This document shows positions 1 through 64,000 of a DNA stretch of 64,000 nucleotides, piece by piece (positions within the stretch are counted from its first letter, which is position 1; the number at the start of each line of letters is the position of its first letter). This stretch comes from Burkholderiales bacterium (GTDB lineage Bacteria; Pseudomonadota; Gammaproteobacteria; Burkholderiales; Burkholderiaceae_C). The DNA lies in NCBI GenBank assembly GCA_030604135.1, contig JAUVWL010000016.1, positions 1 through 64,000 on the forward strand. The letters run 5' to 3'. A program made the translations under genes and the position numbers. The notes below the pieces were generated by a model that ran no database searches, was not told the origin of the DNA, and saw nothing but the letters and a program-made list of their open reading frames with translations.

Positions 1-281
1 TCTGGAAGATCCAGGACGTGGCCGAAGACCTGGTCACGCCCATCATGGACTTCCCGATCCGCATCGACCGCGACGCGCTCACGCTGGGCTACGCCGGCGT
101 GTACGGCAGCTTCCTGCTGTTCGCCAAGCGCGCCGCCGCCAAGTACGGCCTGTCGGCGCGCGACATCCTGGTCGAGCTGGGCCGCAAGAAAATGGTCGGC
201 GGCCAGGAAGACATGATCGAAGACACCGCCATGACCATGGCGCGCGAGCGCGATGCGCACGCGCAGAAGAAAGCCGCTTGA
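1..281 (+). CDS. 4-hydroxy-2-oxovalerate aldolase, C-terminal part
   Basis: The left edge cuts this gene; about 92 C-terminal residues are visible, read in the frame beginning at base 3. The segment [21 protein letters not shown] followed by [12 protein letters not shown] is typical of the C-terminal domain of DmpG/BphI/MhpE aldolases, which split 4-hydroxy-2-oxovalerate into pyruvate and acetaldehyde at the end of aromatic meta-cleavage pathways and normally pair with an acylating acetaldehyde dehydrogenase (presumably upstream, not seen). It stops 10 bp before the next gene, so the genes to about 3,085 are probably co-transcribed with it. Family assignment is firm from sequence memory; the exact substrate is inferred. 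Confidence 0.85.
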
Positions 282-291
282 GGAGACACCC

Positions 292-1269
292 ATGGATCGC
301 AGACAGTTCATCACCGCCACCGGCGCGGGCCTGGCGCTCGCCCCTCTGGGCAGCTGGGCGCAGGACGCTTATCCCGCCCGCCCCATCAAACTCATCGTGC
401 CCTTCCCGCCGGGCGGCCCGACCGACATCATGGGCCGCACCGCCGCCAAGGCCATGGGCGACTTGCTGGGCCAGCCTGTCGTGGTCGAGAACAAGGCCGG
501 TGCAGGCGGCAACATCGGCACCGACGCGGTGGCCAAGGCCGCACCGGACGGCTACACCATCGGCCTGTCGGCCATCAGCAGCCTGGCCATCGCGCCCTAC
601 CTGTACGACAAACTGCCATTCCAGGTCGAGAAGGACTTCGCCCCGATCTCGCTCGTCGGCACCACGCCCTGCATGATCGTCGTACACCCGAGCACGCCGT
701 TCAACGACCTCAAGGGTCTGGTGGCCTACGCGAAAGCCAACCCGGGCAAGCTCGGCTACGCCACCTCGGGCATCGGCACCAGCAACCACCTGGCGGCCGA
801 ACTGCTGCAGTCAGTGGCCGGCATCGAACTCCTGAACATTCCGTACAAAGGATCGAGCCAGATCGTGCCGGACCTGCTCTCGGGCACGGTGGTCATGAGC
901 ATGGAAAGTTCGCTGGCCACCACGCTGCCGCACATCCGCGCGGGCAAGCTCAAGGCGCTGGCGGTCACGTCACCGGCGCGCGCCGCCGCACTGCCCGACG
1001 TGCCGACGGTGGCCGAGTCCGGCTACCCCGGCTTCGCGGTGGAGACCTGGTTCGGCCTGGTCGCCCCCGCGGCCACCCCGCCGGCCGTCGTGCAGCTTCT
1101 GCACGACGCCTGGGCCAAGGGCGCCAAGACCGCACAAGCCCAGGCCGCATTCGACAACATCTCTGGCAATCTGCGGGTGACCACCCCAGCGGAGTTCAGC
1201 GCCTTCATCAAGGCGGAAAACACCCGCTGGGGCGCCCTGATCCGCAAGCTGAACATCAAAGCGGGCTGA
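292..1269 (+). CDS. Bug-family tripartite tricarboxylate transporter substrate-binding protein
   Basis: A 325-residue periplasmic binding protein of the Bug/TctC family. The ATG at 292 follows a GAGGAG ribosome site at 281-286 and begins MDRRQFITATGAG, a twin-arginine-like or Sec signal ending near SWAQ at residue 23. The mature part starts YPARPIKLIVPFPPGG, the classic Bug N-terminal motif, and also has GRTAAKAMG and the VVENKAGAGG signature. An in-frame upstream start at 253 would destroy the signal peptide, so it is rejected. Such proteins capture aromatic or carboxylic acids; the catabolic genes either side suggest the ligand is the pathway substrate or an intermediate (inference). No TctA/TctB membrane genes are visible nearby. 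Confidence 0.9.
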   Translation: MDRRQFITATGAGLALAPLGSWAQDAYPARPIKLIVPFPPGGPTDIMGRTAAKAMGDLLGQPVVVENKAGAGGNIGTDAVAKAAPDGYTIGLSAISSLAIAPYLYDKLPFQVEKDFAPISLVGTTPCMIVVHPSTPFNDLKGLVAYAKANPGKLGYATSGIGTSNHLAAELLQSVAGIELLNIPYKGSSQIVPDLLSGTVVMSMESSLATTLPHIRAGKLKALAVTSPARAAALPDVPTVAESGYPGFAVETWFGLVAPAATPPAVVQLLHDAWAKGAKTAQAQAAFDNISGNLRVTTPAEFSAFIKAENTRWGALIRKLNIKAG

Positions 1270-1293
1270 CCCCAACACCACAGGAAGCACACC

Positions 1294-1485
1294 ATGCCAT
1301 TCGCACAGATCTACATGCTCGAAGGCCGCACGCCGGAGCAGAAGAAGGCCGTGATCGAGAAGGTCACCCAGGCGCTGCACGAGGCCACCGACGCGAAGAA
1401 GGAAACGATTCGCGTCTGGATCCACGAGATGCCCAAGGAGAACTGGGGCATCGCAGGCGTCAGCGCCAAAGACCTCGGGCGCTGA
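1294..1485 (+). CDS. 4-oxalocrotonate tautomerase-like protein
   Basis: A 63-residue protein of the 4-OT family. It begins MPFAQIYMLEGRTPEQKK, so after removal of Met the catalytic Pro1 is exposed. The family size (about 62 residues) and the C-terminal IHEMPKENWGIAG block match. 4-OT interconverts enol and keto forms of 2-hydroxymuconate-type products between ring cleavage and the hydratase/decarboxylase steps. A purine-rich CAGGAAG site lies just upstream. The stop codon is followed two bases later by the next ATG, which suggests translational coupling. Of the two conserved active-site arginines, R12 is visible in GRTPEQKK; the second cannot be assigned with certainty. Confidence 0.9.
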   Translation: MPFAQIYMLEGRTPEQKKAVIEKVTQALHEATDAKKETIRVWIHEMPKENWGIAGVSAKDLGR

Positions 1486-1487
1486 CC

Positions 1488-2282
1488 ATGACCGGGATCG
1501 CCGCCCAGCGCTACCAGGGGCGCGTGGTCGTCGTGACCGGCGCCGCGCAGGGCATCGGCCGGGCCTGCGCGCTGCGCATGGCCACCGAGGGCGCGCGCGT
1601 GGTGCTGGCCGACCGCGCCGCCGGCCCCTGCGAGGCGGTGCGCGACCAGATCACCGCCCAGGGCGGCGAGGCCCTGCTGGTGGCCGCCGACCTGGAGCAG
1701 CACGAAGGCGCGCAGGCGGTCGTGCGGGCCGCCCTGCAGGCCCATGGCCGCATCGACGTGTCGGTGCACAACGTGGGCGGCACCATCTGGGCCAAGCCGT
1801 TCTGGGAGTACACGCCCGACGAGATGCAGCGCGAGATCAGCCGCTCGCTCTGGCCCACGCTGTGGTGCTGCCGCGAGGTGGCGGCGCTGATGAAGCGTCA
1901 GGGCCAGGGCGCCATCGTCAACGTCGGCTCCATCGCCACGCGCGGCATCTACCGCGTGCCCTACGCGGCCGCGAAAGGCGGCGTGCACGCGATGACGGTG
2001 GCCATGGCGATGGAACTGGCCGAATTCGGCGTGCGCGTCAACTGCGTCTCGCCCGGCGCCATCGACAACGGCCGGCGCATCGTGCCTCGCAACCCGCAGC
2101 CGCTCAGCGAGGCCGAGACCGGCTGGATGAAGGCCATCTACACCCAGTCGCTGCGCGACACGCCGATGAACCGCCTGGGCACGCCGGAAGAAATCGCCGC
2201 GGCCATCGGCTTCCTGGGCGCGCCCGAGGCCTCGTACATCACCGGCCAGGTGCTGTTCGTGGGCGGCGGCGCCATCGGCTGA
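1488..2282 (+). CDS. BenD/XylL-like cis-diol carboxylate dehydrogenase (SDR)
   Basis: A 264-residue short-chain dehydrogenase. The NAD-binding motif TGAAQGIG lies at about residues 18-25, and the catalytic Tyr-Lys pair is in VPYAAAKGG. The segments NVGGTIWAKPF, LWPTLWCC and ATRGIYRVPY closely resemble benzoate/toluate diol dehydrogenases (BenD, XylL), which oxidise and decarboxylate 1,6-dihydroxycyclohexadiene carboxylates to catechols. The NNAG-type motif reads HNVGG, so the first Asn is replaced by His. It sits between a tautomerase and a hydratase in a meta-cleavage operon, so it probably feeds a catechol into that route; the exact aromatic acid cannot be told from this window. Confidence 0.8.
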   Translation: MTGIAAQRYQGRVVVVTGAAQGIGRACALRMATEGARVVLADRAAGPCEAVRDQITAQGGEALLVAADLEQHEGAQAVVRAALQAHGRIDVSVHNVGGTIWAKPFWEYTPDEMQREISRSLWPTLWCCREVAALMKRQGQGAIVNVGSIATRGIYRVPYAAAKGGVHAMTVAMAMELAEFGVRVNCVSPGAIDNGRRIVPRNPQPLSEAETGWMKAIYTQSLRDTPMNRLGTPEEIAAAIGFLGAPEASYITGQVLFVGGGAIG

Positions 2283-2293
2283 GGGCGGCGGCG

Positions 2294-3085
2294 ATGCAGA
2301 CGGTGGCCCACCTCGCCGAAGCGATCTGGACCGCCCGCCAGGCCGGGCGCACGCTGGACGCCGAAGCCACCCTCGGCACGCCCGACCTCGCCACCGCCTA
2401 CGCCATCCAGCGCGCGCTGCTCGGCCTGCGCCTGGCCGCCGGCGAGCGCGTGGTCGGGTGGAAGCTGGGCTACACCTCGGAAGTGATGCGCCGTCAGATG
2501 GGCATTGACCGGCCCAACATCGGGCCGCTGACCGACCGGATGCTGCTGGGCTCGGGCGACGCGGTACACAAGCGCCTGGTGCAGCCGCGGGTCGAACCCG
2601 AGATCGGGCTGCGCCTGAAGACCGCCCTCGACGCGCGGCAGGCGCCCGTGGACCGCCACACCGTGGCCGCCGCCGTGGAAGGCGCCTACGCCTGCCTCGA
2701 AGTCGTGCACTCCACCTGGACCGGCTACCGCTTCAACCTCGAACAGAACACCGCCGACAACTCGTCCGCCGGCCAGGTCGTGATCGGGCCGCGCCTGCCG
2801 GTGACCGACCTGATGGCGCTCGACACCGTGGCGGTGCGCCTGCACGACGGCAGCGAACACACGCTGGGCCAGGGCGTGGGCGCCGACGCCGACGGCCACC
2901 CGCTGGACGCGGTGGCGCGGCTGGTGCGGGAGCTGGCTGCGTTCGGTCAGCGGCTGGAGGCGGGGGATTGGGTGATCACCGGCGGGCTGACCAAGGCCTG
3001 TGCGCTGGAGGTGGGTGGGCGGTTGGTGGGGGTGTTTTCCGCGGGGGATTCGTGGTCAGTTGGGGCATCTGTTTTGCGACCGTGA
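2294..3085 (+). CDS. 2-keto-4-pentenoate hydratase / 4-oxalocrotonate decarboxylase family protein
   Basis: A 263-residue member of the MhpD/DmpE/DmpH family within the FAH-fold enzymes. Key blocks are GWKLGYTSEVMRRQMG, IGPLTDRML, VEPEIGLRLK with acidic metal ligands, VHSTWTGYRFNLEQNTADN and ITGGLTKA. The reading frame is open back to 1862, but the ATG at 2294 gives the family N-terminus and lies 11 bp after the previous stop, so the longer form is an overlap artefact. It either hydrates 2-hydroxypentadienoate or decarboxylates 4-oxalocrotonate; both genes usually occur together, and only one is seen here. Last gene of the first operon. Confidence 0.8.
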   Translation: MQTVAHLAEAIWTARQAGRTLDAEATLGTPDLATAYAIQRALLGLRLAAGERVVGWKLGYTSEVMRRQMGIDRPNIGPLTDRMLLGSGDAVHKRLVQPRVEPEIGLRLKTALDARQAPVDRHTVAAAVEGAYACLEVVHSTWTGYRFNLEQNTADNSSAGQVVIGPRLPVTDLMALDTVAVRLHDGSEHTLGQGVGADADGHPLDAVARLVRELAAFGQRLEAGDWVITGGLTKACALEVGGRLVGVFSAGDSWSVGASVLRP

Positions 3086-3322
3086 AGCGGCACCCGATAG
3101 GCCAGGCCCGCCTTCGCATCAAGCCAATCAACGGACGTCTCAACCAAAGACGCCAATGCAGCGGGAGCCGTCTCATGGGGATAACCTCGTCACTGACCGG
3201 TCTCGGCCAAGAGCGGCCAGGAAGGGAGCCAACACAAACCAGCGGGAGCCCTGGGAGGCGCCAAAAACCATGCAGAATTGCGATCAACGTTTTCCGAAAG
3301 TCCGTCGAAGAGGAATGCAGTT

Positions 3323-3775
3323 TTGAACCCCTCTGACTTTGACGAACGCCGCGAACTTGAGGCGGCTTGCCATTGTGGTGCCGTGCGTTTTCGTGTGCTT
3401 CTGAGCGATGGACTGCGCAGCGTGCGCCGGTGCAACTGCTCGTACTGCAGCATGCGCGGCGCCGTGGCCGTCTCTGCCAACTTGGACGATATACATGTCG
3501 TGCAAGGCGCGGACAAGCTAACGCTCTACCAGTTCAATACCGAACAGGCGAAACACTACTTTTGCTCGGTGTGTGGCATCTATACCTTTCACTCCCGGCG
3601 CTCCGTCCCGAGCCAATACGGTGTGAACGTGGCGTGCATTGCTGGCCTGAGCCCATTTGACTTTGATGAAGTGCCTGTATTGGAAGGCCGAAGCCATCCC
3701 AAAGACCGGAGTGACGGCGGGCCGATGACAGCTGGCTGGCTCAGTTACCGCGCCAACGCTGGCCAAGAGCGTTGA
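3323..3775 (+). CDS. GFA/CENP-V domain protein (glutathione-dependent formaldehyde-activating-like)
   Basis: A 150-residue zinc protein. The GFA pattern is clear: CHCGAVRF near the N-terminus, then RCNCSYCSMRG and FCSVCGIYTFH, supplying the Cys ligands of two zinc sites. The TTG at 3323 is preferred because AAGAGGA lies 8-14 bases upstream; a TTG at 3278 in the same frame would add 15 unconserved residues. Base composition is visibly less GC-rich than the neighbours (runs such as GATATACATG, CAATAC and ACTACTTTTG), which suggests recent acquisition. Function is unknown beyond the domain; most GFA paralogues are not proven formaldehyde enzymes. Confidence 0.75.
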   Translation: MNPSDFDERRELEAACHCGAVRFRVLLSDGLRSVRRCNCSYCSMRGAVAVSANLDDIHVVQGADKLTLYQFNTEQAKHYFCSVCGIYTFHSRRSVPSQYGVNVACIAGLSPFDFDEVPVLEGRSHPKDRSDGGPMTAGWLSYRANAGQER

Positions 3776-3871
3776 CGGTCATCGGCCGTCCCTGATGCTT
3801 GGACCGCTGTCCCCGAGTGACTCAGTCCAGCCTTTTGCAGGCCTCGTCGGAATCGAACGAAACCCGGCCGC

Positions 3872-4681
3872 TCAGTACCCGCCCGTCGGCGCAGCCGGTA
3901 CCTTTGAAACGCCCCCCCCAAACCGCTGCACCAACCCGCTCGCCGCCTTCACCAGAAGCGTCGTGTCCACCCCCACTGCCACGAACAGCGCGCCAGCGTC
4001 GAGGTATTGCTGCGCCAGCGCCGGGTCGGTGGCGAGTATGCCGGCGGCCTTGCCGGCGGCGCGCACGGTGGCGATGCCGTCGAGGATGACTTTCTGCACG
4101 GCGGGGTGGCTGGGCTGGCCCCGGTAGCCCATGCTGGCCGAGAGATCGGCCGGGCCGAAGAACACGCCGTCCACGCCCTCGGTCTCGGCAATCGCCTTCA
4201 GGTTGTTGACCGCGGTCACGGTCTCGGCCTGCACCAGCAGGCACATCTGGCCGTTGGCCTGGTTGAGGTAGTCGTCGACCTGGTTCCAGCGCGAGGCGCG
4301 CGCGAGCGCCGCACCCATGCCGCGGATGCCTTCGGGCGGGTAGCGCATGGCCTGGACCATGAGCGCGGCCTGCTCGGCGGTGTCGACCATGGGGATCAGG
4401 AGGGTCTGCGCGCCGATGTCGAGGTACTGCTTGACCAGGGCCACGTCGGCCTGCACCGCGCGCACGACGGCGTGGGTGTTGGTGTACGGGGCGACGGCGC
4501 GCAGCTGGTCGAGCGCGGTGCGAGGGTCGTTGGGCGCGTGTTCGCCGTCGATCAGCAGCCAGTCGAAGCCGCAGCCGGCGAGCGCCTCGGCCACGTCGGG
4601 CGAGGCGAAGCCGACCCAGCAGCCGATCTGGGGTTGGCCGGCTTTCAGGGAGTCGCGGAAGGTGTTCTGGGGGATCTTCAT
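3872..4681 (-). CDS. hpaI: HpaI-type 4-hydroxy-2-oxoheptanedioate aldolase
   Basis: A 269-residue HpcH/HpaI class II aldolase. Recognisable blocks are [38 protein letters not shown] and [14 protein letters not shown], which contain the catalytic Arg and the metal-binding Glu/Asp. It splits 4-hydroxy-2-oxoheptanedioate into pyruvate and succinic semialdehyde, the last step of homoprotocatechuate meta-cleavage. The start at 4681 overlaps the stop of the upstream gene (ATGA). It is the last gene of the hpa transcript, separated from hpaH by two genes not found there in E. coli. Confidence 0.88.
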
Positions 4682-5709
4682 TGCAGGGTCTTCGTCGGTT
4701 CGGGGTAGAGGCCGCGCATTTGCCCCATGAGGCGGGTGAGGCCCATGAGCGCGTCCATGTTCGGAGTAGCGACGCCAAGGTGCTGCCCGATCTCGCGCAC
4801 TGCGCCGACCAGTGCGTCGAGTTCGATGGGGCGGCCGGCTTCGACATCCTGCAGCATCGAGGTCTTGAAGGAGCCGAGCTTGCGCGTCACGGCGTGGCGG
4901 TCTTCGGGACTCTGGTCGATGGGGATGCCAATGCGCGTACCGATGGCCTTGGCCTCCAGCATGATGGCGCTGACATAGCCGCGCACCAAAGGGTCGTCGA
5001 GGATGCGGTCGCAAGGCGCGCCGGTGATCGCCGAGATGGGGTTGATGGTCATGTTGCCCCAGAGCTTGAACCAGATGTCGCACTGGATGCGCTCGGACAC
5101 GGTGACGCCGAAGCCGGCCTGGGTGAGCAGGTCATTCAGCGCCTGCACCCGAGGCGACAGGCCTCCGGCCGGCTCGCCAATGATGAGCTGATTGTTCTTG
5201 ATGCGCTCGATGCGCGCGGGCTGAGGCGCGGCGACGCTGGCGTGCACCACGCAGCCGATGACCTGGGCCGTGGGGATGTTGGCGGCGGTGACGCTGCCCG
5301 GGTCCACCGTGTTCAGCTGCAGGCCGGCGGCTTCGCCGGGCAGGCCGTCGAAGAACCACCAGGGCACGCCGTTCATAGCGACGAGCACGACCGTGTGCGG
5401 CCCCATGAGCGTGCGCACGGCGGGCGCGACCACGGGCATGGCCGGGCCCTTGACCGAGACGATCACCAGGTCCTGCACACCCAGGCTGGCCGGGTCGTCG
5501 CTGGCGTTCACCGCGACGGTGTGTTCGACGCCCTCGGAATCGACCCAGGTCAGGCCGCGCTCACGCAGGGCCTTGAGGGTCTCGCCGCGCGCCACGGCCG
5601 AGAGTTGCACCCGGTCGGCTGGCAGGCGCGAGCCCATCCAGCCGGCAAACAGGCCGCCGATGGCGCCGACGCCGACGATCGCGACTTTCTGGAAGGTGTT
5701 TGCAGTCAT
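4678..5709 (-). CDS. Ketopantoate reductase-like (PanE/ApbA family) oxidoreductase
   Basis: A 343-residue protein with an N-terminal Rossmann motif [13 protein letters not shown] (residues about 12-24) and the ketopantoate-reductase C-terminal domain with [17 protein letters not shown]. The family reduces 2-keto acids such as ketopantoate with NADPH. Its position between a class II aldolase gene and hpaI, joined to both by ATGA overlaps (4678-4681 and 5706-5709), argues for a catabolic keto-acid reductase rather than pantothenate synthesis. That is inference: no pathway step is known to need it in the standard hpa route. At about 340 residues it is longer than E. coli PanE (303). Confidence 0.75.
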
Positions 5710-6467
5710 GCGCGGTACCCCGGGTCGATGCGGTCGATCAGACGCTGCATGGCGGCAAAAGAGTCTTCGCCCGCGCCATGTTTGGGATTGAAGTTGAGCG
5801 AGTCTCGCACGCAGGACTGCAGCGCGGCTTCGCTGATGGGCTGCAATTCGCCCAGCGCCTGCGACGCCACCTGGATCTCGCAGGCGCGCTGCACCAGCCA
5901 CATGAGGTTGAAGGCCTGCGCCAGGCTGTTGCCGATGACGACGGGGCCGTGGTTACGCAGCAGCAGCACGCGTTTTCCGCCGGCGCTGGCCAGGATGCGC
6001 GCGCCCTCGTCGCGGTGCACGGTGATGCCTTCGAAGTCGTGGTAGGCCACCTGGCCGTAGAGCTGGGCGGCGTAGAAATTGGTGAACGACAGGCCGTCCT
6101 TGAGGCAGCACACGGCCATGGTCGGCGTGGTGTGCACGTGTATCACGCAGTGCGCGTCGGGCAGGGTGGCGTGGATGGCACCATGGAAAGTGAAGCCGGC
6201 CGGGTTGATCGGCCAGTCGTCGTTGCCAATGATGTTGCCGTCCACATCCACCTTGACCAGGTTGGAGGCGGTGACCTCGGTGTAGTGCAGGCCGAAGGGG
6301 TTGATGAGGAAGAGGTCGTCGGGTCCTGGGACTCGGAGGGAAATGTGGTTGTAGATCAGCTCGGCCCAGCCCAGATGGGCAAAGATGCGGTAGCAGGCGG
6401 CCAGCTGCACGCGCGCCTGCCATTCGGCGTCGCTGAAGCGGGCGGGTTTGAGGAAGGCGTCGGCCAT
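5706..6467 (-). CDS. Class II aldolase/adducin family protein
   Basis: A 253-residue protein of the AraD/FucA-adducin family. It shows AELIYNHISLRVPG, FLINPFGLHYTEVTASNLVKVD, HCVIHVHTTPTMAV (the HxH metal ligands) and LLRNHGPVVIG with a third His. Such proteins cleave sugar-phosphate or keto-acid aldols, or decarboxylate hydroxy acids, using zinc. It starts 14 bp after the hpaH stop and overlaps the next gene, so it belongs to the hpa transcript. Its substrate is unknown; with the reductase next to it, it may handle a side product or alternative arylacetate (inference). Confidence 0.8.
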   Translation of the reverse strand: MADAFLKPARFSDAEWQARVQLAACYRIFAHLGWAELIYNHISLRVPGPDDLFLINPFGLHYTEVTASNLVKVDVDGNIIGNDDWPINPAGFTFHGAIHATLPDAHCVIHVHTTPTMAVCCLKDGLSFTNFYAAQLYGQVAYHDFEGITVHRDEGARILASAGGKRVLLLRNHGPVVIGNSLAQAFNLMWLVQRACEIQVASQALGELQPISEAALQSCVRDSLNFNPKHGAGEDSFAAMQRLIDRIDPGYRA

Positions 6468-6481
6468 GCGGGGTCTCCAGA

Positions 6482-7309
6482 TCAGATGAATTTGAAGCTC
6501 AGGCAACCGAGCGGGCCGTAATCGGCCTCGAACAGGTCGCCCGCCTTGGCCGCCACGGGGCGCGTGAAACTGCCGGCCAGCACGATCTCGCCGGCCTGCA
6601 GCGTTTCGCCCCAGGGCCAGAGCTTGTTGGCCAGCCAGGCGATGCCAATGGCGGGGTCGCCCTGCACGCCGGCGGCCAGGCCCGTTTCTTCGACCGCACC
6701 GTTCTGCCTCAGGATGGCTCCGCACCAGGGGCGGTTGGTGGCGCGGGGGTCGGCCTTGAAAGCCGCGTCGCCCGCGCCGATGACAATGCCAGCGTTGGCC
6801 GCGTTGTCGCTGATGGTGTCAAAGACCTTGCGCATCACCTTGGTGTGGCGGTCGAACTGCTCGATGCGCGCGTCGATGATCTCGATGGCAGGGGTGATGA
6901 ATTCGGTCGCTGCCAGCACGTCTTCCACCGTCACGTTCGGGCCGGTCAGCGGGGCCTTCAGAACGAAGGCGAGCTCGACCTCGACGCGCGGGGCGATGAA
7001 GTTCTGGGCCGGAATCTCCAGCACCTCACCGGCCTGGGCGACATAGAGCATGTCGTCGAGCAGCGTCCCGTAGTCGGGCTCGTCGATCTGGCTGCTGATC
7101 TGCATGGCGCGACTGGTCAGGCCGATCTTGTGGCCGATGACCTTCTTGCCGGCGGTCTTCTCCAGCTCCACCCAGGCGCGGCCGATGCGGTAGCCGTCTT
7201 CAACCGTCATGCCAGGGTGGCGTTTGGAAAAGTGCTCGACCTGGGTGCGGGTCTGCTGGGAGCGCTGCAGCTCGGCGGCGAGCTGCTGGACAAGGGCGTC
7301 GTCGAACAT
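6482..7309 (-). CDS. hpaH: 2-oxo-hept-4-ene-1,7-dioate hydratase
   Basis: A 275-residue protein closely matching HpaH: IGHKIGLTSRAMQISSQI, EPDYGTLLDDM, PRVEVELAFVLK with the Mg ligands, KVFDTISDNAANAGIV and VLAGSFTRPV. It hydrates the heptenedioate product to 4-hydroxy-2-oxoheptanedioate, the substrate of HpaI. The ATG at 7309 is chosen since the MFDD start matches the family N-terminus; the open frame extends to 7363 into hpaF. It lies 7 bp after the hpaF stop. Confidence 0.93.
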   Translation of the reverse strand: MFDDALVQQLAAELQRSQQTRTQVEHFSKRHPGMTVEDGYRIGRAWVELEKTAGKKVIGHKIGLTSRAMQISSQIDEPDYGTLLDDMLYVAQAGEVLEIPAQNFIAPRVEVELAFVLKAPLTGPNVTVEDVLAATEFITPAIEIIDARIEQFDRHTKVMRKVFDTISDNAANAGIVIGAGDAAFKADPRATNRPWCGAILRQNGAVEETGLAAGVQGDPAIGIAWLANKLWPWGETLQAGEIVLAGSFTRPVAAKAGDLFEADYGPLGCLSFKFI

Positions 7310-7316
7310 GGCTTCT

Positions 7317-7763
7317 TTATGTCTTGTTGAAAAGCGGATGCAGGGAGCTGTTCTTGGCGTCAAACACTTCGTGTCCTTCGTCGATCTGGACGGTCACGCC
7401 GATGGGGCGGCACCTGAACTGCGCGCCAAACCATTCGTGCACACAGGCATTGAGCGTCTCGCCGACGCGCCGGTGGACCACGGCCGAGCGGCCCTGGCCC
7501 ATGCGCACGTTCATGTAGACGAAGGCGTAGTCGCCGCCGAGGCCAGCGGCCTCACCGGCGGCACCACCGTCCGACACCGCATAGTGCGCGGCCGGATAGG
7601 CAAGCACACGCGTGCCGCCCGTGGGAAAGACCTGGCGGTCCTGCTCGTCGCGCACCGACAGCATGGCGTCGCACAACGCGCGGCAGAGCGCGCTCATGTC
7701 GATGCCGCCATCGGCCACGGGTTTGTCGAGGTTGGGGGTGTAGAGGATGACGAGGTGGGGCAT
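7317..7763 (-). CDS. hpaF: 5-carboxymethyl-2-hydroxymuconate isomerase
   Basis: A 148-residue protein of the CHMI family, slightly longer than E. coli HpaF (126). It begins MPHLVILYTPNL, leaving an N-terminal proline as in tautomerase-superfamily enzymes, and has FVYMNVRMGQGRS and the VQIDEGHEVFDAKNSSLH tail. It isomerises 5-carboxymethyl-2-hydroxymuconate between HpaE and the HpaG decarboxylase. Start at 7763; a frame extension to 7955 overlaps hpaD and is a shadow. Confidence 0.9.
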   Translation of the reverse strand: MPHLVILYTPNLDKPVADGGIDMSALCRALCDAMLSVRDEQDRQVFPTGGTRVLAYPAAHYAVSDGGAAGEAAGLGGDYAFVYMNVRMGQGRSAVVHRRVGETLNACVHEWFGAQFRCRPIGVTVQIDEGHEVFDAKNSSLHPLFNKT

Positions 7764-7776
7764 GGTCTTCCCGGCA

Positions 7777-8703
7777 TCACAGCCGTGTGGCGACCGAGGT
7801 GTAGCCATCGGCACGTGAGGCCACAGCCTGAGGTATGGCTTCACCAGTGACCGGCAGCACCGGGAACAGCGCGTTGATCTGGCCGGTGCCGCTGGCACCG
7901 AAATACGGTGTGACGATCTCGGCCTGGCCGGTGTATTCGCTCCAGCCCAGCACACCCAGCATCATGGCGGTGTCGTGCATGAAGCCTTCGCCGTGGCCCT
8001 TGCTGGCGTACTCGGGCAGCATTTCGCAGAATGCCTTCCACTCGCCGGCCTGCCACATACGGATGACTTCCTGGTCCAGGTGCTCCAGGAAGGGGCTCCA
8101 TATCTTGAAAGCGAATTCGGGCGCGAGTCCGTTCTGCGCGAAGCGGTGGCTGAGCGACCCGCTGGCCAGGAAGGCCACGGTGCCGTCGTAATGGTCTTCC
8201 ACCGCCTTGCGCATGGCCCAGCCCAGGCGCGCGCTGTCGTTCAGGTAATGCGAGGTGCACAGGGCCGAGACCGAGACCGCCTTGAAGTGCTGGTCCTCGT
8301 TCATGTAGCGCATGGGAACCAGGGTGCCGTATTCGGGGCCGAGGGTGGTGGCGTGGTGGGCCAGAGTTTCCACACCATGTTCGTTGGCCACCTTGGCCAG
8401 CAGTTGCCCCAATTCTGGGTTGCCGGGAATGGCGTAGGGCATGTTGCTGATGAAATGCGGCAGTTCGTTGCTGGTGTAGGTACCGGACCAGTGGGGTGCG
8501 CAGTTGAGGTGGTAGTTGGCGTTAACGAGCCAGTGGGTGTCGAAGACGACGATGGTGTCGACACCGAGTTCCTTGCAGCGGCGCGCGATTGTCTTGTGAC
8601 CATCGATGGCGTCCTGGCGCGTGCCTTTGCGGGGGCCGTCTAGTTCGCTGAGGTACATCGAGGGGACGTGTGTGATTTTGCCGACCAGTGTTACTTTGCC
8701 CAT
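7777..8703 (-). CDS. hpaD: 3,4-dihydroxyphenylacetate (homoprotocatechuate) 2,3-dioxygenase
   Basis: A 308-residue LigB-type (class III) extradiol dioxygenase. Metal ligands are expected from ITHVPSMYLSE near the N-terminus, VVFDTHW, and the Glu of the C-terminal domain; SGSLSHRFAQNG supplies the catalytic His region. It cleaves the ring of homoprotocatechuate to 5-carboxymethyl-2-hydroxymuconic semialdehyde using Fe(II) and O2. A purine-rich AGGAGAC site precedes the ATG at 8703. About 330 bp of repeat-rich DNA separates it from hpaE, so it may have its own promoter or processing site. Confidence 0.9.
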   Translation of the reverse strand: MGKVTLVGKITHVPSMYLSELDGPRKGTRQDAIDGHKTIARRCKELGVDTIVVFDTHWLVNANYHLNCAPHWSGTYTSNELPHFISNMPYAIPGNPELGQLLAKVANEHGVETLAHHATTLGPEYGTLVPMRYMNEDQHFKAVSVSALCTSHYLNDSARLGWAMRKAVEDHYDGTVAFLASGSLSHRFAQNGLAPEFAFKIWSPFLEHLDQEVIRMWQAGEWKAFCEMLPEYASKGHGEGFMHDTAMMLGVLGWSEYTGQAEIVTPYFGASGTGQINALFPVLPVTGEAIPQAVASRADGYTSVATRL

Positions 8704-8748
8704 GGTGTTTGTCTCCTGTTGCTATCATCTCGGCTGACGGGTTTGGTG

Positions 8749-8997
8749 GAAGGCGGCGACGCGGGCCTGCCTCCGCGAATGTCCCCCGGGCCGTTCCGGC
8801 CCTCCTCCTTTTTTTCGCTGCGGCAGACCCGCATCACCGCCTTCTCTCGCTGCGCATCGGCACACGACCGTCGCGCGCCACCATCGTTTCTGAATGGCGA
8901 GTGTGGGGTGCACGACGCAGCGAAATAAAGGAGGTGGGCTTTGCGCAGCTAAGACCGGGGGACATTCGCGGAGTCGTGTTCCCCACACTCGCCATTC
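8749..8997. repeat. Mosaic of nested and interleaved inverted repeats in the hpaE-hpaD gap
   Basis: The 329-bp gap 8704-9032 has no convincing gene. It holds at least four inverted pairs: D 8749-8771 with 8822-8844 (20 of 23 matched), A 8771-8789 with 8955-8973 (19 of 19), C 8804-8822 with 8916-8934 (18 of 19) and B 8892-8908 with 8981-8997 (17 of 17). Pair C is nested in A; D and B interlock with the others. No transposase or target-site duplication was seen. It may be a non-autonomous mobile palindromic element. Frames crossing it on both strands are artefacts of its symmetry. Confidence 0.85.
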
Positions 8998-9032
8998 CGC
9001 GCAAGCGCCTGAGCGAGACAGAGGCGGACAAA

Positions 9033-10508
9033 TCACACCCCCCAGTGAGGAATGTGGTGAGACCCGAGAGACACAGCCACGTTCTTGGGCTCCAAAAACA
9101 CCTCGTAACTCCAGGTGCCACCCTCGCGCCCCGTGCCCGACGCCTTGGTGCCACCAAACGGCTGCCGCAAGTCCCGCACGTTCTGCGAGTTGACGAAACA
9201 CATGCCGGCTTCCACGGCAGCCGCCACCCGGTGCGCCTTGCCGATGTTCTCGGTCCACACATAGCTCGACAGACCGTACTGGATGTCGTTGGCCAGACGG
9301 ATCGCATCCGCCTCGTCCTTGAACGGAATCAGGCAGGCGACCGGGCCGAAGATCTCGTCCTGCGCGATCTTCATGCGGTTGTCCACATCCGCGAACACCG
9401 TCGGCCACACGTAGTTGCCGCCCGCCACATGCGCCGGCAGTTCCGCCGCATACGACGGTCGGTCCAGACCTCCACACAACATCGTCGCGCCCTCCTTCGG
9501 CCCCAGCTCGATGTAGCTGCGCACCTTGGCCAGGTGGGCCTTGGAGATCATCGGACCGATGGTCGTCTTCTCGTCCAGCGGATCGCCCACCGCGATGCGC
9601 CTGGCTCGATCGGCGAACTTCGCGGCGAAGTCGGCATAGATGCTCTGCTGCACCAGGATGCGCGAGCCGGCGGTGCAGCGCTCGCCGTTGTTGCTGAAGA
9701 TCATGAAAACCGCGGCGTCCAGCGCGCGGTCCAGATCGGCGTCGTCGAAGATCACGAACGGGCTCTTGCCGCCCAGCTCCATGCTGAACTTCTTCAACCC
9801 CGCGGTCTTCACGATGCGGTTGCCGGTGGCGGTGGAGCCGGTGAAGCTGATGGCACGCACATCCGGGTGGGCGCACAGCGGCTCACCCGCCTCTTTGCCG
9901 AAGCCGTGCACCACGTTCAGCACGCCGGCGGGGATGCCGGCCTCCAGCGCCAACTCGCCCAGGCGCGCCGCGGTCAGCGGGCTGAGTTCGCTCATCTTCA
10001 GCACCGCCGTGTTGCCGAAGGCCAGGCACGGCGCGACCTTCCAGGTGGCGGTCATGAAGGGCACGTTCCAGGGACTGATCAGCGCGCACACGCCCACCGG
10101 GTGGAACAGCGTGTAATTCAGGTGTGTGGGCGTGGGATAGGTGTGGCCGTCCACGCGGGTGCACATCTCGGCAAAGTAGGTGAAGTTGTCTGAGGCGCGC
10201 GGGATCAGCTGCTTGCCGGTCTGCGCGATCACCTGGCCGGTGTCTTCGGTCTCGGTCTTCGCGATCTCGGGCACGTGTTTGGCGATCAGGTCACCCAGTG
10301 CACGCACCTTCCTGGCGCGCTCTGTGGCAGGCAGCGCCGCCCAGGCGGGGAAGGCGTCTTTTGCGGCCTGGACCGCGGCGTTCACTTCCGCTTCGGTGCC
10401 GGACGCCACCTCGGCGAGCACACCTTGTGTGGCAGGGTTGACGGTTTCGAAGTATTCGGTGCCAGCGACAGTCTTGCCGTTGATGAGGTGGTCGATGCGC
10501 TGCGTCAT
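9033..10508 (-). CDS. hpaE: 5-carboxymethyl-2-hydroxymuconic semialdehyde dehydrogenase
   Basis: A 491-residue NAD-dependent aldehyde dehydrogenase. It contains ISPWNVPFMTATWK, ISFTGSTATG, the catalytic Glu in MELGGKSPFVIF, the catalytic Cys in NNGERCTAGSR, and FGPVACLIPF. It oxidises the ring-cleavage semialdehyde to 5-carboxymethyl-2-hydroxymuconate. The start at 10508 overlaps the stop of hpaG2 (10505-10508). The frame remains open to 10589, but those residues overlap hpaG2. Length and motifs match HpaE (about 488). Confidence 0.93.
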   Translation of the reverse strand: MTQRIDHLINGKTVAGTEYFETVNPATQGVLAEVASGTEAEVNAAVQAAKDAFPAWAALPATERARKVRALGDLIAKHVPEIAKTETEDTGQVIAQTGKQLIPRASDNFTYFAEMCTRVDGHTYPTPTHLNYTLFHPVGVCALISPWNVPFMTATWKVAPCLAFGNTAVLKMSELSPLTAARLGELALEAGIPAGVLNVVHGFGKEAGEPLCAHPDVRAISFTGSTATGNRIVKTAGLKKFSMELGGKSPFVIFDDADLDRALDAAVFMIFSNNGERCTAGSRILVQQSIYADFAAKFADRARRIAVGDPLDEKTTIGPMISKAHLAKVRSYIELGPKEGATMLCGGLDRPSYAAELPAHVAGGNYVWPTVFADVDNRMKIAQDEIFGPVACLIPFKDEADAIRLANDIQYGLSSYVWTENIGKAHRVAAAVEAGMCFVNSQNVRDLRQPFGGTKASGTGREGGTWSYEVFLEPKNVAVSLGSHHIPHWGV

Positions 10509-11278
10509 GCCTTGCTTTCGGAAGTGATGGTGTTGGTCAATGCGCCGATGCCGTCGATCTCGGTGACGATCACGTCGCCGGGCTGGCAATCGACCACACC
10601 GTCGGGCGTGCCGGTGAGGATGAGATCGCCGGGCATCAGGGTCATGAAGCTGCTGAAGTACTCAATCAGCGTGGCCACGTCGAAGATCATGTCCTTCGTG
10701 TTGCCCTGCTGCGTGACCGTGCCGTTGACCGCGGTGCGCAGCGCGAGGTTCATGGGGTCGGGGATATCCGCTGCATCGACCAGCCAGGGTCCGATGGGCG
10801 TGCAGGTGTCGCGGTTCTTGACCCTGAGGTTGGGGCGGTACCAGTTCTCCAGGTAGTCGCGGATCGCGTAGTCGTTGGCCACCGTGTAGCCGGCGACGTG
10901 TTGCAGGGCGTCGGCCTTCTTCACGCGCCTGGCGGGCTGGCCGATGATCACGGCCAGTTCGCATTCGTAGTGCATGAAGCTCACACCATCGGGCCGCACG
11001 GTGAAGGCCTGGTGACCCGTGAGCGAGGCCTCTCCCTTGACAAAGGCCAGCGGCTCCTCGGGCGCCTTGAACGCCAGTTCTTTCGCGTGGTCGGCGTAAT
11101 TGAGGCCAAGCGCGAGCACGGTTCTCGGGTGGTCAACCGGCTTGAGCGGTGGCAGCCAGACCACTTCGTCAAAGCTGACGCGGCGCCCCTGGAAGGCCGG
11201 CGTGAGCAGTTCGAGTTGGCCATCGGCTTCAACAGCGTCGTGAACGGCGCCGGCCCAGGCGATGCGGGCGCGCTTCAT
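10505..11278 (-). CDS. hpaG2: HpaG C-terminal-type isomerase/decarboxylase subunit
   Basis: A 257-residue FAH-family protein. ALGLNYADHAKEL, FMHYECELAVIIG (acidic metal ligands), NDYAIRDYLENWYRPN and LTGTPDGV mark it as the HpaG2 half of the bifunctional 5-oxopent-3-ene-1,2,5-tricarboxylate decarboxylase / 2-hydroxyhepta-2,4-diene-1,7-dioate isomerase. E. coli carries both halves in one polypeptide; here they are separate genes with an ATGA overlap (11275-11278), a common split in Pseudomonas and Burkholderiales. Both halves have complete motifs. Confidence 0.9.
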   Translation of the reverse strand: MKRARIAWAGAVHDAVEADGQLELLTPAFQGRRVSFDEVVWLPPLKPVDHPRTVLALGLNYADHAKELAFKAPEEPLAFVKGEASLTGHQAFTVRPDGVSFMHYECELAVIIGQPARRVKKADALQHVAGYTVANDYAIRDYLENWYRPNLRVKNRDTCTPIGPWLVDAADIPDPMNLALRTAVNGTVTQQGNTKDMIFDVATLIEYFSSFMTLMPGDLILTGTPDGVVDCQPGDVIVTEIDGIGALTNTITSESKA

Positions 11279-11919
11279 GCCGACTCCTTGATGAAATGAT
11301 TGACCAGAGGCGCAAAACCGTTCGCGCCGATCTCGACCGCATCGCCCGCCTTCACCCGTGGTCGCAAGCCGTCCTCCAGACAGTCGGTGCCGAGCATCAG
11401 CACGTCGCCGGGTCGCATCGACTGGAAGGCATTCACATCGGCCCACAAGGCGGCCGCATCACGCACCAGGTCGGCCAGGGCGGTTCGCTGGCGCATCACG
11501 CCGTTGACGCGCAGCTCCAGCACCAAGGGGCTCAGCTCAGACAGATCGTCCATCGGCCGAACCACTTCGCCCACACCCAGAAAACCGTCGACGCAGCGGT
11601 ACTTCACCGGCGGGCGGTAGTAGCTGTCGTGTGGGATGGCCACGTCGTTGAACAGCACGGCTCCAGTCACGGCGCCGCCCTCTCCCGTCAGCAACCCAAG
11701 ACTGGCCGCGACTTCGACCTCGGCCACACCCCGGGGAAGCGTGATGGCCCGCCCGCTGTGGGTGAAGGTGTTGGCGGTCTTGATGTAGAGCACCGGCGCG
11801 TTCGGTGGCGCCTTGTAGGGCGGCTCGTGCATGCGCGGCGCCCACAGCGCATGTTCACGCCGGAAGTTCAGCAGCGTGCCGTAGACGGTGCCGCGGGGCA
11901 GGTAGGCATCGGGTTTCAT
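11275..11919 (-). CDS. hpaG1: HpaG N-terminal-type isomerase/decarboxylase subunit
   Basis: A 214-residue FAH-family protein. VYGTLLNFRREH, VEVAASLGLL (in the metal-ligand position), NDVAIPHDSYYRPPVKYRC and LMLGTDCLEDGLRP are typical of HpaG1. It starts 10 bp after hpaR. An N-terminal extension of 11 residues (to 11952) overlaps hpaR and is not preferred. It acts with HpaG2 in decarboxylation and isomerisation before the HpaH step. Confidence 0.88.
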   Translation of the reverse strand: MKPDAYLPRGTVYGTLLNFRREHALWAPRMHEPPYKAPPNAPVLYIKTANTFTHSGRAITLPRGVAEVEVAASLGLLTGEGGAVTGAVLFNDVAIPHDSYYRPPVKYRCVDGFLGVGEVVRPMDDLSELSPLVLELRVNGVMRQRTALADLVRDAAALWADVNAFQSMRPGDVLMLGTDCLEDGLRPRVKAGDAVEIGANGFAPLVNHFIKESA

Positions 11920-11929
11920 GCGGGGTCTC

Positions 11930-12418
11930 TCATTCCTCGGTTCCGTCGGCACTCACGCCGTCTGGCGCTTCCAGCGCGATCACGTCGTCCAGCAGCGCAT
12001 AGAGCTGGGCCAGGCGTTCCTTGCCCAGTTGAGCCTCCAGCCACTGGTAGTGCGCTTCGATGGTCAGCGACAACGTGCCCACCAGTGCCAGGCCCGCGGA
12101 CGTGGCGCGTACCACGGTGCGCCGCGCATCCTGCGGACAGCGCATGCGGGTGATCAGCCCGTCTCGCTCCATGCGGGTGAGCACCCCGGTCAGGCTGGGC
12201 CCCAGCAAAAGCGCCTCGCGCGCCACACGACCGGTCTCCACGCCGGCCGGATCGTCCGCGTGCTCGCCCAGCACCCGCAGCACGCGCCATTGCTGGTCCG
12301 ACAGGCCGTGCTCGCGCAGACTGGGGCGGGTGTGCTGCATCACGGCCTCGCGCGCCTCCAGCAGCAGGCGCGGCAGGTTGCGGTGGGCAAAGGAAGGAGC
12401 GGGCTTGGGCTGGCTCAT
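11930..12418 (-). CDS. hpaR: MarR-family homoprotocatechuate operon regulator
   Basis: A 162-residue MarR-type winged-helix protein. RPSLREHGLSDQQWRVLRVL, LGPSLTGVLTRMERDGLI and the wing R(C)PQDARRTVV are characteristic of HpaR, the repressor of hpa operons released by aromatic ligands. It is the first gene of the hpa transcript, so it would regulate itself as well as the catabolic genes. An AT-rich palindrome at 12433-12448, 15 bp before its start, is a plausible operator. The divergent nitronate-monooxygenase-like gene shares this 95-bp control region. Confidence 0.9.
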   Translation of the reverse strand: MSQPKPAPSFAHRNLPRLLLEAREAVMQHTRPSLREHGLSDQQWRVLRVLGEHADDPAGVETGRVAREALLLGPSLTGVLTRMERDGLITRMRCPQDARRTVVRATSAGLALVGTLSLTIEAHYQWLEAQLGKERLAQLYALLDDVIALEAPDGVSADGTEE

Positions 12419-12432
12419 GGCTTCTGGAATTT

Positions 12433-12448
12433 ATTTAATATGTTAAAT
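12433..12448. promoter_or_regulatory. Candidate HpaR operator between hpaR and the divergent gene
   Basis: The sequence ATTTAA-TATG-TTAAAT forms a 6-bp-armed palindrome in an AT-rich island of the otherwise GC-rich hpaR upstream region. Size, symmetry and position suit a MarR-family dimer site overlapping the hpaR promoter. HpaR binding is inferred, not seen. Confidence 0.5.
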
Positions 12449-12513
12449 GTTTTTCCAAGTTTCGCCAAACAGGGGTTAACCCTGGCCGCCATGGACCGGT
12501 CGACAATGGCGGC

Positions 12514-13632
12514 ATGAACACACTCGCCCAATGCCTGAACGTCGATCGCCTGCTGCTGCAGGCCCCCATGGCCGGATCGCAGGGTTCGGCGCTGGCCTTG
12601 GCCGTCTGCCAGGCTGGCGGCGTCGGCGCCCTGCCCGCCGCCATGCTGACGCCCGAGTCGCTCACACAGGAACTGATCGTGCTTTCAAAGGGTACCGACC
12701 GGCCCTGGAACGTCAACTTCTTCTGCCACACGCCCCCGGCACCCGACCCGGCGCGCGAGGCGGCGTGGCGGCAGGCCCTGGCGCCCTTCTATGCCGAAGC
12801 CGGGCTGGACATCACCGCCGTGCCGGCGGGTGCCGGCCGGGTGCCTTTCAGCCACGCGGTGGCCGACCTTGTCGAGCCCTTTCGCCCACCCATCGTCAGC
12901 TTCCACTTCGGTCTGCCCGCGCCCGACCTGCTGGCCCGTGTCAAGAGCTGGGGCAGCCTGGTGCTGTCCTCGGCCACCACGGTCGACGAAGCGCTGTGGC
13001 TGGAATCACAGGGCGTTGACGCGGTCATTGCGCAAGGCGTCGAGGCCGGAGGTCACCGCGGCATGTTCCTGAGCCCCCACGCTCCACCGCTGCGCGGGTC
13101 GCTGCCCCCCGAGGGGGCTGATCCGGCTTGGGGCGGCCCGGCGCCGGATCTCCTCACCTCCCAAATCGGCCTCTTCGCCCTGCTGCCTCAGATCGTGGCT
13201 GCGGTGCAGGTTCCGGTGATCGCCGCCGGCGGCATCGCCGATGCGGCGGGCGTGCGCGCGGCGCTGGCCCTGGGTGCCGCCGGCGTGCAGGTGGGCACGG
13301 CCTACCTGTGCAGCGACGAAGCCAGCACCAGCACCATCCACCGCGCGGCGCTGCAGAGCGAAGCCGCGCGCCACACCACCCTGACCACCTTGTTCAGCGG
13401 CCGGCCAGCACGCGGTATCGTCAACCGCGTGATGCGCGAACTCGGTCCGCTGAACCCGGCCACCCCTGCCTTTCCCACAGCCACCGCTGCCATCGCACCA
13501 CTGCGAACGCACTGGGAGAAACACGGCAGCGGCGACTTTTCGCCCCTGTGGTCCGGTCAGAATGCCAGCGGCTGCCGGTCACTGCCGGCAGGCGAGATCA
13601 CCCGACAACTGCTGCGCGGTTTCGGCGACTGA
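12514..13632 (+). CDS. Nitronate monooxygenase-like FMN enzyme with a repeat-encoded insertion
   Basis: A 372-residue TIM-barrel protein of the nitronate monooxygenase (2-nitropropane dioxygenase) family. The N-terminal QAPMAGSQGS, GVDAVIAQGVEAGGHRG, VPVIAAGGIADAAGV and AGVQVGTAYL segments bind FMN and form the active site. Between HRGMFL and LLTSQIGLFALLPQ, which are normally nearly adjacent, lie about 26 residues (SPHAPPLRGSLPPEG and following) encoded by a palindromic repeat at 13071-13150 that also occurs between hydrogenase genes. The frame is kept. The insertion is in a loop after the FMN-phosphate region and may be tolerated. The family detoxifies nitronates; a role with the divergent hpa genes is unproven. 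Confidence 0.88.
   Translation: MNTLAQCLNVDRLLLQAPMAGSQGSALALAVCQAGGVGALPAAMLTPESLTQELIVLSKGTDRPWNVNFFCHTPPAPDPAREAAWRQALAPFYAEAGLDITAVPAGAGRVPFSHAVADLVEPFRPPIVSFHFGLPAPDLLARVKSWGSLVLSSATTVDEALWLESQGVDAVIAQGVEAGGHRGMFLSPHAPPLRGSLPPEGADPAWGGPAPDLLTSQIGLFALLPQIVAAVQVPVIAAGGIADAAGVRAALALGAAGVQVGTAYLCSDEASTSTIHRAALQSEAARHTTLTTLFSGRPARGIVNRVMRELGPLNPATPAFPTATAAIAPLRTHWEKHGSGDFSPLWSGQNASGCRSLPAGEITRQLLRGFGD
13071..13150 (+). repeat. Family B palindromic repeat, inside a coding sequence
   Basis: About 80 bp running from AGCCCCCACGCTCC through GCTGCCCCCCGAGGGGGC to GCGCCGGATC. It is nearly identical to the reverse complement of 62575-62656 and related to copies at 57599-57690 and 59047-59135. It has a CCCCC/GGGGG core hairpin and terminal arms GATCCGGC / GCCGGATC. 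Here it lies in frame within the nitronate-monooxygenase-like gene. Confidence 0.9.
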
Positions 13633-13640
13633 CCCCGGAC

Positions 13641-14783
13641 TCAGGCAGCCCAGGGCGCGTTGAGCCAGCGCTTGAGGGCCGGCACATCGCCCAGGCAGCG
13701 CAGGTCCCGCTCGCGGTCAGCAATCTGCTGTTGCAAGGCCTGGCGCTTGGCCTGCCGGTCGGACGCCAGCGTCTGCGGCTGGGCCGCCTGACCCAGAGGC
13801 AGATCAAACTCCAGCCCCAGCTCGGACTGCAGGGCGGCCCGGGCCCGCTCACGCTCGGCCACCTGCCGTCTGAGCAGCAGCGTCATTGCGGCGAGGCGCT
13901 CATCGGCCTGCCTGCGATCAAGCGATCCCCGCCCGTCCTGCATGGCCTGGTCCTGCAGGCGCAACAGGGCCAGCAAATCCTGCCGTTCATAGGCCGCGTT
14001 GACCTGCCCCATCAACGCGGTCTTGCGCTGGCGCTCCTGCTCGTCCGGTTCGCGGTCCGGGTGCCAGGCGCTCGCCAGCTGCCGGTAGAGCTGTCGCAGG
14101 GTTCGATCGGCTTCGGCGGCCTGAACCTGTAACAGCGCCTGCGCCTGAAGCTGACCGCGGCGCGTCTGCCGCGCCTGGGCGCGCTCCTGGCGTTGTTCGC
14201 GTCGCCCTTCCTGCAGCTCGCGCAGCTTCTCCAGCCCCACCCGCCAGACCAGTTCCGGGCTCAGTGGGGCGTCGCCCAGGTCCAGCACCTCACCCAGGCG
14301 GGCTTCCAGCTTGAGCCGCAGATCCTGTGCGGCATCGCGGCGGCGCTCCTGCCAGCTGTGCGGGCTGTACCGGTCGTGCAACTCGCGCATGCCGGCATCA
14401 CCCTCGTCGGCCAACTGGGCGGCCAGCGCGCACACCCTCTCCCGCGCCACCTGCCGCTGTCGCTCGCTGAGCACCTTGTCCTGCAGCCGCTCGGCCAGAC
14501 CCTGCGTCAGGGCCACCATGAGCTCGCGTCGGCGTTGCCGCAAGGGCTGCAGCTCGCGGCTGCGCCATTCACGCTCGTGTTTCGCCAGAAGCTCCAGGTC
14601 GTCCAGCTGCTGCTGCAGCCGCTCCAGCCGGGCCAGTTGCTGCTGCCAGGCACGGCTGGCCGACGTCGTCCCGGTGTCCTTTTTTGACGCACGCAACTGC
14701 CGGCCTGCCGTCTGATCGGGCGCAGCAAACCCATCGGCCGGATCGGCACGAAATCGGGGGTCGTCCTCAAAAGGGCGGGGCAT
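13641..14783 (-). CDS. J-domain-containing coiled-coil protein
   Basis: A 380-residue, highly charged, Gln/Arg/Leu-rich protein predicted largely as coiled coil. Near residues 228-275 a J-domain is visible: LRQLYRQLASAWHPD carries the diagnostic HPD (about 240-242), followed by KTALMGQVNAAYERQDLLAL. The HPD tripeptide stimulates DnaK-type ATPases, so this is a likely DnaK co-chaperone with long coiled-coil flanks. It lacks the Gly/Phe and zinc regions of DnaJ. It converges with the gene on its left (8 bp apart) and diverges from radA with 53 bp between starts. Confidence 0.75.
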   Translation of the reverse strand: MPRPFEDDPRFRADPADGFAAPDQTAGRQLRASKKDTGTTSASRAWQQQLARLERLQQQLDDLELLAKHEREWRSRELQPLRQRRRELMVALTQGLAERLQDKVLSERQRQVARERVCALAAQLADEGDAGMRELHDRYSPHSWQERRRDAAQDLRLKLEARLGEVLDLGDAPLSPELVWRVGLEKLRELQEGRREQRQERAQARQTRRGQLQAQALLQVQAAEADRTLRQLYRQLASAWHPDREPDEQERQRKTALMGQVNAAYERQDLLALLRLQDQAMQDGRGSLDRRQADERLAAMTLLLRRQVAERERARAALQSELGLEFDLPLGQAAQPQTLASDRQAKRQALQQQIADRERDLRCLGDVPALKRWLNAPWAA

Positions 14784-14836
14784 ACAGGCGCGTCAGGACG
14801 GACAAGAGGTGGGGACTCGACTATATTGCCGCCCAC

Positions 14837-16243
14837 ATGGCCAAGGAAAAGACCCTCTTCACCTGCAACGACTGCGGCGGCACCAGCCCGCGCTGGCTGG
14901 GCAAATGCCCGCACTGCGGCGCCTGGAACACCCTGGTCGAATCGGTGGCCGAAAGTGCCACCGCCCCCAAGAACCGCTTTGCTTCGCTGGCACCGGCCAG
15001 CGCGGTCACCACCCTGGCCGACATCGAGGCCACCGACGTGGCGCGCACTCCCACCGGCATCGGTGAGCTCGACCGGGTGCTCGGAGGCGGCATTGTCGAA
15101 GGCGGCGTGGTCCTCATCGGCGGTGACCCAGGCATCGGCAAGTCGACCCTGCTGCTGCAGGCGCTGGACGCCTTGCAAAAGCAAACCCTGAACACCCGCC
15201 GCGCAGCGGGAGAGCGTGGGGGCGACACTTTGTACGTGACGGGGGAAGAGTCGGGCGCCCAGGTTGCGCTTCGCTCGCGCCGCCTTGGCCTAGACGGTTC
15301 CCAGGTCAAGGTGCTGGCCGAGATCCAGCTGGAGAAGATCCTGGCCACGCTAACCGCTCAGCAGCCTGCCATCGCCGTCATCGACTCGATCCAGACCGTC
15401 TATTCCGAACAACTCACCAGCGCACCCGGCTCGGTGGCCCAGGTGCGCGAATGCGCCGCCCACCTGACGCGCGCCGCCAAGGCCAGCGGCACCGCCATCG
15501 TGCTGGTCGGCCACGTGACCAAGGAAGGGGCGCTGGCCGGCCCGCGCGTGCTCGAACACATGGTCGACACCGTGCTGTACTTCGAAGGCGACACCCACAG
15601 CAGCTACCGACTGATTCGCGCCATCAAGAACCGATTTGGCGCGGTGAACGAAATCGGCGTGTTCGCCATGACCGAGAAGGGCCTCAAGGGGGTGAGCAAC
15701 CCGAGCGCCATCTTCCTGAGCCAGCACGCCGAGCCGGTGCCGGGCAGCTGCGTGCTGGTCACCCTGGAAGGCACACGCCCGATGCTGGTGGAGATCCAGG
15801 CGCTGGTGGACACGGGCGGCCCCTCACCCCGGCGCCTGTCGGTGGGGCTGGACCGCGACCGCCTGGCCATGCTGCTGGCGGTGCTGCACCGCCACGCGGG
15901 CGTGGCCTGCATGGACCAGGACGTGTTCGTCAATGCCGTCGGTGGCGTGCGCATCAGCGAGCCCGCCGCCGACCTCGCCGTGATGCTGGCCATCACCTCC
16001 AGCCTGCGCGGCAAGCCGCTGCCCAAGGGCTTCATTGCGTTCGGTGAAGTTGGCCTGGCCGGTGAGGTGCGCCCGGCCCCGCGCGGGCAAGAACGCCTGA
16101 AGGAAGCTGCCAAGCTGGGGTTCTCGGTGGCCATCGTGCCCAAGGCCAACGCACCCAAGAAAGCCGACAAGGCCTTCGAAGGACTGACCATCCATGCGGT
16201 CGAACGCATCGACGAGGCCATGGAACTCGTGCGCGCTCTCTGA
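14837..16243 (+). CDS. radA: DNA repair protein RadA
   Basis: A 468-residue RadA/Sms protein. Order of parts: C4 zinc finger CNDCGG...CPHCGAW (residues about 10-28), RecA-like ATPase with Walker A GGDPGIGKST (about 94-103), the RadA-specific KNRFG motif (about residue 263), and a C-terminal Lon-like domain. It processes recombination intermediates by driving branch migration. The ATG at 14837 gives the standard MAKEKTLFTC N-terminus; the frame opens earlier but those residues are not conserved. Confidence 0.96.
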   Translation: MAKEKTLFTCNDCGGTSPRWLGKCPHCGAWNTLVESVAESATAPKNRFASLAPASAVTTLADIEATDVARTPTGIGELDRVLGGGIVEGGVVLIGGDPGIGKSTLLLQALDALQKQTLNTRRAAGERGGDTLYVTGEESGAQVALRSRRLGLDGSQVKVLAEIQLEKILATLTAQQPAIAVIDSIQTVYSEQLTSAPGSVAQVRECAAHLTRAAKASGTAIVLVGHVTKEGALAGPRVLEHMVDTVLYFEGDTHSSYRLIRAIKNRFGAVNEIGVFAMTEKGLKGVSNPSAIFLSQHAEPVPGSCVLVTLEGTRPMLVEIQALVDTGGPSPRRLSVGLDRDRLAMLLAVLHRHAGVACMDQDVFVNAVGGVRISEPAADLAVMLAITSSLRGKPLPKGFIAFGEVGLAGEVRPAPRGQERLKEAAKLGFSVAIVPKANAPKKADKAFEGLTIHAVERIDEAMELVRAL

Positions 16244-16302
16244 CCGCACCGGTCACTGCCACTACACTTGCCGCCGGCAATCGTTCACTGACCACACCCA
16301 CC

Positions 16303-17433
16303 ATGCAGTTCTTTCCCTACTTGCACGGCATGCGTGGCCTGGCTGCCATGGCGGTCCTGTTGTTCCACTGGAAGGGCAGCTTTCCAAGGATCTCGATGGA
16401 CCTCAAGGAGGTGCGCTTTCTGGGCACACAATGGGACCTGTTCCTGTTCATCGACCTGGGCTGGAACGGTGTGCACTGGTTCTTCGTGCTCTCGGGCTTC
16501 CTGCTGGCCAGCCAGCTGATGCACAGCCACATCGATGGCCAGGCAATAGGCCAATTCTGGCAACGCCGCCTGGTACGTATCTACCCTGCGGTCTGGCTGC
16601 AGCTGAGTCTGCTGTTGCCCTTCACCTACATGGTGGGTCAGGCTGCTTCTTTCGAGTTCAAGCAGGTGTTGGCCAACTACCTGCTGTGGCCCGCGTCGCT
16701 GGGTGGCGCCAGGTTCTACAACGGCGTGTACTGGACACTGCCACTGGAGCTGTCCTTCTACCTGCTCCTGCCTTTCATTGTGCTGCTGCACCGGCGCATC
16801 GGATTCTGGCCGGTGCTCGCGCTGGCGGTGCTGATCACGGTCGCCTGGCGCCTGAATGTCATCTGGGAACACGAGGCCCGCGATGCTGCCCGGGTCCAGG
16901 CCAACGCACTGCGCAATCTGCTGCCCGGCATGCTGGCGGTCTTCATGGCGGGGTATGCGGTCACCCGATTCCCGAAAAACCTGACCCCTCGTACGCGTTA
17001 CCTCGGGCTGGCGCTGGTGCTGGCCGTCTATGTCGCATGGCACATGCTGGCTCGCCATGCCATGAAAACCGGGCTCGACCAGAACCTGTCGATGCTGCTG
17101 TTCTGGGAGATTGGCCTGGCGGCGCTCATTGCCCTGATCATCGGCCTGCTGCTGCAACCGCTGTCGGGATTCGGGTGGCTGGCCTGGCGCCCGCTGACCT
17201 GGTTGGGCGACCTCAGCTACGGCATCTACCTGTGGCACTTTCCGGTGCTTCGGCTGCTGCCCAGGCTGTTTCCAGGCGAATGGCACACCACCAGCGGCAG
17301 CCTGCTGGCGCTGGCCATCTGCATTGTCGTCACGCTGCCCCTGGCCATGGCCAGCTACCATTGGGTCGAACGCCCGTTGATGAATGCCATGGCACGCCGC
17401 CAGAAACACCGCAGCGCCATGCAAGCCGCCTGA
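16303..17433 (+). CDS. Acyltransferase 3 family membrane protein
   Basis: A 376-residue integral membrane protein with about ten hydrophobic segments. The N-terminal HGMRGLAAMAVLLFHWKG has the Arg and His of the acyltransferase-3 (OafA/NodX-like) signature, and DLSYGIYLWHFPVL is the typical late motif. The family O-acylates surface polysaccharides or other membrane-side glycans. It begins 59 bp after radA; a role in cell-surface modification is inferred, substrate unknown. Confidence 0.85.
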   Translation: MQFFPYLHGMRGLAAMAVLLFHWKGSFPRISMDLKEVRFLGTQWDLFLFIDLGWNGVHWFFVLSGFLLASQLMHSHIDGQAIGQFWQRRLVRIYPAVWLQLSLLLPFTYMVGQAASFEFKQVLANYLLWPASLGGARFYNGVYWTLPLELSFYLLLPFIVLLHRRIGFWPVLALAVLITVAWRLNVIWEHEARDAARVQANALRNLLPGMLAVFMAGYAVTRFPKNLTPRTRYLGLALVLAVYVAWHMLARHAMKTGLDQNLSMLLFWEIGLAALIALIIGLLLQPLSGFGWLAWRPLTWLGDLSYGIYLWHFPVLRLLPRLFPGEWHTTSGSLLALAICIVVTLPLAMASYHWVERPLMNAMARRQKHRSAMQAA

Positions 17434-17437
17434 ACCC

Positions 17438-17875
17438 ATGCCTCCCGCCCTGCGCTCCCTGCTGTTTCCCGCCCTGGTATTGGCCCTGTGCTACGCCGGC
17501 TGGCGCAGTTATGGCTGGCAAGGCCTGCTGCTGGCACTGCTCATGAGCAGCTTCTGGGTATTGCTGCACTTCACCAAGCTGATGCGTCTATTGCGCGCAG
17601 CGGCCAGCCGACCGGTGGGGGCCGTCGAGGACGTGCGTGCACTGCAGGGCCGGCTTCGACCAGGCATGCCCATGCACGAGGTGGTGCGGCAGGCGGCCAG
17701 TCTGGGCAAGCGGGAGCCAGGTACACCCGGAGAGAACACCGAAGACTTCGTCTGGCACGACCCCCAGGGCCGAACGCTGCACCTGCGCTTCGACCATGGA
17801 CGGCTGCGGCGCATCGAAAGGCGCCACGGGCAGGCGACCAAAACCACCGACGATCAGACAGCCGGCCAGCCGTAA
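17438..17875 (+). CDS. Small membrane protein of unknown function
   Basis: A 145-residue protein starting 4 bp after the acyltransferase stop. Residues about 4-45 form two hydrophobic stretches (LRSLLFPALVLALCYAGW and LLLALLMSSFWVLLHF), followed by a basic cytoplasmic-looking domain with RPGMPMHEVVRQAASLG and FVWHDPQGRTLHLRFDHGRLRRI, which resembles a SmpA/BamE-like or DUF-type small fold. Function not recognised. Its spacing suggests co-transcription with the upstream gene and possibly ilvE. Confidence 0.7.
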   Translation: MPPALRSLLFPALVLALCYAGWRSYGWQGLLLALLMSSFWVLLHFTKLMRLLRAAASRPVGAVEDVRALQGRLRPGMPMHEVVRQAASLGKREPGTPGENTEDFVWHDPQGRTLHLRFDHGRLRRIERRHGQATKTTDDQTAGQP

Positions 17876-17912
17876 AATTGCCGGATTCTTCAAAACCGAG
17901 AGGCAAACCCCC

Positions 17913-18851
17913 ATGTCCCCGATTCCCTCGATGTCCGACCGTGACGGCAAGATCTGGATGGACGGCCAGATGGTCGACTGGCGCGACGCCAAGATCCATG
18001 TGCTGACCCACACCCTGCACTACGGCTGCGGCGCCTTCGAGGGCGTGCGTGCCTACAAGACCGCCGACGGCAGCACCGCCATCTTCCGCCTCGAAGAACA
18101 TACCGACCGACTGTTCAACAGCGCCAAGATCCTGCGCATGGCCATCCCCTTCACCAAGGAACAGGTGAACGAGGCCCAGAAGGCCGTGGTGCGCGAGAAC
18201 AAGCTGGAGAGCTGCTACCTGCGCCCGCTGACCTGGATCGGCGACAAGAAACTGGGCGTTTCTCCGAAGGGCAACACCATCCACCTGATGGTGGCCGCCT
18301 GGGCCTGGGGTGCCTACCTCGGTGAAGAGGGTCTCAAGCGCGGCATCCGCGTCAAGACCAGCAGCTACACCCGCCACCACGTCAACATCACCATGACGCA
18401 GGCCAAGGCGGTGAGCAACTACACCAACTCCATCCTGGCGAACATGGAAGTGACCGACGAGGGTTACGACGAGGCCCTGCTGCTCGACAGCTCTGGCTTT
18501 GTGTCCGAAGGCGCGGGCGAGAACATCTTCGTGATCAAGAACGGCGTGATCTACACGCCCGACCTGTCGGCCGGCGCCCTCAACGGCATCACCCGCAACA
18601 CGGTGTTCCACATCGCCAAGGACCTGGGCCTGGAGATCGTGCAAAAGCGCATCACCCGCGACGAGGTCTACATCGCCGACGAGGCCTTCTTCACCGGCAC
18701 CGCCGCCGAGGTGACGCCGATCCGCGAACTGGATCGCATCGAGCTGGGCGAAGGCAGCCGGGGCCCGATCACCGAGAAGATCCAGTCGGCCTTCTTCGAC
18801 ATCGTCGGTGGCCGCAATCCCAAGTACGCCCACTGGCTCAGCAAGGTCTAA
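17913..18851 (+). CDS. ilvE: Branched-chain amino acid aminotransferase
   Basis: A 312-residue class IV PLP aminotransferase. HYGCGAFEGVRAY, RLFNSAKIL, the catalytic Lys in MTQAKAVSNY (about residue 165), GAGENIFVI and FFTGTAAEVTPI match IlvE. It performs the last transamination in Ile, Leu and Val synthesis and the first in their breakdown. GAGAGGC lies about 9 bases before the ATG at 17913. The frame is open from 17637 but overlaps the upstream gene. Confidence 0.95.
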   Translation: MSPIPSMSDRDGKIWMDGQMVDWRDAKIHVLTHTLHYGCGAFEGVRAYKTADGSTAIFRLEEHTDRLFNSAKILRMAIPFTKEQVNEAQKAVVRENKLESCYLRPLTWIGDKKLGVSPKGNTIHLMVAAWAWGAYLGEEGLKRGIRVKTSSYTRHHVNITMTQAKAVSNYTNSILANMEVTDEGYDEALLLDSSGFVSEGAGENIFVIKNGVIYTPDLSAGALNGITRNTVFHIAKDLGLEIVQKRITRDEVYIADEAFFTGTAAEVTPIRELDRIELGEGSRGPITEKIQSAFFDIVGGRNPKYAHWLSKV

Positions 18852-18852
18852 C

Positions 18853-18945
18853 CCCCGCGGCGCCTTCGGCGTCACCCCCCAGGGGTCGGCACCTGCGGTC
18901 CGTCCTGAGCCCGGCGAAGGGCGGTTCCGCGGTGCCACTGGATCG
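18853..18945 (-). repeat. Degenerate family A palindromic repeat
   Basis: Directly after ilvE, CGCCTTCGGCGTCACCCCC and later CCCGGCGAAGGGCGGTTCC match, with changes, the family A copy at 41291-41357. It lies between ilvE and the small zinc protein gene. Confidence 0.6.
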
Positions 18946-18985
18946 GTCCTGGACTCACGTTATCGCGCCTTAGAGGGGATCTCCC

Positions 18986-19195
18986 ATGAGCACATCTTCA
19001 AGCATCGAACTGGCCGCCGCCGACCTCAGTGCCCATGGCGGCATCTTCTGTCCCAGCGCCAAGGCCGACATGAAGCTGTGGAACAGCCACCCCAAGGTCT
19101 ACCTGGACGTGGCCCGCACAGGCGAAGCCCGCTGCCCATATTGCGGCACGGTATACCGCCTCAAGGCTGGGGAGAAAGTGGCCCACGGCCACTGA
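18986..19195 (+). CDS. zf-CHCC zinc-finger protein
   Basis: A 69-residue protein of the zf-CHCC family related to the C-terminus of mitochondrial complex I subunit NDUFS6. It has HGGIFCPS, NSHPKVYLD and RCPYCGTVYRL, giving the Cys/His/Cys/Cys zinc ligands. Such genes commonly follow ilvE in Burkholderiales. GGGGAT precedes the ATG. Exact role unknown; a link to complex I or envelope polysaccharide genes is only suggested by family context. Confidence 0.85.
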   Translation: MSTSSSIELAAADLSAHGGIFCPSAKADMKLWNSHPKVYLDVARTGEARCPYCGTVYRLKAGEKVAHGH

Positions 19196-19310
19196 GCCCA
19201 GATCCGGCAGTTGGGCGCAGCCGATCGAGCCGCCCTCGGCCACGCATGCCGCGTTGCGAATTCACGCAAACGGGGCGGAACCCCTGTCTGCGGACCGTGT
19301 CCCAAGGGGT

Positions 19311-21119
19311 ATGACCCCCTTTCTTCAGCGGCGCCAGGTCATGGGGCTGCTGCTGGCGCCCCTGGCCATCCCGGCGACCGGGGCGACGCCGAACGAGTCC
19401 CCGATGCGATCGGCCCACCAGCTCTCGGATGCGCCACCGCTGCCCGTCTGGTCGATCGACCAGGCCGTGGCATCACGCCGTCTGGGCGAGGGCCACTGGT
19501 TCTTCGACTTTGGCCTTGCCCGCTTCGGTCAGGCCGTGATTCACTGGCCTCAGGCGCCGGCAGGGACGGTTCGCATGCACCTGGGCGAGCGCCTGAGCCT
19601 GCCGCACCAGATCGACCGCTCGCCGCCCGGCTCGGTGCGCTACCAGGTGCACGATGTCGAGCTCCTGAGTGGCCAAGCCGAGCACCATCCCAGACTGCAC
19701 TGGCACCCACCGGGCTGGCTCACGCAGGGCTTTGTGACGACACCGGGCGATCGGGGCGAGGTCATGCCCTTCCGTTACGTCGAGCTGGAAGGTGTGCCGC
19801 CGGGTTTTGATCCACAACGCCTGCGACGACACAGCCTGGCCTTGCCCTTCGACCCTGACGCCGCCCATTTCCGCTCCTCCTGTTCGGCGCTGGATGCCGT
19901 TTGGAACCTGTGCCGGCACACCACCGAAGCCACCACCTTTGCCGGCGTCTATGTCGACGGGGACCGAGAGCGCCTGCCCTACGAGGGAGATGCCCACATC
20001 CATCAACTGTCGCACTACGCGCTGGACCGGCGTTACGAGGCGGCCCGCCACACCATGGAGGTGCTGCTGCGGCAGCCCACCTGGCCGGTCGAATGGCAGA
20101 TGCACCTGCTGATGATGGCCTGGGAAGACCTGCTCTACACCGGCAACACCGACTTTGTGCGCCGGCACCACGACCGGCTGGTCGCCGCCACCCTTTCGGC
20201 CCTGGCGCGACCGGACGGACTGGTCGAACTGGGCCGAGAGAACCAGACCCCCGGGTTCCTGGCGAGCATAGGACGCCAGGAACCCCTGCGCACCCTGATC
20301 GACTGGCCACCGGCCGAGCGCGACCGCCACGTGACCGGTGCGGCCGATGCCGTGGTCAACGCCTTCCACCACCACAGCCTGCTGCTCATGGGTCGGATCG
20401 ACGGGTTGCTGGGCGACACGGTGGCCGCGGCGCGTTGGCTCGAGAAAGCCGAGCAGGTGCGCACCAGCTACCTGCGCTGCTTCTGGGATGCGCAACGCCA
20501 ACGCGTGCGCGACAGCGAAGGCACGCGCCACGCCTCATGGCACAGCCAGGTGTTTGCGCTGCGCTTCGGCCTGGTGCCGCCTCCGCACGTCGAGCCGGTG
20601 CTCAGGCACGTCCGCCGGCGTGGGCTGGCTGGCAGCGTCTACGCGGTGCAGCACCTGCTGGACGCGCTCTACCAGCATGGTCAGGCGCAATGGGCACTCG
20701 AACGGATGCGCGCAGAAGGTGACCGCGGTTGGCTGGGCATGCTCGAACAGGGTTCAACCATGACGCTGGAGGCCTGGAACGCCGACGTCAAGCCCAATCT
20801 GGACTGGAACCATGCCTGGGGCACCGCCCCGGCCAATGTGGTGGCCCGGCGACTGGTGGGTGTGCAGCCTGCGACCCCGGGCGGCGCCCGTGTGCGCGTC
20901 CAGCCTCAGCCCGGCGACCTGGCGTATTTTGACGCGCGCGTTCCCTGCCCACGCGGTCCGGTCGATGTCCGCTGGCACCGTGGTCAACGCAGCGCGGTCA
21001 TCGAAATCGAGGTGCCAGAGCACACCGTGGTGGAGTTGATGCTGCCCGGCCAACCCCTCGCGCGGATGTTGCCCCCAGGGCGGCACCGCCACACGGCAAC
21101 ACAGGAGCGCTGGCCGTGA
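19311..21119 (+). CDS. GH78-like (alpha-L-rhamnosidase family) exported protein
   Basis: A 602-residue protein with an N-terminal RRQVMGLLLAPLAIPATGA stretch resembling a Tat or Sec signal. A lectin-like beta domain precedes an (alpha/alpha)6 barrel. GH78-like features are the acidic block VDGDRERLPYEGDAH, in the place of the usual catalytic acid motif, and the late NHAWGTAPANV helix. It may remove rhamnose from surface or plant glycans. The start is uncertain: ATG 19311 keeps the signal; a TTG at 19254 also opens the frame. Specificity cannot be told from sequence alone. Confidence 0.7.
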   Translation: MTPFLQRRQVMGLLLAPLAIPATGATPNESPMRSAHQLSDAPPLPVWSIDQAVASRRLGEGHWFFDFGLARFGQAVIHWPQAPAGTVRMHLGERLSLPHQIDRSPPGSVRYQVHDVELLSGQAEHHPRLHWHPPGWLTQGFVTTPGDRGEVMPFRYVELEGVPPGFDPQRLRRHSLALPFDPDAAHFRSSCSALDAVWNLCRHTTEATTFAGVYVDGDRERLPYEGDAHIHQLSHYALDRRYEAARHTMEVLLRQPTWPVEWQMHLLMMAWEDLLYTGNTDFVRRHHDRLVAATLSALARPDGLVELGRENQTPGFLASIGRQEPLRTLIDWPPAERDRHVTGAADAVVNAFHHHSLLLMGRIDGLLGDTVAAARWLEKAEQVRTSYLRCFWDAQRQRVRDSEGTRHASWHSQVFALRFGLVPPPHVEPVLRHVRRRGLAGSVYAVQHLLDALYQHGQAQWALERMRAEGDRGWLGMLEQGSTMTLEAWNADVKPNLDWNHAWGTAPANVVARRLVGVQPATPGGARVRVQPQPGDLAYFDARVPCPRGPVDVRWHRGQRSAVIEIEVPEHTVVELMLPGQPLARMLPPGRHRHTATQERWP

Positions 21120-21168
21120 ATACCGAGGCAAATCATCCTGCGGGGCGCCCTCCAAGTTCGCGCAAAAA

Positions 21169-21190
21169 AAAGCCACCTGACGGTGGCTTT
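21169..21190 (-). terminator. Rho-independent terminator, minus strand
   Basis: A 9-bp perfect stem AAAGCCACC / GGTGGCTTT with a four-base loop. Read on the minus strand it runs straight into eight T residues. On the plus strand only three T follow, so it mainly serves leftward transcripts (the two-component genes or the candidate sRNA). Confidence 0.85.
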
Positions 21191-21393
21191 GAAAAAGTCC
21201 TTGGAAGGACGTCGTTGGGATACCAGAAGTCTTGGATATCTGCATCGGCTTCGAGGCCTCAACGGGCATTCGAAGCTGGTTTGGCCAAAGGCCAAGTTGT
21301 GACAGCAACGGTTTTATTGTGCACCGCCACATCGCCGCCACCAATCCCCCGTTCGGGGGAAAACGGTCAAAAATTTGGGTAATATGACCCAAA
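21169..21393 (-). ncRNA. Candidate structured small RNA or long structured 3' UTR
   Basis: Between the GH78-like gene and a kinase gene lie, on the minus strand, successive perfect hairpins: 21374-21393 (7-bp arms), 21345-21360 (6 bp), 21281-21295 (6 bp), 21248-21276 (7 bp, long loop), 21197-21210 (6 bp) and a terminator at 21169-21190. No coding frame is convincing. It could be an independent sRNA of about 200 nt or the 3' end of the kinase transcript. It matches no 6S, tmRNA, SRP or RNase P RNA motif I know. Confidence 0.45.
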
Positions 21394-21445
21394 CCAAGGC
21401 AAGCCGTCCGTAAGGTGACGGGGCGGTCACCCAGGCAGCACGGCC

Positions 21446-22690
21446 TCAGGCAGGCAGCGTCACCACAAACCGGGCACCCCCACCGTCCCGGCCCTCACAA
21501 CGAATCCGGCCGCCGTGCCGTTCGGCGATGGTGCGCACCAGGGACAAGCCCAGGCCCACACCACCTTCGCGCTCGCTGGCGCCGGGCAGGCGAAAAAAGG
21601 GTTCGAAGATCCGCTCCCGGTGTTCGGGTGGCACGCCAGGACCACGGTCTTCCACCGCCAGCACAATGCCACCGTCGGGCGCACGCGCCAGACTGAGTCG
21701 CACATCGGCCACTGGCGCATCGCCTGCGGACACCGGCTTTCCGTAGCGCCGGGCGTTCTCCAGCAGGTTGCGCACCAGCCGGCGCAGCAGACGGGCGTGA
21801 CCCTGCATCAGCAGGGGCGGGATGCCTGGCGCCAGGTCCAGGTCGGCCCCGGTGCGGGCACATTCCTCGGCCGCCAGGCCCACCAGATCGATTTCTTCGG
21901 TCGGTCCCAGCGCGGCGCTGTCGTTGGCATCGCGCAGGTCGAGCCGGCTGGCCAGCAGGATCTCGTCAATCAACTGGTCGAGCTCGTCGATGCTGCGCGC
22001 AATCTCGGCGCGCTGCGGGCTGTCGCCGGCCTGCCGACCGAGCAGCTCCAGGCCGATGCGGATGCGCGCCAGCGGCGAGCGCAGTTCGTGCGAAGCATTG
22101 GCCAGCAGGGTCTTGTGGGACTGCAGCAGCGTCTGCACCCGCTCGGCGGCCGCGTTGAAGCGCTGGGCCAGAAAGGCCACCTCGTCCTTGCCCTGCACCG
22201 GCAAGCGGGTCGACAGGTCGCCGTCTCCCCAGCGTTCGACACCCTTTTGCAGCCGCTCCAGCCGCTGCGTCAGGCGCCGCACGATCGGGTAGGCGCCAAG
22301 TGCCACCGCCAGTGCCACCAGACCCAGCAGCCAGGCGAAGCCCGCGGGCGATTGCAGCCAGGCCTGGGCCCGGCGCGTCGGCATCGGGCTGTTGGTGGGA
22401 CGGGACGGGCGCGGCAGCTGCACATACAGCGTCTGCCCGTCCTTCATGACGACCTGAAACTCCAGGGCTTCGCCCGGCACCCGCACCGCCATGGCGGGTG
22501 CCTGCCCCAGCACCTCGCCGGCGGCATTGCGCAGCACGATCACCCGGCCCGCCCGGCTCTCGCTTTGCTCGCGCTCGAAGTCCAGCGCCTCTTGCCACAG
22601 CCAGCCCACCACCAGCGTGAGCACCGTGACCGCGGCCACCACCGCCAGCCAGATGCGCAGATACAGCTTCTGACCAAGAGGACTGTTCAT
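21446..22690 (-). CDS. Sensor histidine kinase
   Basis: A 414-residue membrane kinase. A transmembrane helix spans about residues 12-31 and a second about 117-135, enclosing a short periplasmic domain; then come HAMP, the HisKA dimerisation box ASHELRSPLARIRIG with the phospho-His, and HATPase motifs NLLENA, DRGPGVP and GGVGLGLSLV. It resembles RstB/CpxA-type envelope-stress kinases. It overlaps the regulator gene by ATGA (22687-22690), its cognate partner. The signal is unknown. Confidence 0.9.
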   Translation of the reverse strand: MNSPLGQKLYLRIWLAVVAAVTVLTLVVGWLWQEALDFEREQSESRAGRVIVLRNAAGEVLGQAPAMAVRVPGEALEFQVVMKDGQTLYVQLPRPSRPTNSPMPTRRAQAWLQSPAGFAWLLGLVALAVALGAYPIVRRLTQRLERLQKGVERWGDGDLSTRLPVQGKDEVAFLAQRFNAAAERVQTLLQSHKTLLANASHELRSPLARIRIGLELLGRQAGDSPQRAEIARSIDELDQLIDEILLASRLDLRDANDSAALGPTEEIDLVGLAAEECARTGADLDLAPGIPPLLMQGHARLLRRLVRNLLENARRYGKPVSAGDAPVADVRLSLARAPDGGIVLAVEDRGPGVPPEHRERIFEPFFRLPGASEREGGVGLGLSLVRTIAERHGGRIRCEGRDGGGARFVVTLPA

Positions 22691-23403
22691 TCCTGTTGTT
22701 TGGCGAACACGTAGCCCACGCCACGCACCGTCAGAATCCGTTTGGGCTCCTTGCTGTCCGCCTCGATGGCGTTGCGGATGCGGCCAATGTGCACATCGAT
22801 GGAGCGGTCAAAGGCCTCCAGCTCGCGGCCGCGCACCGCTTCCATGATCTGGTCGCGCGTGAGCACACGCCCGGCGCGCTCGGCCATGGCCACCAGCAGG
22901 TCGAACTGGTAGGACGTGAGCTCGCAGGCGTTGCCCCCGACCGTCACTGCACGGGCATCGCGGTCGATCTCCAGCGAGCCGAATCGCATCACCGGCGTGG
23001 TGCGCTGCACGCTGCCCGGCGCGCCTTCACCGCGGCGGCGCATCACAGCCCGCATGCGCGCCAGCAGCTCGCGGGGCTCGAAGGGTTTGGGCAGGTAATC
23101 GTCGGCCCCCAGTTCAAGGCCGATGATGCGGTCCATCGGGTCGCCCTTGGCGGTCAGCATGATGATGGGCACACGCGCGGCATCACCTGGTAGGGCGCGG
23201 ATGCGGCGGCACACCTCCAGGCCATCAATGCCCGGCATCATCAGGTCGAGAATGACCAGCTCGGGCTGGACCAGCGGCAGCTGCTCCAGGCCTTGTTCTC
23301 CGTCGGGGGCGTGGGTGACCGCGAAACCCGACTGGCCCAGGTAATCCGAGACCATCTGGGCCAGACGTGCATCGTCTTCGATCATGAGCAAAGGGGTCGG
23401 CAT
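22687..23403 (-). CDS. OmpR-family response regulator
   Basis: A 238-residue regulator. Receiver domain: acidic pocket EDD near residue 10, phospho-Asp in VILDLMMPGIDG, and Lys in LTAKGD. C-terminal winged helix: LTSYQFDLLVAMAERAGRVLTRDQI and VDVHIGRIR-like segment DVHIGRIRNAIE. The ATG at 23403 is preferred because GGGGA lies just upstream; an ATG at 23430 adds nine residues. Resembles RstA/CpxR. First gene of the pair, then the kinase. Confidence 0.92.
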   Translation of the reverse strand: MPTPLLMIEDDARLAQMVSDYLGQSGFAVTHAPDGEQGLEQLPLVQPELVILDLMMPGIDGLEVCRRIRALPGDAARVPIIMLTAKGDPMDRIIGLELGADDYLPKPFEPRELLARMRAVMRRRGEGAPGSVQRTTPVMRFGSLEIDRDARAVTVGGNACELTSYQFDLLVAMAERAGRVLTRDQIMEAVRGRELEAFDRSIDVHIGRIRNAIEADSKEPKRILTVRGVGYVFAKQQE

Positions 23404-23509
23404 GTCCCCAGTGTAGCGGCTGCTTTTCATGGCAGGCAGCTTGACCGGCGGGCATGTCGCTGCTTTGTCGCGCGGGTAAAGCCCAGGTGAAGCGCCGGGA
23501 GCCTTCTGC

Positions 23510-25099
23510 CTACCGGTCCGACTTTTCCCGGATGTCGAGCCGGCGGCCAGCCAGGACCACCAGCAGCAGCACCGGCACCCCCATCAGGGCGGTGAGAACA
23601 AAAAAGCCCGGGTACCCCAGCGTGTCCACCATGCCACCCGAATAACCGCCCAGGGTCTTGGGCAGCAAGGTCATGAGCGAGCTGAAAATGGCGTACTGCA
23701 CCGCCGTGAACGAGACATTGGTCAGGCTGGAGAGAAACGCGATGAAGGCGGCACTGGCAAAGCCGGCCGCCAGGTTGTCGGCCGAGACCACGGCATACAT
23801 CAGCGCCAGGTCGTGGCCGGCAAAGGCCAGGGCCACAAAACCCAGGTTGGTCGCGGCGGCCAGCACCGCGCCCCAGAACAGCGAGCGCATCACGCCCAGC
23901 CGGGTGGCCAGCAGCCCGCCCAGAAAGCCGCCGACGATGCTGATCACCACACCAAAGGTCTTGACCGCGTAGGCAATCTCGGTCTTGGAGAAACCCATGT
24001 CCTGGTAGAACACGTTGGAGATCACGCCCAGCACGATGTCCGAGATACGGTACAGACCCACCAGCGCCAGCAGCAACCAGGCGGTGCGGGCGCCATAGCG
24101 GCGGAAGAAGTCCAGCACCGGCATGACCCAGGTCTCTCGCGCCTGCTCGCGACTGGCCAGCCCCAGGTGCACCAGCCCGGCGCCAACACCGAAGGCCGCG
24201 GCAAGCGAGAAGGCCATGCGAAGCGCCTCGACCAGCAGGCCCAGCAAGGGGCCACCTCCCGTCGCCGGAACCACTTGGCCCCAGCCCCAGAAGACCGCCA
24301 CGAAAGCCGAAACCGCCAACAGGAACACCGCCAACAGGCGCGCGTGCGCCCCTGAAGGCTGGCGCTCACGGGGAGCCACCGACGGTTCCCGCACCAGCAG
24401 CGTGGTCGCAATGCCCACCCCCATGGCCAGGGCCATCACCAGGTAGGCCTGCTGCCAGGCCTCGTACTGGTAACTCTCGCGCGCCGAACCCCAGTGGGCC
24501 GCCAGGAACAGGGCGCCGGCACCGGCGACGATCATGCCGATGCGGTATCCGGCAATGTAGGCCGAAGACAGCACGCCCTGCTGCTCAGGCGGCGCGATCT
24601 CGATGCGGTAGGCATCGATGACGATGTCCTGTGTGGCCGACATGAAACCCAGCAGCACGGCGAACAGCGCCATCGCCGTCAGGCTGGCCTGCCCCGCGGC
24701 GGGGTCGGTGCTGGCCATGCCCACAATGGCCACCACCACCCCCAGCTGGGCCAGCAGCATGTAGGCCCTGCGCCGCCCCAGCCAGGCGGTCAGCAGCGGC
24801 AGCGGCAAGCGGTCGACCAGTGGCGCCCAGATGAACTTGAAGGAGTAACCCAGGGCCGCCCAGCTGAAGAAGGTCACCGCTCGCCGCTCGACGCCCGCCT
24901 CCACCAGCCAGAGCGACAGCGAGGAAAAGATCAGCAACAAGGGCAGGCCGGCCGAGAAGCCCAGGAACAGCAGGCTGAACACACGCCGGTCCCACAGGGT
25001 GCGCAGGGTTTCGCGCCAGGACGGACGGGCTTGGCGGGTGTCTGAAACAGGCCCCGGCGAAACGGGAGCGGCTACCGAGGACGCGGCGGGTGGGGTCAT
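23510..25099 (-). CDS. ampG: AmpG-like MFS transporter
   Basis: A 529-residue protein with about 12-14 hydrophobic helices. FLGFSAGLPLLLIFSSLSLWL, FKFIWAPLVDRLPLP, GRRRAYMLLAQ and ATQDIVIDAYRIE are typical of AmpG muropeptide permeases, which import GlcNAc-anhydroMurNAc peptides for cell-wall recycling. The start at 25099 (MTPPAASS) is chosen; the frame extends to 25192 over the neighbouring gene. It diverges from the M48 peptidase gene with 47 bp between starts. Confidence 0.85.
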   Translation of the reverse strand: MTPPAASSVAAPVSPGPVSDTRQARPSWRETLRTLWDRRVFSLLFLGFSAGLPLLLIFSSLSLWLVEAGVERRAVTFFSWAALGYSFKFIWAPLVDRLPLPLLTAWLGRRRAYMLLAQLGVVVAIVGMASTDPAAGQASLTAMALFAVLLGFMSATQDIVIDAYRIEIAPPEQQGVLSSAYIAGYRIGMIVAGAGALFLAAHWGSARESYQYEAWQQAYLVMALAMGVGIATTLLVREPSVAPRERQPSGAHARLLAVFLLAVSAFVAVFWGWGQVVPATGGGPLLGLLVEALRMAFSLAAAFGVGAGLVHLGLASREQARETWVMPVLDFFRRYGARTAWLLLALVGLYRISDIVLGVISNVFYQDMGFSKTEIAYAVKTFGVVISIVGGFLGGLLATRLGVMRSLFWGAVLAAATNLGFVALAFAGHDLALMYAVVSADNLAAGFASAAFIAFLSSLTNVSFTAVQYAIFSSLMTLLPKTLGGYSGGMVDTLGYPGFFVLTALMGVPVLLLVVLAGRRLDIREKSDR

Positions 25100-25146
25100 G
25101 CCGACATTGTGCCGACGTTCCGGCCCAGGACTTTTATCATGTGGCC

Positions 25147-26025
25147 ATGTGCCTGATCTGTGACCTGCGCAGCGGCCACGCGCCGGCCGCAAACGATAGC
25201 CCCGACAGCCACCGCTGGTCGTCCCGGCGTGGTTTTTTGCTGGCTGCGGCAGCGGCGTCGGCCAGCTTGGCCACGACCCCGGCGCTGGGTCAGGTGAATG
25301 TCGGGCCGCCCTCGCGCATGCGCCAGCTGGTCCCGGCCGAGATGCTGGAAAACGCGGCCTCGCAACAGTTTGTGCAAATGATGCAGGATGCCAGGCGGCA
25401 GGGCGCCCTGCTGCCCGACAGCGACCCGCAGGTGCAGCGGCTGCACACCATTGCCCGGCGCCTGATTCCCCACGCCCCGCCCTGGAACCCGCGAGCCCGC
25501 GACTGGAAATGGCAGGTGCAGCTGATCCGCAGCGACCAGATCAACGCCTTCTGCATGCCCGGTGGCAAGATTGGATTCTTCACCGGCATCCTGGACCAGC
25601 TCAAACTCGACGACGACGAAACCGCCATGATCATGGGCCACGAAATGGCCCATGCGCTGCGCGAGCACGCACGGGCCCGGCTGGCCAAGAGCAGCGCAAC
25701 CGACGTCGGTCTGCGCCTGGGCGCGGCGCTGCTGGGCCTGGGTGACCTGGGCAACATGGCCGCCGGCCTGGGCTCGCAGCTGCTCACCCTCAAATACAGC
25801 CGCGACGACGAAACCGAGGCCGACCTGGTCGGTCTGGAGCTGGCCGCCCGCGGCGCCTACCGGCCCCAGGCCAGCGTCAGCCTGTGGCAGAAGATGGCGC
25901 GGGCCGGCGGCAGCGGCGGACCGGCCTTCCTGTCCACGCACCCCAGCGGTCCGAACCGGATACGCGAGCTGGAGGTGAATGTGCCGAAGGTGCAGGGCTT
26001 GTTTGAGGCGGCGCGACGAGGTTGA
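25147..26025 (+). CDS. M48-family zinc metallopeptidase, exported
   Basis: A 292-residue peptidase. SSRRGFLLAAAAASASLA (residues about 24-42) is a twin-arginine-type signal. The zinc motif HEMAH lies at about residues 165-169 and the third ligand Glu in DDETEADLVG near 222; it ends with the STHPSGPNRI motif of Oma1/LoiP/BepA-like proteins. Likely a periplasmic quality-control protease, without the TPR tail of BepA. The extra N-terminal MCLICDL segment before the signal is unusual, but no later start keeps it. Converges with the next gene (10 bp). Confidence 0.88.
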   Translation: MCLICDLRSGHAPAANDSPDSHRWSSRRGFLLAAAAASASLATTPALGQVNVGPPSRMRQLVPAEMLENAASQQFVQMMQDARRQGALLPDSDPQVQRLHTIARRLIPHAPPWNPRARDWKWQVQLIRSDQINAFCMPGGKIGFFTGILDQLKLDDDETAMIMGHEMAHALREHARARLAKSSATDVGLRLGAALLGLGDLGNMAAGLGSQLLTLKYSRDDETEADLVGLELAARGAYRPQASVSLWQKMARAGGSGGPAFLSTHPSGPNRIRELEVNVPKVQGLFEAARRG

Positions 26026-26035
26026 TCACCCAGCC

Positions 26036-26683
26036 TCAGGCCGAGCGGCCATCGGCCACATACGGATTGAAGCGCCGCTCCTCGCCAAAAGTACTCTCCG
26101 GCCCATGCCCCGGGATGAACACCGTCTCGTCCCCCATGGGCCACAGCCGCTCCCTGATGCTGCTGATCAGCTGGGCGTGGTTGCCCTGGGGGAAGTCGGT
26201 GCGGCCGATGCTGCCGGCAAACAGCACGTCGCCGACAAACGCGCGTTGCGCCTCGGGTGAGTGAAACACCACATGACCCGGGGTGTGACCCGGGCAATGG
26301 CGCACATGGAGGGTGCATTGGCCGATCCGCACCGTATCGCCATCGGCCAGCCAGCGGGTGGGTGTGAAGTGCCCGGCCGGCGGAAAACCGAACATGGCAC
26401 TTTGCTGGGGCAGGCCGTCGATCCAGAACTGGTCGCCCGGGTGCGGGCCGACGATGGGCAGGTCCAGGCGCCGGGCCAGCTCGGCCGTGCCACCGGCATG
26501 GTCGATGTGGGCGTGGGTCAGCCAGATGGCCTTGAGCGTGACGCCCAGCTCACCGGCCACATCGATCAGGCGGTCGATTTCGCCGCCCGGGTCGATGACG
26601 GCGGCCTCGCGGGTCTCGTCGCACCAGACGATGGAGCAGTTCTGGGCAAAGGGCGTGACCGGAACGGTCTGGTAGCGCAGCAT
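26036..26683 (-). CDS. MBL-fold metallo-hydrolase, glyoxalase II-like
   Basis: A 215-residue hydrolase with the metal motif HAHIDH at residues 57-62, CPGHTPGHVVF, GDVLFAGSIGRTDF and PGHGPESTFGEE. It resembles E. coli YcbL (type II glyoxalase), which hydrolyses S-lactoylglutathione or similar thioesters, rather than beta-lactamases. It starts 9 bp after the stop of the upstream dehydrogenase gene on the same strand, so both may share a transcript. Confidence 0.85.
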   Translation of the reverse strand: MLRYQTVPVTPFAQNCSIVWCDETREAAVIDPGGEIDRLIDVAGELGVTLKAIWLTHAHIDHAGGTAELARRLDLPIVGPHPGDQFWIDGLPQQSAMFGFPPAGHFTPTRWLADGDTVRIGQCTLHVRHCPGHTPGHVVFHSPEAQRAFVGDVLFAGSIGRTDFPQGNHAQLISSIRERLWPMGDETVFIPGHGPESTFGEERRFNPYVADGRSA

Positions 26684-26692
26684 GGCCGTGCC

Positions 26693-27772
26693 TCAGATCA
26701 GCGCGGCAATCGCCTGGCCCAGCTCGGTGGTGCTGGCCTGGCCTCCCAGGTCGCGCGTGCGCGGGCCTTCGCGCAACACCGTCTCGATGGCCTTGAGGAT
26801 GGCGTCGTGCGCGGCGCGGCCGGCGCCCTGGCCGTCGGTCAGGAAATCCAGCATCAGCGCGGCCGACCAGATCATGGCGATCGGGTTGGCAATGTTCTGG
26901 CCGTAGATGTCGGGCGCCGAGCCGTGCACCGGCTCGAACAGCGAGGGAAATTGGCGTTCGGGATTGAGGTTGGCCGATGGGGCCAGGCCGATGGTGCCGG
27001 TACAGGCCGGCCCCAGGTCGGACAGGATGTCGCCGAACAGGTTGCTCGCCACCACCACGTCGAAGCGCTGCGGCTGCAGCACGAAGCGGGCGGTGAGGAT
27101 GTCGATGTGCTGCTTGTCCACCGTGACGCCTGGGTAGCCCTGCGCCATGGCGTCGGCGCGGCCGTCCCACCAGGGCATGCTGATGGCGATGCCATTGCTC
27201 TTGGTGGCCACCGTCAGGTGCTGGCGCGGCCGGGCGGCGGCGCGCTCGAAGGCGTAGCGCAGCACGCGGTCGGTGCCGTGGCGGCTGAACACCGACTCCT
27301 GGATCACGATCTCGCGCTCGGTGCCAGCGAACATGATGCCGCCGAGGTTGGTGTATTCGCCCTCGGTGTTCTCGCGCACGATCAGGAAGTCGATGTCGCC
27401 GGGCTTTCGCCCGGCCAGCGGACACGGGACCCCTTCGAACAGGCGCACCGGGCGCAGGTTGATGTACTGGTCGAACTCGCGCCGGAACTTCAGCAGGCTG
27501 CCCCAGAGCGAGACGTTGTCGGGCACGGTGGCCGGCCAGCCGACAGCGCCGAACAGCAACGCGTCCATGCCTTCAAGTTGCTGCTTCCAGTCGGCCGGCA
27601 TCATCTCGCCGTGGGCCAGGTAGTGGTCGCAGCTGGCCCAGTCAATGGGGGTCAGGTCCAGCGGGATATCGAAGCGGCTGGCGGCGGCCTGCAGCACGCG
27701 CAGGCCCTCGGGCATCACTTCCTTGCCAATGCCGTCGCCGGGAATGACGGCAATGCGGTGGGTCTTGCTCAT
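26693..27772 (-). CDS. Tartrate dehydrogenase / D-malate decarboxylating dehydrogenase
   Basis: A 359-residue beta-decarboxylating dehydrogenase. VIPGDGIGKEV, LFGAVGWPATVPDN, the VRENTEGEY loop, KSNGI, FGDILSDLGP and EPVHGSAPDI are the family motifs; the WP insertion in the first loop and overall pattern match tartrate dehydrogenase (TtuC/DmlA) rather than LeuB or Icd. It oxidises tartrate or D-malate with NAD and Mn/Mg. The LysR gene upstream on the same strand is its likely regulator (76-bp gap). Confidence 0.87.
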   Translation of the reverse strand: MSKTHRIAVIPGDGIGKEVMPEGLRVLQAAASRFDIPLDLTPIDWASCDHYLAHGEMMPADWKQQLEGMDALLFGAVGWPATVPDNVSLWGSLLKFRREFDQYINLRPVRLFEGVPCPLAGRKPGDIDFLIVRENTEGEYTNLGGIMFAGTEREIVIQESVFSRHGTDRVLRYAFERAAARPRQHLTVATKSNGIAISMPWWDGRADAMAQGYPGVTVDKQHIDILTARFVLQPQRFDVVVASNLFGDILSDLGPACTGTIGLAPSANLNPERQFPSLFEPVHGSAPDIYGQNIANPIAMIWSAALMLDFLTDGQGAGRAAHDAILKAIETVLREGPRTRDLGGQASTTELGQAIAALI

Positions 27773-27848
27773 GGGGTGGTCGGGAAAGGGGGAATAAGGG
27801 GAGGGCTTGATGATAGGCGCTCAGGGCGCTGGACCCCAGGCCGACCGA

Positions 27849-28784
27849 TCAAGCACCCACGACCCGGGCGCCCACCCAGTGGCCCTCTTGGGCCAGGCGC
27901 TGCATGAGCCCCACCGCCAGCTCGGCCACGGCCTGGCAGGCCGGCGACCGGGGGATGTGGGCCGATGCACACAGGGTCAGCACCCGCTCCAGCGGCGGTG
28001 CGGTCACCGGTGTCGCTCGCAACTGACCGGATGCGATCTCGGCCTGCAGCGGCATGACCGGCAGCAGGGTGCGTCCCAGGCCGGCCAGCAGCGTGGTGCG
28101 CAGTATGCTGATGGAGCTGATGTCGGCATAGACCTGGGGGGGCGGCAGGCCGGCCGCCGCAGCCGCGGATTCGATGATGGGCCGGACCCCGTGGGGCTGG
28201 GCCGGCAGGATGAGAGGGTCGGCCAGGGCTTGTTTGAGGCTCAGGGCAGCCCGCGCGGCAGGGCGGGAGGTCGCCGGCTCGATCAGGCACAGCTGTTCGC
28301 TGAGCACCGGCGCGACCGACAACCCATCCAGGTGCCCGTCGTCAAACAGCACCGCCAGCTGGATCTGGCCAGCGCGCAGCTGGCGCAGCAGGTTGCCGGT
28401 GAGCTCTTCGGTCAGCTCCAGCTCGATACCCGGGTGCCGCTCGTGCACCTCGCGCAGCAGCGGCAAGGCCAGCGCGTTGGACGCGCTGTGCGGAATGCCG
28501 AAGACCACCTTGCCGGTCAGCGCCTCGCTGCGGTGGCGGGCACTCGCCACGGCCTCGTCGACCTGGCGCAGGATGGACACCGCGTGTGGCAGGAAGCGCT
28601 GGCCGGCTTCGGTCAGCTCGACACCCCGGCGGGAACGGCTGAACAGACGCACCCCCAGCTCGTCCTCCAGCTGCGCCAGCTGGTGGCTCAGGGCCGACTG
28701 CGCCACATAGACACGTTCGGCTGCCTTGGTGAAGCTGCCGCTGTCGGCAATGGCGACGAAGTAGCGCAGCTGGCGGATTTCCAT
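27849..28784 (-). CDS. LysR-family transcriptional regulator
   Basis: A 311-residue LysR protein. The N-terminal helix-turn-helix is in FVAIADSGSFTKAAERVYVAQSALS (spanning residues about 9-33), followed by the linker helix and a periplasmic-binding-like effector domain. It lies in the same direction as the tartrate/malate dehydrogenase gene rather than divergent. Two palindromes just upstream of its start (28804-28850) look like its binding sites, implying self-regulation and possibly read-through control of the dehydrogenase. Effector unknown. Confidence 0.88.
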   Translation of the reverse strand: MEIRQLRYFVAIADSGSFTKAAERVYVAQSALSHQLAQLEDELGVRLFSRSRRGVELTEAGQRFLPHAVSILRQVDEAVASARHRSEALTGKVVFGIPHSASNALALPLLREVHERHPGIELELTEELTGNLLRQLRAGQIQLAVLFDDGHLDGLSVAPVLSEQLCLIEPATSRPAARAALSLKQALADPLILPAQPHGVRPIIESAAAAAGLPPPQVYADISSISILRTTLLAGLGRTLLPVMPLQAEIASGQLRATPVTAPPLERVLTLCASAHIPRSPACQAVAELAVGLMQRLAQEGHWVGARVVGA

Positions 28785-28803
28785 CTCGGGTCCGGGAGTC
28801 TTT

Positions 28804-28850
28804 CCATCTGTTTTTCAGATGGTTATCTCGTTAATCTGTATTGGACAGAT
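28804..28850. promoter_or_regulatory. Paired palindromes upstream of the LysR gene
   Basis: CCATCTG-N5-CAGATGG (28804-28822) and ATCTGT-N5-ACAGAT (28834-28850) share the ATCTG/CAGAT half-site. Their centres are 29 bp apart, roughly three helical turns. This fits two LysR dimers forming a tetramer at the promoter. The stretch 28851-29028 beyond it shows nothing convincing. Confidence 0.6.
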
Positions 28851-29028
28851 GATAGAGCAAGGGGTCCAATAGCTTCACCAACCCGATCGATCGGCATGCA
28901 CAGTTGGCCAAACGCCAGCTGGACCCGCCCCACCCAGGCAAGGCATCCGATCGGGACACGTCTTACCGGAGGTGCGGTGTGTTGGTGCTACCCAAGCCGC
29001 GCGTCCCAGGCAGTGCGCCCCGCAGCGC

Positions 29029-32000
29029 TCAGCGCCTGGCCAGCCGCTCGCACCGCTCGGCGTCGAGCGGATGCCCGGCGGCGCGAAACCGTTCGGCAGC
29101 GGACCTGAAAAGCCTGGCAGAGTCCGGGCCGTCGGGTGCGCTGGCGGCCTCGATATGCGCCCGCACTTCGTCGTGGGCCGCATACCAGGCGGGCAGGCGC
29201 ATCACCACATTGGCCAGGTAGGCGCATTGCGCCTCGTGCTGATGGGCCAGGTCAAGGTCCCCGGCGCGGGCGGCGGCCACGGCGGCAGGCACGGCAAAGG
29301 TGATGCGGCAGCCAGGGCAGGTCTCCAGCGGTCCTCGCACCGAGGCACTGGCGTCGTTCATCACGTGCAGTGCGGCCTGTGGGTCGTCCGAATGCAGGCT
29401 GATGCGGGCGCCATAGATGCGGTCGAGCAGGTGAAAACCGATGTCGGTCTGTCGGGCCAGGTCCAGCGCCTCGTCAAGCAAGGCCTCGGCCTCGTCACGG
29501 CGCTCCTCGAACAGGGCGATTTCGGCCAGCCGCTGCAGGGACAGGGCTTCGCCAACCGCCCCGCCGATGGCGCGGTGCAGACGCGCACCCTCCCGCAGAT
29601 GCAGTCTGGCCTGCTCCAGGTCACCGGCCAGCCACTCGGCCTCGCCGCGCAAGGTGGTGGCAAAGGCCAGGCCGCGTGCGGCGCCGATGCGGCGGGCTTC
29701 GGCGGCGATGGCTTCGGCGAAGTCAATCACCTGGGCATAGGGCTTCGCACCGTAGAGGAAGCGCTGGGTGATGCACAGATGGCCGTCGAACACACGCAGG
29801 GCCAGGTGGGGTACATGGCTGGTTTCCTGCAAGTCGGCCCAGACGCTGCGGTGCAATTCACCCCGCGCATGGGCAGCTGCCGCCTGTGCCCAGGACGCGA
29901 TCACCAGCGAGGTGGTGTCGCCCGATTCGAGCGCCAGGCGTCGGGCCACCGCCGACTTGGCGGTCCCGATGGCGGGATCCGCTGCGCCCAGTGCCGCGGC
30001 ACCACTCCAGGCCAGGGCCTCGCACAGGCGCCCCTCGACAGAGACCGCCTGCACGCCCTCCAGCGCCAGCAAGGCACCCTTGGGGTCACCCAGCTTCACC
30101 TGGGCCAGTGCCGCCTTGGCACGCAGATCGTGGCTGGCGGCCTCGTCCGCCACCGACGCCGCCAGCCGATAGGCAAACAGGGCCGCCGGGTCGCCCTGAG
30201 CATCCAGGGCTTCCGCGTTCAGGCGCAGGGCCTCGGCATGCGACGGGTCGCGCTCCAGTACCGGTGCCAGGAGCTGCCGGACATCGGAGAACGCCGCCAG
30301 GCGCATGGCGTCCCTGGCCGCGGCCAGCAACCAGGGCATCGCGGCCCGTGACTGCCCGGCCGCCATCCACTGGTCGGCAATGTCGGCTGGCGACGCGCCA
30401 CGCGCCTCCAGACCCTGTGCCACGCGCCGGTGCATCTGCAGGCGCCGGTGGGGCGGCAAGGGCCGCAGCAGGGCCAGGCGCACCAGTTCGTGGCGGAAGC
30501 GGTAGGCGCTGTCCGAAACCACCAGAACCCCGGCCCGCAAGGCCGCATCGATGGCCGAGGCCACGTCGATGTGGGCATCCGTGGCCAGGCTCTCCAGGGT
30601 ACGCACATCGATGACCTGACCGCAAATGGCCAGCCAGCGCATCGACTCCAGGGCATCCCGGGGCAGGTCGCACATCTGCTCGGCAATGGCCTCGGCTGCG
30701 CTGGCCGGCAGGTCTCCCCGGTCACCGGCAAGGGCGCAACGGGCCAACTCGATTCCCACCAGGGGGTTGCCCTTGGCCAGACCCAGAATCCGCTCGTGCA
30801 CCGCGCGCCCCAGCGTGCCGGGGGCCGCGCGCTCGACCAAGCCCTGCATGTCGTCTGCGTCGAGGGGGCCGACATCGATCACCCGAACAACACCGGCGCG
30901 CTCCAGACGTCCGAGGCCTGCCTCCAGATACGACCCGGACATCGGGGGCCTGAGCGTCATCATCAGGCAGACCGGTGGGCCTGCCACGGCCAGCTGAAAT
31001 AGCACGTCCGCATCCGAGTCCCTGAGCAGGTGGGCATCCTCGATCTGCAGCAACAGCCCTTCCCCAGTTGACCCTGCCAGCAGCAGACGCCGCACCGCGC
31101 CCACCACCTGATGCCGACCCAGCGGCCCTGGAAGTGGTGCCGCCGGGGAAGCCATCGGGGTCAGCTGGGCAAGCACCGAACGCGCAGGTCCACCGATCCG
31201 CTCCAGCCGCGAACGGTCCTGGAGCAGAAGGCTCTCGACCAGACAGGTCATGAGGCCATACGTCCGGGCACTGTCCGCCGCATCAAGGCGCCAGGTCGAC
31301 CAGCGCCGGCTGTGGGCATGCCCAGCCACTTCGCGGCACAAGGCCGTCTTGCCGATGCCTGCCTCTCCCCTCCAGACGATGCCCCCGGGGCGACGAGAGG
31401 GCGTCAGGTCCAGCCAGCCGATGGCCTGCGCCAGCTCATCCGAACGACCCAGCAGCGGGATTCCGGACCATGCGGGATCGCTCGCACAACGCTCATACAG
31501 CGCCTGCGTCCGGGAATCGGGCACGGCAGCGAGCTCGTTGCGCAATGCCTCCCGCAGATGTACGTACCAGCGCAAGGCCTGGGACCGGTTGCCGGCGTTG
31601 AGCGCCAGCAGCATCAGTTCCCGATGGGCTTGCTCATCGGTGGGGTCCTGCTGCGCCAGGCGCTCCCACTGGGCGCTGGCACGCAGCAGGTCCAGCCATT
31701 GCTGTCTGAGTTGCTGCCGGGTCTGGTCTGTCCAGCCCTCATAAAGGGAGCCCGGCAACAGATCTCCGGCGTACAGATCGGCCGCCAGGGCACAGGCGGC
31801 CGGGTCGCGCTGACGCAATGCCTCCGATGCGGCCTGGCTGAACTGCGCCACATCGATTGCCAGCTCACCCATGGGCCACAGCACGAGCTCACCCGCTTCG
31901 ATCAATACCGCGTCGTGTCTGCCCATGGCACGCCGGGCCAGGTGCAGGGCCTTGCGCAGGTTGGCGGCTCCCGCGGAAGGTGGCAGTTCAGGCCACAGGC

Positions 32001-32196
32001 TGTCAATGACCTCATCGCGAGAAAGCCTGCCGCCCGGCTGCAGGGCCAGCAGTTGCACCAGATGGGTTGCCCTAACGCCAGGCCACTGCTGAACCGGCAG
32101 CTCGGCGGCACCGAACCGAACGACAAAACGCCCCAGAAGGGACACGTCCAGCCGGGAAGGTGGTACATCGGACGGGCGAGCACTGGGGGTGTCCAT
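29029..32196 (-). CDS. SARP-type (BTAD) AAA-ATPase transcriptional regulator
   Basis: A 1,055-residue regulator. The N-terminus (about 15-100) is an OmpR-like winged helix, followed by a bacterial transcriptional activator domain (about 105-240) with LQPGGRLSRDEVIDSLWP and SQALRWYVHLREALRNEL. An AAA/STAND ATPase follows, with Walker A GEAGIGKTALC near residue 278, then TPR-like repeats to the end. No LuxR helix-turn-helix is present. The architecture is typical of actinobacterial SARPs and less usual here. The ATG at 32196 (MDTPSARPS) is preferred over 32271. It diverges from the small gene and haemoglobin gene; direct repeats in the gap are likely its site. Confidence 0.85.
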   Translation of the reverse strand: MDTPSARPSDVPPSRLDVSLLGRFVVRFGAAELPVQQWPGVRATHLVQLLALQPGGRLSRDEVIDSLWPELPPSAGAANLRKALHLARRAMGRHDAVLIEAGELVLWPMGELAIDVAQFSQAASEALRQRDPAACALAADLYAGDLLPGSLYEGWTDQTRQQLRQQWLDLLRASAQWERLAQQDPTDEQAHRELMLLALNAGNRSQALRWYVHLREALRNELAAVPDSRTQALYERCASDPAWSGIPLLGRSDELAQAIGWLDLTPSRRPGGIVWRGEAGIGKTALCREVAGHAHSRRWSTWRLDAADSARTYGLMTCLVESLLLQDRSRLERIGGPARSVLAQLTPMASPAAPLPGPLGRHQVVGAVRRLLLAGSTGEGLLLQIEDAHLLRDSDADVLFQLAVAGPPVCLMMTLRPPMSGSYLEAGLGRLERAGVVRVIDVGPLDADDMQGLVERAAPGTLGRAVHERILGLAKGNPLVGIELARCALAGDRGDLPASAAEAIAEQMCDLPRDALESMRWLAICGQVIDVRTLESLATDAHIDVASAIDAALRAGVLVVSDSAYRFRHELVRLALLRPLPPHRRLQMHRRVAQGLEARGASPADIADQWMAAGQSRAAMPWLLAAARDAMRLAAFSDVRQLLAPVLERDPSHAEALRLNAEALDAQGDPAALFAYRLAASVADEAASHDLRAKAALAQVKLGDPKGALLALEGVQAVSVEGRLCEALAWSGAAALGAADPAIGTAKSAVARRLALESGDTTSLVIASWAQAAAAHARGELHRSVWADLQETSHVPHLALRVFDGHLCITQRFLYGAKPYAQVIDFAEAIAAEARRIGAARGLAFATTLRGEAEWLAGDLEQARLHLREGARLHRAIGGAVGEALSLQRLAEIALFEERRDEAEALLDEALDLARQTDIGFHLLDRIYGARISLHSDDPQAALHVMNDASASVRGPLETCPGCRITFAVPAAVAAARAGDLDLAHQHEAQCAYLANVVMRLPAWYAAHDEVRAHIEAASAPDGPDSARLFRSAAERFRAAGHPLDAERCERLARR

Positions 32197-32247
32197 GCAG
32201 GCGAGTATGGGTCCCTCACCAACTGGCCACAAGTACCGGTGGTCCCG

Positions 32248-32269
32248 GGAACACCTCAGGAACACCTGC
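32248..32269 (+). promoter_or_regulatory. Direct repeats of SARP-operator type
   Basis: GGAACACCTCA is followed at once by GGAACACCTGC: two direct repeats with an 11-bp period, upstream of the 32324 start. SARP proteins are known to bind heptameric direct repeats spaced 11 bp next to the -35 region. With a SARP gene divergent from this point, it is the obvious candidate operator. Confidence 0.55.
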
Positions 32270-32323
32270 ACTGCGATGCTGGCGTCCGGCTACCACCGGA
32301 AGCCCATCACACAGGAGAACGCC

Positions 32324-32530
32324 ATGTCCGAACCGCTGCTGACCATTTCCCTGCCCACGCAAGGCCAGGCCGCCTTGACACTACCTGGCCCGCTGACCCC
32401 TGAACTGCTCACCGAGCTGGAACAAGCCTTACCGCGAACCTTGCGGCAATGGCGCCGTGAGCTGGGCGACGCTCCCGACCGCGCAGGCGACATCGAATAC
32501 GCGTCCTGGGTGCTGGCGTCGCGTTTCTGA
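32324..32530 (+). CDS. Small protein of unknown function
   Basis: A 68-residue protein, beginning MSEPLLTISLPTQG, with a good ACAGGAG ribosome site before the ATG at 32324. It has a Leu-rich, acidic middle (LTPELLTELEQALPRTLRQW) and no cysteines or signal peptide. Not recognised. It sits between the SARP regulator and the truncated haemoglobin gene (39 bp to the latter), so it is probably co-transcribed with the haemoglobin. Confidence 0.65.
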   Translation: MSEPLLTISLPTQGQAALTLPGPLTPELLTELEQALPRTLRQWRRELGDAPDRAGDIEYASWVLASRF

Positions 32531-32569
32531 ATCTGCACCCGCCCACCGCCCCCCTCCAAGGAGACCCTC

Positions 32570-32941
32570 ATGAACATCCCATCCGACACCTTGTTCGACC
32601 GCCTGGGCGGTCACAACGGCATCACCCGCATCACCCGGGAACTGATGAAGAACCACCTGGCCAACCCGCTGGTGAAGACGCGCTACGAGAACAGCGAAGA
32701 CCTGGCACGCGTCGAGCGCAGGGTGGTCGAGTTCTTCTGCGCTGGCGCTGGCGGCCCCCAGACCTACAGCGGCCAGGACATGCTGACCACACACCGGGGC
32801 ATGAACATCAGCGAACAGGAGTTCATCACCGTGATCGACGATGCCATGGCCGCCCTGGAAACCTGCGGCATCGAGATTCCTGTCCGCAACGAGGTGCTGG
32901 CGATTCTCTGGTCGCTCAAGGGCGAAGTGGTCCGGGTCTGA
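32570..32941 (+). CDS. Group I truncated haemoglobin
   Basis: A 123-residue haem protein. LFDRLGGHNGITRITRELM is the usual N-terminal signature, and TTHRGMNISEQEFITVIDDAM carries the proximal His region. Group I truncated haemoglobins bind O2 and NO and often detoxify NO. AAGGAG lies 9-14 bases before the ATG. With the SARP regulator it forms a small regulator/target module. Short intervals separate it from the convergent exonuclease gene (34 bp). Confidence 0.88.
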   Translation: MNIPSDTLFDRLGGHNGITRITRELMKNHLANPLVKTRYENSEDLARVERRVVEFFCAGAGGPQTYSGQDMLTTHRGMNISEQEFITVIDDAMAALETCGIEIPVRNEVLAILWSLKGEVVRV

Positions 32942-32975
32942 CACCCACCGGCCAGGACATCGCGAGGGTACCCGT

Positions 32976-33767
32976 TCAGAGACTGACGTCGTACTCGATG
33001 GTCAGCGGCGCGTGGTCGCTGAACTTCTCGCCCTTGTAGATCGCCTCGCTGCGCGCGGCCTCGGCCAGGGCCGGGGTGGCCAGGTGGTAGTCCAGCCGCC
33101 AGCCTACGTTCTTGGCGTAGGCCTGGCCCCGGTTGCTCCACCATGTGTAACAGGCCTCGGTGGTCTCGGGCTGCAGGCGGCGGTAGACGTCGACCAGGCC
33201 ACCTTCGGTCAGCAGCCGGGTCATCCAGGCGCGCTCCTCGGGCAGGAAGCCGCTGTTCTTCTGGTTGCTCTTCCAGTTTTTCAGGTCGTTCTGGGTGTGG
33301 GCGATGTTGACGTCGCCGCAGACAATGAACTCGCGCTGGCCCTTGAGCGCCATCAGGTGCGGAAACATCAGGTCCAGGAAGCGGTACTTGGCCTCCTGTC
33401 GCTCGGGGCCGGACGAACCGCTGGGGAAATAGGCGCTGACGATGGACAGTTTGCGTTTGGGAGTGTCAAAGCGCAGCTCGGCCCAGCGGCCCTCGGCGTC
33501 GAACTCGCCCCCATCGAACCCGGCGATGACATCGCTGGGCTCATGGCGGGTGTAGACCCCGACGCCCGAGTAACCCTTCTTCTCGGCAAAATGGAAATGG
33601 CCCCGCAGACCGGCCAGCGCCTCGAAGCGGCCGCTCACATCCGGCGCCTGGGCCTTGACCTCCTGCACACAAATACAATCGGGCGCATGTGTGGCCAGCC
33701 AGGCCTCCAGCCCTTTGCTGGTGGCCGAACGGATGCCGTTGAGGTTGAGGCTGGTCAGTTTGAACAA
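32976..33767 (-). CDS. Exodeoxyribonuclease III family protein
   Basis: A 263-residue EEP-fold nuclease: [20 protein letters not shown] with the metal Glu, [28 protein letters not shown] [12 protein letters not shown] and [11 protein letters not shown]. It cleaves at abasic sites and trims 3' ends. The TTG at 33767 is preferred: GGGAG lies at the right distance and it gives the usual N-terminus. A GTG at 33773 and an ATG at 33779 are alternatives. Its 5' end lies on top of the pyrE initiation region on the other strand. Confidence 0.88.
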
Positions 33768-33777
33768 GGACACTCCC

Positions 33778-34485
33778 ATGGGGTCGGAAAAGGAAACGGC
33801 GGCGGCCGGGGGCGCGCTGGCGCAGGAATTCGTGCAGTTCTGCGTCGACGCCGGTGTGCTGCGCTTTGGTGAATTCAAGACCAAGGCGGGGCGCATGAGC
33901 CCTTATTTCTTCAACGCTGGGCTGTTCGACGACGGCGCCAAGCTGGGTCGCCTGGCCCGATTCTATGCACAGGCCCTGATGCGCAGCGGCATCGAGTTCG
34001 ACATGATCTTCGGCCCGGCCTACAAGGGCATTCCGCTGGGTGCCGCCGTGGCCATCGAGCTGGCGCGCCTGGGTCGCAACGTGCCCTTTGCCTACAACCG
34101 CAAGGAAGCCAAGGACCATGGCGAAGGCGGCACACTGGTCGGAGCGCCGCTCAAGGGCCGGGTGCTGATCGTGGACGACGTGATGAGCGCCGGCACCGCC
34201 GCGCGCGAGTCGATTGCGCTGATCCAGGCTGCCGGCGCCACCGCCCATGCGGTGGCCATTGCCCTGGACCGGCAGGAAAAGGCCACCGAGGTCGGTGCCG
34301 ACGGTGTGGTGCGTGACGTGGACCACAGTGCGGTCCAGTATGTGCAGCGCGAACTTGGGCTGCAGGTCTGCGCCATTGCGCGACTGGCCGATTTGCTGCA
34401 GTATCTGGAGGCTCATGCTGGTGATCAGCTGGGCGAACACCACGGACGTGTGCTGGCCTACCGCCAGCGCTACGGCGTCCATTGA
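33778..34485 (+). CDS. pyrE: Orotate phosphoribosyltransferase
   Basis: A 235-residue type I phosphoribosyltransferase. [41 protein letters not shown] (flexible loop) and the PRPP motif [13 protein letters not shown] match PyrE. It makes OMP from orotate in pyrimidine synthesis. AAGGA (33766-33770) precedes the ATG at 33778 by seven bases; the open frame back to 33655 overlaps the divergent nuclease gene. Confidence 0.96.
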
Positions 34486-35177
34486 ACCCGGATCTGCCTT
34501 TGAGCTCCCTGCCCAAGCCCCTGCCCTCTCGCCCTCTCTGGCTGTTCGGCGTGTGCTTGGCCGTGGCCAGTCAGTGGCCGGTGTGGGCCCAGGGCCAGCA
34601 GCCCAACCGGGCCGGTATCTATACCTGCATCGATGCCCAGGGCCGACGCCTCACCTCGGACCGCCCCATTCCCGAGTGCCTGGACCGCGAGCAGCGAGAG
34701 CTGGGGCCGACCGGCACGGTGCGCCGCGTGGTGCCCCCGAGCTACACCGCTGAAGAGCGTGCCCGCATCGAGGCCCAGCGCAGGGCCGACGAGGAAGCCC
34801 GCAGCCGCGTCAGCGAAGACCGGCGCCGCGAGCGCGCCTTGCTGATCCGCTACCCCAACCAGGAGGCGCACGACCGCGAACGCGCCCTGCTGCTGGCCCA
34901 GGTGGACGAGGTGATCGATGCGGTGCAGAAACGGGAAACGGCTTTGGTCGAGCAGCGCCGCGAGATCGACCTGGAGCTGGAGTTCTACCAGAACGATCCG
35001 GCGCGCGCACCGGCCTGGTTGCGCCGCAAGCTGGAAGACAACGAACAGCAGATGGAAGTGCAAAAGCGCTTCATCGCCGAGCAGGACCAGGAGAAGCGCC
35101 GCATCAACGAGCGCTTTGACGAAGAACTGGCCAACCTGCGCCGGCTCTGGTCGCAGGTGACCGGCAGCAGCCGCTGA
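34482..35177 (+). CDS. DUF4124-domain exported protein
   Basis: A 231-residue protein. A signal peptide ends near VWAQG (residue about 38), then a DUF4124-like segment [22 protein letters not shown], and a long charged coiled coil with many Arg/Glu heptads. DUF4124 proteins are periplasmic and of unknown function in beta- and gamma-proteobacteria. Its TTG start overlaps the pyrE stop (34482-34485). Its stop codon abuts that of gatB on the other strand: TGATCA at 35175-35180 serves both. Confidence 0.8.
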
Positions 35178-36641
35178 TCAGGCGCCCAGCTTCTGCCGCA
35201 GCACGTCGTTGACCTGCTGCGGGTTGGCCTTGCCCTTGCTGGCTTTCATCACCAGGCCCACCAGGGCATTGAAGGCCTTGTCCTTGCCGGCGCGGAACTG
35301 CTCGACCATGGGGGCGTTGGCGGCCATCACCTCGTCGATGATGGTTTCCAGCGCACCGGCGTCGTTCATCTGGCGCAGACCCTTGGCCTCGATGACGGCG
35401 TCCACATCCTGACCTTCGCCGGCCCACAGCGCGTCCATCACCTGCTTGCCAGCGTTGTTCGACACCGTGCCGTCGGCGATGCGCCTGAGCAGCGCGGCCA
35501 GTGTCTCGGCGCTGACGGGCACCTGGGCTATGTCCTTCTCTTCGTTGTTGAGACGGCGCGAGACCTCGCCCATGATCCAGTTGCTGGCCATCTTGGACTG
35601 ACCGGATGCCTTGGCAGCCGTCTCGAAGTAGGCCGCCATCGCCGGGCTCTGCGTCAGGGTGGTCGCGTCGTACTCGGGCAGGCCGTACTCGGCCACCAGG
35701 CGCTCGGCCATCTGGCGCGGCAGTTCGGGCATGGACGCCTTCACTTCGTCCACCCAGCTGCGGGCGATCACCAGCGGCGGCAGGTCGGGGTCGGGGAAAT
35801 AGCGGTAGTCGGCCGCGTCTTCCTTGGTGCGCATGGCGCGGGTCTCGCCCGTGTCCGGGTCGAACAGCACGGTGGCCTGCTCGATGGCGTGGCCGTCCTC
35901 GATCTGCTCGATCTGCCAGCGAACCTCGTAGTCGATGGCCTGCTGCATGAACTTGAACGAGTTCAGGTTCTTGATCTCGCGGCGCGTGCCCAGGGGCTGG
36001 CCCGGCTTGCGCACCGAGACGTTGGCGTCGCAGCGGAACGAGCCTTCCTGCATGTTGCCGTCGCAGATGCCGATCCAGGTCACGATCTTGTGCAGCTCTT
36101 TCGCGTAGGCCACGGCCTCGGCGCTGGAGCGGATATCCGGCTCGGTCACGATCTCCAGCAGCGGCGTGCCGGCGCGATTGAGATCGATGCCCGAGAGACC
36201 ATGGAAGTCCTCGTGCAGGCTTTTGCCGGCGTCTTCCTCCAGGTGGGCACGCACCAGGCGCACGGTCTTTCTCTCGTCGCCCAGGTAGAACGACACCTCG
36301 CCGCCCTGCACCACCGGGATCTCGAACTGGCTGATCTGGTAGCCCTTGGGCAGGTCGGGGTAGAAGTAATTCTTGCGCGCGAACACGCTCTGCTCGGCGA
36401 TGTGCGAACCCAGCGCCAGACCGAGGCGGATGGCACAGGCGACCGCCTCGCGGTTCATCACCGGCAACGTGCCCGGCAGGGCCAGGTCCACCGCGCAGGC
36501 CTGGGTGTTGGGCTCGGCGCCGAAGGCCGTGGGCGCGCGGCTGAAGATTTTGCTCTGCGTGGCCAGCTGGGCGTGGGTCTCGAAGCCGATCACGACTTCG
36601 TAGCCTTGCACCAGCAGAGATGCTTTTTTCTTGTCGCTCAT
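35178..36641 (-). CDS. gatB: Asp/Glu-tRNA amidotransferase subunit B
   Basis: A 487-residue Gat[46 protein letters not shown] and [14 protein letters not shown] define the kinase-like domain; the C-terminal YqeY-like tail ends with [13 protein letters not shown]. It phosphorylates Glu/Asp on mischarged tRNA for amidation. The start at 36641 lies 2 bp after the gatA stop. The frame is open to 36923 over gatA and is a shadow there. Confidence 0.97.
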
Positions 36642-36643
36642 GT

Positions 36644-38134
36644 TCAGAAGCCCTCCGGCGTCTTCTTGTGCCAGTCGGTGGCCTGCTGGAAGGCGTGCGC
36701 GGTCTGCAACAACTCGGCTTCCTTGAAATAGTTGCCAATCAATTGCAGGCCCACCGGGAGGTGCCCGGTTCCGAAGCCCGCCGGCACGCTCATGCCGGGC
36801 AGGCCGGCCAGCGAAGCCGGCAGGGTGAAGATGTCGGCCAGGTAGTTGGCCACCGGGTCGTCGGCCTTGTCGCCGATCTGCCAGGCGGTGGTGGGCGCGG
36901 CCGGGCCGGCGATCACGTCGCACTGGGCAAAGGCGTCCTGGAAGTCCTGCGCGATCAGTCGGCGAATCTGCTGCGCCTTGAGGTAATACGCGTCGTAATA
37001 GCCGTGGCTCAGCACATAGGTGCCGATCATGATGCGGCGCTGCACCTCGGGCCCGAAGCCTTCGCTGCGCGACTTTTTGTACATGTCCAGCAAGTCGTCG
37101 TACTGCGCGGCGCGGTGGCCGAACTTCACACCATCGAAACGGCTGAGGTTGGACGAGGCTTCGGCCGGGGCGATGATGTAGTAAACCGGAATGGACAGCT
37201 CGGTGCGCGGCAGCGAAATGTCGACCAGGGTGGCGCCCAGCTTTTCGTATTCGGCCAGAGCGGCACGCACGGTGGAGAGCACGTCGGTCGCGCAGCCTTC
37301 ACCGAAAAACTCCTTGGGCAGACCGATGCGCAGACCCTTGAGCGGTTGCGTGGCGGTCGCGCCTTCACGAGCTTGCCCCAGCAGGCGCGTGTAGTCCTCG
37401 GCCGGGTGGTCCAGGCTGGTCGAATCGCGGTCGATGTCCGGTCCGGCCATGGCCGTCAGCAGCGTGGCACAGTCGGCGGCGCTGCGCGCCATCGGGCCGG
37501 CCTGGTCCAGGCTGGAGGCGAAGGCGATCATGCCGTAGCGCGAGCAGCGGCCGTAGGTGGGCTTGATGCCGGTGACGTTGCAGAAGCTCGCGGGCTGGCG
37601 GATCGAGCCGCCGGTGTCGGTGCCGGTGACAGCCGGGGCCAGGCGCGCGGCCACGGCCACGGCCGAACCGCCCGAGGAGCCGCCGGGCACGCGCGCCGTG
37701 TCCCAGGGGTTGCGGGCCACGCCGTAGGCCGAGTTCTCGTTGCTGCCGCCCATGGCGAACTCGTCGCAGTTGAGCTTGCCCAGGGTCACAGCGCCGGCCT
37801 TGGCCAGGTTCGCCACGACGGTGGCATCGAACGGGCTCTGATAGCCCTCCAGCATCTTGGAACCGGCTGTACTCGGGAAGCCCTGCGTGACGAAGATGTC
37901 CTTGTGCGCCAGCGGCACACCCAGCAGCGGGCCTTGCTCGCCGGCCGCGATGCGGGCGTCAGCGGCTTTGGCCTGGGCCAGCGTCAGGTCTTCGTTGAAG
38001 GCCAGGTAGGCACCCAGGTTCTGGTGCTGCTTCGCGCGCGCCAGCAGGGCCTGCGCAGCTTCGACGGAAGACGTTTTCTTGTCGGCGATGGCGGCCGCCA
38101 GCTCGGCCACGCCCCATTGATGCAGGTCGCTCAT
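36644..38134 (-). CDS. gatA: Glu-tRNA(Gln) amidotransferase subunit A
   Basis: A 496-residue amidase-signature protein. The Ser-Ser-Lys triad is in AHKDIF (Lys), [13 protein letters not shown] and [13 protein letters not shown]. It releases ammonia from glutamine for GatB. The start at 38134 overlaps the gatC stop (38131-38134). Length and motifs are standard. Confidence 0.97.
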
Positions 38135-38430
38135 TCGATCACCTTGGGCACGAGGAACAGGCCACGCTCGACGGCCGGGGCGCTTTTCTGGTTGGCCTCG
38201 CGGTTGTCCGGTTCACTGGCGACGTCGGGCCGCAGGCGCAGGCTGACGTGGTCGATGACGGCTGTCGGGTGGGCCAGTGGCTCGACACCGGTGGTGTCCA
38301 CCGCTTTAATCTGTTCGACGATGTCGAAGAAGCCGTTGAGCTGGGTCAGCATGCGCTCGGCCTCGGCCGGCGGCATGTTCAGCCGCGCCAGGTGGGCGAT
38401 GCGCCCGATGTCGGACAGGGTCAGGGACAT
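38131..38430 (-). CDS. gatC: Asp/Glu-tRNA amidotransferase subunit C
   Basis: A 99-residue Gat[37 protein letters not shown] and [13 protein letters not shown] are typical. It wraps around GatA and stabilises the complex. The ATG at 38430 has a GAAGGAAAG ribosome site upstream; a frame extension to 38559 is not conserved. It diverges from mreB with 293 bp between starts. Confidence 0.95.
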
Positions 38431-38441
38431 GGGGTTCTTGA

Positions 38442-39767
<1,326 letters not shown>

Positions 39768-39815
39768 GCGCGCGCCGGTCTCCGGCGCCCACCTCGCCCC
39801 CAGCCCGCCACCGAC

Positions 39816-40757
39816 ATGCCACTGGGCACCCTGGACCGAACGCCACCGCCCTTCTTCAAGCAGGGACCGTCGGCGCTGTCCAAACTGGTGGTGTTCAGCG
39901 CGGTTTCGGTGTTTCTCATGGTGGCTGACCTGCGGCTGCAGGTCACCGCCCCCATGCGCTCGGCCATTGCCACGGCGCTGTACCCGGTGCAATGGGCGGT
40001 GATGCAGCCCGTCCAGGCGGCCATGGGCATCGGCGGTTATTTTTCTTCCTTGCACCGCGCCCAGCAGACCGAGGCCGATGCACTGCGCCGCCTGGCCCAC
40101 CAAGCCGACCGGCACCTGCAACTGGAGCAGCTGGCACTGGAGAACCAGCAACTGCGCGAGCTGCTGGCCATGCGCGAGCGCATCAGCAGCCCATCGGTCG
40201 GTGCCCAGGTGCTGTACGACTCGGCCGACCCGTTTTCACGCCGTGTGGTGATCGACCGAGGTCAGACCCATGGGATTGTGGCCGGCTCGCCGGTGATCGA
40301 CGAATCGGGTGTGCTGGGGCAGGTCACCCGGGTCTACCCCCTGGTCTCCGAGGTCACGCTGCTGATCGACCGGGATCAGGTCATCCCGGTGCTCAACACC
40401 CGCACCGGCGTGCGCGGGGTCGCCTTTGGTCAGCCTTCGGCCTCCGGTGACGGACTGGAGCTGCGCTACACCCTGGCCAGCACCGACATCGAGGAGGGCG
40501 ACCTGTTGACCACCAGCGGCATCGACGGCGTCTACCCGCCGGGTCTGCCTGTGGCCCGTGTCACGCGCATCGAGCGCCGCGCCGAGTCGTCTTTCAGCCG
40601 CGTGCAGTGCGAACCGATGGCCCGCATGCAGGGTACCCTCCATGTGCTGGTGCTGGGGCCCACCGGACTGCAGTTGCCGCCCCCTCCTGCGCCTGAGGAG
40701 GGTCCCAACCGGCAGCGCCGCGACCGCCACGGCAACACACCAGGGGCCGCACCATGA
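39816..40757 (+). CDS. mreC: Rod-shape-determining protein MreC
   Basis: A 313-residue bitopic protein. One transmembrane helix near residues 24-42, a coiled coil (about 70-115) and two beta-barrel domains with VIDRGQTHGIVAGSPVIDESGVLGQV and DLLTTSGIDGVYPPGLPVA, the MreC signature. The C-terminus is Pro/Arg-rich. It scaffolds PBP2 and MreB. Its stop overlaps the mreD start (40754-40757). Confidence 0.95.
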   Translation: MPLGTLDRTPPPFFKQGPSALSKLVVFSAVSVFLMVADLRLQVTAPMRSAIATALYPVQWAVMQPVQAAMGIGGYFSSLHRAQQTEADALRRLAHQADRHLQLEQLALENQQLRELLAMRERISSPSVGAQVLYDSADPFSRRVVIDRGQTHGIVAGSPVIDESGVLGQVTRVYPLVSEVTLLIDRDQVIPVLNTRTGVRGVAFGQPSASGDGLELRYTLASTDIEEGDLLTTSGIDGVYPPGLPVARVTRIERRAESSFSRVQCEPMARMQGTLHVLVLGPTGLQLPPPPAPEEGPNRQRRDRHGNTPGAAP

Positions 40758-41284
40758 TCATGCGCCCAGGCCAGCAACTGCTGCTGCCCGCCAACCGCGC
40801 CTTCATCTGGTCCAGCCTCGTGTTTGCGCTGGCGGTCAACATGCTGAGCAACATGGGCTTGTGGGGCCGTGCGGCCTGGGTGCCCGATCTGCTGGCGGTG
40901 ACCCTGGTGTTCTGGTGCGTGCACCAACCCTTGCGCATCGGTGTGGGTGTGGCCTTCATCTTCGGCCTGCTGATGGACGTGCACCAGGGCGCCCTGCTCG
41001 GCCAGCATGCGCTGGCCTACACCGTCATGGCTTTTTTTGCCGTGGCCATGCACCGGCGCCTGCTGTGGTTTGCGGTGCCCACCCAGGCGGTGCAGGTGTT
41101 TCCCCTGTTCCTCGCTGCCCATGTGCTGGTGCTGGTGGTGCGCATGGCTTCGGGCGGCACCTTTCCGGGCTGGACGTTCTTCCTGGCGCCGTTCATCGAA
41201 ACCGTACTCTGGCCATTGGTGAGCGTGGTGCTGCTGGCCCCCCAGCGCAGAGCCCCTGACCCCGATGAAAACCGGCCGCTGTAA
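40754..41284 (+). CDS. mreD: Rod-shape-determining protein MreD
   Basis: A 176-residue membrane protein with about five hydrophobic helices, including PDLLAVTLVFWCVHQPLRIG and FGLLMDVHQGALLGQHAL, the conserved MreD region. Overlaps mreC. A palindromic repeat follows, before mrdA. Confidence 0.93.
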   Translation: MIMRPGQQLLLPANRAFIWSSLVFALAVNMLSNMGLWGRAAWVPDLLAVTLVFWCVHQPLRIGVGVAFIFGLLMDVHQGALLGQHALAYTVMAFFAVAMHRRLLWFAVPTQAVQVFPLFLAAHVLVLVVRMASGGTFPGWTFFLAPFIETVLWPLVSVVLLAPQRRAPDPDENRPL

Positions 41285-41290
41285 ATGTTC

Positions 41291-41357
41291 ACCCCTGCGC
41301 CGCCTTCGGCGTCACCCCCTCAAGGGGGCGATGCGAGTGGCCCGGCAAAGCCGGTTC
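41291..41357 (-). repeat. Family A palindromic repeat between mreD and mrdA
   Basis: On the minus strand it reads from GGAACCGGCTTTGCCGGGCC through a CCCCCTTGAGGGGG hairpin to GCGGCGCAGGGG. The first hairpin (41342-41354) has stem CCGGC/GCCGG and a three-base loop. Related copies are at 50082-50150 and 60109-60274. Confidence 0.85.
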
Positions 41358-41445
41358 CACCGCATCCTGACCTGGGCCCGGCGAACGGATTGGATCTGCG
41401 GTAAAAACAGGTTTCCCTCGGTCGTGAAGGGGCTGTGCACACCAA

Positions 41446-43401
41446 ATGACTGAATTGCGCAACGTTGAGGCCGACCTGGACCGGTTCCGGTTGCGGGTGC
41501 TGGTGGCCGCGCTGGCGGTGCTGGTCGCGTTTGGTCTGCTGGCGGCACGCATGGTCCACCTGCAGGTCAACAAGCACGAGCAACTGATGGCCCAGGCCGA
41601 GAGCAACCGCACGGCGGTGTTGCCGGTGGTGCCCAACCGGGGGCAGATCGTCGACCGCAACGGCCACGTGCTGGCCACCAACTTCTCGGCCTACACGCTG
41701 GAGATCACTCCGTCGCGGGTCAGGGACCTGGAGGCCACCATCGATGCGCTGAGCGAGGTGGTCGACATCCAGCCCAGGGACCGGCGTCGATTTCGGCAGC
41801 TGCGCGAGGAGTCCCGCCGTTTCGACTCCCTGCCGATCCGCACCCGCCTGACCGACGAGGAGGTGGCCCGCTTCACCGCCCAGCGCTACCGGTTCCCGGG
41901 GGTGGACGTGCGCGCCCGGTTGATCAGGCACTACCCGAACGGGGAGGTGGCCAGCCATGTGATCGGCTACATCGGCCGCATCAACCAGCGCGAAAAGGAG
42001 ATGATCGAGGACTGGCCTGAAGAGGACCAGGCGAACTACCGGGGCACTGAGCACATTGGCAAGCTGGGGGCCGAACAGAGTTTCGAGCGGCAACTGCACG
42101 GCACCACCGGCTTCGAACGGGTGGAGACCTCGGCCGGTGGGCGTGCCGTGCGCCTGCTGGCCAGCACGCCCGCGGTACCGGGCGACACCCTGATGCTGTC
42201 GATCGACATACGACTGCAGCGACTGATCGAGGACATGTTTGGCGAGCGTCGGGGCGCACTGGTCGCCATCGACCCACGCAATGGTGAGGTGCTGGCCTTT
42301 GTTTCCAAGCCGACCTTCGACCCCAACCTGTTTGTCGAAGGCATCGACGTGGACAACTGGCGCGCACTCAACGAGTCCATCGACAAACCCCTGCTCAACC
42401 GCGCCTTGAGGGGAACCTACCCACCGGGGTCGACCTACAAACCCTTCATGGCCCTGGCGGCACTGGAAACCGGCAAGCGCACGCCGCAGACCGTCATCAA
42501 CGACCCCGGCTTCTGGATGCTGGGCAACCACCGCTTCCGGGGTCATGCCACCGGCCCGACCAATCTGCACCACAGCCTGGTCAAGTCGAGCAACGCCTAC
42601 TACTACTCGCTGGCCAACGAGATGGGTGTGGACGCCATCCACGACTTCATGAAACCGCTGGGCTTCGGTCAGCTCACCGGCATCGACCTGCGTGGCGAGG
42701 TGCGCGGTGTGCTGCCCAGCCAGGCCTGGAAACGCCAGACCTACCGGCGCCCCGAACAGCAGCGCTGGTACGCCGGAGAAACGATTTCACTGGGCATCGG
42801 CCAGGGCTACAACAACTTCACCATCCTGCAGCTGGCACACGCCATGGCCACCTTGGCCAATCGGGGGGTACGGCACACACCCCACGTGGCGTTGGCCATT
42901 CAGGACGTGCTCACCCGCGAGCGCACCCTGTTGTCCGACCCCCAGGGCACCGACCTGAAGTACCGCCCGGAGAACCTCAAGGCCGTCTTGCACGCGATGG
43001 CCGACACCACCGTCAATGGCACGGCCGCCCGGGTGTTTGCTGGTGCCGGCTACAGCAGCGGCGGCAAGACCGGCACGGCCCAGGCCGTCACCATCGGGCA
43101 AAAAGAACGCTACGACGCCAAGAAGCTGGAAGAGCACCAGCGAGATCATTCACTCTACGTGGCGTTTGCGCCGGCCGAAAACCCCACGGTGGCGCTGGCG
43201 GTGATTGTGGAGAACGCCGGGTTTGGTGCGGCCCATGCGGCACCGATCGCGCGCCGGGTGTTCGACTACCTGCTCATGGACCAGTACCCGAACCCGCAGG
43301 ACATGGCGGCGGTCCAGCGTGGGCAGGCCACGGTCCCGATCGGCACACCGCTCAAGGCCAGCGAAATGGTGTGGCCGCTGGACCCGTCCACCGCACCCTG
43401 A
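41446..43401 (+). CDS. mrdA: Penicillin-binding protein 2
   Basis: A 651-residue class B PBP. One N-terminal transmembrane helix (about 22-40), dimerisation domain with PNRGQIVDRNG, and transpeptidase motifs: SxxK in GSTYKPF (about residue 329), SxN in KSSNAYY, and KTG in SGGKTGTAQ. It cross-links peptidoglycan during elongation. Follows mreD after a 160-bp gap that includes a repeat. rodA, usually the next gene, is absent; a TSUP gene on the other strand begins 18 bp on. Confidence 0.96.
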   Translation: MTELRNVEADLDRFRLRVLVAALAVLVAFGLLAARMVHLQVNKHEQLMAQAESNRTAVLPVVPNRGQIVDRNGHVLATNFSAYTLEITPSRVRDLEATIDALSEVVDIQPRDRRRFRQLREESRRFDSLPIRTRLTDEEVARFTAQRYRFPGVDVRARLIRHYPNGEVASHVIGYIGRINQREKEMIEDWPEEDQANYRGTEHIGKLGAEQSFERQLHGTTGFERVETSAGGRAVRLLASTPAVPGDTLMLSIDIRLQRLIEDMFGERRGALVAIDPRNGEVLAFVSKPTFDPNLFVEGIDVDNWRALNESIDKPLLNRALRGTYPPGSTYKPFMALAALETGKRTPQTVINDPGFWMLGNHRFRGHATGPTNLHHSLVKSSNAYYYSLANEMGVDAIHDFMKPLGFGQLTGIDLRGEVRGVLPSQAWKRQTYRRPEQQRWYAGETISLGIGQGYNNFTILQLAHAMATLANRGVRHTPHVALAIQDVLTRERTLLSDPQGTDLKYRPENLKAVLHAMADTTVNGTAARVFAGAGYSSGGKTGTAQAVTIGQKERYDAKKLEEHQRDHSLYVAFAPAENPTVALAVIVENAGFGAAHAAPIARRVFDYLLMDQYPNPQDMAAVQRGQATVPIGTPLKASEMVWPLDPSTAP

Positions 43402-43419
43402 TCTGCGAGCCGACCTCGC

Positions 43420-44178
43420 TCAGCGAATCCAGGCGTCGTAGCCGGTCTTGAGGATCAGGGCGCTGACCACGACGATGAACGCACCGCGCACGAAACCGCT
43501 GCCGTGCTTGAGGGCCAGTCGCGTGCCCAGCAGACTACCAACCACGTTGGCCACCGCCATGACCACGGCGAAATGCCACCAGACATGGCCCTTGGCGGCG
43601 AACAGCATCAGCGCGGCCAGGTTGGAGGTGGTGTTGAGCAGCTTGGCGCTGGCACTGGCGTGCAGGAAGTCGTAGCCCAGCCAGCGCACGAACAGGAAGA
43701 CGAAGAAGCTGCCGGTGCCCGGCCCGAAGAAGCCGTCGTAGAAACCGATGGTCAGGCCCAGGGTGGCAGCGGCCAGCGCTTCGCGCCGGCCGGCAAAGCG
43801 CGGCGTGTGGTGGCGCCCCAGATCCTTGCGCGCCAACGTGTAGGCCAGCACCCCGATGAGGATGGCCGGCAGCACCCGACGCAGGAAGTCGGGCGAGATC
43901 ACGGTCACCGCCCAGGCGCCGGCCATGGAGCCGGCAAAGCAGACCGCCGCCGCCGGCAGCAGGGCGCCCCAGGGCATGTGCACACGCCGTGCGTACTGCA
44001 CCGTGGCCGCCGCCGTGCCCCAGATGGACGCGCTCTTGTTGACGCCGAACAGCGTGGCCGGGTGGGTGTTGGGAAAAACGGCAAACAGGGCGGGTACCAG
44101 AATGAGCCCGCCACCGCCCACGATCGAGTCGACAAAACCGGCGAACAGTGACGCCAAAGAGACCAGAAACAGCTCCAT
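43420..44178 (-). CDS. TSUP-family (TauE/SafE) permease
   Basis: A 252-residue membrane protein with about eight hydrophobic segments. The duplicated family motif appears as AGFVDSIVGGGGLILVPAL and IGFYDGFFGPGTGSF. The family exports sulfite or sulfur-containing organic anions, but most members are uncharacterised. It sits between the cell-wall operon and the hydrogenase locus and is not obviously part of either (70 bp from hoxJ, same strand). Confidence 0.88.
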   Translation of the reverse strand: MELFLVSLASLFAGFVDSIVGGGGLILVPALFAVFPNTHPATLFGVNKSASIWGTAAATVQYARRVHMPWGALLPAAAVCFAGSMAGAWAVTVISPDFLRRVLPAILIGVLAYTLARKDLGRHHTPRFAGRREALAAATLGLTIGFYDGFFGPGTGSFFVFLFVRWLGYDFLHASASAKLLNTTSNLAALMLFAAKGHVWWHFAVVMAVANVVGSLLGTRLALKHGSGFVRGAFIVVVSALILKTGYDAWIR

Positions 44179-44248
44179 GGGTCGATTGTCACCGCAGCCG
44201 GTTCATCGGCCCGGCTGGCCAGTCGCCTGCGGGAACGGACCGGCCGCG

Positions 44249-45592
<1,344 letters not shown>

Positions 45593-45593
45593 T

Positions 45594-47054
45594 TCAGTGC
45601 ACCGTGCAGACCATGCAGGGGTCGAAGGAACGAACAACGTGTTGAACAGCGACCGGGGTGCACTCGCCCGGTCGAACCGGTGCGCCGACCAGGGCTTGCT
45701 CCAGCGCACCGGGTACGCCAGCGGCATCGCGGGGGGAAAAGTTCCAGCTGGTCGGTGCGACGATCTGGTAGTTGGCGATGCGGCCGTGCTGCACCACCAG
45801 CCAGTGGCCCAGGCTGCCGCGCGCGGCCTCGGACAGGCCCATGCCCTGGCCATGCTCCGGCAGGCGCACCGGTTCACAGAAACGCTCACCCGGTTGCAGG
45901 GCCTGCAACCAGGCCTCCATCAGGGGAACCACCCGGGCCAGTTCGATCAGGCGCGCCAGCACGCGGGTATAGACCACCCCGCCGTGCCGCTGCACCGCGT
46001 CTCGCACCACTGCCTGCCCGCCGGTCAACTGCCTGGCGATGGCACCGGTCTCGACCACCTCACCGCCCAGGCGAGGCGCCTTGTTCCAGGTGTAGGCCTG
46101 GGGTTTGTCGGGCTCGGGCCGTGTCAGGCCGTGCCAGGGATGCAGTGGCGCGCGGGCCTGGGCGAGCCAGGCGTGGGAGGCGTCTTCGCTGATGCTGTGG
46201 GTGTCCACCGCTTCGATTTCCTGAGCGCCGTGGCGCCAGAGGCCACCGGGCAGGGCAAAGCCCCCATCGGACAGCGGATAGGCGCCATAGCTCAGGTAGC
46301 GCCCCGGCCCCGGCCCCAGGGACTGCAGTTCCAGGTCCTGCACCAGGCTCAGGAAGTAGCGCAGGTCACCTCCCATCGGGTCGCGGGCGTGCCAGGCCCA
46401 CAAGGCGTCCTCGTCTTCCAGCGAGGTGATGAGTTCCAGCGGGGCATCGAACAGCTGTTGTTCCAGAAAGCGCCGGAACTCGCGCACGCGCGCCAGCAGG
46501 CGCACACGCTCGGCCGCGTCGATGGCGCGGGTCGAGCCACCTGGCTCGACGGACTGGGTGTGCGGCCATTTGCCACCCAGGGTGCCCAGCAGGTTGAACC
46601 AGCGCTGGCGGGCCGCCGTGGCCGCCCGCACCTGCTCGCCGCTGTCGGGCAGAAAGCGGCGACACAGCTCGGCGTGCCAGGGCCGGTCGGCGTACACCGG
46701 CCGGCAGAAGTCGGGCATGAAGAACAGATAGAAGTGCGTCAGGTGATCGGCCAGGTTCTCGACCGCGAGAATGAGGTTGGTGGCCAGCTGCCCGTTGGGT
46801 GGCGGGCTGACGCCCGCCAGGTCGGCCAGCGCGCGCGCCGCCGCCACCGACTGCGACACCGAACAGATGCCACAGATGCGCGGGACGTAGACCAGCGCAT
46901 CGTGCGGGTCCTTGCCTTGCAGGATCTGCTCGAAACCACGGTACATGGTGGCGTTGACCTGGGCCGACGTGACGCGGCCATGGGCGATGTCGAGCCGGAC
47001 TTCGAGATCACCTTCGACACGGTTGAACGGGCCGACCAGAAGACGGGAGCTCAT
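45594..47054 (-). CDS. hoxC: H2-sensing regulatory [NiFe]-hydrogenase large subunit
   Basis: A 486-residue large subunit. The nickel-binding cysteines are in RICGICSVSQS (C61, C64) and in the terminal DPCMVCTVH. The protein ends exactly at that His, without the cleavable tail of energy-converting hydrogenases, a hallmark of H2 sensors. I63 (in CGIC) and F111 match the bulky gas-channel residues (Ile62/Phe110 in Cupriavidus numbering, from memory) that keep O2 from the site. Overlaps hoxB (47051-47054). Frame extension to 47843 is a shadow of hoxB. Confidence 0.94.
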   Translation of the reverse strand: MSSRLLVGPFNRVEGDLEVRLDIAHGRVTSAQVNATMYRGFEQILQGKDPHDALVYVPRICGICSVSQSVAAARALADLAGVSPPPNGQLATNLILAVENLADHLTHFYLFFMPDFCRPVYADRPWHAELCRRFLPDSGEQVRAATAARQRWFNLLGTLGGKWPHTQSVEPGGSTRAIDAAERVRLLARVREFRRFLEQQLFDAPLELITSLEDEDALWAWHARDPMGGDLRYFLSLVQDLELQSLGPGPGRYLSYGAYPLSDGGFALPGGLWRHGAQEIEAVDTHSISEDASHAWLAQARAPLHPWHGLTRPEPDKPQAYTWNKAPRLGGEVVETGAIARQLTGGQAVVRDAVQRHGGVVYTRVLARLIELARVVPLMEAWLQALQPGERFCEPVRLPEHGQGMGLSEAARGSLGHWLVVQHGRIANYQIVAPTSWNFSPRDAAGVPGALEQALVGAPVRPGECTPVAVQHVVRSFDPCMVCTVH

Positions 47055-48046
47055 TTGAGGCGCGTCCTGCGGATGGCGGGCTTCTCCACGAGATGGTCCG
47101 CCACCGCGTTGTGCTTCACCCGCTTGGGTGTCGCGCTCTTGGACAGCGAGGCCAGCGCGACGAACCAGGCCTTGGGCATGTCGGTGGGCAGGCCGACCGG
47201 AATGCCGGCGATCTTGGGCGTCTGGTGGAAGGGGTGGCCCGGTTCCTGGAAGCCGGGCTCGGTGCAGGCGATGCAGGCGTAGCCGCCGCGGGTGCAGCTG
47301 CCCTCGCCGTTCCAGGGGCGGATGTTGCAGTCGGCGTGCACCTGGGTGCCCTTGCAGCCCATGTGTTCCATCATGCAGCCCAGGTCGGAAGGCCTCTCGG
47401 CGCTGGCCTTGAACTCGTAGTACTCGTTGCGCGTGCAGCCGTGGTGCACCAGCTGGTCGGCGTAGAAGCGCGGGCGGGCCAGCGGGTCCAAATCGTCGGC
47501 GCCGAAGGCGTCGGCGGCCAGCGCCATCAGCGTGTCGATCACCCAGCTCGGGTGCGTGGGGCAGCCGGCCACGTTGATGACCGGCAGGCCACTGCCACTG
47601 CGGAAGTCGGCGCCCAGCAGACCGCCCAGGCGGTCGTCCTCGTACTGCAGGCCGCAGGCGTCGGTGGGGTTGTCGCCGCCGGCCGTGACGCCGCCCCAGG
47701 CCGCGCAGCTGCCGATGGCCAGCACATGCTGCGCCTTCGCCGCCAGTTCGCGCACCCAGTGAATCATGGGCTGGCCGGTTCCCGCGAGCATGTGAAATCG
47801 CCCGGTGCCGTTCGGGCCGCGCAGCAGCGAGCCTTCGACGCACAGTGCGTCCAGCCGGGTGTCACCACTCAGCACCGACTGCAGCAAAGCCAGCACGTCC
47901 TCGCCACTGGCGAGCGACAGCGAGGGGTGCCAGAGCATGTGAATGCCCGCGTCGCGCAGGTGGCCCTGGAAGTCGGTGGTGTCGGCGCACAGCAGTGACA
48001 TGCTGCAGCCGCCGCAGCCACCCGATTGCAGCCAGAGGACGTTCAT
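47051..48046 (-). CDS. hoxB: H2-sensing regulatory [NiFe]-hydrogenase small subunit
   Basis: A 331-residue small subunit that starts directly with LWLQSGGCGGCSMSLL, without a Tat signal, as expected of a cytoplasmic sensor. Iron-sulfur ligands appear in IGSCAAWGG, VAGCPTHPSW, HHGCTRNEYY, CNIRPWNGEGSC and GYACIACTEPGF. A basic C-terminal extension of about 55 residues follows, the region that mediates contact with HoxJ in the Cupriavidus protein. Overlaps hoxW (48043-48046). Confidence 0.94.
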   Translation of the reverse strand: MNVLWLQSGGCGGCSMSLLCADTTDFQGHLRDAGIHMLWHPSLSLASGEDVLALLQSVLSGDTRLDALCVEGSLLRGPNGTGRFHMLAGTGQPMIHWVRELAAKAQHVLAIGSCAAWGGVTAGGDNPTDACGLQYEDDRLGGLLGADFRSGSGLPVINVAGCPTHPSWVIDTLMALAADAFGADDLDPLARPRFYADQLVHHGCTRNEYYEFKASAERPSDLGCMMEHMGCKGTQVHADCNIRPWNGEGSCTRGGYACIACTEPGFQEPGHPFHQTPKIAGIPVGLPTDMPKAWFVALASLSKSATPKRVKHNAVADHLVEKPAIRRTRLK

Positions 48047-48534
48047 GCGGTCACCTCCTCAGCGGTGGGTTTGCCAGCCAACCAGCCGCGCGCCCAGGTG
48101 AAAGCCTGTTCCAGATCGGCCAGCGCCTGCGCGCCGGGCGCGGTGCCCAGGTCGAAGGCCGATGCGCGGATGGCCAGCAGGGTCGCGGGTGGCGGCGGTT
48201 GGTGATGCAGATTCTGGAACACCTGCAGCACCGCCTCGGGCGCCAGCGCGTGGCTGCCGAGACCACCGCCCCGCGCGGCTTGCAACGAGCGCACAGTGAA
48301 CGGCTCAGCCAGGTCCACCGCGGCATCGACGAACAGAATGCGCTCGCGGCCCACCAGATCCAGCGCGTGCTCCACCTGCAGCTGGAAATCGGTCAGCACC
48401 TCGGCGCGGTCGGTGGTTTGCGAGTCCTGCATGTGAGCCAACAAACGCTCAGCCAGCAGCGGCCCCAGCGCGTCGTCGCCCCGGCTGGGGTTGCCCCAGG
48501 CCAGCACCAGCAGCGGCGGCACCCTCGTGCTCAT
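48043..48534 (-). CDS. hoxW: Hydrogenase maturation protease HoxW
   Basis: A 163-residue HycI-type endopeptidase. LVLAWGNPSRGDDALGPLLAE supplies the first metal-binding Asp and FVDAAVDL the second; SHALAPEAVLQV is the His motif. It removes the C-terminal tail of HoxH after nickel insertion. Its place directly after hoxH, with ATGA overlap (48531-48534), and the tail-less HoxC identify HoxH as its substrate. The frame open to 48675 lies over hoxH. Confidence 0.9.
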   Translation of the reverse strand: MSTRVPPLLVLAWGNPSRGDDALGPLLAERLLAHMQDSQTTDRAEVLTDFQLQVEHALDLVGRERILFVDAAVDLAEPFTVRSLQAARGGGLGSHALAPEAVLQVFQNLHHQPPPPATLLAIRASAFDLGTAPGAQALADLEQAFTWARGWLAGKPTAEEVTA

Positions 48535-50051
48535 TGCGCGCGCTCCATCGGATGCGGTGTGGCGCCGCGCTGCGTCTCGCCGGTGGACGAGCGCAGCACA
48601 TGGTCCAGCACGGCGCCCTTCGCATCGCGCAGCGTCACCGACAGCGGCATCTGGCCAAGCGCGTGCGTCGCACACGACAGGCAGGGGTCGTAAGCGCGGA
48701 TGGCGACTTCGAGGTGGTTGAGCAGGGGCTCGGTGATGGTCTGGCCGTCGAGGTACTGCAGGGCCACCGAGCGCACCGCCTCGTTCATGGCCTGGTTGTT
48801 GTGCGTGGTCGAGACGATGAGGTTGCAGCTTTTCACCAGGTCGTCGTCACCGACTTCGTACTCGTGGATCAGCGTGCCGCGCGGCGCCTCGATGATGCCG
48901 ACACCGCTGCGCTGGCGTTCGCCCGTGGCCAGCAGTGGGCCGCCGAGGATGGCCGGGTCGTCCAACAGCTGCGCGATCACCTCCACACCGTGCAGCAGCT
49001 CGATCATGCGCGCCCAGTGCGTGGCCAGCACGGCGTGCACCGGCCGCCCACCGTGCGCGGCCGCGAAGGCCTGGCGCCGTGCTTCGGCGCGCGGGGTCGG
49101 GATGTGGTCGCAGTTCTGCAGCCGCGCCAGCGGGCCGACACGGTACCAGCCGGCCTCCGGACCCAGTGCGAGCCGGTAGGGGAACTTCATGTAGGTCCAG
49201 GGCTTGACCGCCTCGTCGATCAGCTCGCGGTAGCGCTGGTCCTCGAAACCATCGACCGCGATGCGGCCGTCGGCCTCGCGCAGGCGCAGCGCGCCGTCGT
49301 AGAGCTCCATCGCGCCACCGGCGCCGATCAGGGACATCATGGCCGCAGGCGTTTCGCCGAAGTGTTCGTAGGCGGGCGGCAGGCCGGTGTGCTGGCGCTC
49401 GGCGAGGTCCACCGCCGCCTCGGCCCAGGCCAGCACCTCGGGCAGCTGGGCGCGCAGCGTGTCGCGGTCCTCGCGCGCCACCGCCCGGTTCATGCCGCCG
49501 GGCACCGAGCCGGTACCGTGCACCCGCTTGCCGGAGGTGATGCGGATCACCTCCTGGCCGAACTTGCGCAGCATCACGCCCTGGCGTGCCGCCTCGGGGT
49601 GCGCCACCGCCACGCCGACGATGTTGCGCTGCGCGACGTCGGCGTCGAAGCCGAACAGCAGGTCGGGCGAGGACAGGTGGAAGAAGTGCAGCGCGTGGCT
49701 CTGCACGATCTGGCCGTAATGCATGAGGCGGCGGATGCGGTCGGCCGCTTCGGGCACCGGCCAGCCGCCGACCACGCGGTCCAGCGCCTTGGACGCGGCC
49801 AGGTGGTGCGAGACCGGGCAGATGCCGCACAGGCGCTGCACCATGACCGGCACCTCCCAGTAGGGTCGGCCGACGATGAACTGTTCGAAGCCGCGGAACT
49901 CGACGATGTGCAGGCGCACCTGCTGCAGGCGCTGCTGCTCGTCCAGCAGCAGCGTGACCTTGCCATGACCTTCGACGCGCGAGACCGGGTCGATCACGAT
50001 GCGGCGCAGGCCTTCGGGGTTTGCAGCAGTTTCCAATGAGGTGGAAGTCAT
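48531..50051 (-). CDS. hoxH: NAD-reducing hydrogenase large subunit HoxH
   Basis: A 506-residue group 3d large subunit. Ni ligands are in RLCGICPVSHH and DPCLSCATHA; IDPVSRVEGHGKV is the N-terminal motif. The expected cleavage is after the His of ATH, leaving a tail of about 43 residues (ALGQMPLSVTLRD onward), longer than the 24 of Cupriavidus HoxH. ATG 50051 gives the native N-terminus; an ATG at 50156, right after the hoxY stop, would add 35 residues encoded by a family A repeat. Confidence 0.94.
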   Translation of the reverse strand: MTSTSLETAANPEGLRRIVIDPVSRVEGHGKVTLLLDEQQRLQQVRLHIVEFRGFEQFIVGRPYWEVPVMVQRLCGICPVSHHLAASKALDRVVGGWPVPEAADRIRRLMHYGQIVQSHALHFFHLSSPDLLFGFDADVAQRNIVGVAVAHPEAARQGVMLRKFGQEVIRITSGKRVHGTGSVPGGMNRAVAREDRDTLRAQLPEVLAWAEAAVDLAERQHTGLPPAYEHFGETPAAMMSLIGAGGAMELYDGALRLREADGRIAVDGFEDQRYRELIDEAVKPWTYMKFPYRLALGPEAGWYRVGPLARLQNCDHIPTPRAEARRQAFAAAHGGRPVHAVLATHWARMIELLHGVEVIAQLLDDPAILGGPLLATGERQRSGVGIIEAPRGTLIHEYEVGDDDLVKSCNLIVSTTHNNQAMNEAVRSVALQYLDGQTITEPLLNHLEVAIRAYDPCLSCATHALGQMPLSVTLRDAKGAVLDHVLRSSTGETQRGATPHPMERAQ

Positions 50052-50081
50052 GTCCAAACACCTCCATACCGGGGCAGCCGT

Positions 50082-50150
50082 GGAACGGGCTTGGCCCGGC
50101 CACAGGCTGCGTCCCCCTGGGGGGAAGACGCGAAGCGGCGCAGGGGGGCA
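50082..50150 (+). repeat. Family A palindromic repeat between hoxY and hoxH
   Basis: GGAACGGGCTTGGCCCGGCC (hairpin 50086-50098, stem CGGGC/GCCCG), then CCCCCTGGGGGG and GCGAAGCGGCGCAGGGG. It fills the 105-bp gap in the otherwise overlapping hoxF-U-Y-H-W series and is open in frame with hoxH. Confidence 0.88.
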
Positions 50151-50156
50151 GTCCAT

Positions 50157-50687
50157 TCAGTCATATCGGATCAACCCCTTGTTCAAGGCGGGCTCGCGCC
50201 CGGCCATCAGGTCCTGCAGCAGCTGCCAGAAGGCGTCGGCCGGCGGCGGGCAGCCGGGCAGGGCGTGGTCGATCTGCACCACCTCGTGGATGGGCCGCAC
50301 GCGGTTGAGCGGCAGCGGCAGCTCGGGGTCGTTCGGCACCTCGCCGTAGACGGCCTTCATCATCTCGCCCACGTCCAGGTGGTTGCGCAGCGCGGGCAGG
50401 CCGCCGGTGATGGCGCAGGCACCCACAGCCACCAAGATCCGGCACTGGTCACGGAAGGCGCGCAGCACCTCCACGTTCTCCGCATTGCACAGGCCGCCTT
50501 CGATCAGGCCGATGTCGCAGGGACCGACGGTCTTGATGTCGGTCAGCGGCGAGCGGTCGAAGGTGACATGCTCGATCAGCCCGAACAGGCGCTCGTCGAT
50601 GTCGAGGAAGGACATGTGGCAACCGAAGCAGCCGGCCAGCGAGACCGTGGCCACGCGCCACTTGCGGGGAGACGTTTCGGTGTTCAT
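50157..50687 (-). CDS. hoxY: NAD-reducing hydrogenase small subunit HoxY
   Basis: A 176-residue small subunit containing only the proximal [4Fe-4S] cluster: SLAGCFGCHMSFLDID, VAVGACAITGG and ALPGCPPP hold the ligands. It links HoxH to the diaphorase HoxFU. The ATG at 50687 overlaps the hoxU stop (50684-50687). An open frame to 51266 is a shadow of hoxU. Confidence 0.94.
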   Translation of the reverse strand: MNTETSPRKWRVATVSLAGCFGCHMSFLDIDERLFGLIEHVTFDRSPLTDIKTVGPCDIGLIEGGLCNAENVEVLRAFRDQCRILVAVGACAITGGLPALRNHLDVGEMMKAVYGEVPNDPELPLPLNRVRPIHEVVQIDHALPGCPPPADAFWQLLQDLMAGREPALNKGLIRYD

Positions 50688-51370
50688 CCGCGCGTCTCCT
50701 CGTCGTCGAAGGTCCGCTGACCGATTGGGACGGCGAAGCCCACGCGCTTGGGCAGCAGCGCGCCGACCGGACAGATGTGGGCGGCACGGTCGGTCACTTC
50801 GAGCGCACTGTCGCCCAGATGGCCGCTGGCGCTGTCGATCAGCAGCCTGGCGCCGATGCCGTGGCCGCCGATGGCGAACACCCGCTTGCCATCGAGTTCG
50901 TCGCTGGCGCGCACGCAGAGCTGGCAGAGGATGCAGCGGTTGGGCTCGAACCAGACGTCGGGATGGCTGGCGTCCACCGGCCGGTCGGGGTTGAGCGCCT
51001 CGTAGTGCAGCTCGGTCATGCCGGCGCGCTCGGCCTGGTGCTGCAGCTGGCAGCTCCCGCTCTTTTCGCATCCGGGGCAGAAATGGTTGCCTTCGACGAA
51101 CAGCATCTGCAGCAGGTGCAGGCGCCGGGTCTTCAGGGCGTCGATGTGGCACTCCACCCGCTGGCCAGCGACCGCCGGCGTGACGCAGGCCGCCACGGGG
51201 CGGCCGTCGGCCAGCACGGTGCACAGCCGGCAGGAGGCACTGGCCGACACACTTTCGTGCCAGCACAGGTGCGGCACGTCGTGGCCGGCACGCTGCGCGG
51301 CCTGGAGGATGGTGTCGCCGGCTTGCAGCGGGACGGGCTGGCCATCAAAGTCGAAGCTGTCGGTGGGCAT
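50684..51370 (-). CDS. hoxU: NAD-reducing hydrogenase diaphorase subunit HoxU
   Basis: A 228-residue iron-sulfur protein. A plant-type [2Fe-2S] domain (HLCWHESVSASASCRLC), the NuoG-like His-Cys3 motif HFCPGCEKSGSCQLQ, and [4Fe-4S] ligands RCILCQLCVRASD are in order. It passes electrons from HoxY to HoxF. ATG 51370 is chosen with GGGGGATGA upstream; an ATG at 51388 overlaps the hoxF 3' end and is less likely. Confidence 0.93.
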   Translation of the reverse strand: MPTDSFDFDGQPVPLQAGDTILQAAQRAGHDVPHLCWHESVSASASCRLCTVLADGRPVAACVTPAVAGQRVECHIDALKTRRLHLLQMLFVEGNHFCPGCEKSGSCQLQHQAERAGMTELHYEALNPDRPVDASHPDVWFEPNRCILCQLCVRASDELDGKRVFAIGGHGIGARLLIDSASGHLGDSALEVTDRAAHICPVGALLPKRVGFAVPIGQRTFDDEETRG

Positions 51371-51377
51371 GGCGCCA

Positions 51378-53207
51378 TCATCCCCCATGTTCGGTCTTCA
51401 GATGGGCTCCCGGATCGCGCCGACCGGTCACGCGACGCGCCGACGACAGCTCGGCATCCAGGTCGATGTCGGGCTGGAAGCTCGCCGCCGTGCTGCGCTG
51501 GGTGTAGGCCTGGCCGAAGTGGGCCAGGGTGTCGCGCAGCGGGTTGCAGGCCGAGACGCCCAGGCCGCAGTGCGTGCCGCTGTGCAGCAGTTCGTCCAGC
51601 TCGTGCAATCGCTTGATGTCAAAGGCCGAGCCACGACCCGCGCCGCGCGCCTGCGCCAGTTTGTCGAGCCGGCGCACCACCAGTTCGGTGCCGACGCGGC
51701 ACGGCGTGCACAGGCCGCAGCTTTCGTGCGCGAAGAAACGCGCGAAATGGCGCGCGACCTCGAACAGGTCGCGCGTCTGATCGAACACCATCAGGGCGCC
51801 CGCGCTCGGCAGGTCTTCGAAGGCGATGGCGCGGCCGAAGCCGCTGGCGGGCACGCAGCTGCCCGAGGGGCCACCCACCTGCACCGCCTGCGGGTCGCGT
51901 GCGCCGCAGTCCGCCAGGATCTGCGCCAGTGGCGTGCCCAGTGGGTATTCATACAGGCCGGGGCGTTCGCAGTCGCCCGAGACCGAATGGATCTTGGTGC
52001 CGGTGGACCCGGGCGTGCCGATGCCGGCCCACCAGGCACCACCGCGGCGCGCGATGTGGGCCCCCGCCACCAGGGTCTCGACGTTGTTGACCACGGTCGG
52101 GCGGCCGAGGTAGCCGCGTTGCACCGGGAAAGGTGGTCGGATGCGGGGAATGCCTCGCTTGCCTTCCAGCGACTCGATCAGCGCCGACTCTTCGCCGCAC
52201 ACATAGGCACCGGCACCGAGGTGGATGGCGATGTCGAAGTCGAAGCCAGTCACGCCACCGGCGTTGCGCCCGAGCAAGCCCAGCCCACGGCGGCGTTCGA
52301 GCACGGCTTCGAGGTGGCCCAGCAGGAAGCGGTACTCGCCGCGCAGGTAGACCAGCCCCGTCCGAGCGCCGATGGCGCGCGCGGCCACCGTCATGCCGTC
52401 GAACAGCGCGTCGGCGTGGCGGCTAAGCAGCACACGGTCCTTGAAGGTGCCGGGCTCGCCCTCGTCGGCGTTGCAGACCAAGCAGCGCTGGCCGTCGGCG
52501 GCGTCGGCCTCGGCACAGAATCGCCATTTGCGCGCGGTGGGGAAGCCCGCGCCGCCGCGGCCGCGCAGACCCGAGCGCTCCACCTCGTTCAGCAACTCGC
52601 CCGGTTCACGGGCCAGCACGCCGGGCAGGCCAAGTGCACCGGCGGGCAGGCCCTGCAGCAGCACGTCGGCGCGGCGGATGTGGTCCTGCACCTGGAACCA
52701 TTCGGCCGGCCATGCTTCGGGCGGCACACCGGCCAGCAAGCATTCGGCGAGCTGGTCGATGCGCGCCGCATCCAGGCGCGTGACCACCTGGTGGTGGTTG
52801 ACCAGCAGGGCCGGGCCCTGGTCGCACAGGCCGGTGCAGGAGCAGCGGTCCACGCTGAAGCGGCCCTGCGCATCGACCTCGCCAGGCTTCACGCCCAGGC
52901 GTTCGCACAACCTAGCCAACAGCGCGTCGCTGCCGGCCATGCGGTCGGTGATGTTGTCGGAGAACAGCACACGCACCCGGCCCACGGGCCGCAGATGGAA
53001 GAAGCGGTAGAAACTGGCCACGCCTTCGACATGGGCGAGGGGCAGGCCCATGGCGCGACCGATGTGGGCCAGCAGATCGCGTGGCAGCCAGTGGGTCTGC
53101 GCCTGCGTTTCGCGCAGCACCTGCACCAGCGCATGCGGATCGTGGTGCCAGCGCGCCAGCACCGCGTTGGCAACGTGGAAGCTTGCAGGCTGGTCAAACG
53201 CCGTCAT
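51378..53207 (-). CDS. hoxF: NAD-reducing hydrogenase diaphorase subunit HoxF
   Basis: A 609-residue fusion of NuoE- and NuoF-like domains. The N-terminal thioredoxin-like domain holds a [2Fe-2S] cluster (CSCTGLCDQGP), then NAD/FMN-binding motifs RGRGGAGFPTARKW and GAGAYVCGEESALIESLEG, and the [4Fe-4S] motif SCGLCTPCRVG. It transfers electrons from H2 oxidation to NAD+. It starts four bases inside the hoxA end (53204-53207), coupling it to the regulator. No hoxI gene is seen in the window. Confidence 0.95.
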   Translation of the reverse strand: MTAFDQPASFHVANAVLARWHHDPHALVQVLRETQAQTHWLPRDLLAHIGRAMGLPLAHVEGVASFYRFFHLRPVGRVRVLFSDNITDRMAGSDALLARLCERLGVKPGEVDAQGRFSVDRCSCTGLCDQGPALLVNHHQVVTRLDAARIDQLAECLLAGVPPEAWPAEWFQVQDHIRRADVLLQGLPAGALGLPGVLAREPGELLNEVERSGLRGRGGAGFPTARKWRFCAEADAADGQRCLVCNADEGEPGTFKDRVLLSRHADALFDGMTVAARAIGARTGLVYLRGEYRFLLGHLEAVLERRRGLGLLGRNAGGVTGFDFDIAIHLGAGAYVCGEESALIESLEGKRGIPRIRPPFPVQRGYLGRPTVVNNVETLVAGAHIARRGGAWWAGIGTPGSTGTKIHSVSGDCERPGLYEYPLGTPLAQILADCGARDPQAVQVGGPSGSCVPASGFGRAIAFEDLPSAGALMVFDQTRDLFEVARHFARFFAHESCGLCTPCRVGTELVVRRLDKLAQARGAGRGSAFDIKRLHELDELLHSGTHCGLGVSACNPLRDTLAHFGQAYTQRSTAASFQPDIDLDAELSSARRVTGRRDPGAHLKTEHGG

Positions 53208-54664
53208 GGTTTGTCGAGGCCGAAGCGTTGCATCTTGGCGCGCAGGCCCACGCGGGACAAACCGAGTTCCGCTGCCGCCCTGGTCTTGTTCCAGCGGTGC
53301 CGCAACAGGGTCTCGCGCAGCACCATGGCCTCGACCACGTCCAGGCGTTCGGTCAGCGTGCCGCTGGCGGGCAGGGCGGCCGTGAGTGGGTCGGCACCAC
53401 CGGCCGCGCGGCCCTGCAGCACGCGCGGTGAAAACGCGGCCGGGGGTAGCGTGGTGCCGTCATGCAGCGCCAGCGCGCGGCCGATCTCGTTGCGCAGCTC
53501 GCGGATGTTGCCGGGCCAGGCGTAGGCCAGCAGGCAGGCCAGGGTCTCGTCCGGCAGGGTCGCGCCGGGGTGGCCGAGTTCGGCCGACACGTCCTGCACG
53601 ATCTGGCGCGCGATCGGCGGGATGTCGGCCACCCGGTCGCGCAGCGGCGGCACGGTGAGCGCGACGGCCGAGAGCCGGTAGTACAGGTCTTCGCGGAACA
53701 GGCCTTCGCGCACGCGCTGTTCCAGGTTGCGGTGGGTGGCGGCGATGATGCGCACGTCCACCGGCACCGGCCTGGGCGCGCCCACGGGCCGCACCTCGCC
53801 CTCCTGCAGCACACGCAGCAGCTTGACCTGGAAGGCGGGCGAGGTCTCGCCGATTTCGTCGAGGAACACCGTGCCGCCGTCGGCGCGCTGGAACAGGCCG
53901 GCGTGGTCTTCGAAGGCGCCGGTGAAGGCGCCGCGCTTGTGGCCGAACAGCTCGGATTCGAGCAGGGTGTCGGGGATGGCGGCGCAGTTCTCCACCACGA
54001 AGGGCCCGGTCAGGCGCGGGCTCGCGTAGTGGATGGCCCGGGCCAGCAGCTCCTTGCCGGTGCCCGACTCGCCCAGCACCAGCACCGGGATGTCGTAGCG
54101 CGCGGCGCGCTCGGCCATGCGGCAGATGTGGTCCAGCGGGCTGCCCTGCGCGCGCACGATGCGGTCGAAGCCGAAATGGCTTTTCGCCTGAGCCATCTGC
54201 GTGGCCGTGCGCTGGCGCAGCACGCGGGTGCTGGTGCGCAGCTCCAGGTCCAGCCGCGCGGTCTGCTGCTGCAGCACCTGGGCCTCCACCGCGTTGCGCA
54301 CCGACTCCAGCAGGTGGTCGGGCGACCAGGGCTTGAGGATGTACTGATAGATGCCGGCCTCGTTGATGCCGGCGATGATGTCTTCGCTGTCGGTGTAGCC
54401 CGAGATGACCATGCGCACGATCTCGGGCCACTGCTCGCGCACCTCCTTGAGGAAGTTGACCCCGGTCATGCCGGGCATGCGCTGGTCGCACAGGATCACG
54501 CTGACCGGCTGGCGCTGCAGCAGGCCGCGCGCCTCCTCGGCGCTGCTGGCGGTGAAGACGGTGAAATCCTCGTCCAGCGTGCGGCGCAGCGCGTCCTGCG
54601 AGCGCACTTCGTCGTCGACCACCAGTACGGTGGGCATGGCGTCATGGAGCGGGGGCAGGGTCAC
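53204..54664 (-). CDS. hoxA: Hydrogenase transcription activator HoxA (NtrC family)
   Basis: A 486-residue response regulator. Receiver: VVDDEVRS and phospho-Asp in LCDQRMPGMTG. AAA+ domain: Walker A GESGTGKE, sigma-54 contact loop KRGAFTGAF, GTVFLDEIGE. Fis-type helix-turn-helix at the C-terminus (NKTRAAAELGLSRVGLRAKM). In Cupriavidus, non-phosphorylated HoxA activates sigma-54 hydrogenase promoters. The GTG at 54664 or ATG at 54637 are both possible; neither has a clear ribosome site. Leads the hoxA-F-U-Y-H-W-B-C-J series. Confidence 0.93.
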   Translation of the reverse strand: MTLPPLHDAMPTVLVVDDEVRSQDALRRTLDEDFTVFTASSAEEARGLLQRQPVSVILCDQRMPGMTGVNFLKEVREQWPEIVRMVISGYTDSEDIIAGINEAGIYQYILKPWSPDHLLESVRNAVEAQVLQQQTARLDLELRTSTRVLRQRTATQMAQAKSHFGFDRIVRAQGSPLDHICRMAERAARYDIPVLVLGESGTGKELLARAIHYASPRLTGPFVVENCAAIPDTLLESELFGHKRGAFTGAFEDHAGLFQRADGGTVFLDEIGETSPAFQVKLLRVLQEGEVRPVGAPRPVPVDVRIIAATHRNLEQRVREGLFREDLYYRLSAVALTVPPLRDRVADIPPIARQIVQDVSAELGHPGATLPDETLACLLAYAWPGNIRELRNEIGRALALHDGTTLPPAAFSPRVLQGRAAGGADPLTAALPASGTLTERLDVVEAMVLRETLLRHRWNKTRAAAELGLSRVGLRAKMQRFGLDKP

Positions 54665-54715
54665 GGCGTGTGCTGGAGGGTCTTGCTCGCATTGTAGGAG
54701 CGGGTGAAATTTTCC

Positions 54716-55246
54716 TCAGAGGTCTCCCAGCAAACTCTCAATCTCGCGGGCCGCCTGCCTACGGCCCATGTAGATGGCCAGCTTGGCCTCAATGGCAGTC
54801 AGGGAGCTGCGGAATTCGCTCAACGTACGGGCCGCCAGCATCGCCTGCGCGACAATGGAGGTGTCAGGCCCGAAGTGGGGCTGCAAAACTCGGTATGCCC
54901 GGCGCTGTAGCGCCATCAGGTGCTGAGGATCGAACTCCTGGATCTCATGCGGTGCCGGTGCCGGCGTGGGAGCGCGTGCCGGCGGGCCGGCCTGCGCCAC
55001 ATCCCGAGCCGGGGCCGCAGACGTTGCCGGCGTGCGCGTCGCAGCAACGGGTTCGATCAGTGCGAGAGCCAGCAGTGCATCCAGGTGGGACCGGACATCC
55101 CCCAGGCCCCTGGCCTGCATCACCTGCACGCTGTCGCTTCCGTTGACCATGATCAATACCGCGCGCGTGGCAGACGAAAGCCCAGCCTTCCGTTGCGCGA
55201 TCTCGGCCTTGCCGCGGTCGGTCTTCTGAAACACCTGTCCAGGCAT
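54716..55246 (-). CDS. Unknown protein between hypE and hoxA
   Basis: A 176-residue protein starting MPGQVFQKTDRGKAEI with a GAGGAGAC ribosome site before 55246. The N-terminal half (KTDRGKAEIAQRKAGL, RAVLIMVNGSDSV) looks like a small winged-helix-like domain seen in Burkholderiales proteins of unknown function. A Pro/Ala-rich linker follows, then a helical domain ending REIESLLGDL. No metal or nucleotide motif. It lies where Cupriavidus has hypX, but is unrelated to HypX (much shorter, no formyl-transferase motifs). A hydrogenase role rests only on position. Confidence 0.7.
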   Translation of the reverse strand: MPGQVFQKTDRGKAEIAQRKAGLSSATRAVLIMVNGSDSVQVMQARGLGDVRSHLDALLALALIEPVAATRTPATSAAPARDVAQAGPPARAPTPAPAPHEIQEFDPQHLMALQRRAYRVLQPHFGPDTSIVAQAMLAARTLSEFRSSLTAIEAKLAIYMGRRQAAREIESLLGDL

Positions 55247-55337
55247 CGCAGGTCTCCTCGTGTCTTGTTGCCGTACAGACCATTGCAGCCCAGGGCCCGG
55301 TCTGACGGCCGGGCAGTGTTGGGCCTGCAGCAAAACG

Positions 55338-56438
55338 TCAACAGATCCTCGGCAGTTGTTCACCACTGAGCCAGTCCACCACCCGCCGGCCCCCGAAACG
55401 CGTGTCCATCTGCACGAAGTGGTGCGGGTCAGTGGTGACCTCGCCGATGCGCGCGGCGTCCGAACCCAGCGGGTGGGCGCGCAGCGCGGCCAGCGCGGCC
55501 TCGGCCGCTTCTGGGGCGACGATGGCGATCAGCTTGCCTTCGTTCGCCACATACAGCGGGTCCAGACCCAGCAGCTCGCAGGCCGCGTCCACCTGCGGCT
55601 TCACGGGAATGGCCGCTTCCTGCAAGCGCATGCCGACACCGGACTGGCGCGAGATCTCGTTGAGCGTGGTCGCCAGACCGCCGCGCGTGGGGTCGCGCAG
55701 CACACGTATGGCCCCGGGCGCAGCCACCATCAGATCGGCCACCAGGGTGTGCAGTGCGGCGGTGTCGCTCTCGATCGTGGTCTCGAAGGCCAGCGACTCG
55801 CGCTGGGACAGCACAGCCACGCCGTGGTCACCGATGGTGCCGGACAGAAGGATCACGTCACCGACGCGTGCGTTCCTCCCGCTGACCGAAACGCCCGGCG
55901 GCAGCACCCCCACGCCGGTGGTGCTGATGAACACGCCGTCACCCTTGCCCTGCTCCACCACCTTGGTGTCGCCGGTCACCACCGGCACACCGGCCTCACG
56001 CGCGGCCGCGCCCATGCTCTGCACGATGCGCTGCAGGTCGGCCAGCGGGTAGCCCTCTTCGATGATGAAGCTGGCGCTCAGGTACAGCGGCTTCGCGCCC
56101 ATCATGGCCACGTCGTTCACCGTGCCGTGCACCGCCAGGCAGCCGAGGTCGCCACCGGGGAAAAAGAGGGGCGAGACCACGTGGCCGTCGGTGGCCATGA
56201 CCAGCTGGCCAGCGCCGGCATCGAACACCGGCAGCGGCAGCGCCGCGCCGTCGTCGCCCTGGCGCAGGAAGGGGTTGTCCAGCGCGGGCAGGAACAGTTC
56301 TTCGATCAGCTGCGCCGCGGCCTTGCCGCCGGCACCGTGGCCCATGTCGATGCGGCCGTGCTTGATGTCCAGCGGGCGGGTGTAGGTTTTCTTCACGGTG
56401 CTGCTTTTCGGGGGCGGGTTGTCGTGATCGACTCTCAT
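55338..56438 (-). CDS. hypE: Hydrogenase maturation protein HypE
   Basis: A 366-residue PurM-like ATPase. DMGHGAGGKAAAQLI, FVISPLFF-like VVSPLFFPGGDLG, VTGDTKVVEQGKGDGVF and DPTRGGLATTLNEI are present, and the chain ends with the required PRIC, whose Cys carries the carbamoyl-derived cyanide. It dehydrates carbamoyl from HypF to cyanide for Fe(CN)2CO. The ATG at 56438 overlaps hypD. A start 15 residues later (MKK-like VKKTYTRP) is possible. Confidence 0.95.
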   Translation of the reverse strand: MRVDHDNPPPKSSTVKKTYTRPLDIKHGRIDMGHGAGGKAAAQLIEELFLPALDNPFLRQGDDGAALPLPVFDAGAGQLVMATDGHVVSPLFFPGGDLGCLAVHGTVNDVAMMGAKPLYLSASFIIEEGYPLADLQRIVQSMGAAAREAGVPVVTGDTKVVEQGKGDGVFISTTGVGVLPPGVSVSGRNARVGDVILLSGTIGDHGVAVLSQRESLAFETTIESDTAALHTLVADLMVAAPGAIRVLRDPTRGGLATTLNEISRQSGVGMRLQEAAIPVKPQVDAACELLGLDPLYVANEGKLIAIVAPEAAEAALAALRAHPLGSDAARIGEVTTDPHHFVQMDTRFGGRRVVDWLSGEQLPRIC

Positions 56439-57592
56439 GCCTGCACCGCCTCTTCTGGTGACGCGGCCACCACCGGGATATCCCTGAAGCGGCCGTAGGT
56501 GTAGTGCGCGGCGCAGGCGCCTTCACTCGACACCATGCAGGAACCGACCGGGTTTTCGGGCGTGCAGACGGTGCCGAAGATCTTGCAGTCGCGCGGCTCT
56601 TTCACGCCGCGCAGGATGGCGCCGCATTCGCAGGCCTTGTTGTCGGGCACGCTGCGGTAACTCAGGTTGAAGCGGCGTTCGGCGTCGTACTCGCGGTATT
56701 TCTCGCGGATCTGCAGTGCCGACAGCGGCATGCTGCCCAGGCCGCGCCATTCAAACGCCTCACGCAGCTCGAACACGTCGTCCATCACAGCCTGCGCGTT
56801 CAGGTTGCCCTGTGGCGTGACGGCGCGGGTGAACTCATTCTCGACCTCGGCCCGGCCGTCGTTGACCTGGCGCACCAGCATCAGGATGGCCTGCAGCACG
56901 TCCAGCGGTTCGAAGCCGGCGATGACCACGGGCTTCTGGTATTCCTGTGCGAATTTTGCGTAGGGGTCGGAGCCGATGACGACCGACACGTGCGCCGGCC
57001 CCACAAAACCTTCAATTTCGGCCGTCTCCCGAGCATCTGCTCCATCGAGAATCGCGCGGATCGCGGGTGGGGTCAGCACGTGGCTGCACATGACGCTGAA
57101 GTTCTTCAGCCCCGATGCCGCGGCCTCGCGGATGACCAGCGCAGTCGGCGGCGTGGTGGTCTCGAAGCCGATGGCGAAGAACACCACCTGCTTCTCCGGG
57201 TTGTCGCGCGCCAGCTGCAGCGCGTCGCCGGCCGAATAGACCATGCGGATGTCGCCGCCGCGTGCCTTGGCTTTGGTCAGCGACAAGCCGCCTGACGCCG
57301 GCACCCGCATCGTGTCGCCGTAGGTGCACAGGATCACGTCGTGCTGCAGCGCGAGTTCGATGGCGAGATCCACCCGGCCGATGGGCAGCACGCAGACCGG
57401 GCAGCCAGGGCCGTGGATCATGCGCACATTGGGCGGCAGCAGTTCCAGCACGCCGTAGCGGCTGATGGCGTGCGTGTGGCCACCGCAGAACTCCATGAAG
57501 CGGTACTGGTGGTCGGGCTTCACTTCCGCCGCAATGCGTTCGGCGATGTGGCGCGCGAGATCACCATCGCGGAACTCGTCAATGTATTTCAT
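56435..57592 (-). CDS. hypD: Hydrogenase maturation protein HypD
   Basis: A 385-residue iron-sulfur protein. EFCGGHTHAISRYG, HGPGCPVCVLP, FAIGFETTTPP, SHVLTPPA and the C-terminal cysteines in CECGAILRGVKEPRDCKIF and GSCMVSSEGAC match HypD, the scaffold on which Fe(CN)2CO is made with HypC. Start 57592 overlaps the hypC stop (57589-57592). An open frame to 58039 is a shadow. Confidence 0.96.
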   Translation of the reverse strand: MKYIDEFRDGDLARHIAERIAAEVKPDHQYRFMEFCGGHTHAISRYGVLELLPPNVRMIHGPGCPVCVLPIGRVDLAIELALQHDVILCTYGDTMRVPASGGLSLTKAKARGGDIRMVYSAGDALQLARDNPEKQVVFFAIGFETTTPPTALVIREAAASGLKNFSVMCSHVLTPPAIRAILDGADARETAEIEGFVGPAHVSVVIGSDPYAKFAQEYQKPVVIAGFEPLDVLQAILMLVRQVNDGRAEVENEFTRAVTPQGNLNAQAVMDDVFELREAFEWRGLGSMPLSALQIREKYREYDAERRFNLSYRSVPDNKACECGAILRGVKEPRDCKIFGTVCTPENPVGSCMVSSEGACAAHYTYGRFRDIPVVAASPEEAVQA

Positions 57593-57906
57593 GGCAGAAC
57601 CTCCACCCCCACGCTCCCCACTGCGGGTGGTTCGCTGCCCCCCGAGAGGGTTGGCCCCGATTGGAGCGGCCCGGCGCCGGGTCCTCCCTCGGCGGCCTGC
57701 ATCTCGGCAAACATGGCCAGGGTCTTCTGTGCCTCGTCGGGGTCGAGCACGCCGATGGCGTGGCCGACGTGCACGATGACGTAATCTCCGACATTCGCCT
57801 CTGGCACGAGCGCGATGGAGATGGGTTTGCGGATGCCGCCCAGTTCGACCAGGGCCTGGTCGTGGGGGCGCTTTTCCACCAGCAGCGCGGGAATGGCTAG
57901 GCACAT
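57589..57906 (-). CDS. hypC: Hydrogenase maturation chaperone HypC with a repeat-encoded tail
   Basis: A 105-residue HypC. It begins MCLAIPALLVE with the essential Cys2, and has GDYVIVHVGHAIGVLD. Ordinary HypC proteins end near residue 75-90; here about 31 residues (GGPGAGPLQSGPT onward to VEVLP) are encoded by a degenerate family B repeat at 57599-57690. Cys2 shuttles Fe(CN)2CO from HypD to the large subunit. Overlaps hypF by 10 bp. Confidence 0.92.
   Translation of the reverse strand: MCLAIPALLVEKRPHDQALVELGGIRKPISIALVPEANVGDYVIVHVGHAIGVLDPDEAQKTLAMFAEMQAAEGGPGAGPLQSGPTLSGGSEPPAVGSVGVEVLP
57599..57690 (+). repeat. Family B palindromic repeat at the hypC 3' end
   Basis: ACCCCCACGCTCCCC, GCTGCCCCCCGAGAGGG, and GCGGCCCGGCGCCGGGTCC correspond to the family B copies at 13071-13150 and 62575-62656 with more changes. 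It is in the opposite orientation to hypC and is translated as the HypC C-terminal tail. Confidence 0.8.
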
Positions 57907-59033
57907 GGGGAGGTCTCCTCAACGTGGTTGTGTGCTTGTGAGGCCTTGAGTTGCTGCACCGCGACCCAGGCCTGGCCGATGGCCAGTCCAGCGTCGCCGC
58001 AGCCCTGGGGTCCGGGCAGGTGGACGGCGAGTCCCGCATCGACCAGGCGGTGCACGGTGCGCTCGCACAAAATCCGGTTGACGAAGCAGCCGCCGCCCAG
58101 GGCGGCGGTGCGGATGCCGCGTTGACGCGCAGCGGTGATCAGCGCCACGGACAGCGCATCGGCCAGCGCCAGATGAAAGCCGGCCGCCGCCGCATCGGCA
58201 TCGGTGGCGTCGAACAGCTGGGCGAGCACGGGGCGCAGGTCGATGCGGCCGTCGGCGTGCTGTACCGCACCTGGCAGCGGCGGCAGATCGGGCCGCAGCG
58301 ACAAGGCTCGGGCGGCGGCCTGCTCCAGTGCGATCGCGGCCTGGGCCTCGTCCTGCTGGTGGTGGCACAGGCCCAGTGCAGCCGCCGCCGCGTCGAACCA
58401 GCGGCCGGCGCTGCTGGTCATCGGGCAGTTCAGGTGTTTGTCGAGCATCTGGCGCACGCCCGCCGCCACGGCCTCGCCCACCACCGGGGCGAAGCGCGGC
58501 CCGATCTCGTCGGCACGGCCCAGCGCATGCAAGGCGCTCGCCGCCATGCGCCAGGGCTCGCGCGCCGCGCGGTCGCCGCCCGGCAGGGCCAGCGGCTGCA
58601 GATGGCCCAGGCGCTCCCAGCGCGCGCCGTCGAGCCAGAGCAGTTCGCCGCCCCAGGGTGTGCCGTCCGTTCCCAGGCCCACGCCGTCGAGCGCGAGCCC
58701 GACCACCGGGCCGTCGATGCCGTGTTCGGTCACCACCGCCGCCAGGTGCGCGTGGTGGTGCTGCACGCCGACGGCGGGTACGCCCAGCGCGTCGGCGGTG
58801 GCCATGGCCAGCTGGGTGCTGAAGAAGTCTGGGTGCAGGTCGTGCGCGATCGCCTGCACGGGCGCACCCGCGGCGTCGGCCTGCGCCAGCAACGCCTGCA
58901 CCGAGGCCTCGAGTGCCGCGCAGGCCACCGGGTCGCCCAGGTCGCCGTGCGCCGGCGACCAGTGCGCGCGCCCGTCCAGCACGAGGCAGGCCGCGTTCTT
59001 GAGCCAGGCGCCGACGGCGAGCACGGAGGGCAT
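57897..59033 (-). CDS. hypF: Short HypF (Kae1-like carbamoyltransferase domain only)
   Basis: A 378-residue protein. It holds only the Kae1-like domain of HypF: IAHDLHPDFFSTQLA, VQHHHAHLAAVV, GLALDGVGLGTDGTPWGGELL, KHLNCPMTSSAGRWFDA and LGGGCFVNRIL. The usual N-terminal acylphosphatase, zinc-finger and YrdC domains (about 370 residues) are absent. It resembles the short HypF1 of Cupriavidus, which supports maturation. The upstream hypB ends 7 bp away, so no truncated N-terminus lies beside it. Confidence 0.9.
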   Translation of the reverse strand: MPSVLAVGAWLKNAACLVLDGRAHWSPAHGDLGDPVACAALEASVQALLAQADAAGAPVQAIAHDLHPDFFSTQLAMATADALGVPAVGVQHHHAHLAAVVTEHGIDGPVVGLALDGVGLGTDGTPWGGELLWLDGARWERLGHLQPLALPGGDRAAREPWRMAASALHALGRADEIGPRFAPVVGEAVAAGVRQMLDKHLNCPMTSSAGRWFDAAAAALGLCHHQQDEAQAAIALEQAAARALSLRPDLPPLPGAVQHADGRIDLRPVLAQLFDATDADAAAAGFHLALADALSVALITAARQRGIRTAALGGGCFVNRILCERTVHRLVDAGLAVHLPGPQGCGDAGLAIGQAWVAVQQLKASQAHNHVEETSPCA

Positions 59034-59040
59034 GGCGTCC

Positions 59041-60033
59041 TCAGGCACCGGTTTCGCCGCCGGGCCGTCCCAAGGCGGAACGCGCCCCCTCGGGGGGCAG
59101 CGACCCGCTCAGCGGCGGAGCGTGGGGGACCATGTGCAGCAACCAATTCAGCCAGGCGTCCATGCCTTCCCCGGTCGTGGCGGACAACTGGATGACTTCG
59201 ATGGCCGGGTTCACGCGCCGCGCCAGGTCGATGCAGCGGGCGACGTCGAACTTCACGTGCGGCAGCAGGTCGGTCTTGTTCAGGATCATCAGCTGCGAGG
59301 CCGCGAACATGTCGGGGTACTTCAGCGGCTTGTCCTCGCCCTCGGTCACCGAGAGGATGGCCACCTTGGCGGCTTCGCCCAGGTCCCACACGGCGGGGCA
59401 GACCAGGTTGCCGACGTTCTCGATGAACAGCAGGCTGTGCTCGTCCTCGTGGTGGTGGTGATGGTGGTGGTGATCGTCACCATGTCCATGGTCGTGACCA
59501 TGCGCGTGGTCGTGGCCATGGTGGTGGTGCGAGTGAGCGTGCGTGTGCAGCTGGGCGAACGCCTCGGCCACCATGGGGGCGTCGAGGTGGCAGCCCTTGC
59601 CGGTGTTGACCTGGATCGCGGGCGCGCCGGTGGCGCGGATGCGGTCGGCGTCGAAGCTGGTCTGCTGGTCGCCCTCGATCACGGCCACCTGCAGGCCCGG
59701 CTGCCTGGCCTTGAGCGCCTCGATGGTGGCGCACAGCAGCGTGGTCTTGCCCGAGCCAGGGCTGGAGACGAAGTTGAGCGCGGTCACACCGTGCGACTCG
59801 AAGTGCGCGCGGTTGAGCTGTGCCACGCGGTTGTTGGCGCCCAGGATGTCGGTCTCCAGCTTGATGGCCCGTTCCTGGCTCATGCCTGGCACCGACACGC
59901 GGGCTGCGCCGGCCCCGAAGTGCAGGTCGCCATTGACCGGGTTCACCGTGATCACACCAGGTTCACCGCCGGCCTGTTGCACGTGCCGGGCATGGGCCGG
60001 ACTGTTGTCACTGCATCCGCACACGACACACAT
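59041..60033 (-). CDS. hypB: Nickel incorporation GTPase HypB with internal His-rich loop and repeat-encoded tail
   Basis: A 330-residue HypB. It starts MCVVCGCSD with the high-affinity Ni cysteines. G motifs: [11 protein letters not shown] (residues about 90-100), [16 protein letters not shown] and LNKTDLLP. Between residues 163 and 199 about 22 of 37 residues are His, with Asp and Gly. This Ni-binding stretch is inserted between G-domain elements, whereas most His-rich HypB proteins have it at the N-terminus. The last 31 residues ([15 protein letters not shown] onward) are encoded by a family B repeat. Confidence 0.94.
59047..59135 (-). repeat. Family B palindromic repeat at the hypB 3' end
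   Basis: On the minus strand: GTCCCCCACGCTCCGCCGC, GCTGCCCCCCGAGGGGGC, then TTGGGACGGCCCGGCGG. Related to 13071-13150; translated as the HypB C-terminal tail in the same reading frame as in the nitronate-monooxygenase-like enzyme. Confidence 0.88.
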
Positions 60034-60108
60034 GTTCTGTCTCCTTGTAAACGGCCATCCAAGTTACTTCAAACGCACAACCGCAGGCGTGCGTTCCAGG
60101 GCGCCCGT

Positions 60109-60274
60109 GGAACTGGCTTCGCCAGGCCACAGGGAGCGTCCTCCTCCCGCCGAAGGCGAGAGAGGGGGCAGAGGACCGCGGCTCCCAAGCCTGCCTGCGC
60201 AGGCTTGGACGGGACGAAGAGGCTTCGACTCTGGCGAAGCCACGGCCTGCAAGGCGAGCGAAGCGGCGCAAGGG
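60109..60274 (+). repeat. Long family A repeat with two extra hairpins, between hypA and hypB
   Basis: It starts GGAACTGGCTTCGCCAGGCC (hairpin 60113-60125, stem CTGGC/GCCAG) and ends GCGAAGCGGCGCAAGGG as in other A copies. Its middle contains a hairpin at 60185-60208 (10-bp stem, loop CTGC) and one at 60221-60241 (7-bp stem, loop ACTCTGG). The same two-hairpin module occurs in the family B copy at 62660-62817 with different but matched stems. It fills most of the 248-bp hypA-hypB gap. Confidence 0.88.
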
Positions 60275-60281
60275 CTGATTC

Positions 60282-60632
60282 CTATTCATCATCGCTCACG
60301 CGCATGTCAACGACGCGCAATTCCATGCCACCGGTGGGCTGGAGCTGATAGCCACCGCAAGCCGGGCAGGCGTTGCCGCGCTGGGCGATGGCCACGGTCT
60401 GGGCGCACTGCATGCACCAGGCCTGGCCGGGGGGTTCATCGATCTCGATGCGGGCGCCGTCCAGCAGCGTGCCGGGGGCCAGGCTGTCCAGCGCGAAGCG
60501 CAGCGCGCGGATGTCCACGCCTGCCAGCTGGCCGGCCTCCAGCCGCAGTTCCAGCAGGCGTGCAAACCCCTCACGCCGCGCAGTGTCTTCCACCAGCTGC
60601 AGCACACCGCCGGCCAGACTGGCTTCATGCAT
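60282..60632 (-). CDS. hypA: Nickel metallochaperone HypA
   Basis: A 116-residue HypA. It begins MHEASLAGGVLQLV with the Ni-binding His2, and has zinc CxxC pairs CMQCAQT and CPACGG. It delivers nickel with HypB. Start ATG 60632 overlaps the hoxV stop by 8 bp; the open frame to 60689 lies over hoxV. Confidence 0.94.
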   Translation of the reverse strand: MHEASLAGGVLQLVEDTARREGFARLLELRLEAGQLAGVDIRALRFALDSLAPGTLLDGARIEIDEPPGQAWCMQCAQTVAIAQRGNACPACGGYQLQPTGGMELRVVDMRVSDDE

Positions 60633-61779
60633 GGGTCGTCTCCATGCCGTTATCGTGCCCGATCCGGGCGTCGATGTGAAAGGGCACACACGGATCGAAG
60701 GCGGCCATCAGCAGGTGGAGCTGGGCGGTGAGCTCGGTCGACTGGACAGGCAGGGAAGCCATGACCTGGGCGACCAGCCCTTGCGGATGAAAGTTCCATT
60801 CGGTCGGTGCCAGCACCTGACAGGACAGCACCCGGACCGGCTCACCATCCAAAGGCGCCTGCAGCGCCACCTGGTGGACCAGCAGGCCGCGGGCCATCTC
60901 GACCCAGGCCAGCCCCTGGCGAGGCCCCAGGTTCAGTGCACCCCAGGTCAACCAGCCCTTCCCCGCCTCACCCGATGCATCGGGCAGGCACAGCCGCACC
61001 AGCTCGGCCAGCCGGCTGCCCAGCAGCGACCACGTGGTCCAGGGCTGGGCAGGCTCGCCCAGGTGGCGGCGCGACCAGGTACCCGTGCAGGCGGTCTGCC
61101 CCTCCCAACTGGGATGCCGTGTGAACGCCTCATGCTCGCTGAGGGCATGACCCAGTGCACGCCACTGAGCCGGATGGGCTTGTGGGCGCAAGATCTGCTC
61201 TCCCACCCCTGGTAGGGACAGATCGGCGGCACGGACGGCCTGGATCAGGCGGGGCAGCCAGGCCGTGTGACGGCGGCTCCAGTCGTCGAGCCAGTCGGCA
61301 CCGCAGGCCTGCCAGGCCCGCAACCAGGTGGCCGGCGCCATCTGCAAAACGTCCTCCTGCAACCACTGCCGCATGGCCGACCACGGTGCCACATCCACGG
61401 GCACACCGATGAGGGGACAGGCTCGCAGGCAGGCGATGGCTTGCTCCGGAATGGTCGATTCCACCGCAGGCAAGCCGAGCAGCCGCGGCCAGTCCAGGGC
61501 CATGCGCCGGACATGCTCCAGGGCGGTCTCGCGCTGCAGCGCAGCCGCCACGTCCACCGGGCCTGGCACCAGGCCCGGATCGGCGGCTTGCAGCGCCAGC
61601 CGGCTGGCCATGCGGTGCGATTCGCCACACAGGCTGTAGAGCCCCGCCAGCAAACCCGGCAGCTGTTGGGCCGGCTGACCCGGCGCCATGCGCGCAGCCC
61701 AGGCCCGCCGGCTGCTGATCAGCCCATGGGGCATGGCACGACCCGGAGCCAGGCGAAGTGCACCGGCCAGATCGCTCAC
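60625..61779 (-). CDS. hoxV: Hydrogenase accessory protein HoxV (HupK-like)
   Basis: A 384-residue protein related to [NiFe] large subunits. It keeps a C-terminal FDPCVPFHI and APTEWNFHP but lacks the L1 CxxC nickel motif, as HupK/HoxV proteins do. HoxV is thought to carry the Fe(CN)2CO intermediate to the membrane-bound hydrogenase large subunit. Overlaps hoxT (61776-61779) and hypA. Confidence 0.87.
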   Translation of the reverse strand: MSDLAGALRLAPGRAMPHGLISSRRAWAARMAPGQPAQQLPGLLAGLYSLCGESHRMASRLALQAADPGLVPGPVDVAAALQRETALEHVRRMALDWPRLLGLPAVESTIPEQAIACLRACPLIGVPVDVAPWSAMRQWLQEDVLQMAPATWLRAWQACGADWLDDWSRRHTAWLPRLIQAVRAADLSLPGVGEQILRPQAHPAQWRALGHALSEHEAFTRHPSWEGQTACTGTWSRRHLGEPAQPWTTWSLLGSRLAELVRLCLPDASGEAGKGWLTWGALNLGPRQGLAWVEMARGLLVHQVALQAPLDGEPVRVLSCQVLAPTEWNFHPQGLVAQVMASLPVQSTELTAQLHLLMAAFDPCVPFHIDARIGHDNGMETTHA

Positions 61780-62342
61780 GAGGCACGCCCCTGGGTGGCG
61801 CCGGAACGCCCGAACAGGAAAGCCCGCCGCGGGGGAACCTCGGGCGCAGGGGCCGGTGGCGCGTCCACGGGGGTCAGGGCGGACATCACCTCCTGCGCGG
61901 TCTCGCGTGCCAGCGCCTGATGACCGAAGTCGTTCATTGGCGAGAACAGGGCACAGGACTCGTGAAATCCCAAGGACGGGTCGTGAGCGCCGATGAACTC
62001 GAAGCGCTCGGTACCGAAAACGTGCACCCGCTTGCGACCGACCAGCCCGGCATGCCCCTCGACCGACAGGGGCAGTCGCACCAGATTCATGAACCAGGGT
62101 GTGATGAGCACCCCTTCGGCCACCGCAGCCTCGTTCGACGCCACACGAAAACCCACGGCCTCCACCGACAGCGCCGGGTTGAGTATCGGAATTCCCTGCA
62201 TGCGTTCGGTCTCCACCAGGCGGTAGAAGTCGAGCAGATGCTGCACACGTTCGTCCAGCGTCCAGCGCGCAGTCCCTGCGGCTGGGCCGCTGGGCAGCCT
62301 GTTTTCCGAAGGGGTCTGGGACAAAGGGCGCAGGGTGTTCAC
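61776..62342 (-). CDS. hoxT: Hydrogenase assembly chaperone HoxT (HybE/HupJ family)
   Basis: A 188-residue HybE/HupJ-like protein: ERMQGIPILNPALSVEAVGFR, GVLITPWFMNLVRLP, GTERFEFIGAHDPSLGFHESCALFSPM. It helps assemble the membrane-bound hydrogenase, probably in small-subunit maturation. The GTG at 62342 is chosen: it lies one base after the hoxR stop and gives the conserved length; the frame runs to 62564 across hoxR. Confidence 0.86.
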   Translation of the reverse strand: MNTLRPLSQTPSENRLPSGPAAGTARWTLDERVQHLLDFYRLVETERMQGIPILNPALSVEAVGFRVASNEAAVAEGVLITPWFMNLVRLPLSVEGHAGLVGRKRVHVFGTERFEFIGAHDPSLGFHESCALFSPMNDFGHQALARETAQEVMSALTPVDAPPAPAPEVPPRRAFLFGRSGATQGRAS

Positions 62343-62343
62343 G

Positions 62344-62574
62344 TCACGCCTCCAGCATGAGGAACTGTTCGGCGTCACCGTCACAATTCGGACAGCGCCA
62401 GTGCGGTGGCAGGTCGGCAAACGGTGTACCAGGCGGGATCTGCCACTGGTCATCACCCACGGCAGGGTCATAGACCCACCAGCAGATCTTGCATTCCAGG
62501 CGCGAGTCGGCCTTGAGCACCTCGCGGTTGCCAAGGTAAGAGCCTTCGAAGCCTCTGGAACCACAGGAGCTCAT
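62344..62574 (-). CDS. hoxR: Rubredoxin-like hydrogenase protein HoxR
   Basis: A 76-residue rubredoxin. LECKICWWVYDPAVGD and HWRCPNCD give the four Fe-binding cysteines. HoxR/HupI-type rubredoxins are needed for membrane-bound hydrogenase under O2. The start at 62574 gives the family length. The frame is open to 62817, where an ATG overlaps the hoxQ stop (ATGA); that form would add 81 residues encoded by two family B repeats, with further in-frame ATGs. Confidence 0.88.
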   Translation of the reverse strand: MSSCGSRGFEGSYLGNREVLKADSRLECKICWWVYDPAVGDDQWQIPPGTPFADLPPHWRCPNCDGDAEQFLMLEA

Positions 62575-62656
62575 GCGATCCGGCGCCGGGCCGCCCCAAG
62601 CCGGATCAGCCCCCTCAGGGGGCAGCGACCCGCGCAGCGGTGGAGCGTGGGGGCTC
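62575..62656 (-). repeat. Family B palindromic repeat upstream of hoxR
   Basis: Almost identical, in reverse, to 13071-13150 (one difference in the CCCCC/GGGGG core). It is in tandem with a longer copy and in frame with hoxR. Confidence 0.92.
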
Positions 62657-62659
62657 ATA

Positions 62660-62817
62660 CGATCCGGCCCCGGGCCGCCCCAAGCCGGATCAGCCCCCGA
62701 GGGGCTTGGCGCCGCGGCTCCAGACGTGCCTGCGCACGTCTGGACGGCGTCAAGTGGCGCTGACTCTGGCAGCGCCCTGCTCAGCGACCCGCGCAGCGGT
62801 GGAGCGTGGGGGCTCAT
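62660..62817 (-). repeat. Long family B repeat with two-hairpin module, between hoxQ and hoxR
   Basis: Ends match family B. The middle contains hairpins 62720-62743 (10-bp stem, loop CTGC) and 62756-62776 (7-bp stem, loop ACTCTGG), the same module as 60176-60241. Its right end overlaps the hoxQ stop codon. Confidence 0.9.
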
Positions 62818-63677
62818 GCCTGTTCAAGGTAGTTCAGCACGTCCTGCAGGCGCTCGTGCGAATCGTGCAGGTCTTCCGGCGCCGCCATGGCCACCTCGGG
62901 CATGTCCACCACCTCGACGGTGTTGAGAATCACCTTGTCCATCGAGTTGTAGTAAACCACACGCCAGCAGTTGGGCAGACGGGTGTTGGTGATGCGGCAG
63001 TTGCCGTAGCCACGCGAGAGCAAGAGCACGCGGCCGGTGCCCAGCTGGTGATCAAGGAATGCGACGTCCTCTGGCGAAACTGGCAGCAGCGTGAGGTTCA
63101 CCACATGCGGCGCCTGACCCGGACGCCATTGAGCGACCTGGTCGCGGATCTCCTCCACCAGCAAGGGGGCGTTCTGCACGTTGGGTGGCAGCGGTCCGCT
63201 CCATGGCCGGTAAAGCCCACGTGCGTCTTGCCCGGCCACCTCCTGGAGAACGGCCGGGATCGGGCCGACCTCGACCACATCGTCCACACAGACACCGTCG
63301 CTGAAGGTCAACAACCGCCAGACCCCGGCGAACACCGACTCCTGGACGCGGATCTCGAAGGCCGACGCCTCCTCTTGCACCAGCGCACTCGCCTCACCTT
63401 CGCTGAGCAACTGGTTGACAAGTTGCAGATCCTCGGCCGGCAGGTCTCGAAGATCCACCTGCCCGCCAGCGCCCCCCAGGGCCGACCGCTGCAACATGGC
63501 ACACACCGCATCCAGCACGGCCCGCGCCTTGGGCCGGCTGGCCAAGGCCTCGGGCGCGGGCAGCGGAGGCGGCCGGAAGGTGTCCATGTCGGCGGGCAGA
63601 CGGATGTAGTCGAGCGACTCGTCTTCGGTCTGGGTGCCTGGACCCAGGGCCACCACGGGGATCGGGAACGGGTTCAT
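62814..63677 (-). CDS. hoxQ: Hydrogenase assembly protein HoxQ (HupH family)
   Basis: A 287-residue HupH/HoxQ protein (Cupriavidus HoxQ is about 282). LRDLPAEDLQLVNQLLSEGE, VQESVFAGVWRL, RGYGNCRITNTRLPNCWRVVYYNS and the acidic C-terminus fit. It works with HoxO to protect and assemble the small subunit of the membrane-bound hydrogenase. ATG 63677 is preferred over 63704, which overlaps hoxO. Confidence 0.88.
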   Translation of the reverse strand: MNPFPIPVVALGPGTQTEDESLDYIRLPADMDTFRPPPLPAPEALASRPKARAVLDAVCAMLQRSALGGAGGQVDLRDLPAEDLQLVNQLLSEGEASALVQEEASAFEIRVQESVFAGVWRLLTFSDGVCVDDVVEVGPIPAVLQEVAGQDARGLYRPWSGPLPPNVQNAPLLVEEIRDQVAQWRPGQAPHVVNLTLLPVSPEDVAFLDHQLGTGRVLLLSRGYGNCRITNTRLPNCWRVVYYNSMDKVILNTVEVVDMPEVAMAAPEDLHDSHERLQDVLNYLEQA

Positions 63678-63694
63678 GGGAAGCTCCTGGGTTT

Positions 63695-64000
63695 TCAATG
63701 ACAAGCGTTGCCGGTCGTCTGGCTGACAACCGGTATGCCGATGGTGGGTGGGCGCGAGGGCGGCATGGCCAGGGCGGCAGCGACGCCGTTGAGAAAAACG
63801 TCCCAGTCCTGCATACCGGCAATGGCCGTGACGTACTGCCCGTCGCGGAAGAACAGCAGCGAGGGCCAGCGTTGCGAGCCATAACGGCGCGCCACCGCAT
63901 CCTCGCTGTCACGCGGTACGACCGCGACCTTGAAACGGTTCGGGAAGGCCTTCATGAGTTCGGGCAGCACCGCCGCCACGTCCACGCCTTCGGGGAATCG
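63695..64000 (-). CDS. hoxO: HoxO (HyaE-type thioredoxin-like chaperone), partial
   Basis: About 101 C-terminal residues, cut by the right edge. ALMKAFPNRF-like ELMKAFPNRFKVAVV, SEDAVARRYGSQRWPSLLFF and GQYVTAIAGMQDWD match HyaE/HoxO/HupG proteins, thioredoxin folds lacking the CxxC, which bind the Tat signal of the membrane-bound hydrogenase small subunit. Its presence with hoxQRTV predicts hoxKGZML further right. Confidence 0.87.
   Translation of the reverse strand, partial: RFPEGVDVAAVLPELMKAFPNRFKVAVVPRDSEDAVARRYGSQRWPSLLFFRDGQYVTAIAGMQDWDVFLNGVAAALAMPPSRPPTIGIPVVSQTTGNACH

Follow-up and report, generated by a model that had tools for sequence, protein, structure and literature searches.

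A covarying P1-HP1-HP2 fold at the core of an 84-bp interspersed repeat unit of Burkholderiales, most likely the beta-proteobacterial repeat element

Two repeats of different families, A and B, lie within a 64,000-nucleotide stretch of a Burkholderiales genome (here termed the window) and carry the same two-hairpin module, with identical loops and different stems. What maintains such a structure, and does the module belong to its host repeats or to itself? According to a preliminary description of the locus, stem 1 reads CCAAGCCTGC/GCAGGCTTGG in the family A repeat and CCAGACGTGC/GCACGTCTGG in the family B repeat, both with the loop CTGC, and stem 2 reads GGCTTCG/CGAAGCC and GGCGCTG/CAGCGCC, respectively, around the loop ACTCTGG. 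These letters are correct, and direct reading confirms that all three differences in stem 1 and likewise all three in stem 2 are compensated on the opposite arm. In our preferred reading, to which we assign a probability of about one half, the module makes up the core of an interspersed unit 84 bp in length, which most likely corresponds to the beta-proteobacterial repeat element (BRE) and is kept and probably spread via its folded + strand.

The features of the locus are compiled in Table 1. The family A repeat that houses copy A lies between hypA and hypB (genes named by Pfam), and its 3' end adjoins the hypA stop codon at 60282-60284. The unit borders of copy A were set by analogy with a comparison of empty and filled sites in a MITE (see below), those of copy B by reference to the simple family B repeat in tandem with its host. 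The earlier view that one module is common to both families holds, in that the module is a separate unit lodged in both. A fixed-letter pattern (at most 3 mismatches) is found at four places in the whole 3.98-Mb genome and its reversed control at none. Unmatched changes do exist, also among these four copies, one of which (at C36) has a single HP1 mismatch.

Table 1. Repeat units, helices and host repeats in the window
Feature	Positions	Strand	Basis or remark
Repeat unit copy A, 85 bp (84-bp type lengthened by one C)	60170..60254	+	Model R1 match 60165-60242, 88.0 bits
P1 5' strand, copy A	60173..60178	+	Pairs with 60210-60215; GGACCG/CGGGAC, two G.A mismatches
P1 3' strand, copy A	60210..60215	+	Inside the "linker" of the preliminary description
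HP1, copy A, loop CTGC	60185..60208	+	Direct reading, covariation
HP2, copy A, loop ACTCTGG	60221..60241	+	Covariation; absent from the free minimum-energy fold of copy A
HP3, copy A, GCCT-gca-AGGC	60245..60255	+	Direct reading; last segment of the 84-bp unit type
Family A host repeat around copy A	60100..60275	+	5' hairpin 60107-60130; outer borders approximate
Repeat unit copy B, 76 bp, lacking the AAGG half of HP3	62706..62781	+	Model R1 match 62701-62777, 85.9 bits
P1 5' strand, copy B	62705..62714	+	10 pairs with 62745-62754
P1 3' strand, copy B	62745..62754	+	Pairs with 62705-62714
HP1, copy B, loop CTGC	62720..62743	+	Direct reading, covariation, free fold
HP2, copy B, loop ACTCTGG	62756..62776	+	Direct reading, covariation, free fold
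Family B repeat holding copy B	62650..62817	+	Directly adjoins the stop codon of hupH, 62814-62816
Simple family B repeat, empty form	62566..62657	+	In tandem with the filled family B repeat
Simple family B repeat	59069..59133	+	Overlaps the hypB 3' end
Simple family B repeat	13070..13161	-	Sequence comparison

The structure consists of a helix, P1, which closes hairpin HP1, followed by HP2, and its unpaired letters are highly conserved. P1 was missing from the preliminary description: the 12-base linker is indeed equally long in both copies, yet it is not a plain spacer, since part of it pairs 5' of stem 1 and provides one strand of this helix, which covaries across copies. P1 usually contains a tandem G.A step flanked by U-A and C-G; copy B has T-A and G-C in its place. 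As a point against the favoured reading, copy A keeps HP1 but neither P1 nor HP2 upon free folding, and its reverse strand is predicted to be more stable (-45.6 versus -42.0); for copy B the + strand is favoured (-56.0 versus -52.8). The letters CUGA...GAAG invite comparison with a hammerhead, which was rejected since the core letters do not fit the hammerhead consensus.

The covariation check that had been proposed for the module was carried out on 105 distinct copies (alignment A5, fitted to model R1 of length 77), using a tree-aware null of our own. Twelve column pairs were significant, all of them inside the 23-pair structure and none elsewhere. In a shuffling test, both sides have changed in 18 of the 23 pairs, a value reached in 0 of 500 shuffles. 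Standard pairs make up 94.6% of 2,414 cells in the 105 copies of the model-fitted alignment; unmatched stem changes are not as common as matched ones. By computation, the P1-HP1-HP2 fold covaries across genera and its unpaired letters are conserved, and together the covariation, the pairing cells and the tree-aware null strongly support the original proposal of selection on, or copying via, a folded single strand. Two properties of the alignments bear on these values. Rows entered alignment A1 (49 of 55 rows, the near duplicates L041, L045, L080, L081, L085 and L087 being dropped) only if no more than one of the 10 HP1 pairs was missing, and HP1 is therefore pre-selected there, P1 and HP2 are not. 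The conservation of CCTGCG, GGAC and CTCTGG is partly built in because the search patterns fix these letters (CGAAG was fixed as well in the pattern used for named stretches); CGGCT and the first G.A letters lie outside the seed patterns.

Compensatory changes can also accumulate without selection, if one arm of a quasi-palindrome is copied from the other by template switching during replication, a known behaviour of imperfect hairpins. HP1, being long and G+C rich, suits such a process, whereas P1 and HP2 are short. Moreover, the asymmetric CGGC bulge and the tandem G.A should disappear under template switching, yet their letters are 93-100% conserved in the 105 copies and, for CGGC and the first G.A, were left free by the seed patterns. 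We regard this origin as improbable.

The extent of the unit emerges from a single MITE that occurs in three forms of 234-237 bp (11 loci), 318-320 bp (4 loci) and 402 bp (1 locus), which contain 0, 1 and 2 units, respectively (16 loci measured; 4 further loci left out). The unit measures 84, 84, 84 and 85 bp in four MITE copies, and the HP3 segment terminates it there as well; in the 402-bp form (genome G261) two units are arranged head-to-tail in tandem. It is a discrete unit: none, one or two of it occupy a single fixed point of the MITE, and two further repeat families carry it as well. The variation in number at this site could stem from the GCAAGG repeats on either side of the unit, through slippage or recombination between them, and the occupation of the same point in three lineages may be an old shared polymorphism. 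Usually, the unit is located directly 3' of a hairpin: 88 of 104 copies have a hairpin of at least 5 bp that ends at their 5' border, compared with 30.2 after shuffling.

Amplification solely within host repeats, as an ordinary MITE passenger devoid of mobility or function of its own, agrees with genome G023, where the examined units are all found within a MITE of roughly 140-150 copies, and with family B, which has 98 tail matches in its own genome. Such a passenger is nevertheless very improbable, given that the unit is found in the MITE, family A and family B, in either orientation relative to the arms of the host repeat, and that its conserved letters persist longer than those of the host repeats. 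Family B tails, for their part, have no orientation bias at 30 loci, the right-hand gene being antisense in 12, sense in 12 and absent in 6.

Matches to the unit are found in 97 of 299 genomes of the host family, own genome included, and in 59 of 141 genera (at most 16 candidates scored per genome), with up to 31 copies per genome. At wider taxonomic range, again including the own genome, 9 of 300 genomes of the order and 1 of 274 of the class have matches. Thirteen named stretches matched, and the ten confirmed by the HP1 filter belong to Rhodoferax sp., Comamonadaceae sp. G21597-S1 and one betaproteobacterium. Plasmids yielded no match to one 97-base copy used as query, viral contigs a single match with two patterns, judged on reading to be chance, and 1 of 60 loci in the family has a tRNA.

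Judged from its size, tandem habit and hosts, the unit is probably the BRE, to which it was matched by description only. In the available part of the report by Hot et al. 2011 (PMC3110155), BREs are about 90 bp in length (75-91 in Bordetella) with 69% GC, mostly intergenic, in tandem with no or few bases between, and present in up to 29 copies (Polaromonas JS666) in Comamonadaceae, including Rhodoferax, and Alcaligenaceae; its authors state that no function can be suggested. The unit described here falls into the range of 75-91 bp (84 bp), forms a head-to-tail pair with zero to few bases between (G261), and is hosted by Betaproteobacteria, above all Comamonadaceae. In contrast, that part of the report describes the BRE without the fold, the host repeats and the empty sites presented here. 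Units beside lexA, a proxy for BRE identity, were found at 0 of 30 loci, which says little for genomes not known as Bordetella. The Burkholderiales-1 candidate RNA motif, a structured RNA candidate of Burkholderiales that appears without an Rfam accession in the accessible table of PMC2864571, may or may not be this unit, and the passages of PMC5217627 have nothing on this repeat. The repeat is abundant in a large bacterial group and was probably reported in 2011 but left unexplained; its structure now has statistical support, its unit is defined exactly, empty as well as filled sites are described, and there is a model with which to find it. It can therefore be tested whether the fold is read as RNA or single-stranded DNA, and which enzyme moves the unit.

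The main rival explanation posits that the fold is selected as RNA, a small RNA or RNA domain acting in trans or on overlapping 3' ends, and that its spread is incidental. We consider this quite possible, though it is not the reading we favour. One BRE copy gives rise to BprJ1, an RNA of about 70-80 nt (about 200 nt in one phase) antisense to both neighbours, whose locus was picked by an RNAz screen, as described in PMC3110155; if the unit is the BRE, the size compares with the model length of 77, and the RNAz origin also argues for RNA. Furthermore, bprJ is altered in an RNase III mutant (PMC8386462). The gene at the 3' end of the unit is antisense in 63 of 82 copies, a count based on the 83 distinct places among 98 matches (15 duplicates dropped) and on a crude gene caller of our own, by which an ORF call runs across the copy in 38 of 83. 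On the + strand, G.U cells outnumber A.C cells (49 versus 23 in the 105 copies), which counts for this rival as well as for the favoured reading; in support of the latter's folded + strand, G.A/A.G also outnumber T.C/C.T (42 versus 15). Against the RNA reading, the unit occupies different host repeats in either orientation, and a shared promoter is therefore unlikely; its recurrent neighbours represent common families only, and Rfam yielded no match at gathering score in the window, local scans staying at chance level below the cut-off.

In the favoured reading of a folded unit that spreads, we infer a non-autonomous mobile or formerly mobile element, its folded strand being either RNA or single-stranded DNA. 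A protein or an RNA would recognise the conserved loops along with the 4-nt bulge and the tandem G.A step. The 3' base of a hairpin would receive new units, and HP3, at the 3' end of the unit itself, would recreate the insertion site, which would explain the head-to-tail arrays. A more far-reaching and rather doubtful extension envisages a gene-less, minimal mobile nucleic acid, recognised as a folded strand and inserted at the 3' bases of hairpins by an undescribed enzyme, with its own 3' hairpin rebuilding the target to yield arrays; its targets would be the hairpins of repeats and, in other families, the arms of terminators and of tRNA/tmRNA. Group IIC introns and IS110/IS1111 elements also choose hairpins, inserting beside those of terminators or into those of REP/attC; unlike these elements, the unit has no ORF. 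Correia/NEMIS and ERIC are short interspersed repeats of intergenic regions; the unit, by comparison, showed no terminal inverted repeats of its own, and it is nested in a MITE that bears them.

Neither a Y1_Tnp survey of 42 genomes nor the recurrent ORF clusters in the flanks revealed an acting enzyme. The flanks gave 377 crude ORF calls, which all-against-all BLAST grouped into 8 clusters of at least 3; a Pfam scan of one or two members of each returned common families (LysR, aldehyde dehydrogenase, ABC transport, TctC, APH, Cys/Met PLP enzyme, HAD and AzlC), and a flanking-gene partner was dismissed. The preliminary description had suggested a transposase of the TnpA-REP (RAYT) type, by which the unit would be moved as a REP or REPIN. 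The unit does resemble the REP/REPIN elements in the accessible part of PMC2817692 as a short, palindromic, extragenic multicopy repeat with composite forms; it differs in its larger compound fold (P1 plus two hairpins), in the position of one unit beside a hairpin, and in that its consensus, unlike the examples given there, has no GTAG-like head before a single palindrome; nor does the unit have a linked transposase. Y1_Tnp (PF01797) is present in 18 of 22 carriers versus 15 of 20 non-carriers, without association with the unit, and absent from the carriers G098, G100, G108 and G244, which harbour 10 to 26 copies. None of the 22 Y1_Tnp places in carriers is flanked by two units (about 1.4-2 kb per side, except at contig ends); single units occur at about 1.4 kb in G061 and at about 3.1 kb in G190. 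These results set the unit apart from REP/RAYT systems, and mobilization by a RAYT is most improbable.

With the origin placed at dnaA and the terminus opposite (lengths rounded for four genomes; 5 matches of G132 left out), 68 of 103 copies are oriented against the replication fork and 35 with it; the corresponding statement in the BRE paper may signify an absence of preference. Together with the excess of antisense 3' genes, this count is unlike the prediction for lagging-strand transposition of single-stranded DNA of the IS200/IS605 kind, and such placement was rejected.

A direct reading of the sequence finds the two modules of the window as the preliminary description had them, with every difference between their stems matched on the opposite arm; the observation holds, and more strongly than had been claimed. 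The linker between the hairpins is indeed an equal 12 bases in both copies, yet it is not a mere spacer: part of it pairs with the bases before stem 1 as a helix, P1, which closes the first hairpin (HP1) and is followed by the second (HP2). Of four units located in the source genome by a fixed-letter pattern allowing at most three mismatches, two fall outside the window; a reversed control pattern has no match there. Judged by reading, the surroundings are B-type for two of the four and A-type for the other two. Around the modules, Pfam identifies hydrogenase accessory genes (HypB, HypA, HupH, HypC, HypF) and rubredoxin. At their 3' ends hypB and hypC are overlapped by family B repeats, so their open frames continue through these as C-terminal tails, and the tandem family B units, being 84 bp or 28 codons long, maintain an open frame from hupH to the rubredoxin gene.

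The fold was assessed on copies that pattern searching had found among genomes of the family to which the source belongs, 49 of the 55 extracted copies being aligned. P1, HP1 and HP2 comprise 23 pairs, of which 18 show both-sided changes; standard pairs occupy 92.6% of the 1,127 cells, and none of 500 shuffles equalled any of five measures. HP1 was pre-selected in this set (at least 9 of 10 pairs formed), whereas P1 and HP2 were not, and these two display both-sided changes at 5 of 6 and 7 of 7 pairs, respectively. RNAalifold recovers the three helices unaided and adds the pairs C5-G55, U6-A54 and U19-A45, the first two of which surround two G.A mismatches. Copy B has T-A and G-C in place of this tandem G.A step, and hence ten pairs in P1; its free fold contains all three helices in full and a few flanking pairs, while that of copy A keeps HP1 and pairs the remainder otherwise. 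Predicted stability is better on the reverse strand for copy A (-45.6 vs -42.0) and on the + strand for copy B (-56.0 vs -52.8).

A covariance model search yielded 108 matches in 100 loci, 105 of them distinct, in which 2,235 Watson-Crick and 49 G.U pairs fill 94.6% of 2,414 cells. On the + strand G.U exceeds A.C (49 vs 23 cells) and G.A/A.G exceeds T.C/C.T (42 vs 15 cells), as expected if this is the strand that folds. The unpaired CGGCT (96-100% conserved), the HP1 loop CTGC (94-98%), GAAG (93-98%) and CTCTGG (86-100%) vary less than the majority of stem positions, the constancy of CTGC and CTCTGG, and in some rows of GAAG, being partly built in by the search patterns. Under a tree-aware null, which re-places substitutions along a FastTree tree in 60 simulations and imitates R-scape rather than being R-scape itself, 12 column pairs reach E <=0.05, all inside the structure, in an alignment that leans towards the covariance model.

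Host elements occur with and without the unit. Of 20 loci of a MITE with ends CCTAGAAACGGCAGTTG, in genome G023 and others, 16 were measured; at the other four, one end was not recognised. The MITE is empty at 11 loci (234-237 bp; G023, G226, G261, G015 and the source genome), holds one module at four (318-320 bp; G023, G226) and two, head to tail, at one (402 bp; G261). The insert, from TGAG to CTGCAAGG, is 84 bp long in three and 85 bp in one of the four measured. MITE-end matches in G023 (149 forward, 139 reverse) point to roughly 140-150 such elements, and the four examined of its ten unit matches sit in the MITE. The ends are terminal inverted repeats, and the element has apparent 5-bp target repeats, e.g., at loci L271, L272 and L274 (G023) or L283 and L284 (source genome). 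Compared with a simple family B copy, the filled copy of the window has an extra 76-bp stretch at a CCCCC-GGGG hairpin; the source genome has 98 family B tails, where the control gives 0, and the spacing between tails is often 84-85 bp. Modules lie either way relative to the surrounding arms (by reading). In 88 of 104 copies the 5' border of the unit coincides with the end of a hairpin of 5 bp or more, against 30.2 expected from the same bases shuffled.

The unit is best read as mobile by way of a folded strand. The preliminary description had suggested looking for a TnpA-REP transposase (RAYT); the REP/RAYT features used for comparison are those given in PMC2817692. The Pfam domain Y1_Tnp of this enzyme is found in 18 of 22 carriers vs 15 of 20 genomes without matches, and none of the carriers' 22 Y1_Tnp places, all examined, is flanked by two units; single units lie ~1.4 kb (G061) and ~3.1 kb (G190) from such a gene. 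Recurrent neighbours of the unit, when scanned, belonged to common families and included no mobility gene.

The main rival is a small-RNA role, and both can be true. Among 83 separate copies, the 3'-side gene is antisense in 63, sense in 19 and absent in one (crude gene caller), and its end lies within 60 bases in 49 of the 63 antisense vs 1 of the 19 sense copies. Without the 38 copies across which an ORF call runs, the figures are 39 antisense vs 5 sense, and one lacking a gene. The orientation is against the replication fork in 68 of 103 copies (13 complete or near-complete genomes). The placement p-values (~1e-6 and 0.0015) are optimistic, because copies within one genome are related. According to PMC3110155, one copy of the Beta-proteobacterial repeat element (BRE), from an RNAz screen, gives a ~70-80-nt RNA antisense to both neighbours, and the BRE described there resembles the unit in size, in its tendency to lie in tandem, in its hosts and in its range of copy numbers. 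Within the literature collection searched, the full name of BRE stands in this paper alone. From descriptions rather than sequence comparison, we put the probability that the unit is BRE at about 0.7, a confidence reduced by the ambiguous statement on BRE and the fork in that text. PMC8386462 reports bprJ as altered in an RNase III mutant, and the motif Burkholderiales-1, listed without accession in PMC2864571, may be the same as the unit. The object is probably an already known repeat of unexplained nature, for which structure, unit and empty sites are now supplied.

Within the family, 97 of 299 genomes (the source genome among them) have matches, as do 59 of 141 genera, on a scoring of no more than 16 candidates in each genome; scoring more gives up to 31 copies per genome. 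The order sample has 9 of 300, five of these outside the family and weak, and the class sample 1 of 274, the source genome only. Plasmids searched with one copy gave no match, and viral contigs searched with two patterns a single one, judged to be chance. Thirteen matching stretches carry names, and 10 of them cleared the filter on HP1 pairing; the sources are a Rhodoferax assembly, one uncultured beta-proteobacterium and Comamonadaceae bacterium G21597-S1.

Coordinates of the units, host repeats and diverged relatives
Feature	Locus	Position
Copy A (family A repeat)		window 60170-60254
Copy B (family B repeat)		window 62706-62781
Family B repeat, hypB 3' end		window 59069-59133
Family B repeat, hypC 3' end		window 57629-57683
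Tandem family B units		window 62344-62817
Two identical units, inverted, ~1 kb apart	L120	G166:C9:816-892 and 1851-1927
Five diverged relatives in tandem, 159-bp units	L292/L330	G366:C1:688722-689436
Further diverged relative	L331	G366:C1:2798065
Further diverged relative	L293/L333	G483
Further diverged relative	L291/L334	G579
Further diverged relative	L294/L332	G513

Diverged relatives of the module lie in or beside tRNA and tmRNA sequences. As judged by reading, each of the five in tandem is embedded in a tRNA-Met 5' fragment, within its D-loop part, and the array directly precedes an intact tRNA-Met; after it come an ORF with a weak, below cut-off match to a phage-integrase N-domain and a GmrSD gene. 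For the further relatives the settings are the stretch immediately 3' of a hairpin that resembles a terminator, next to tRNA-His; a tmRNA 3' end present as a duplicate; and a position before tRNA-Met.
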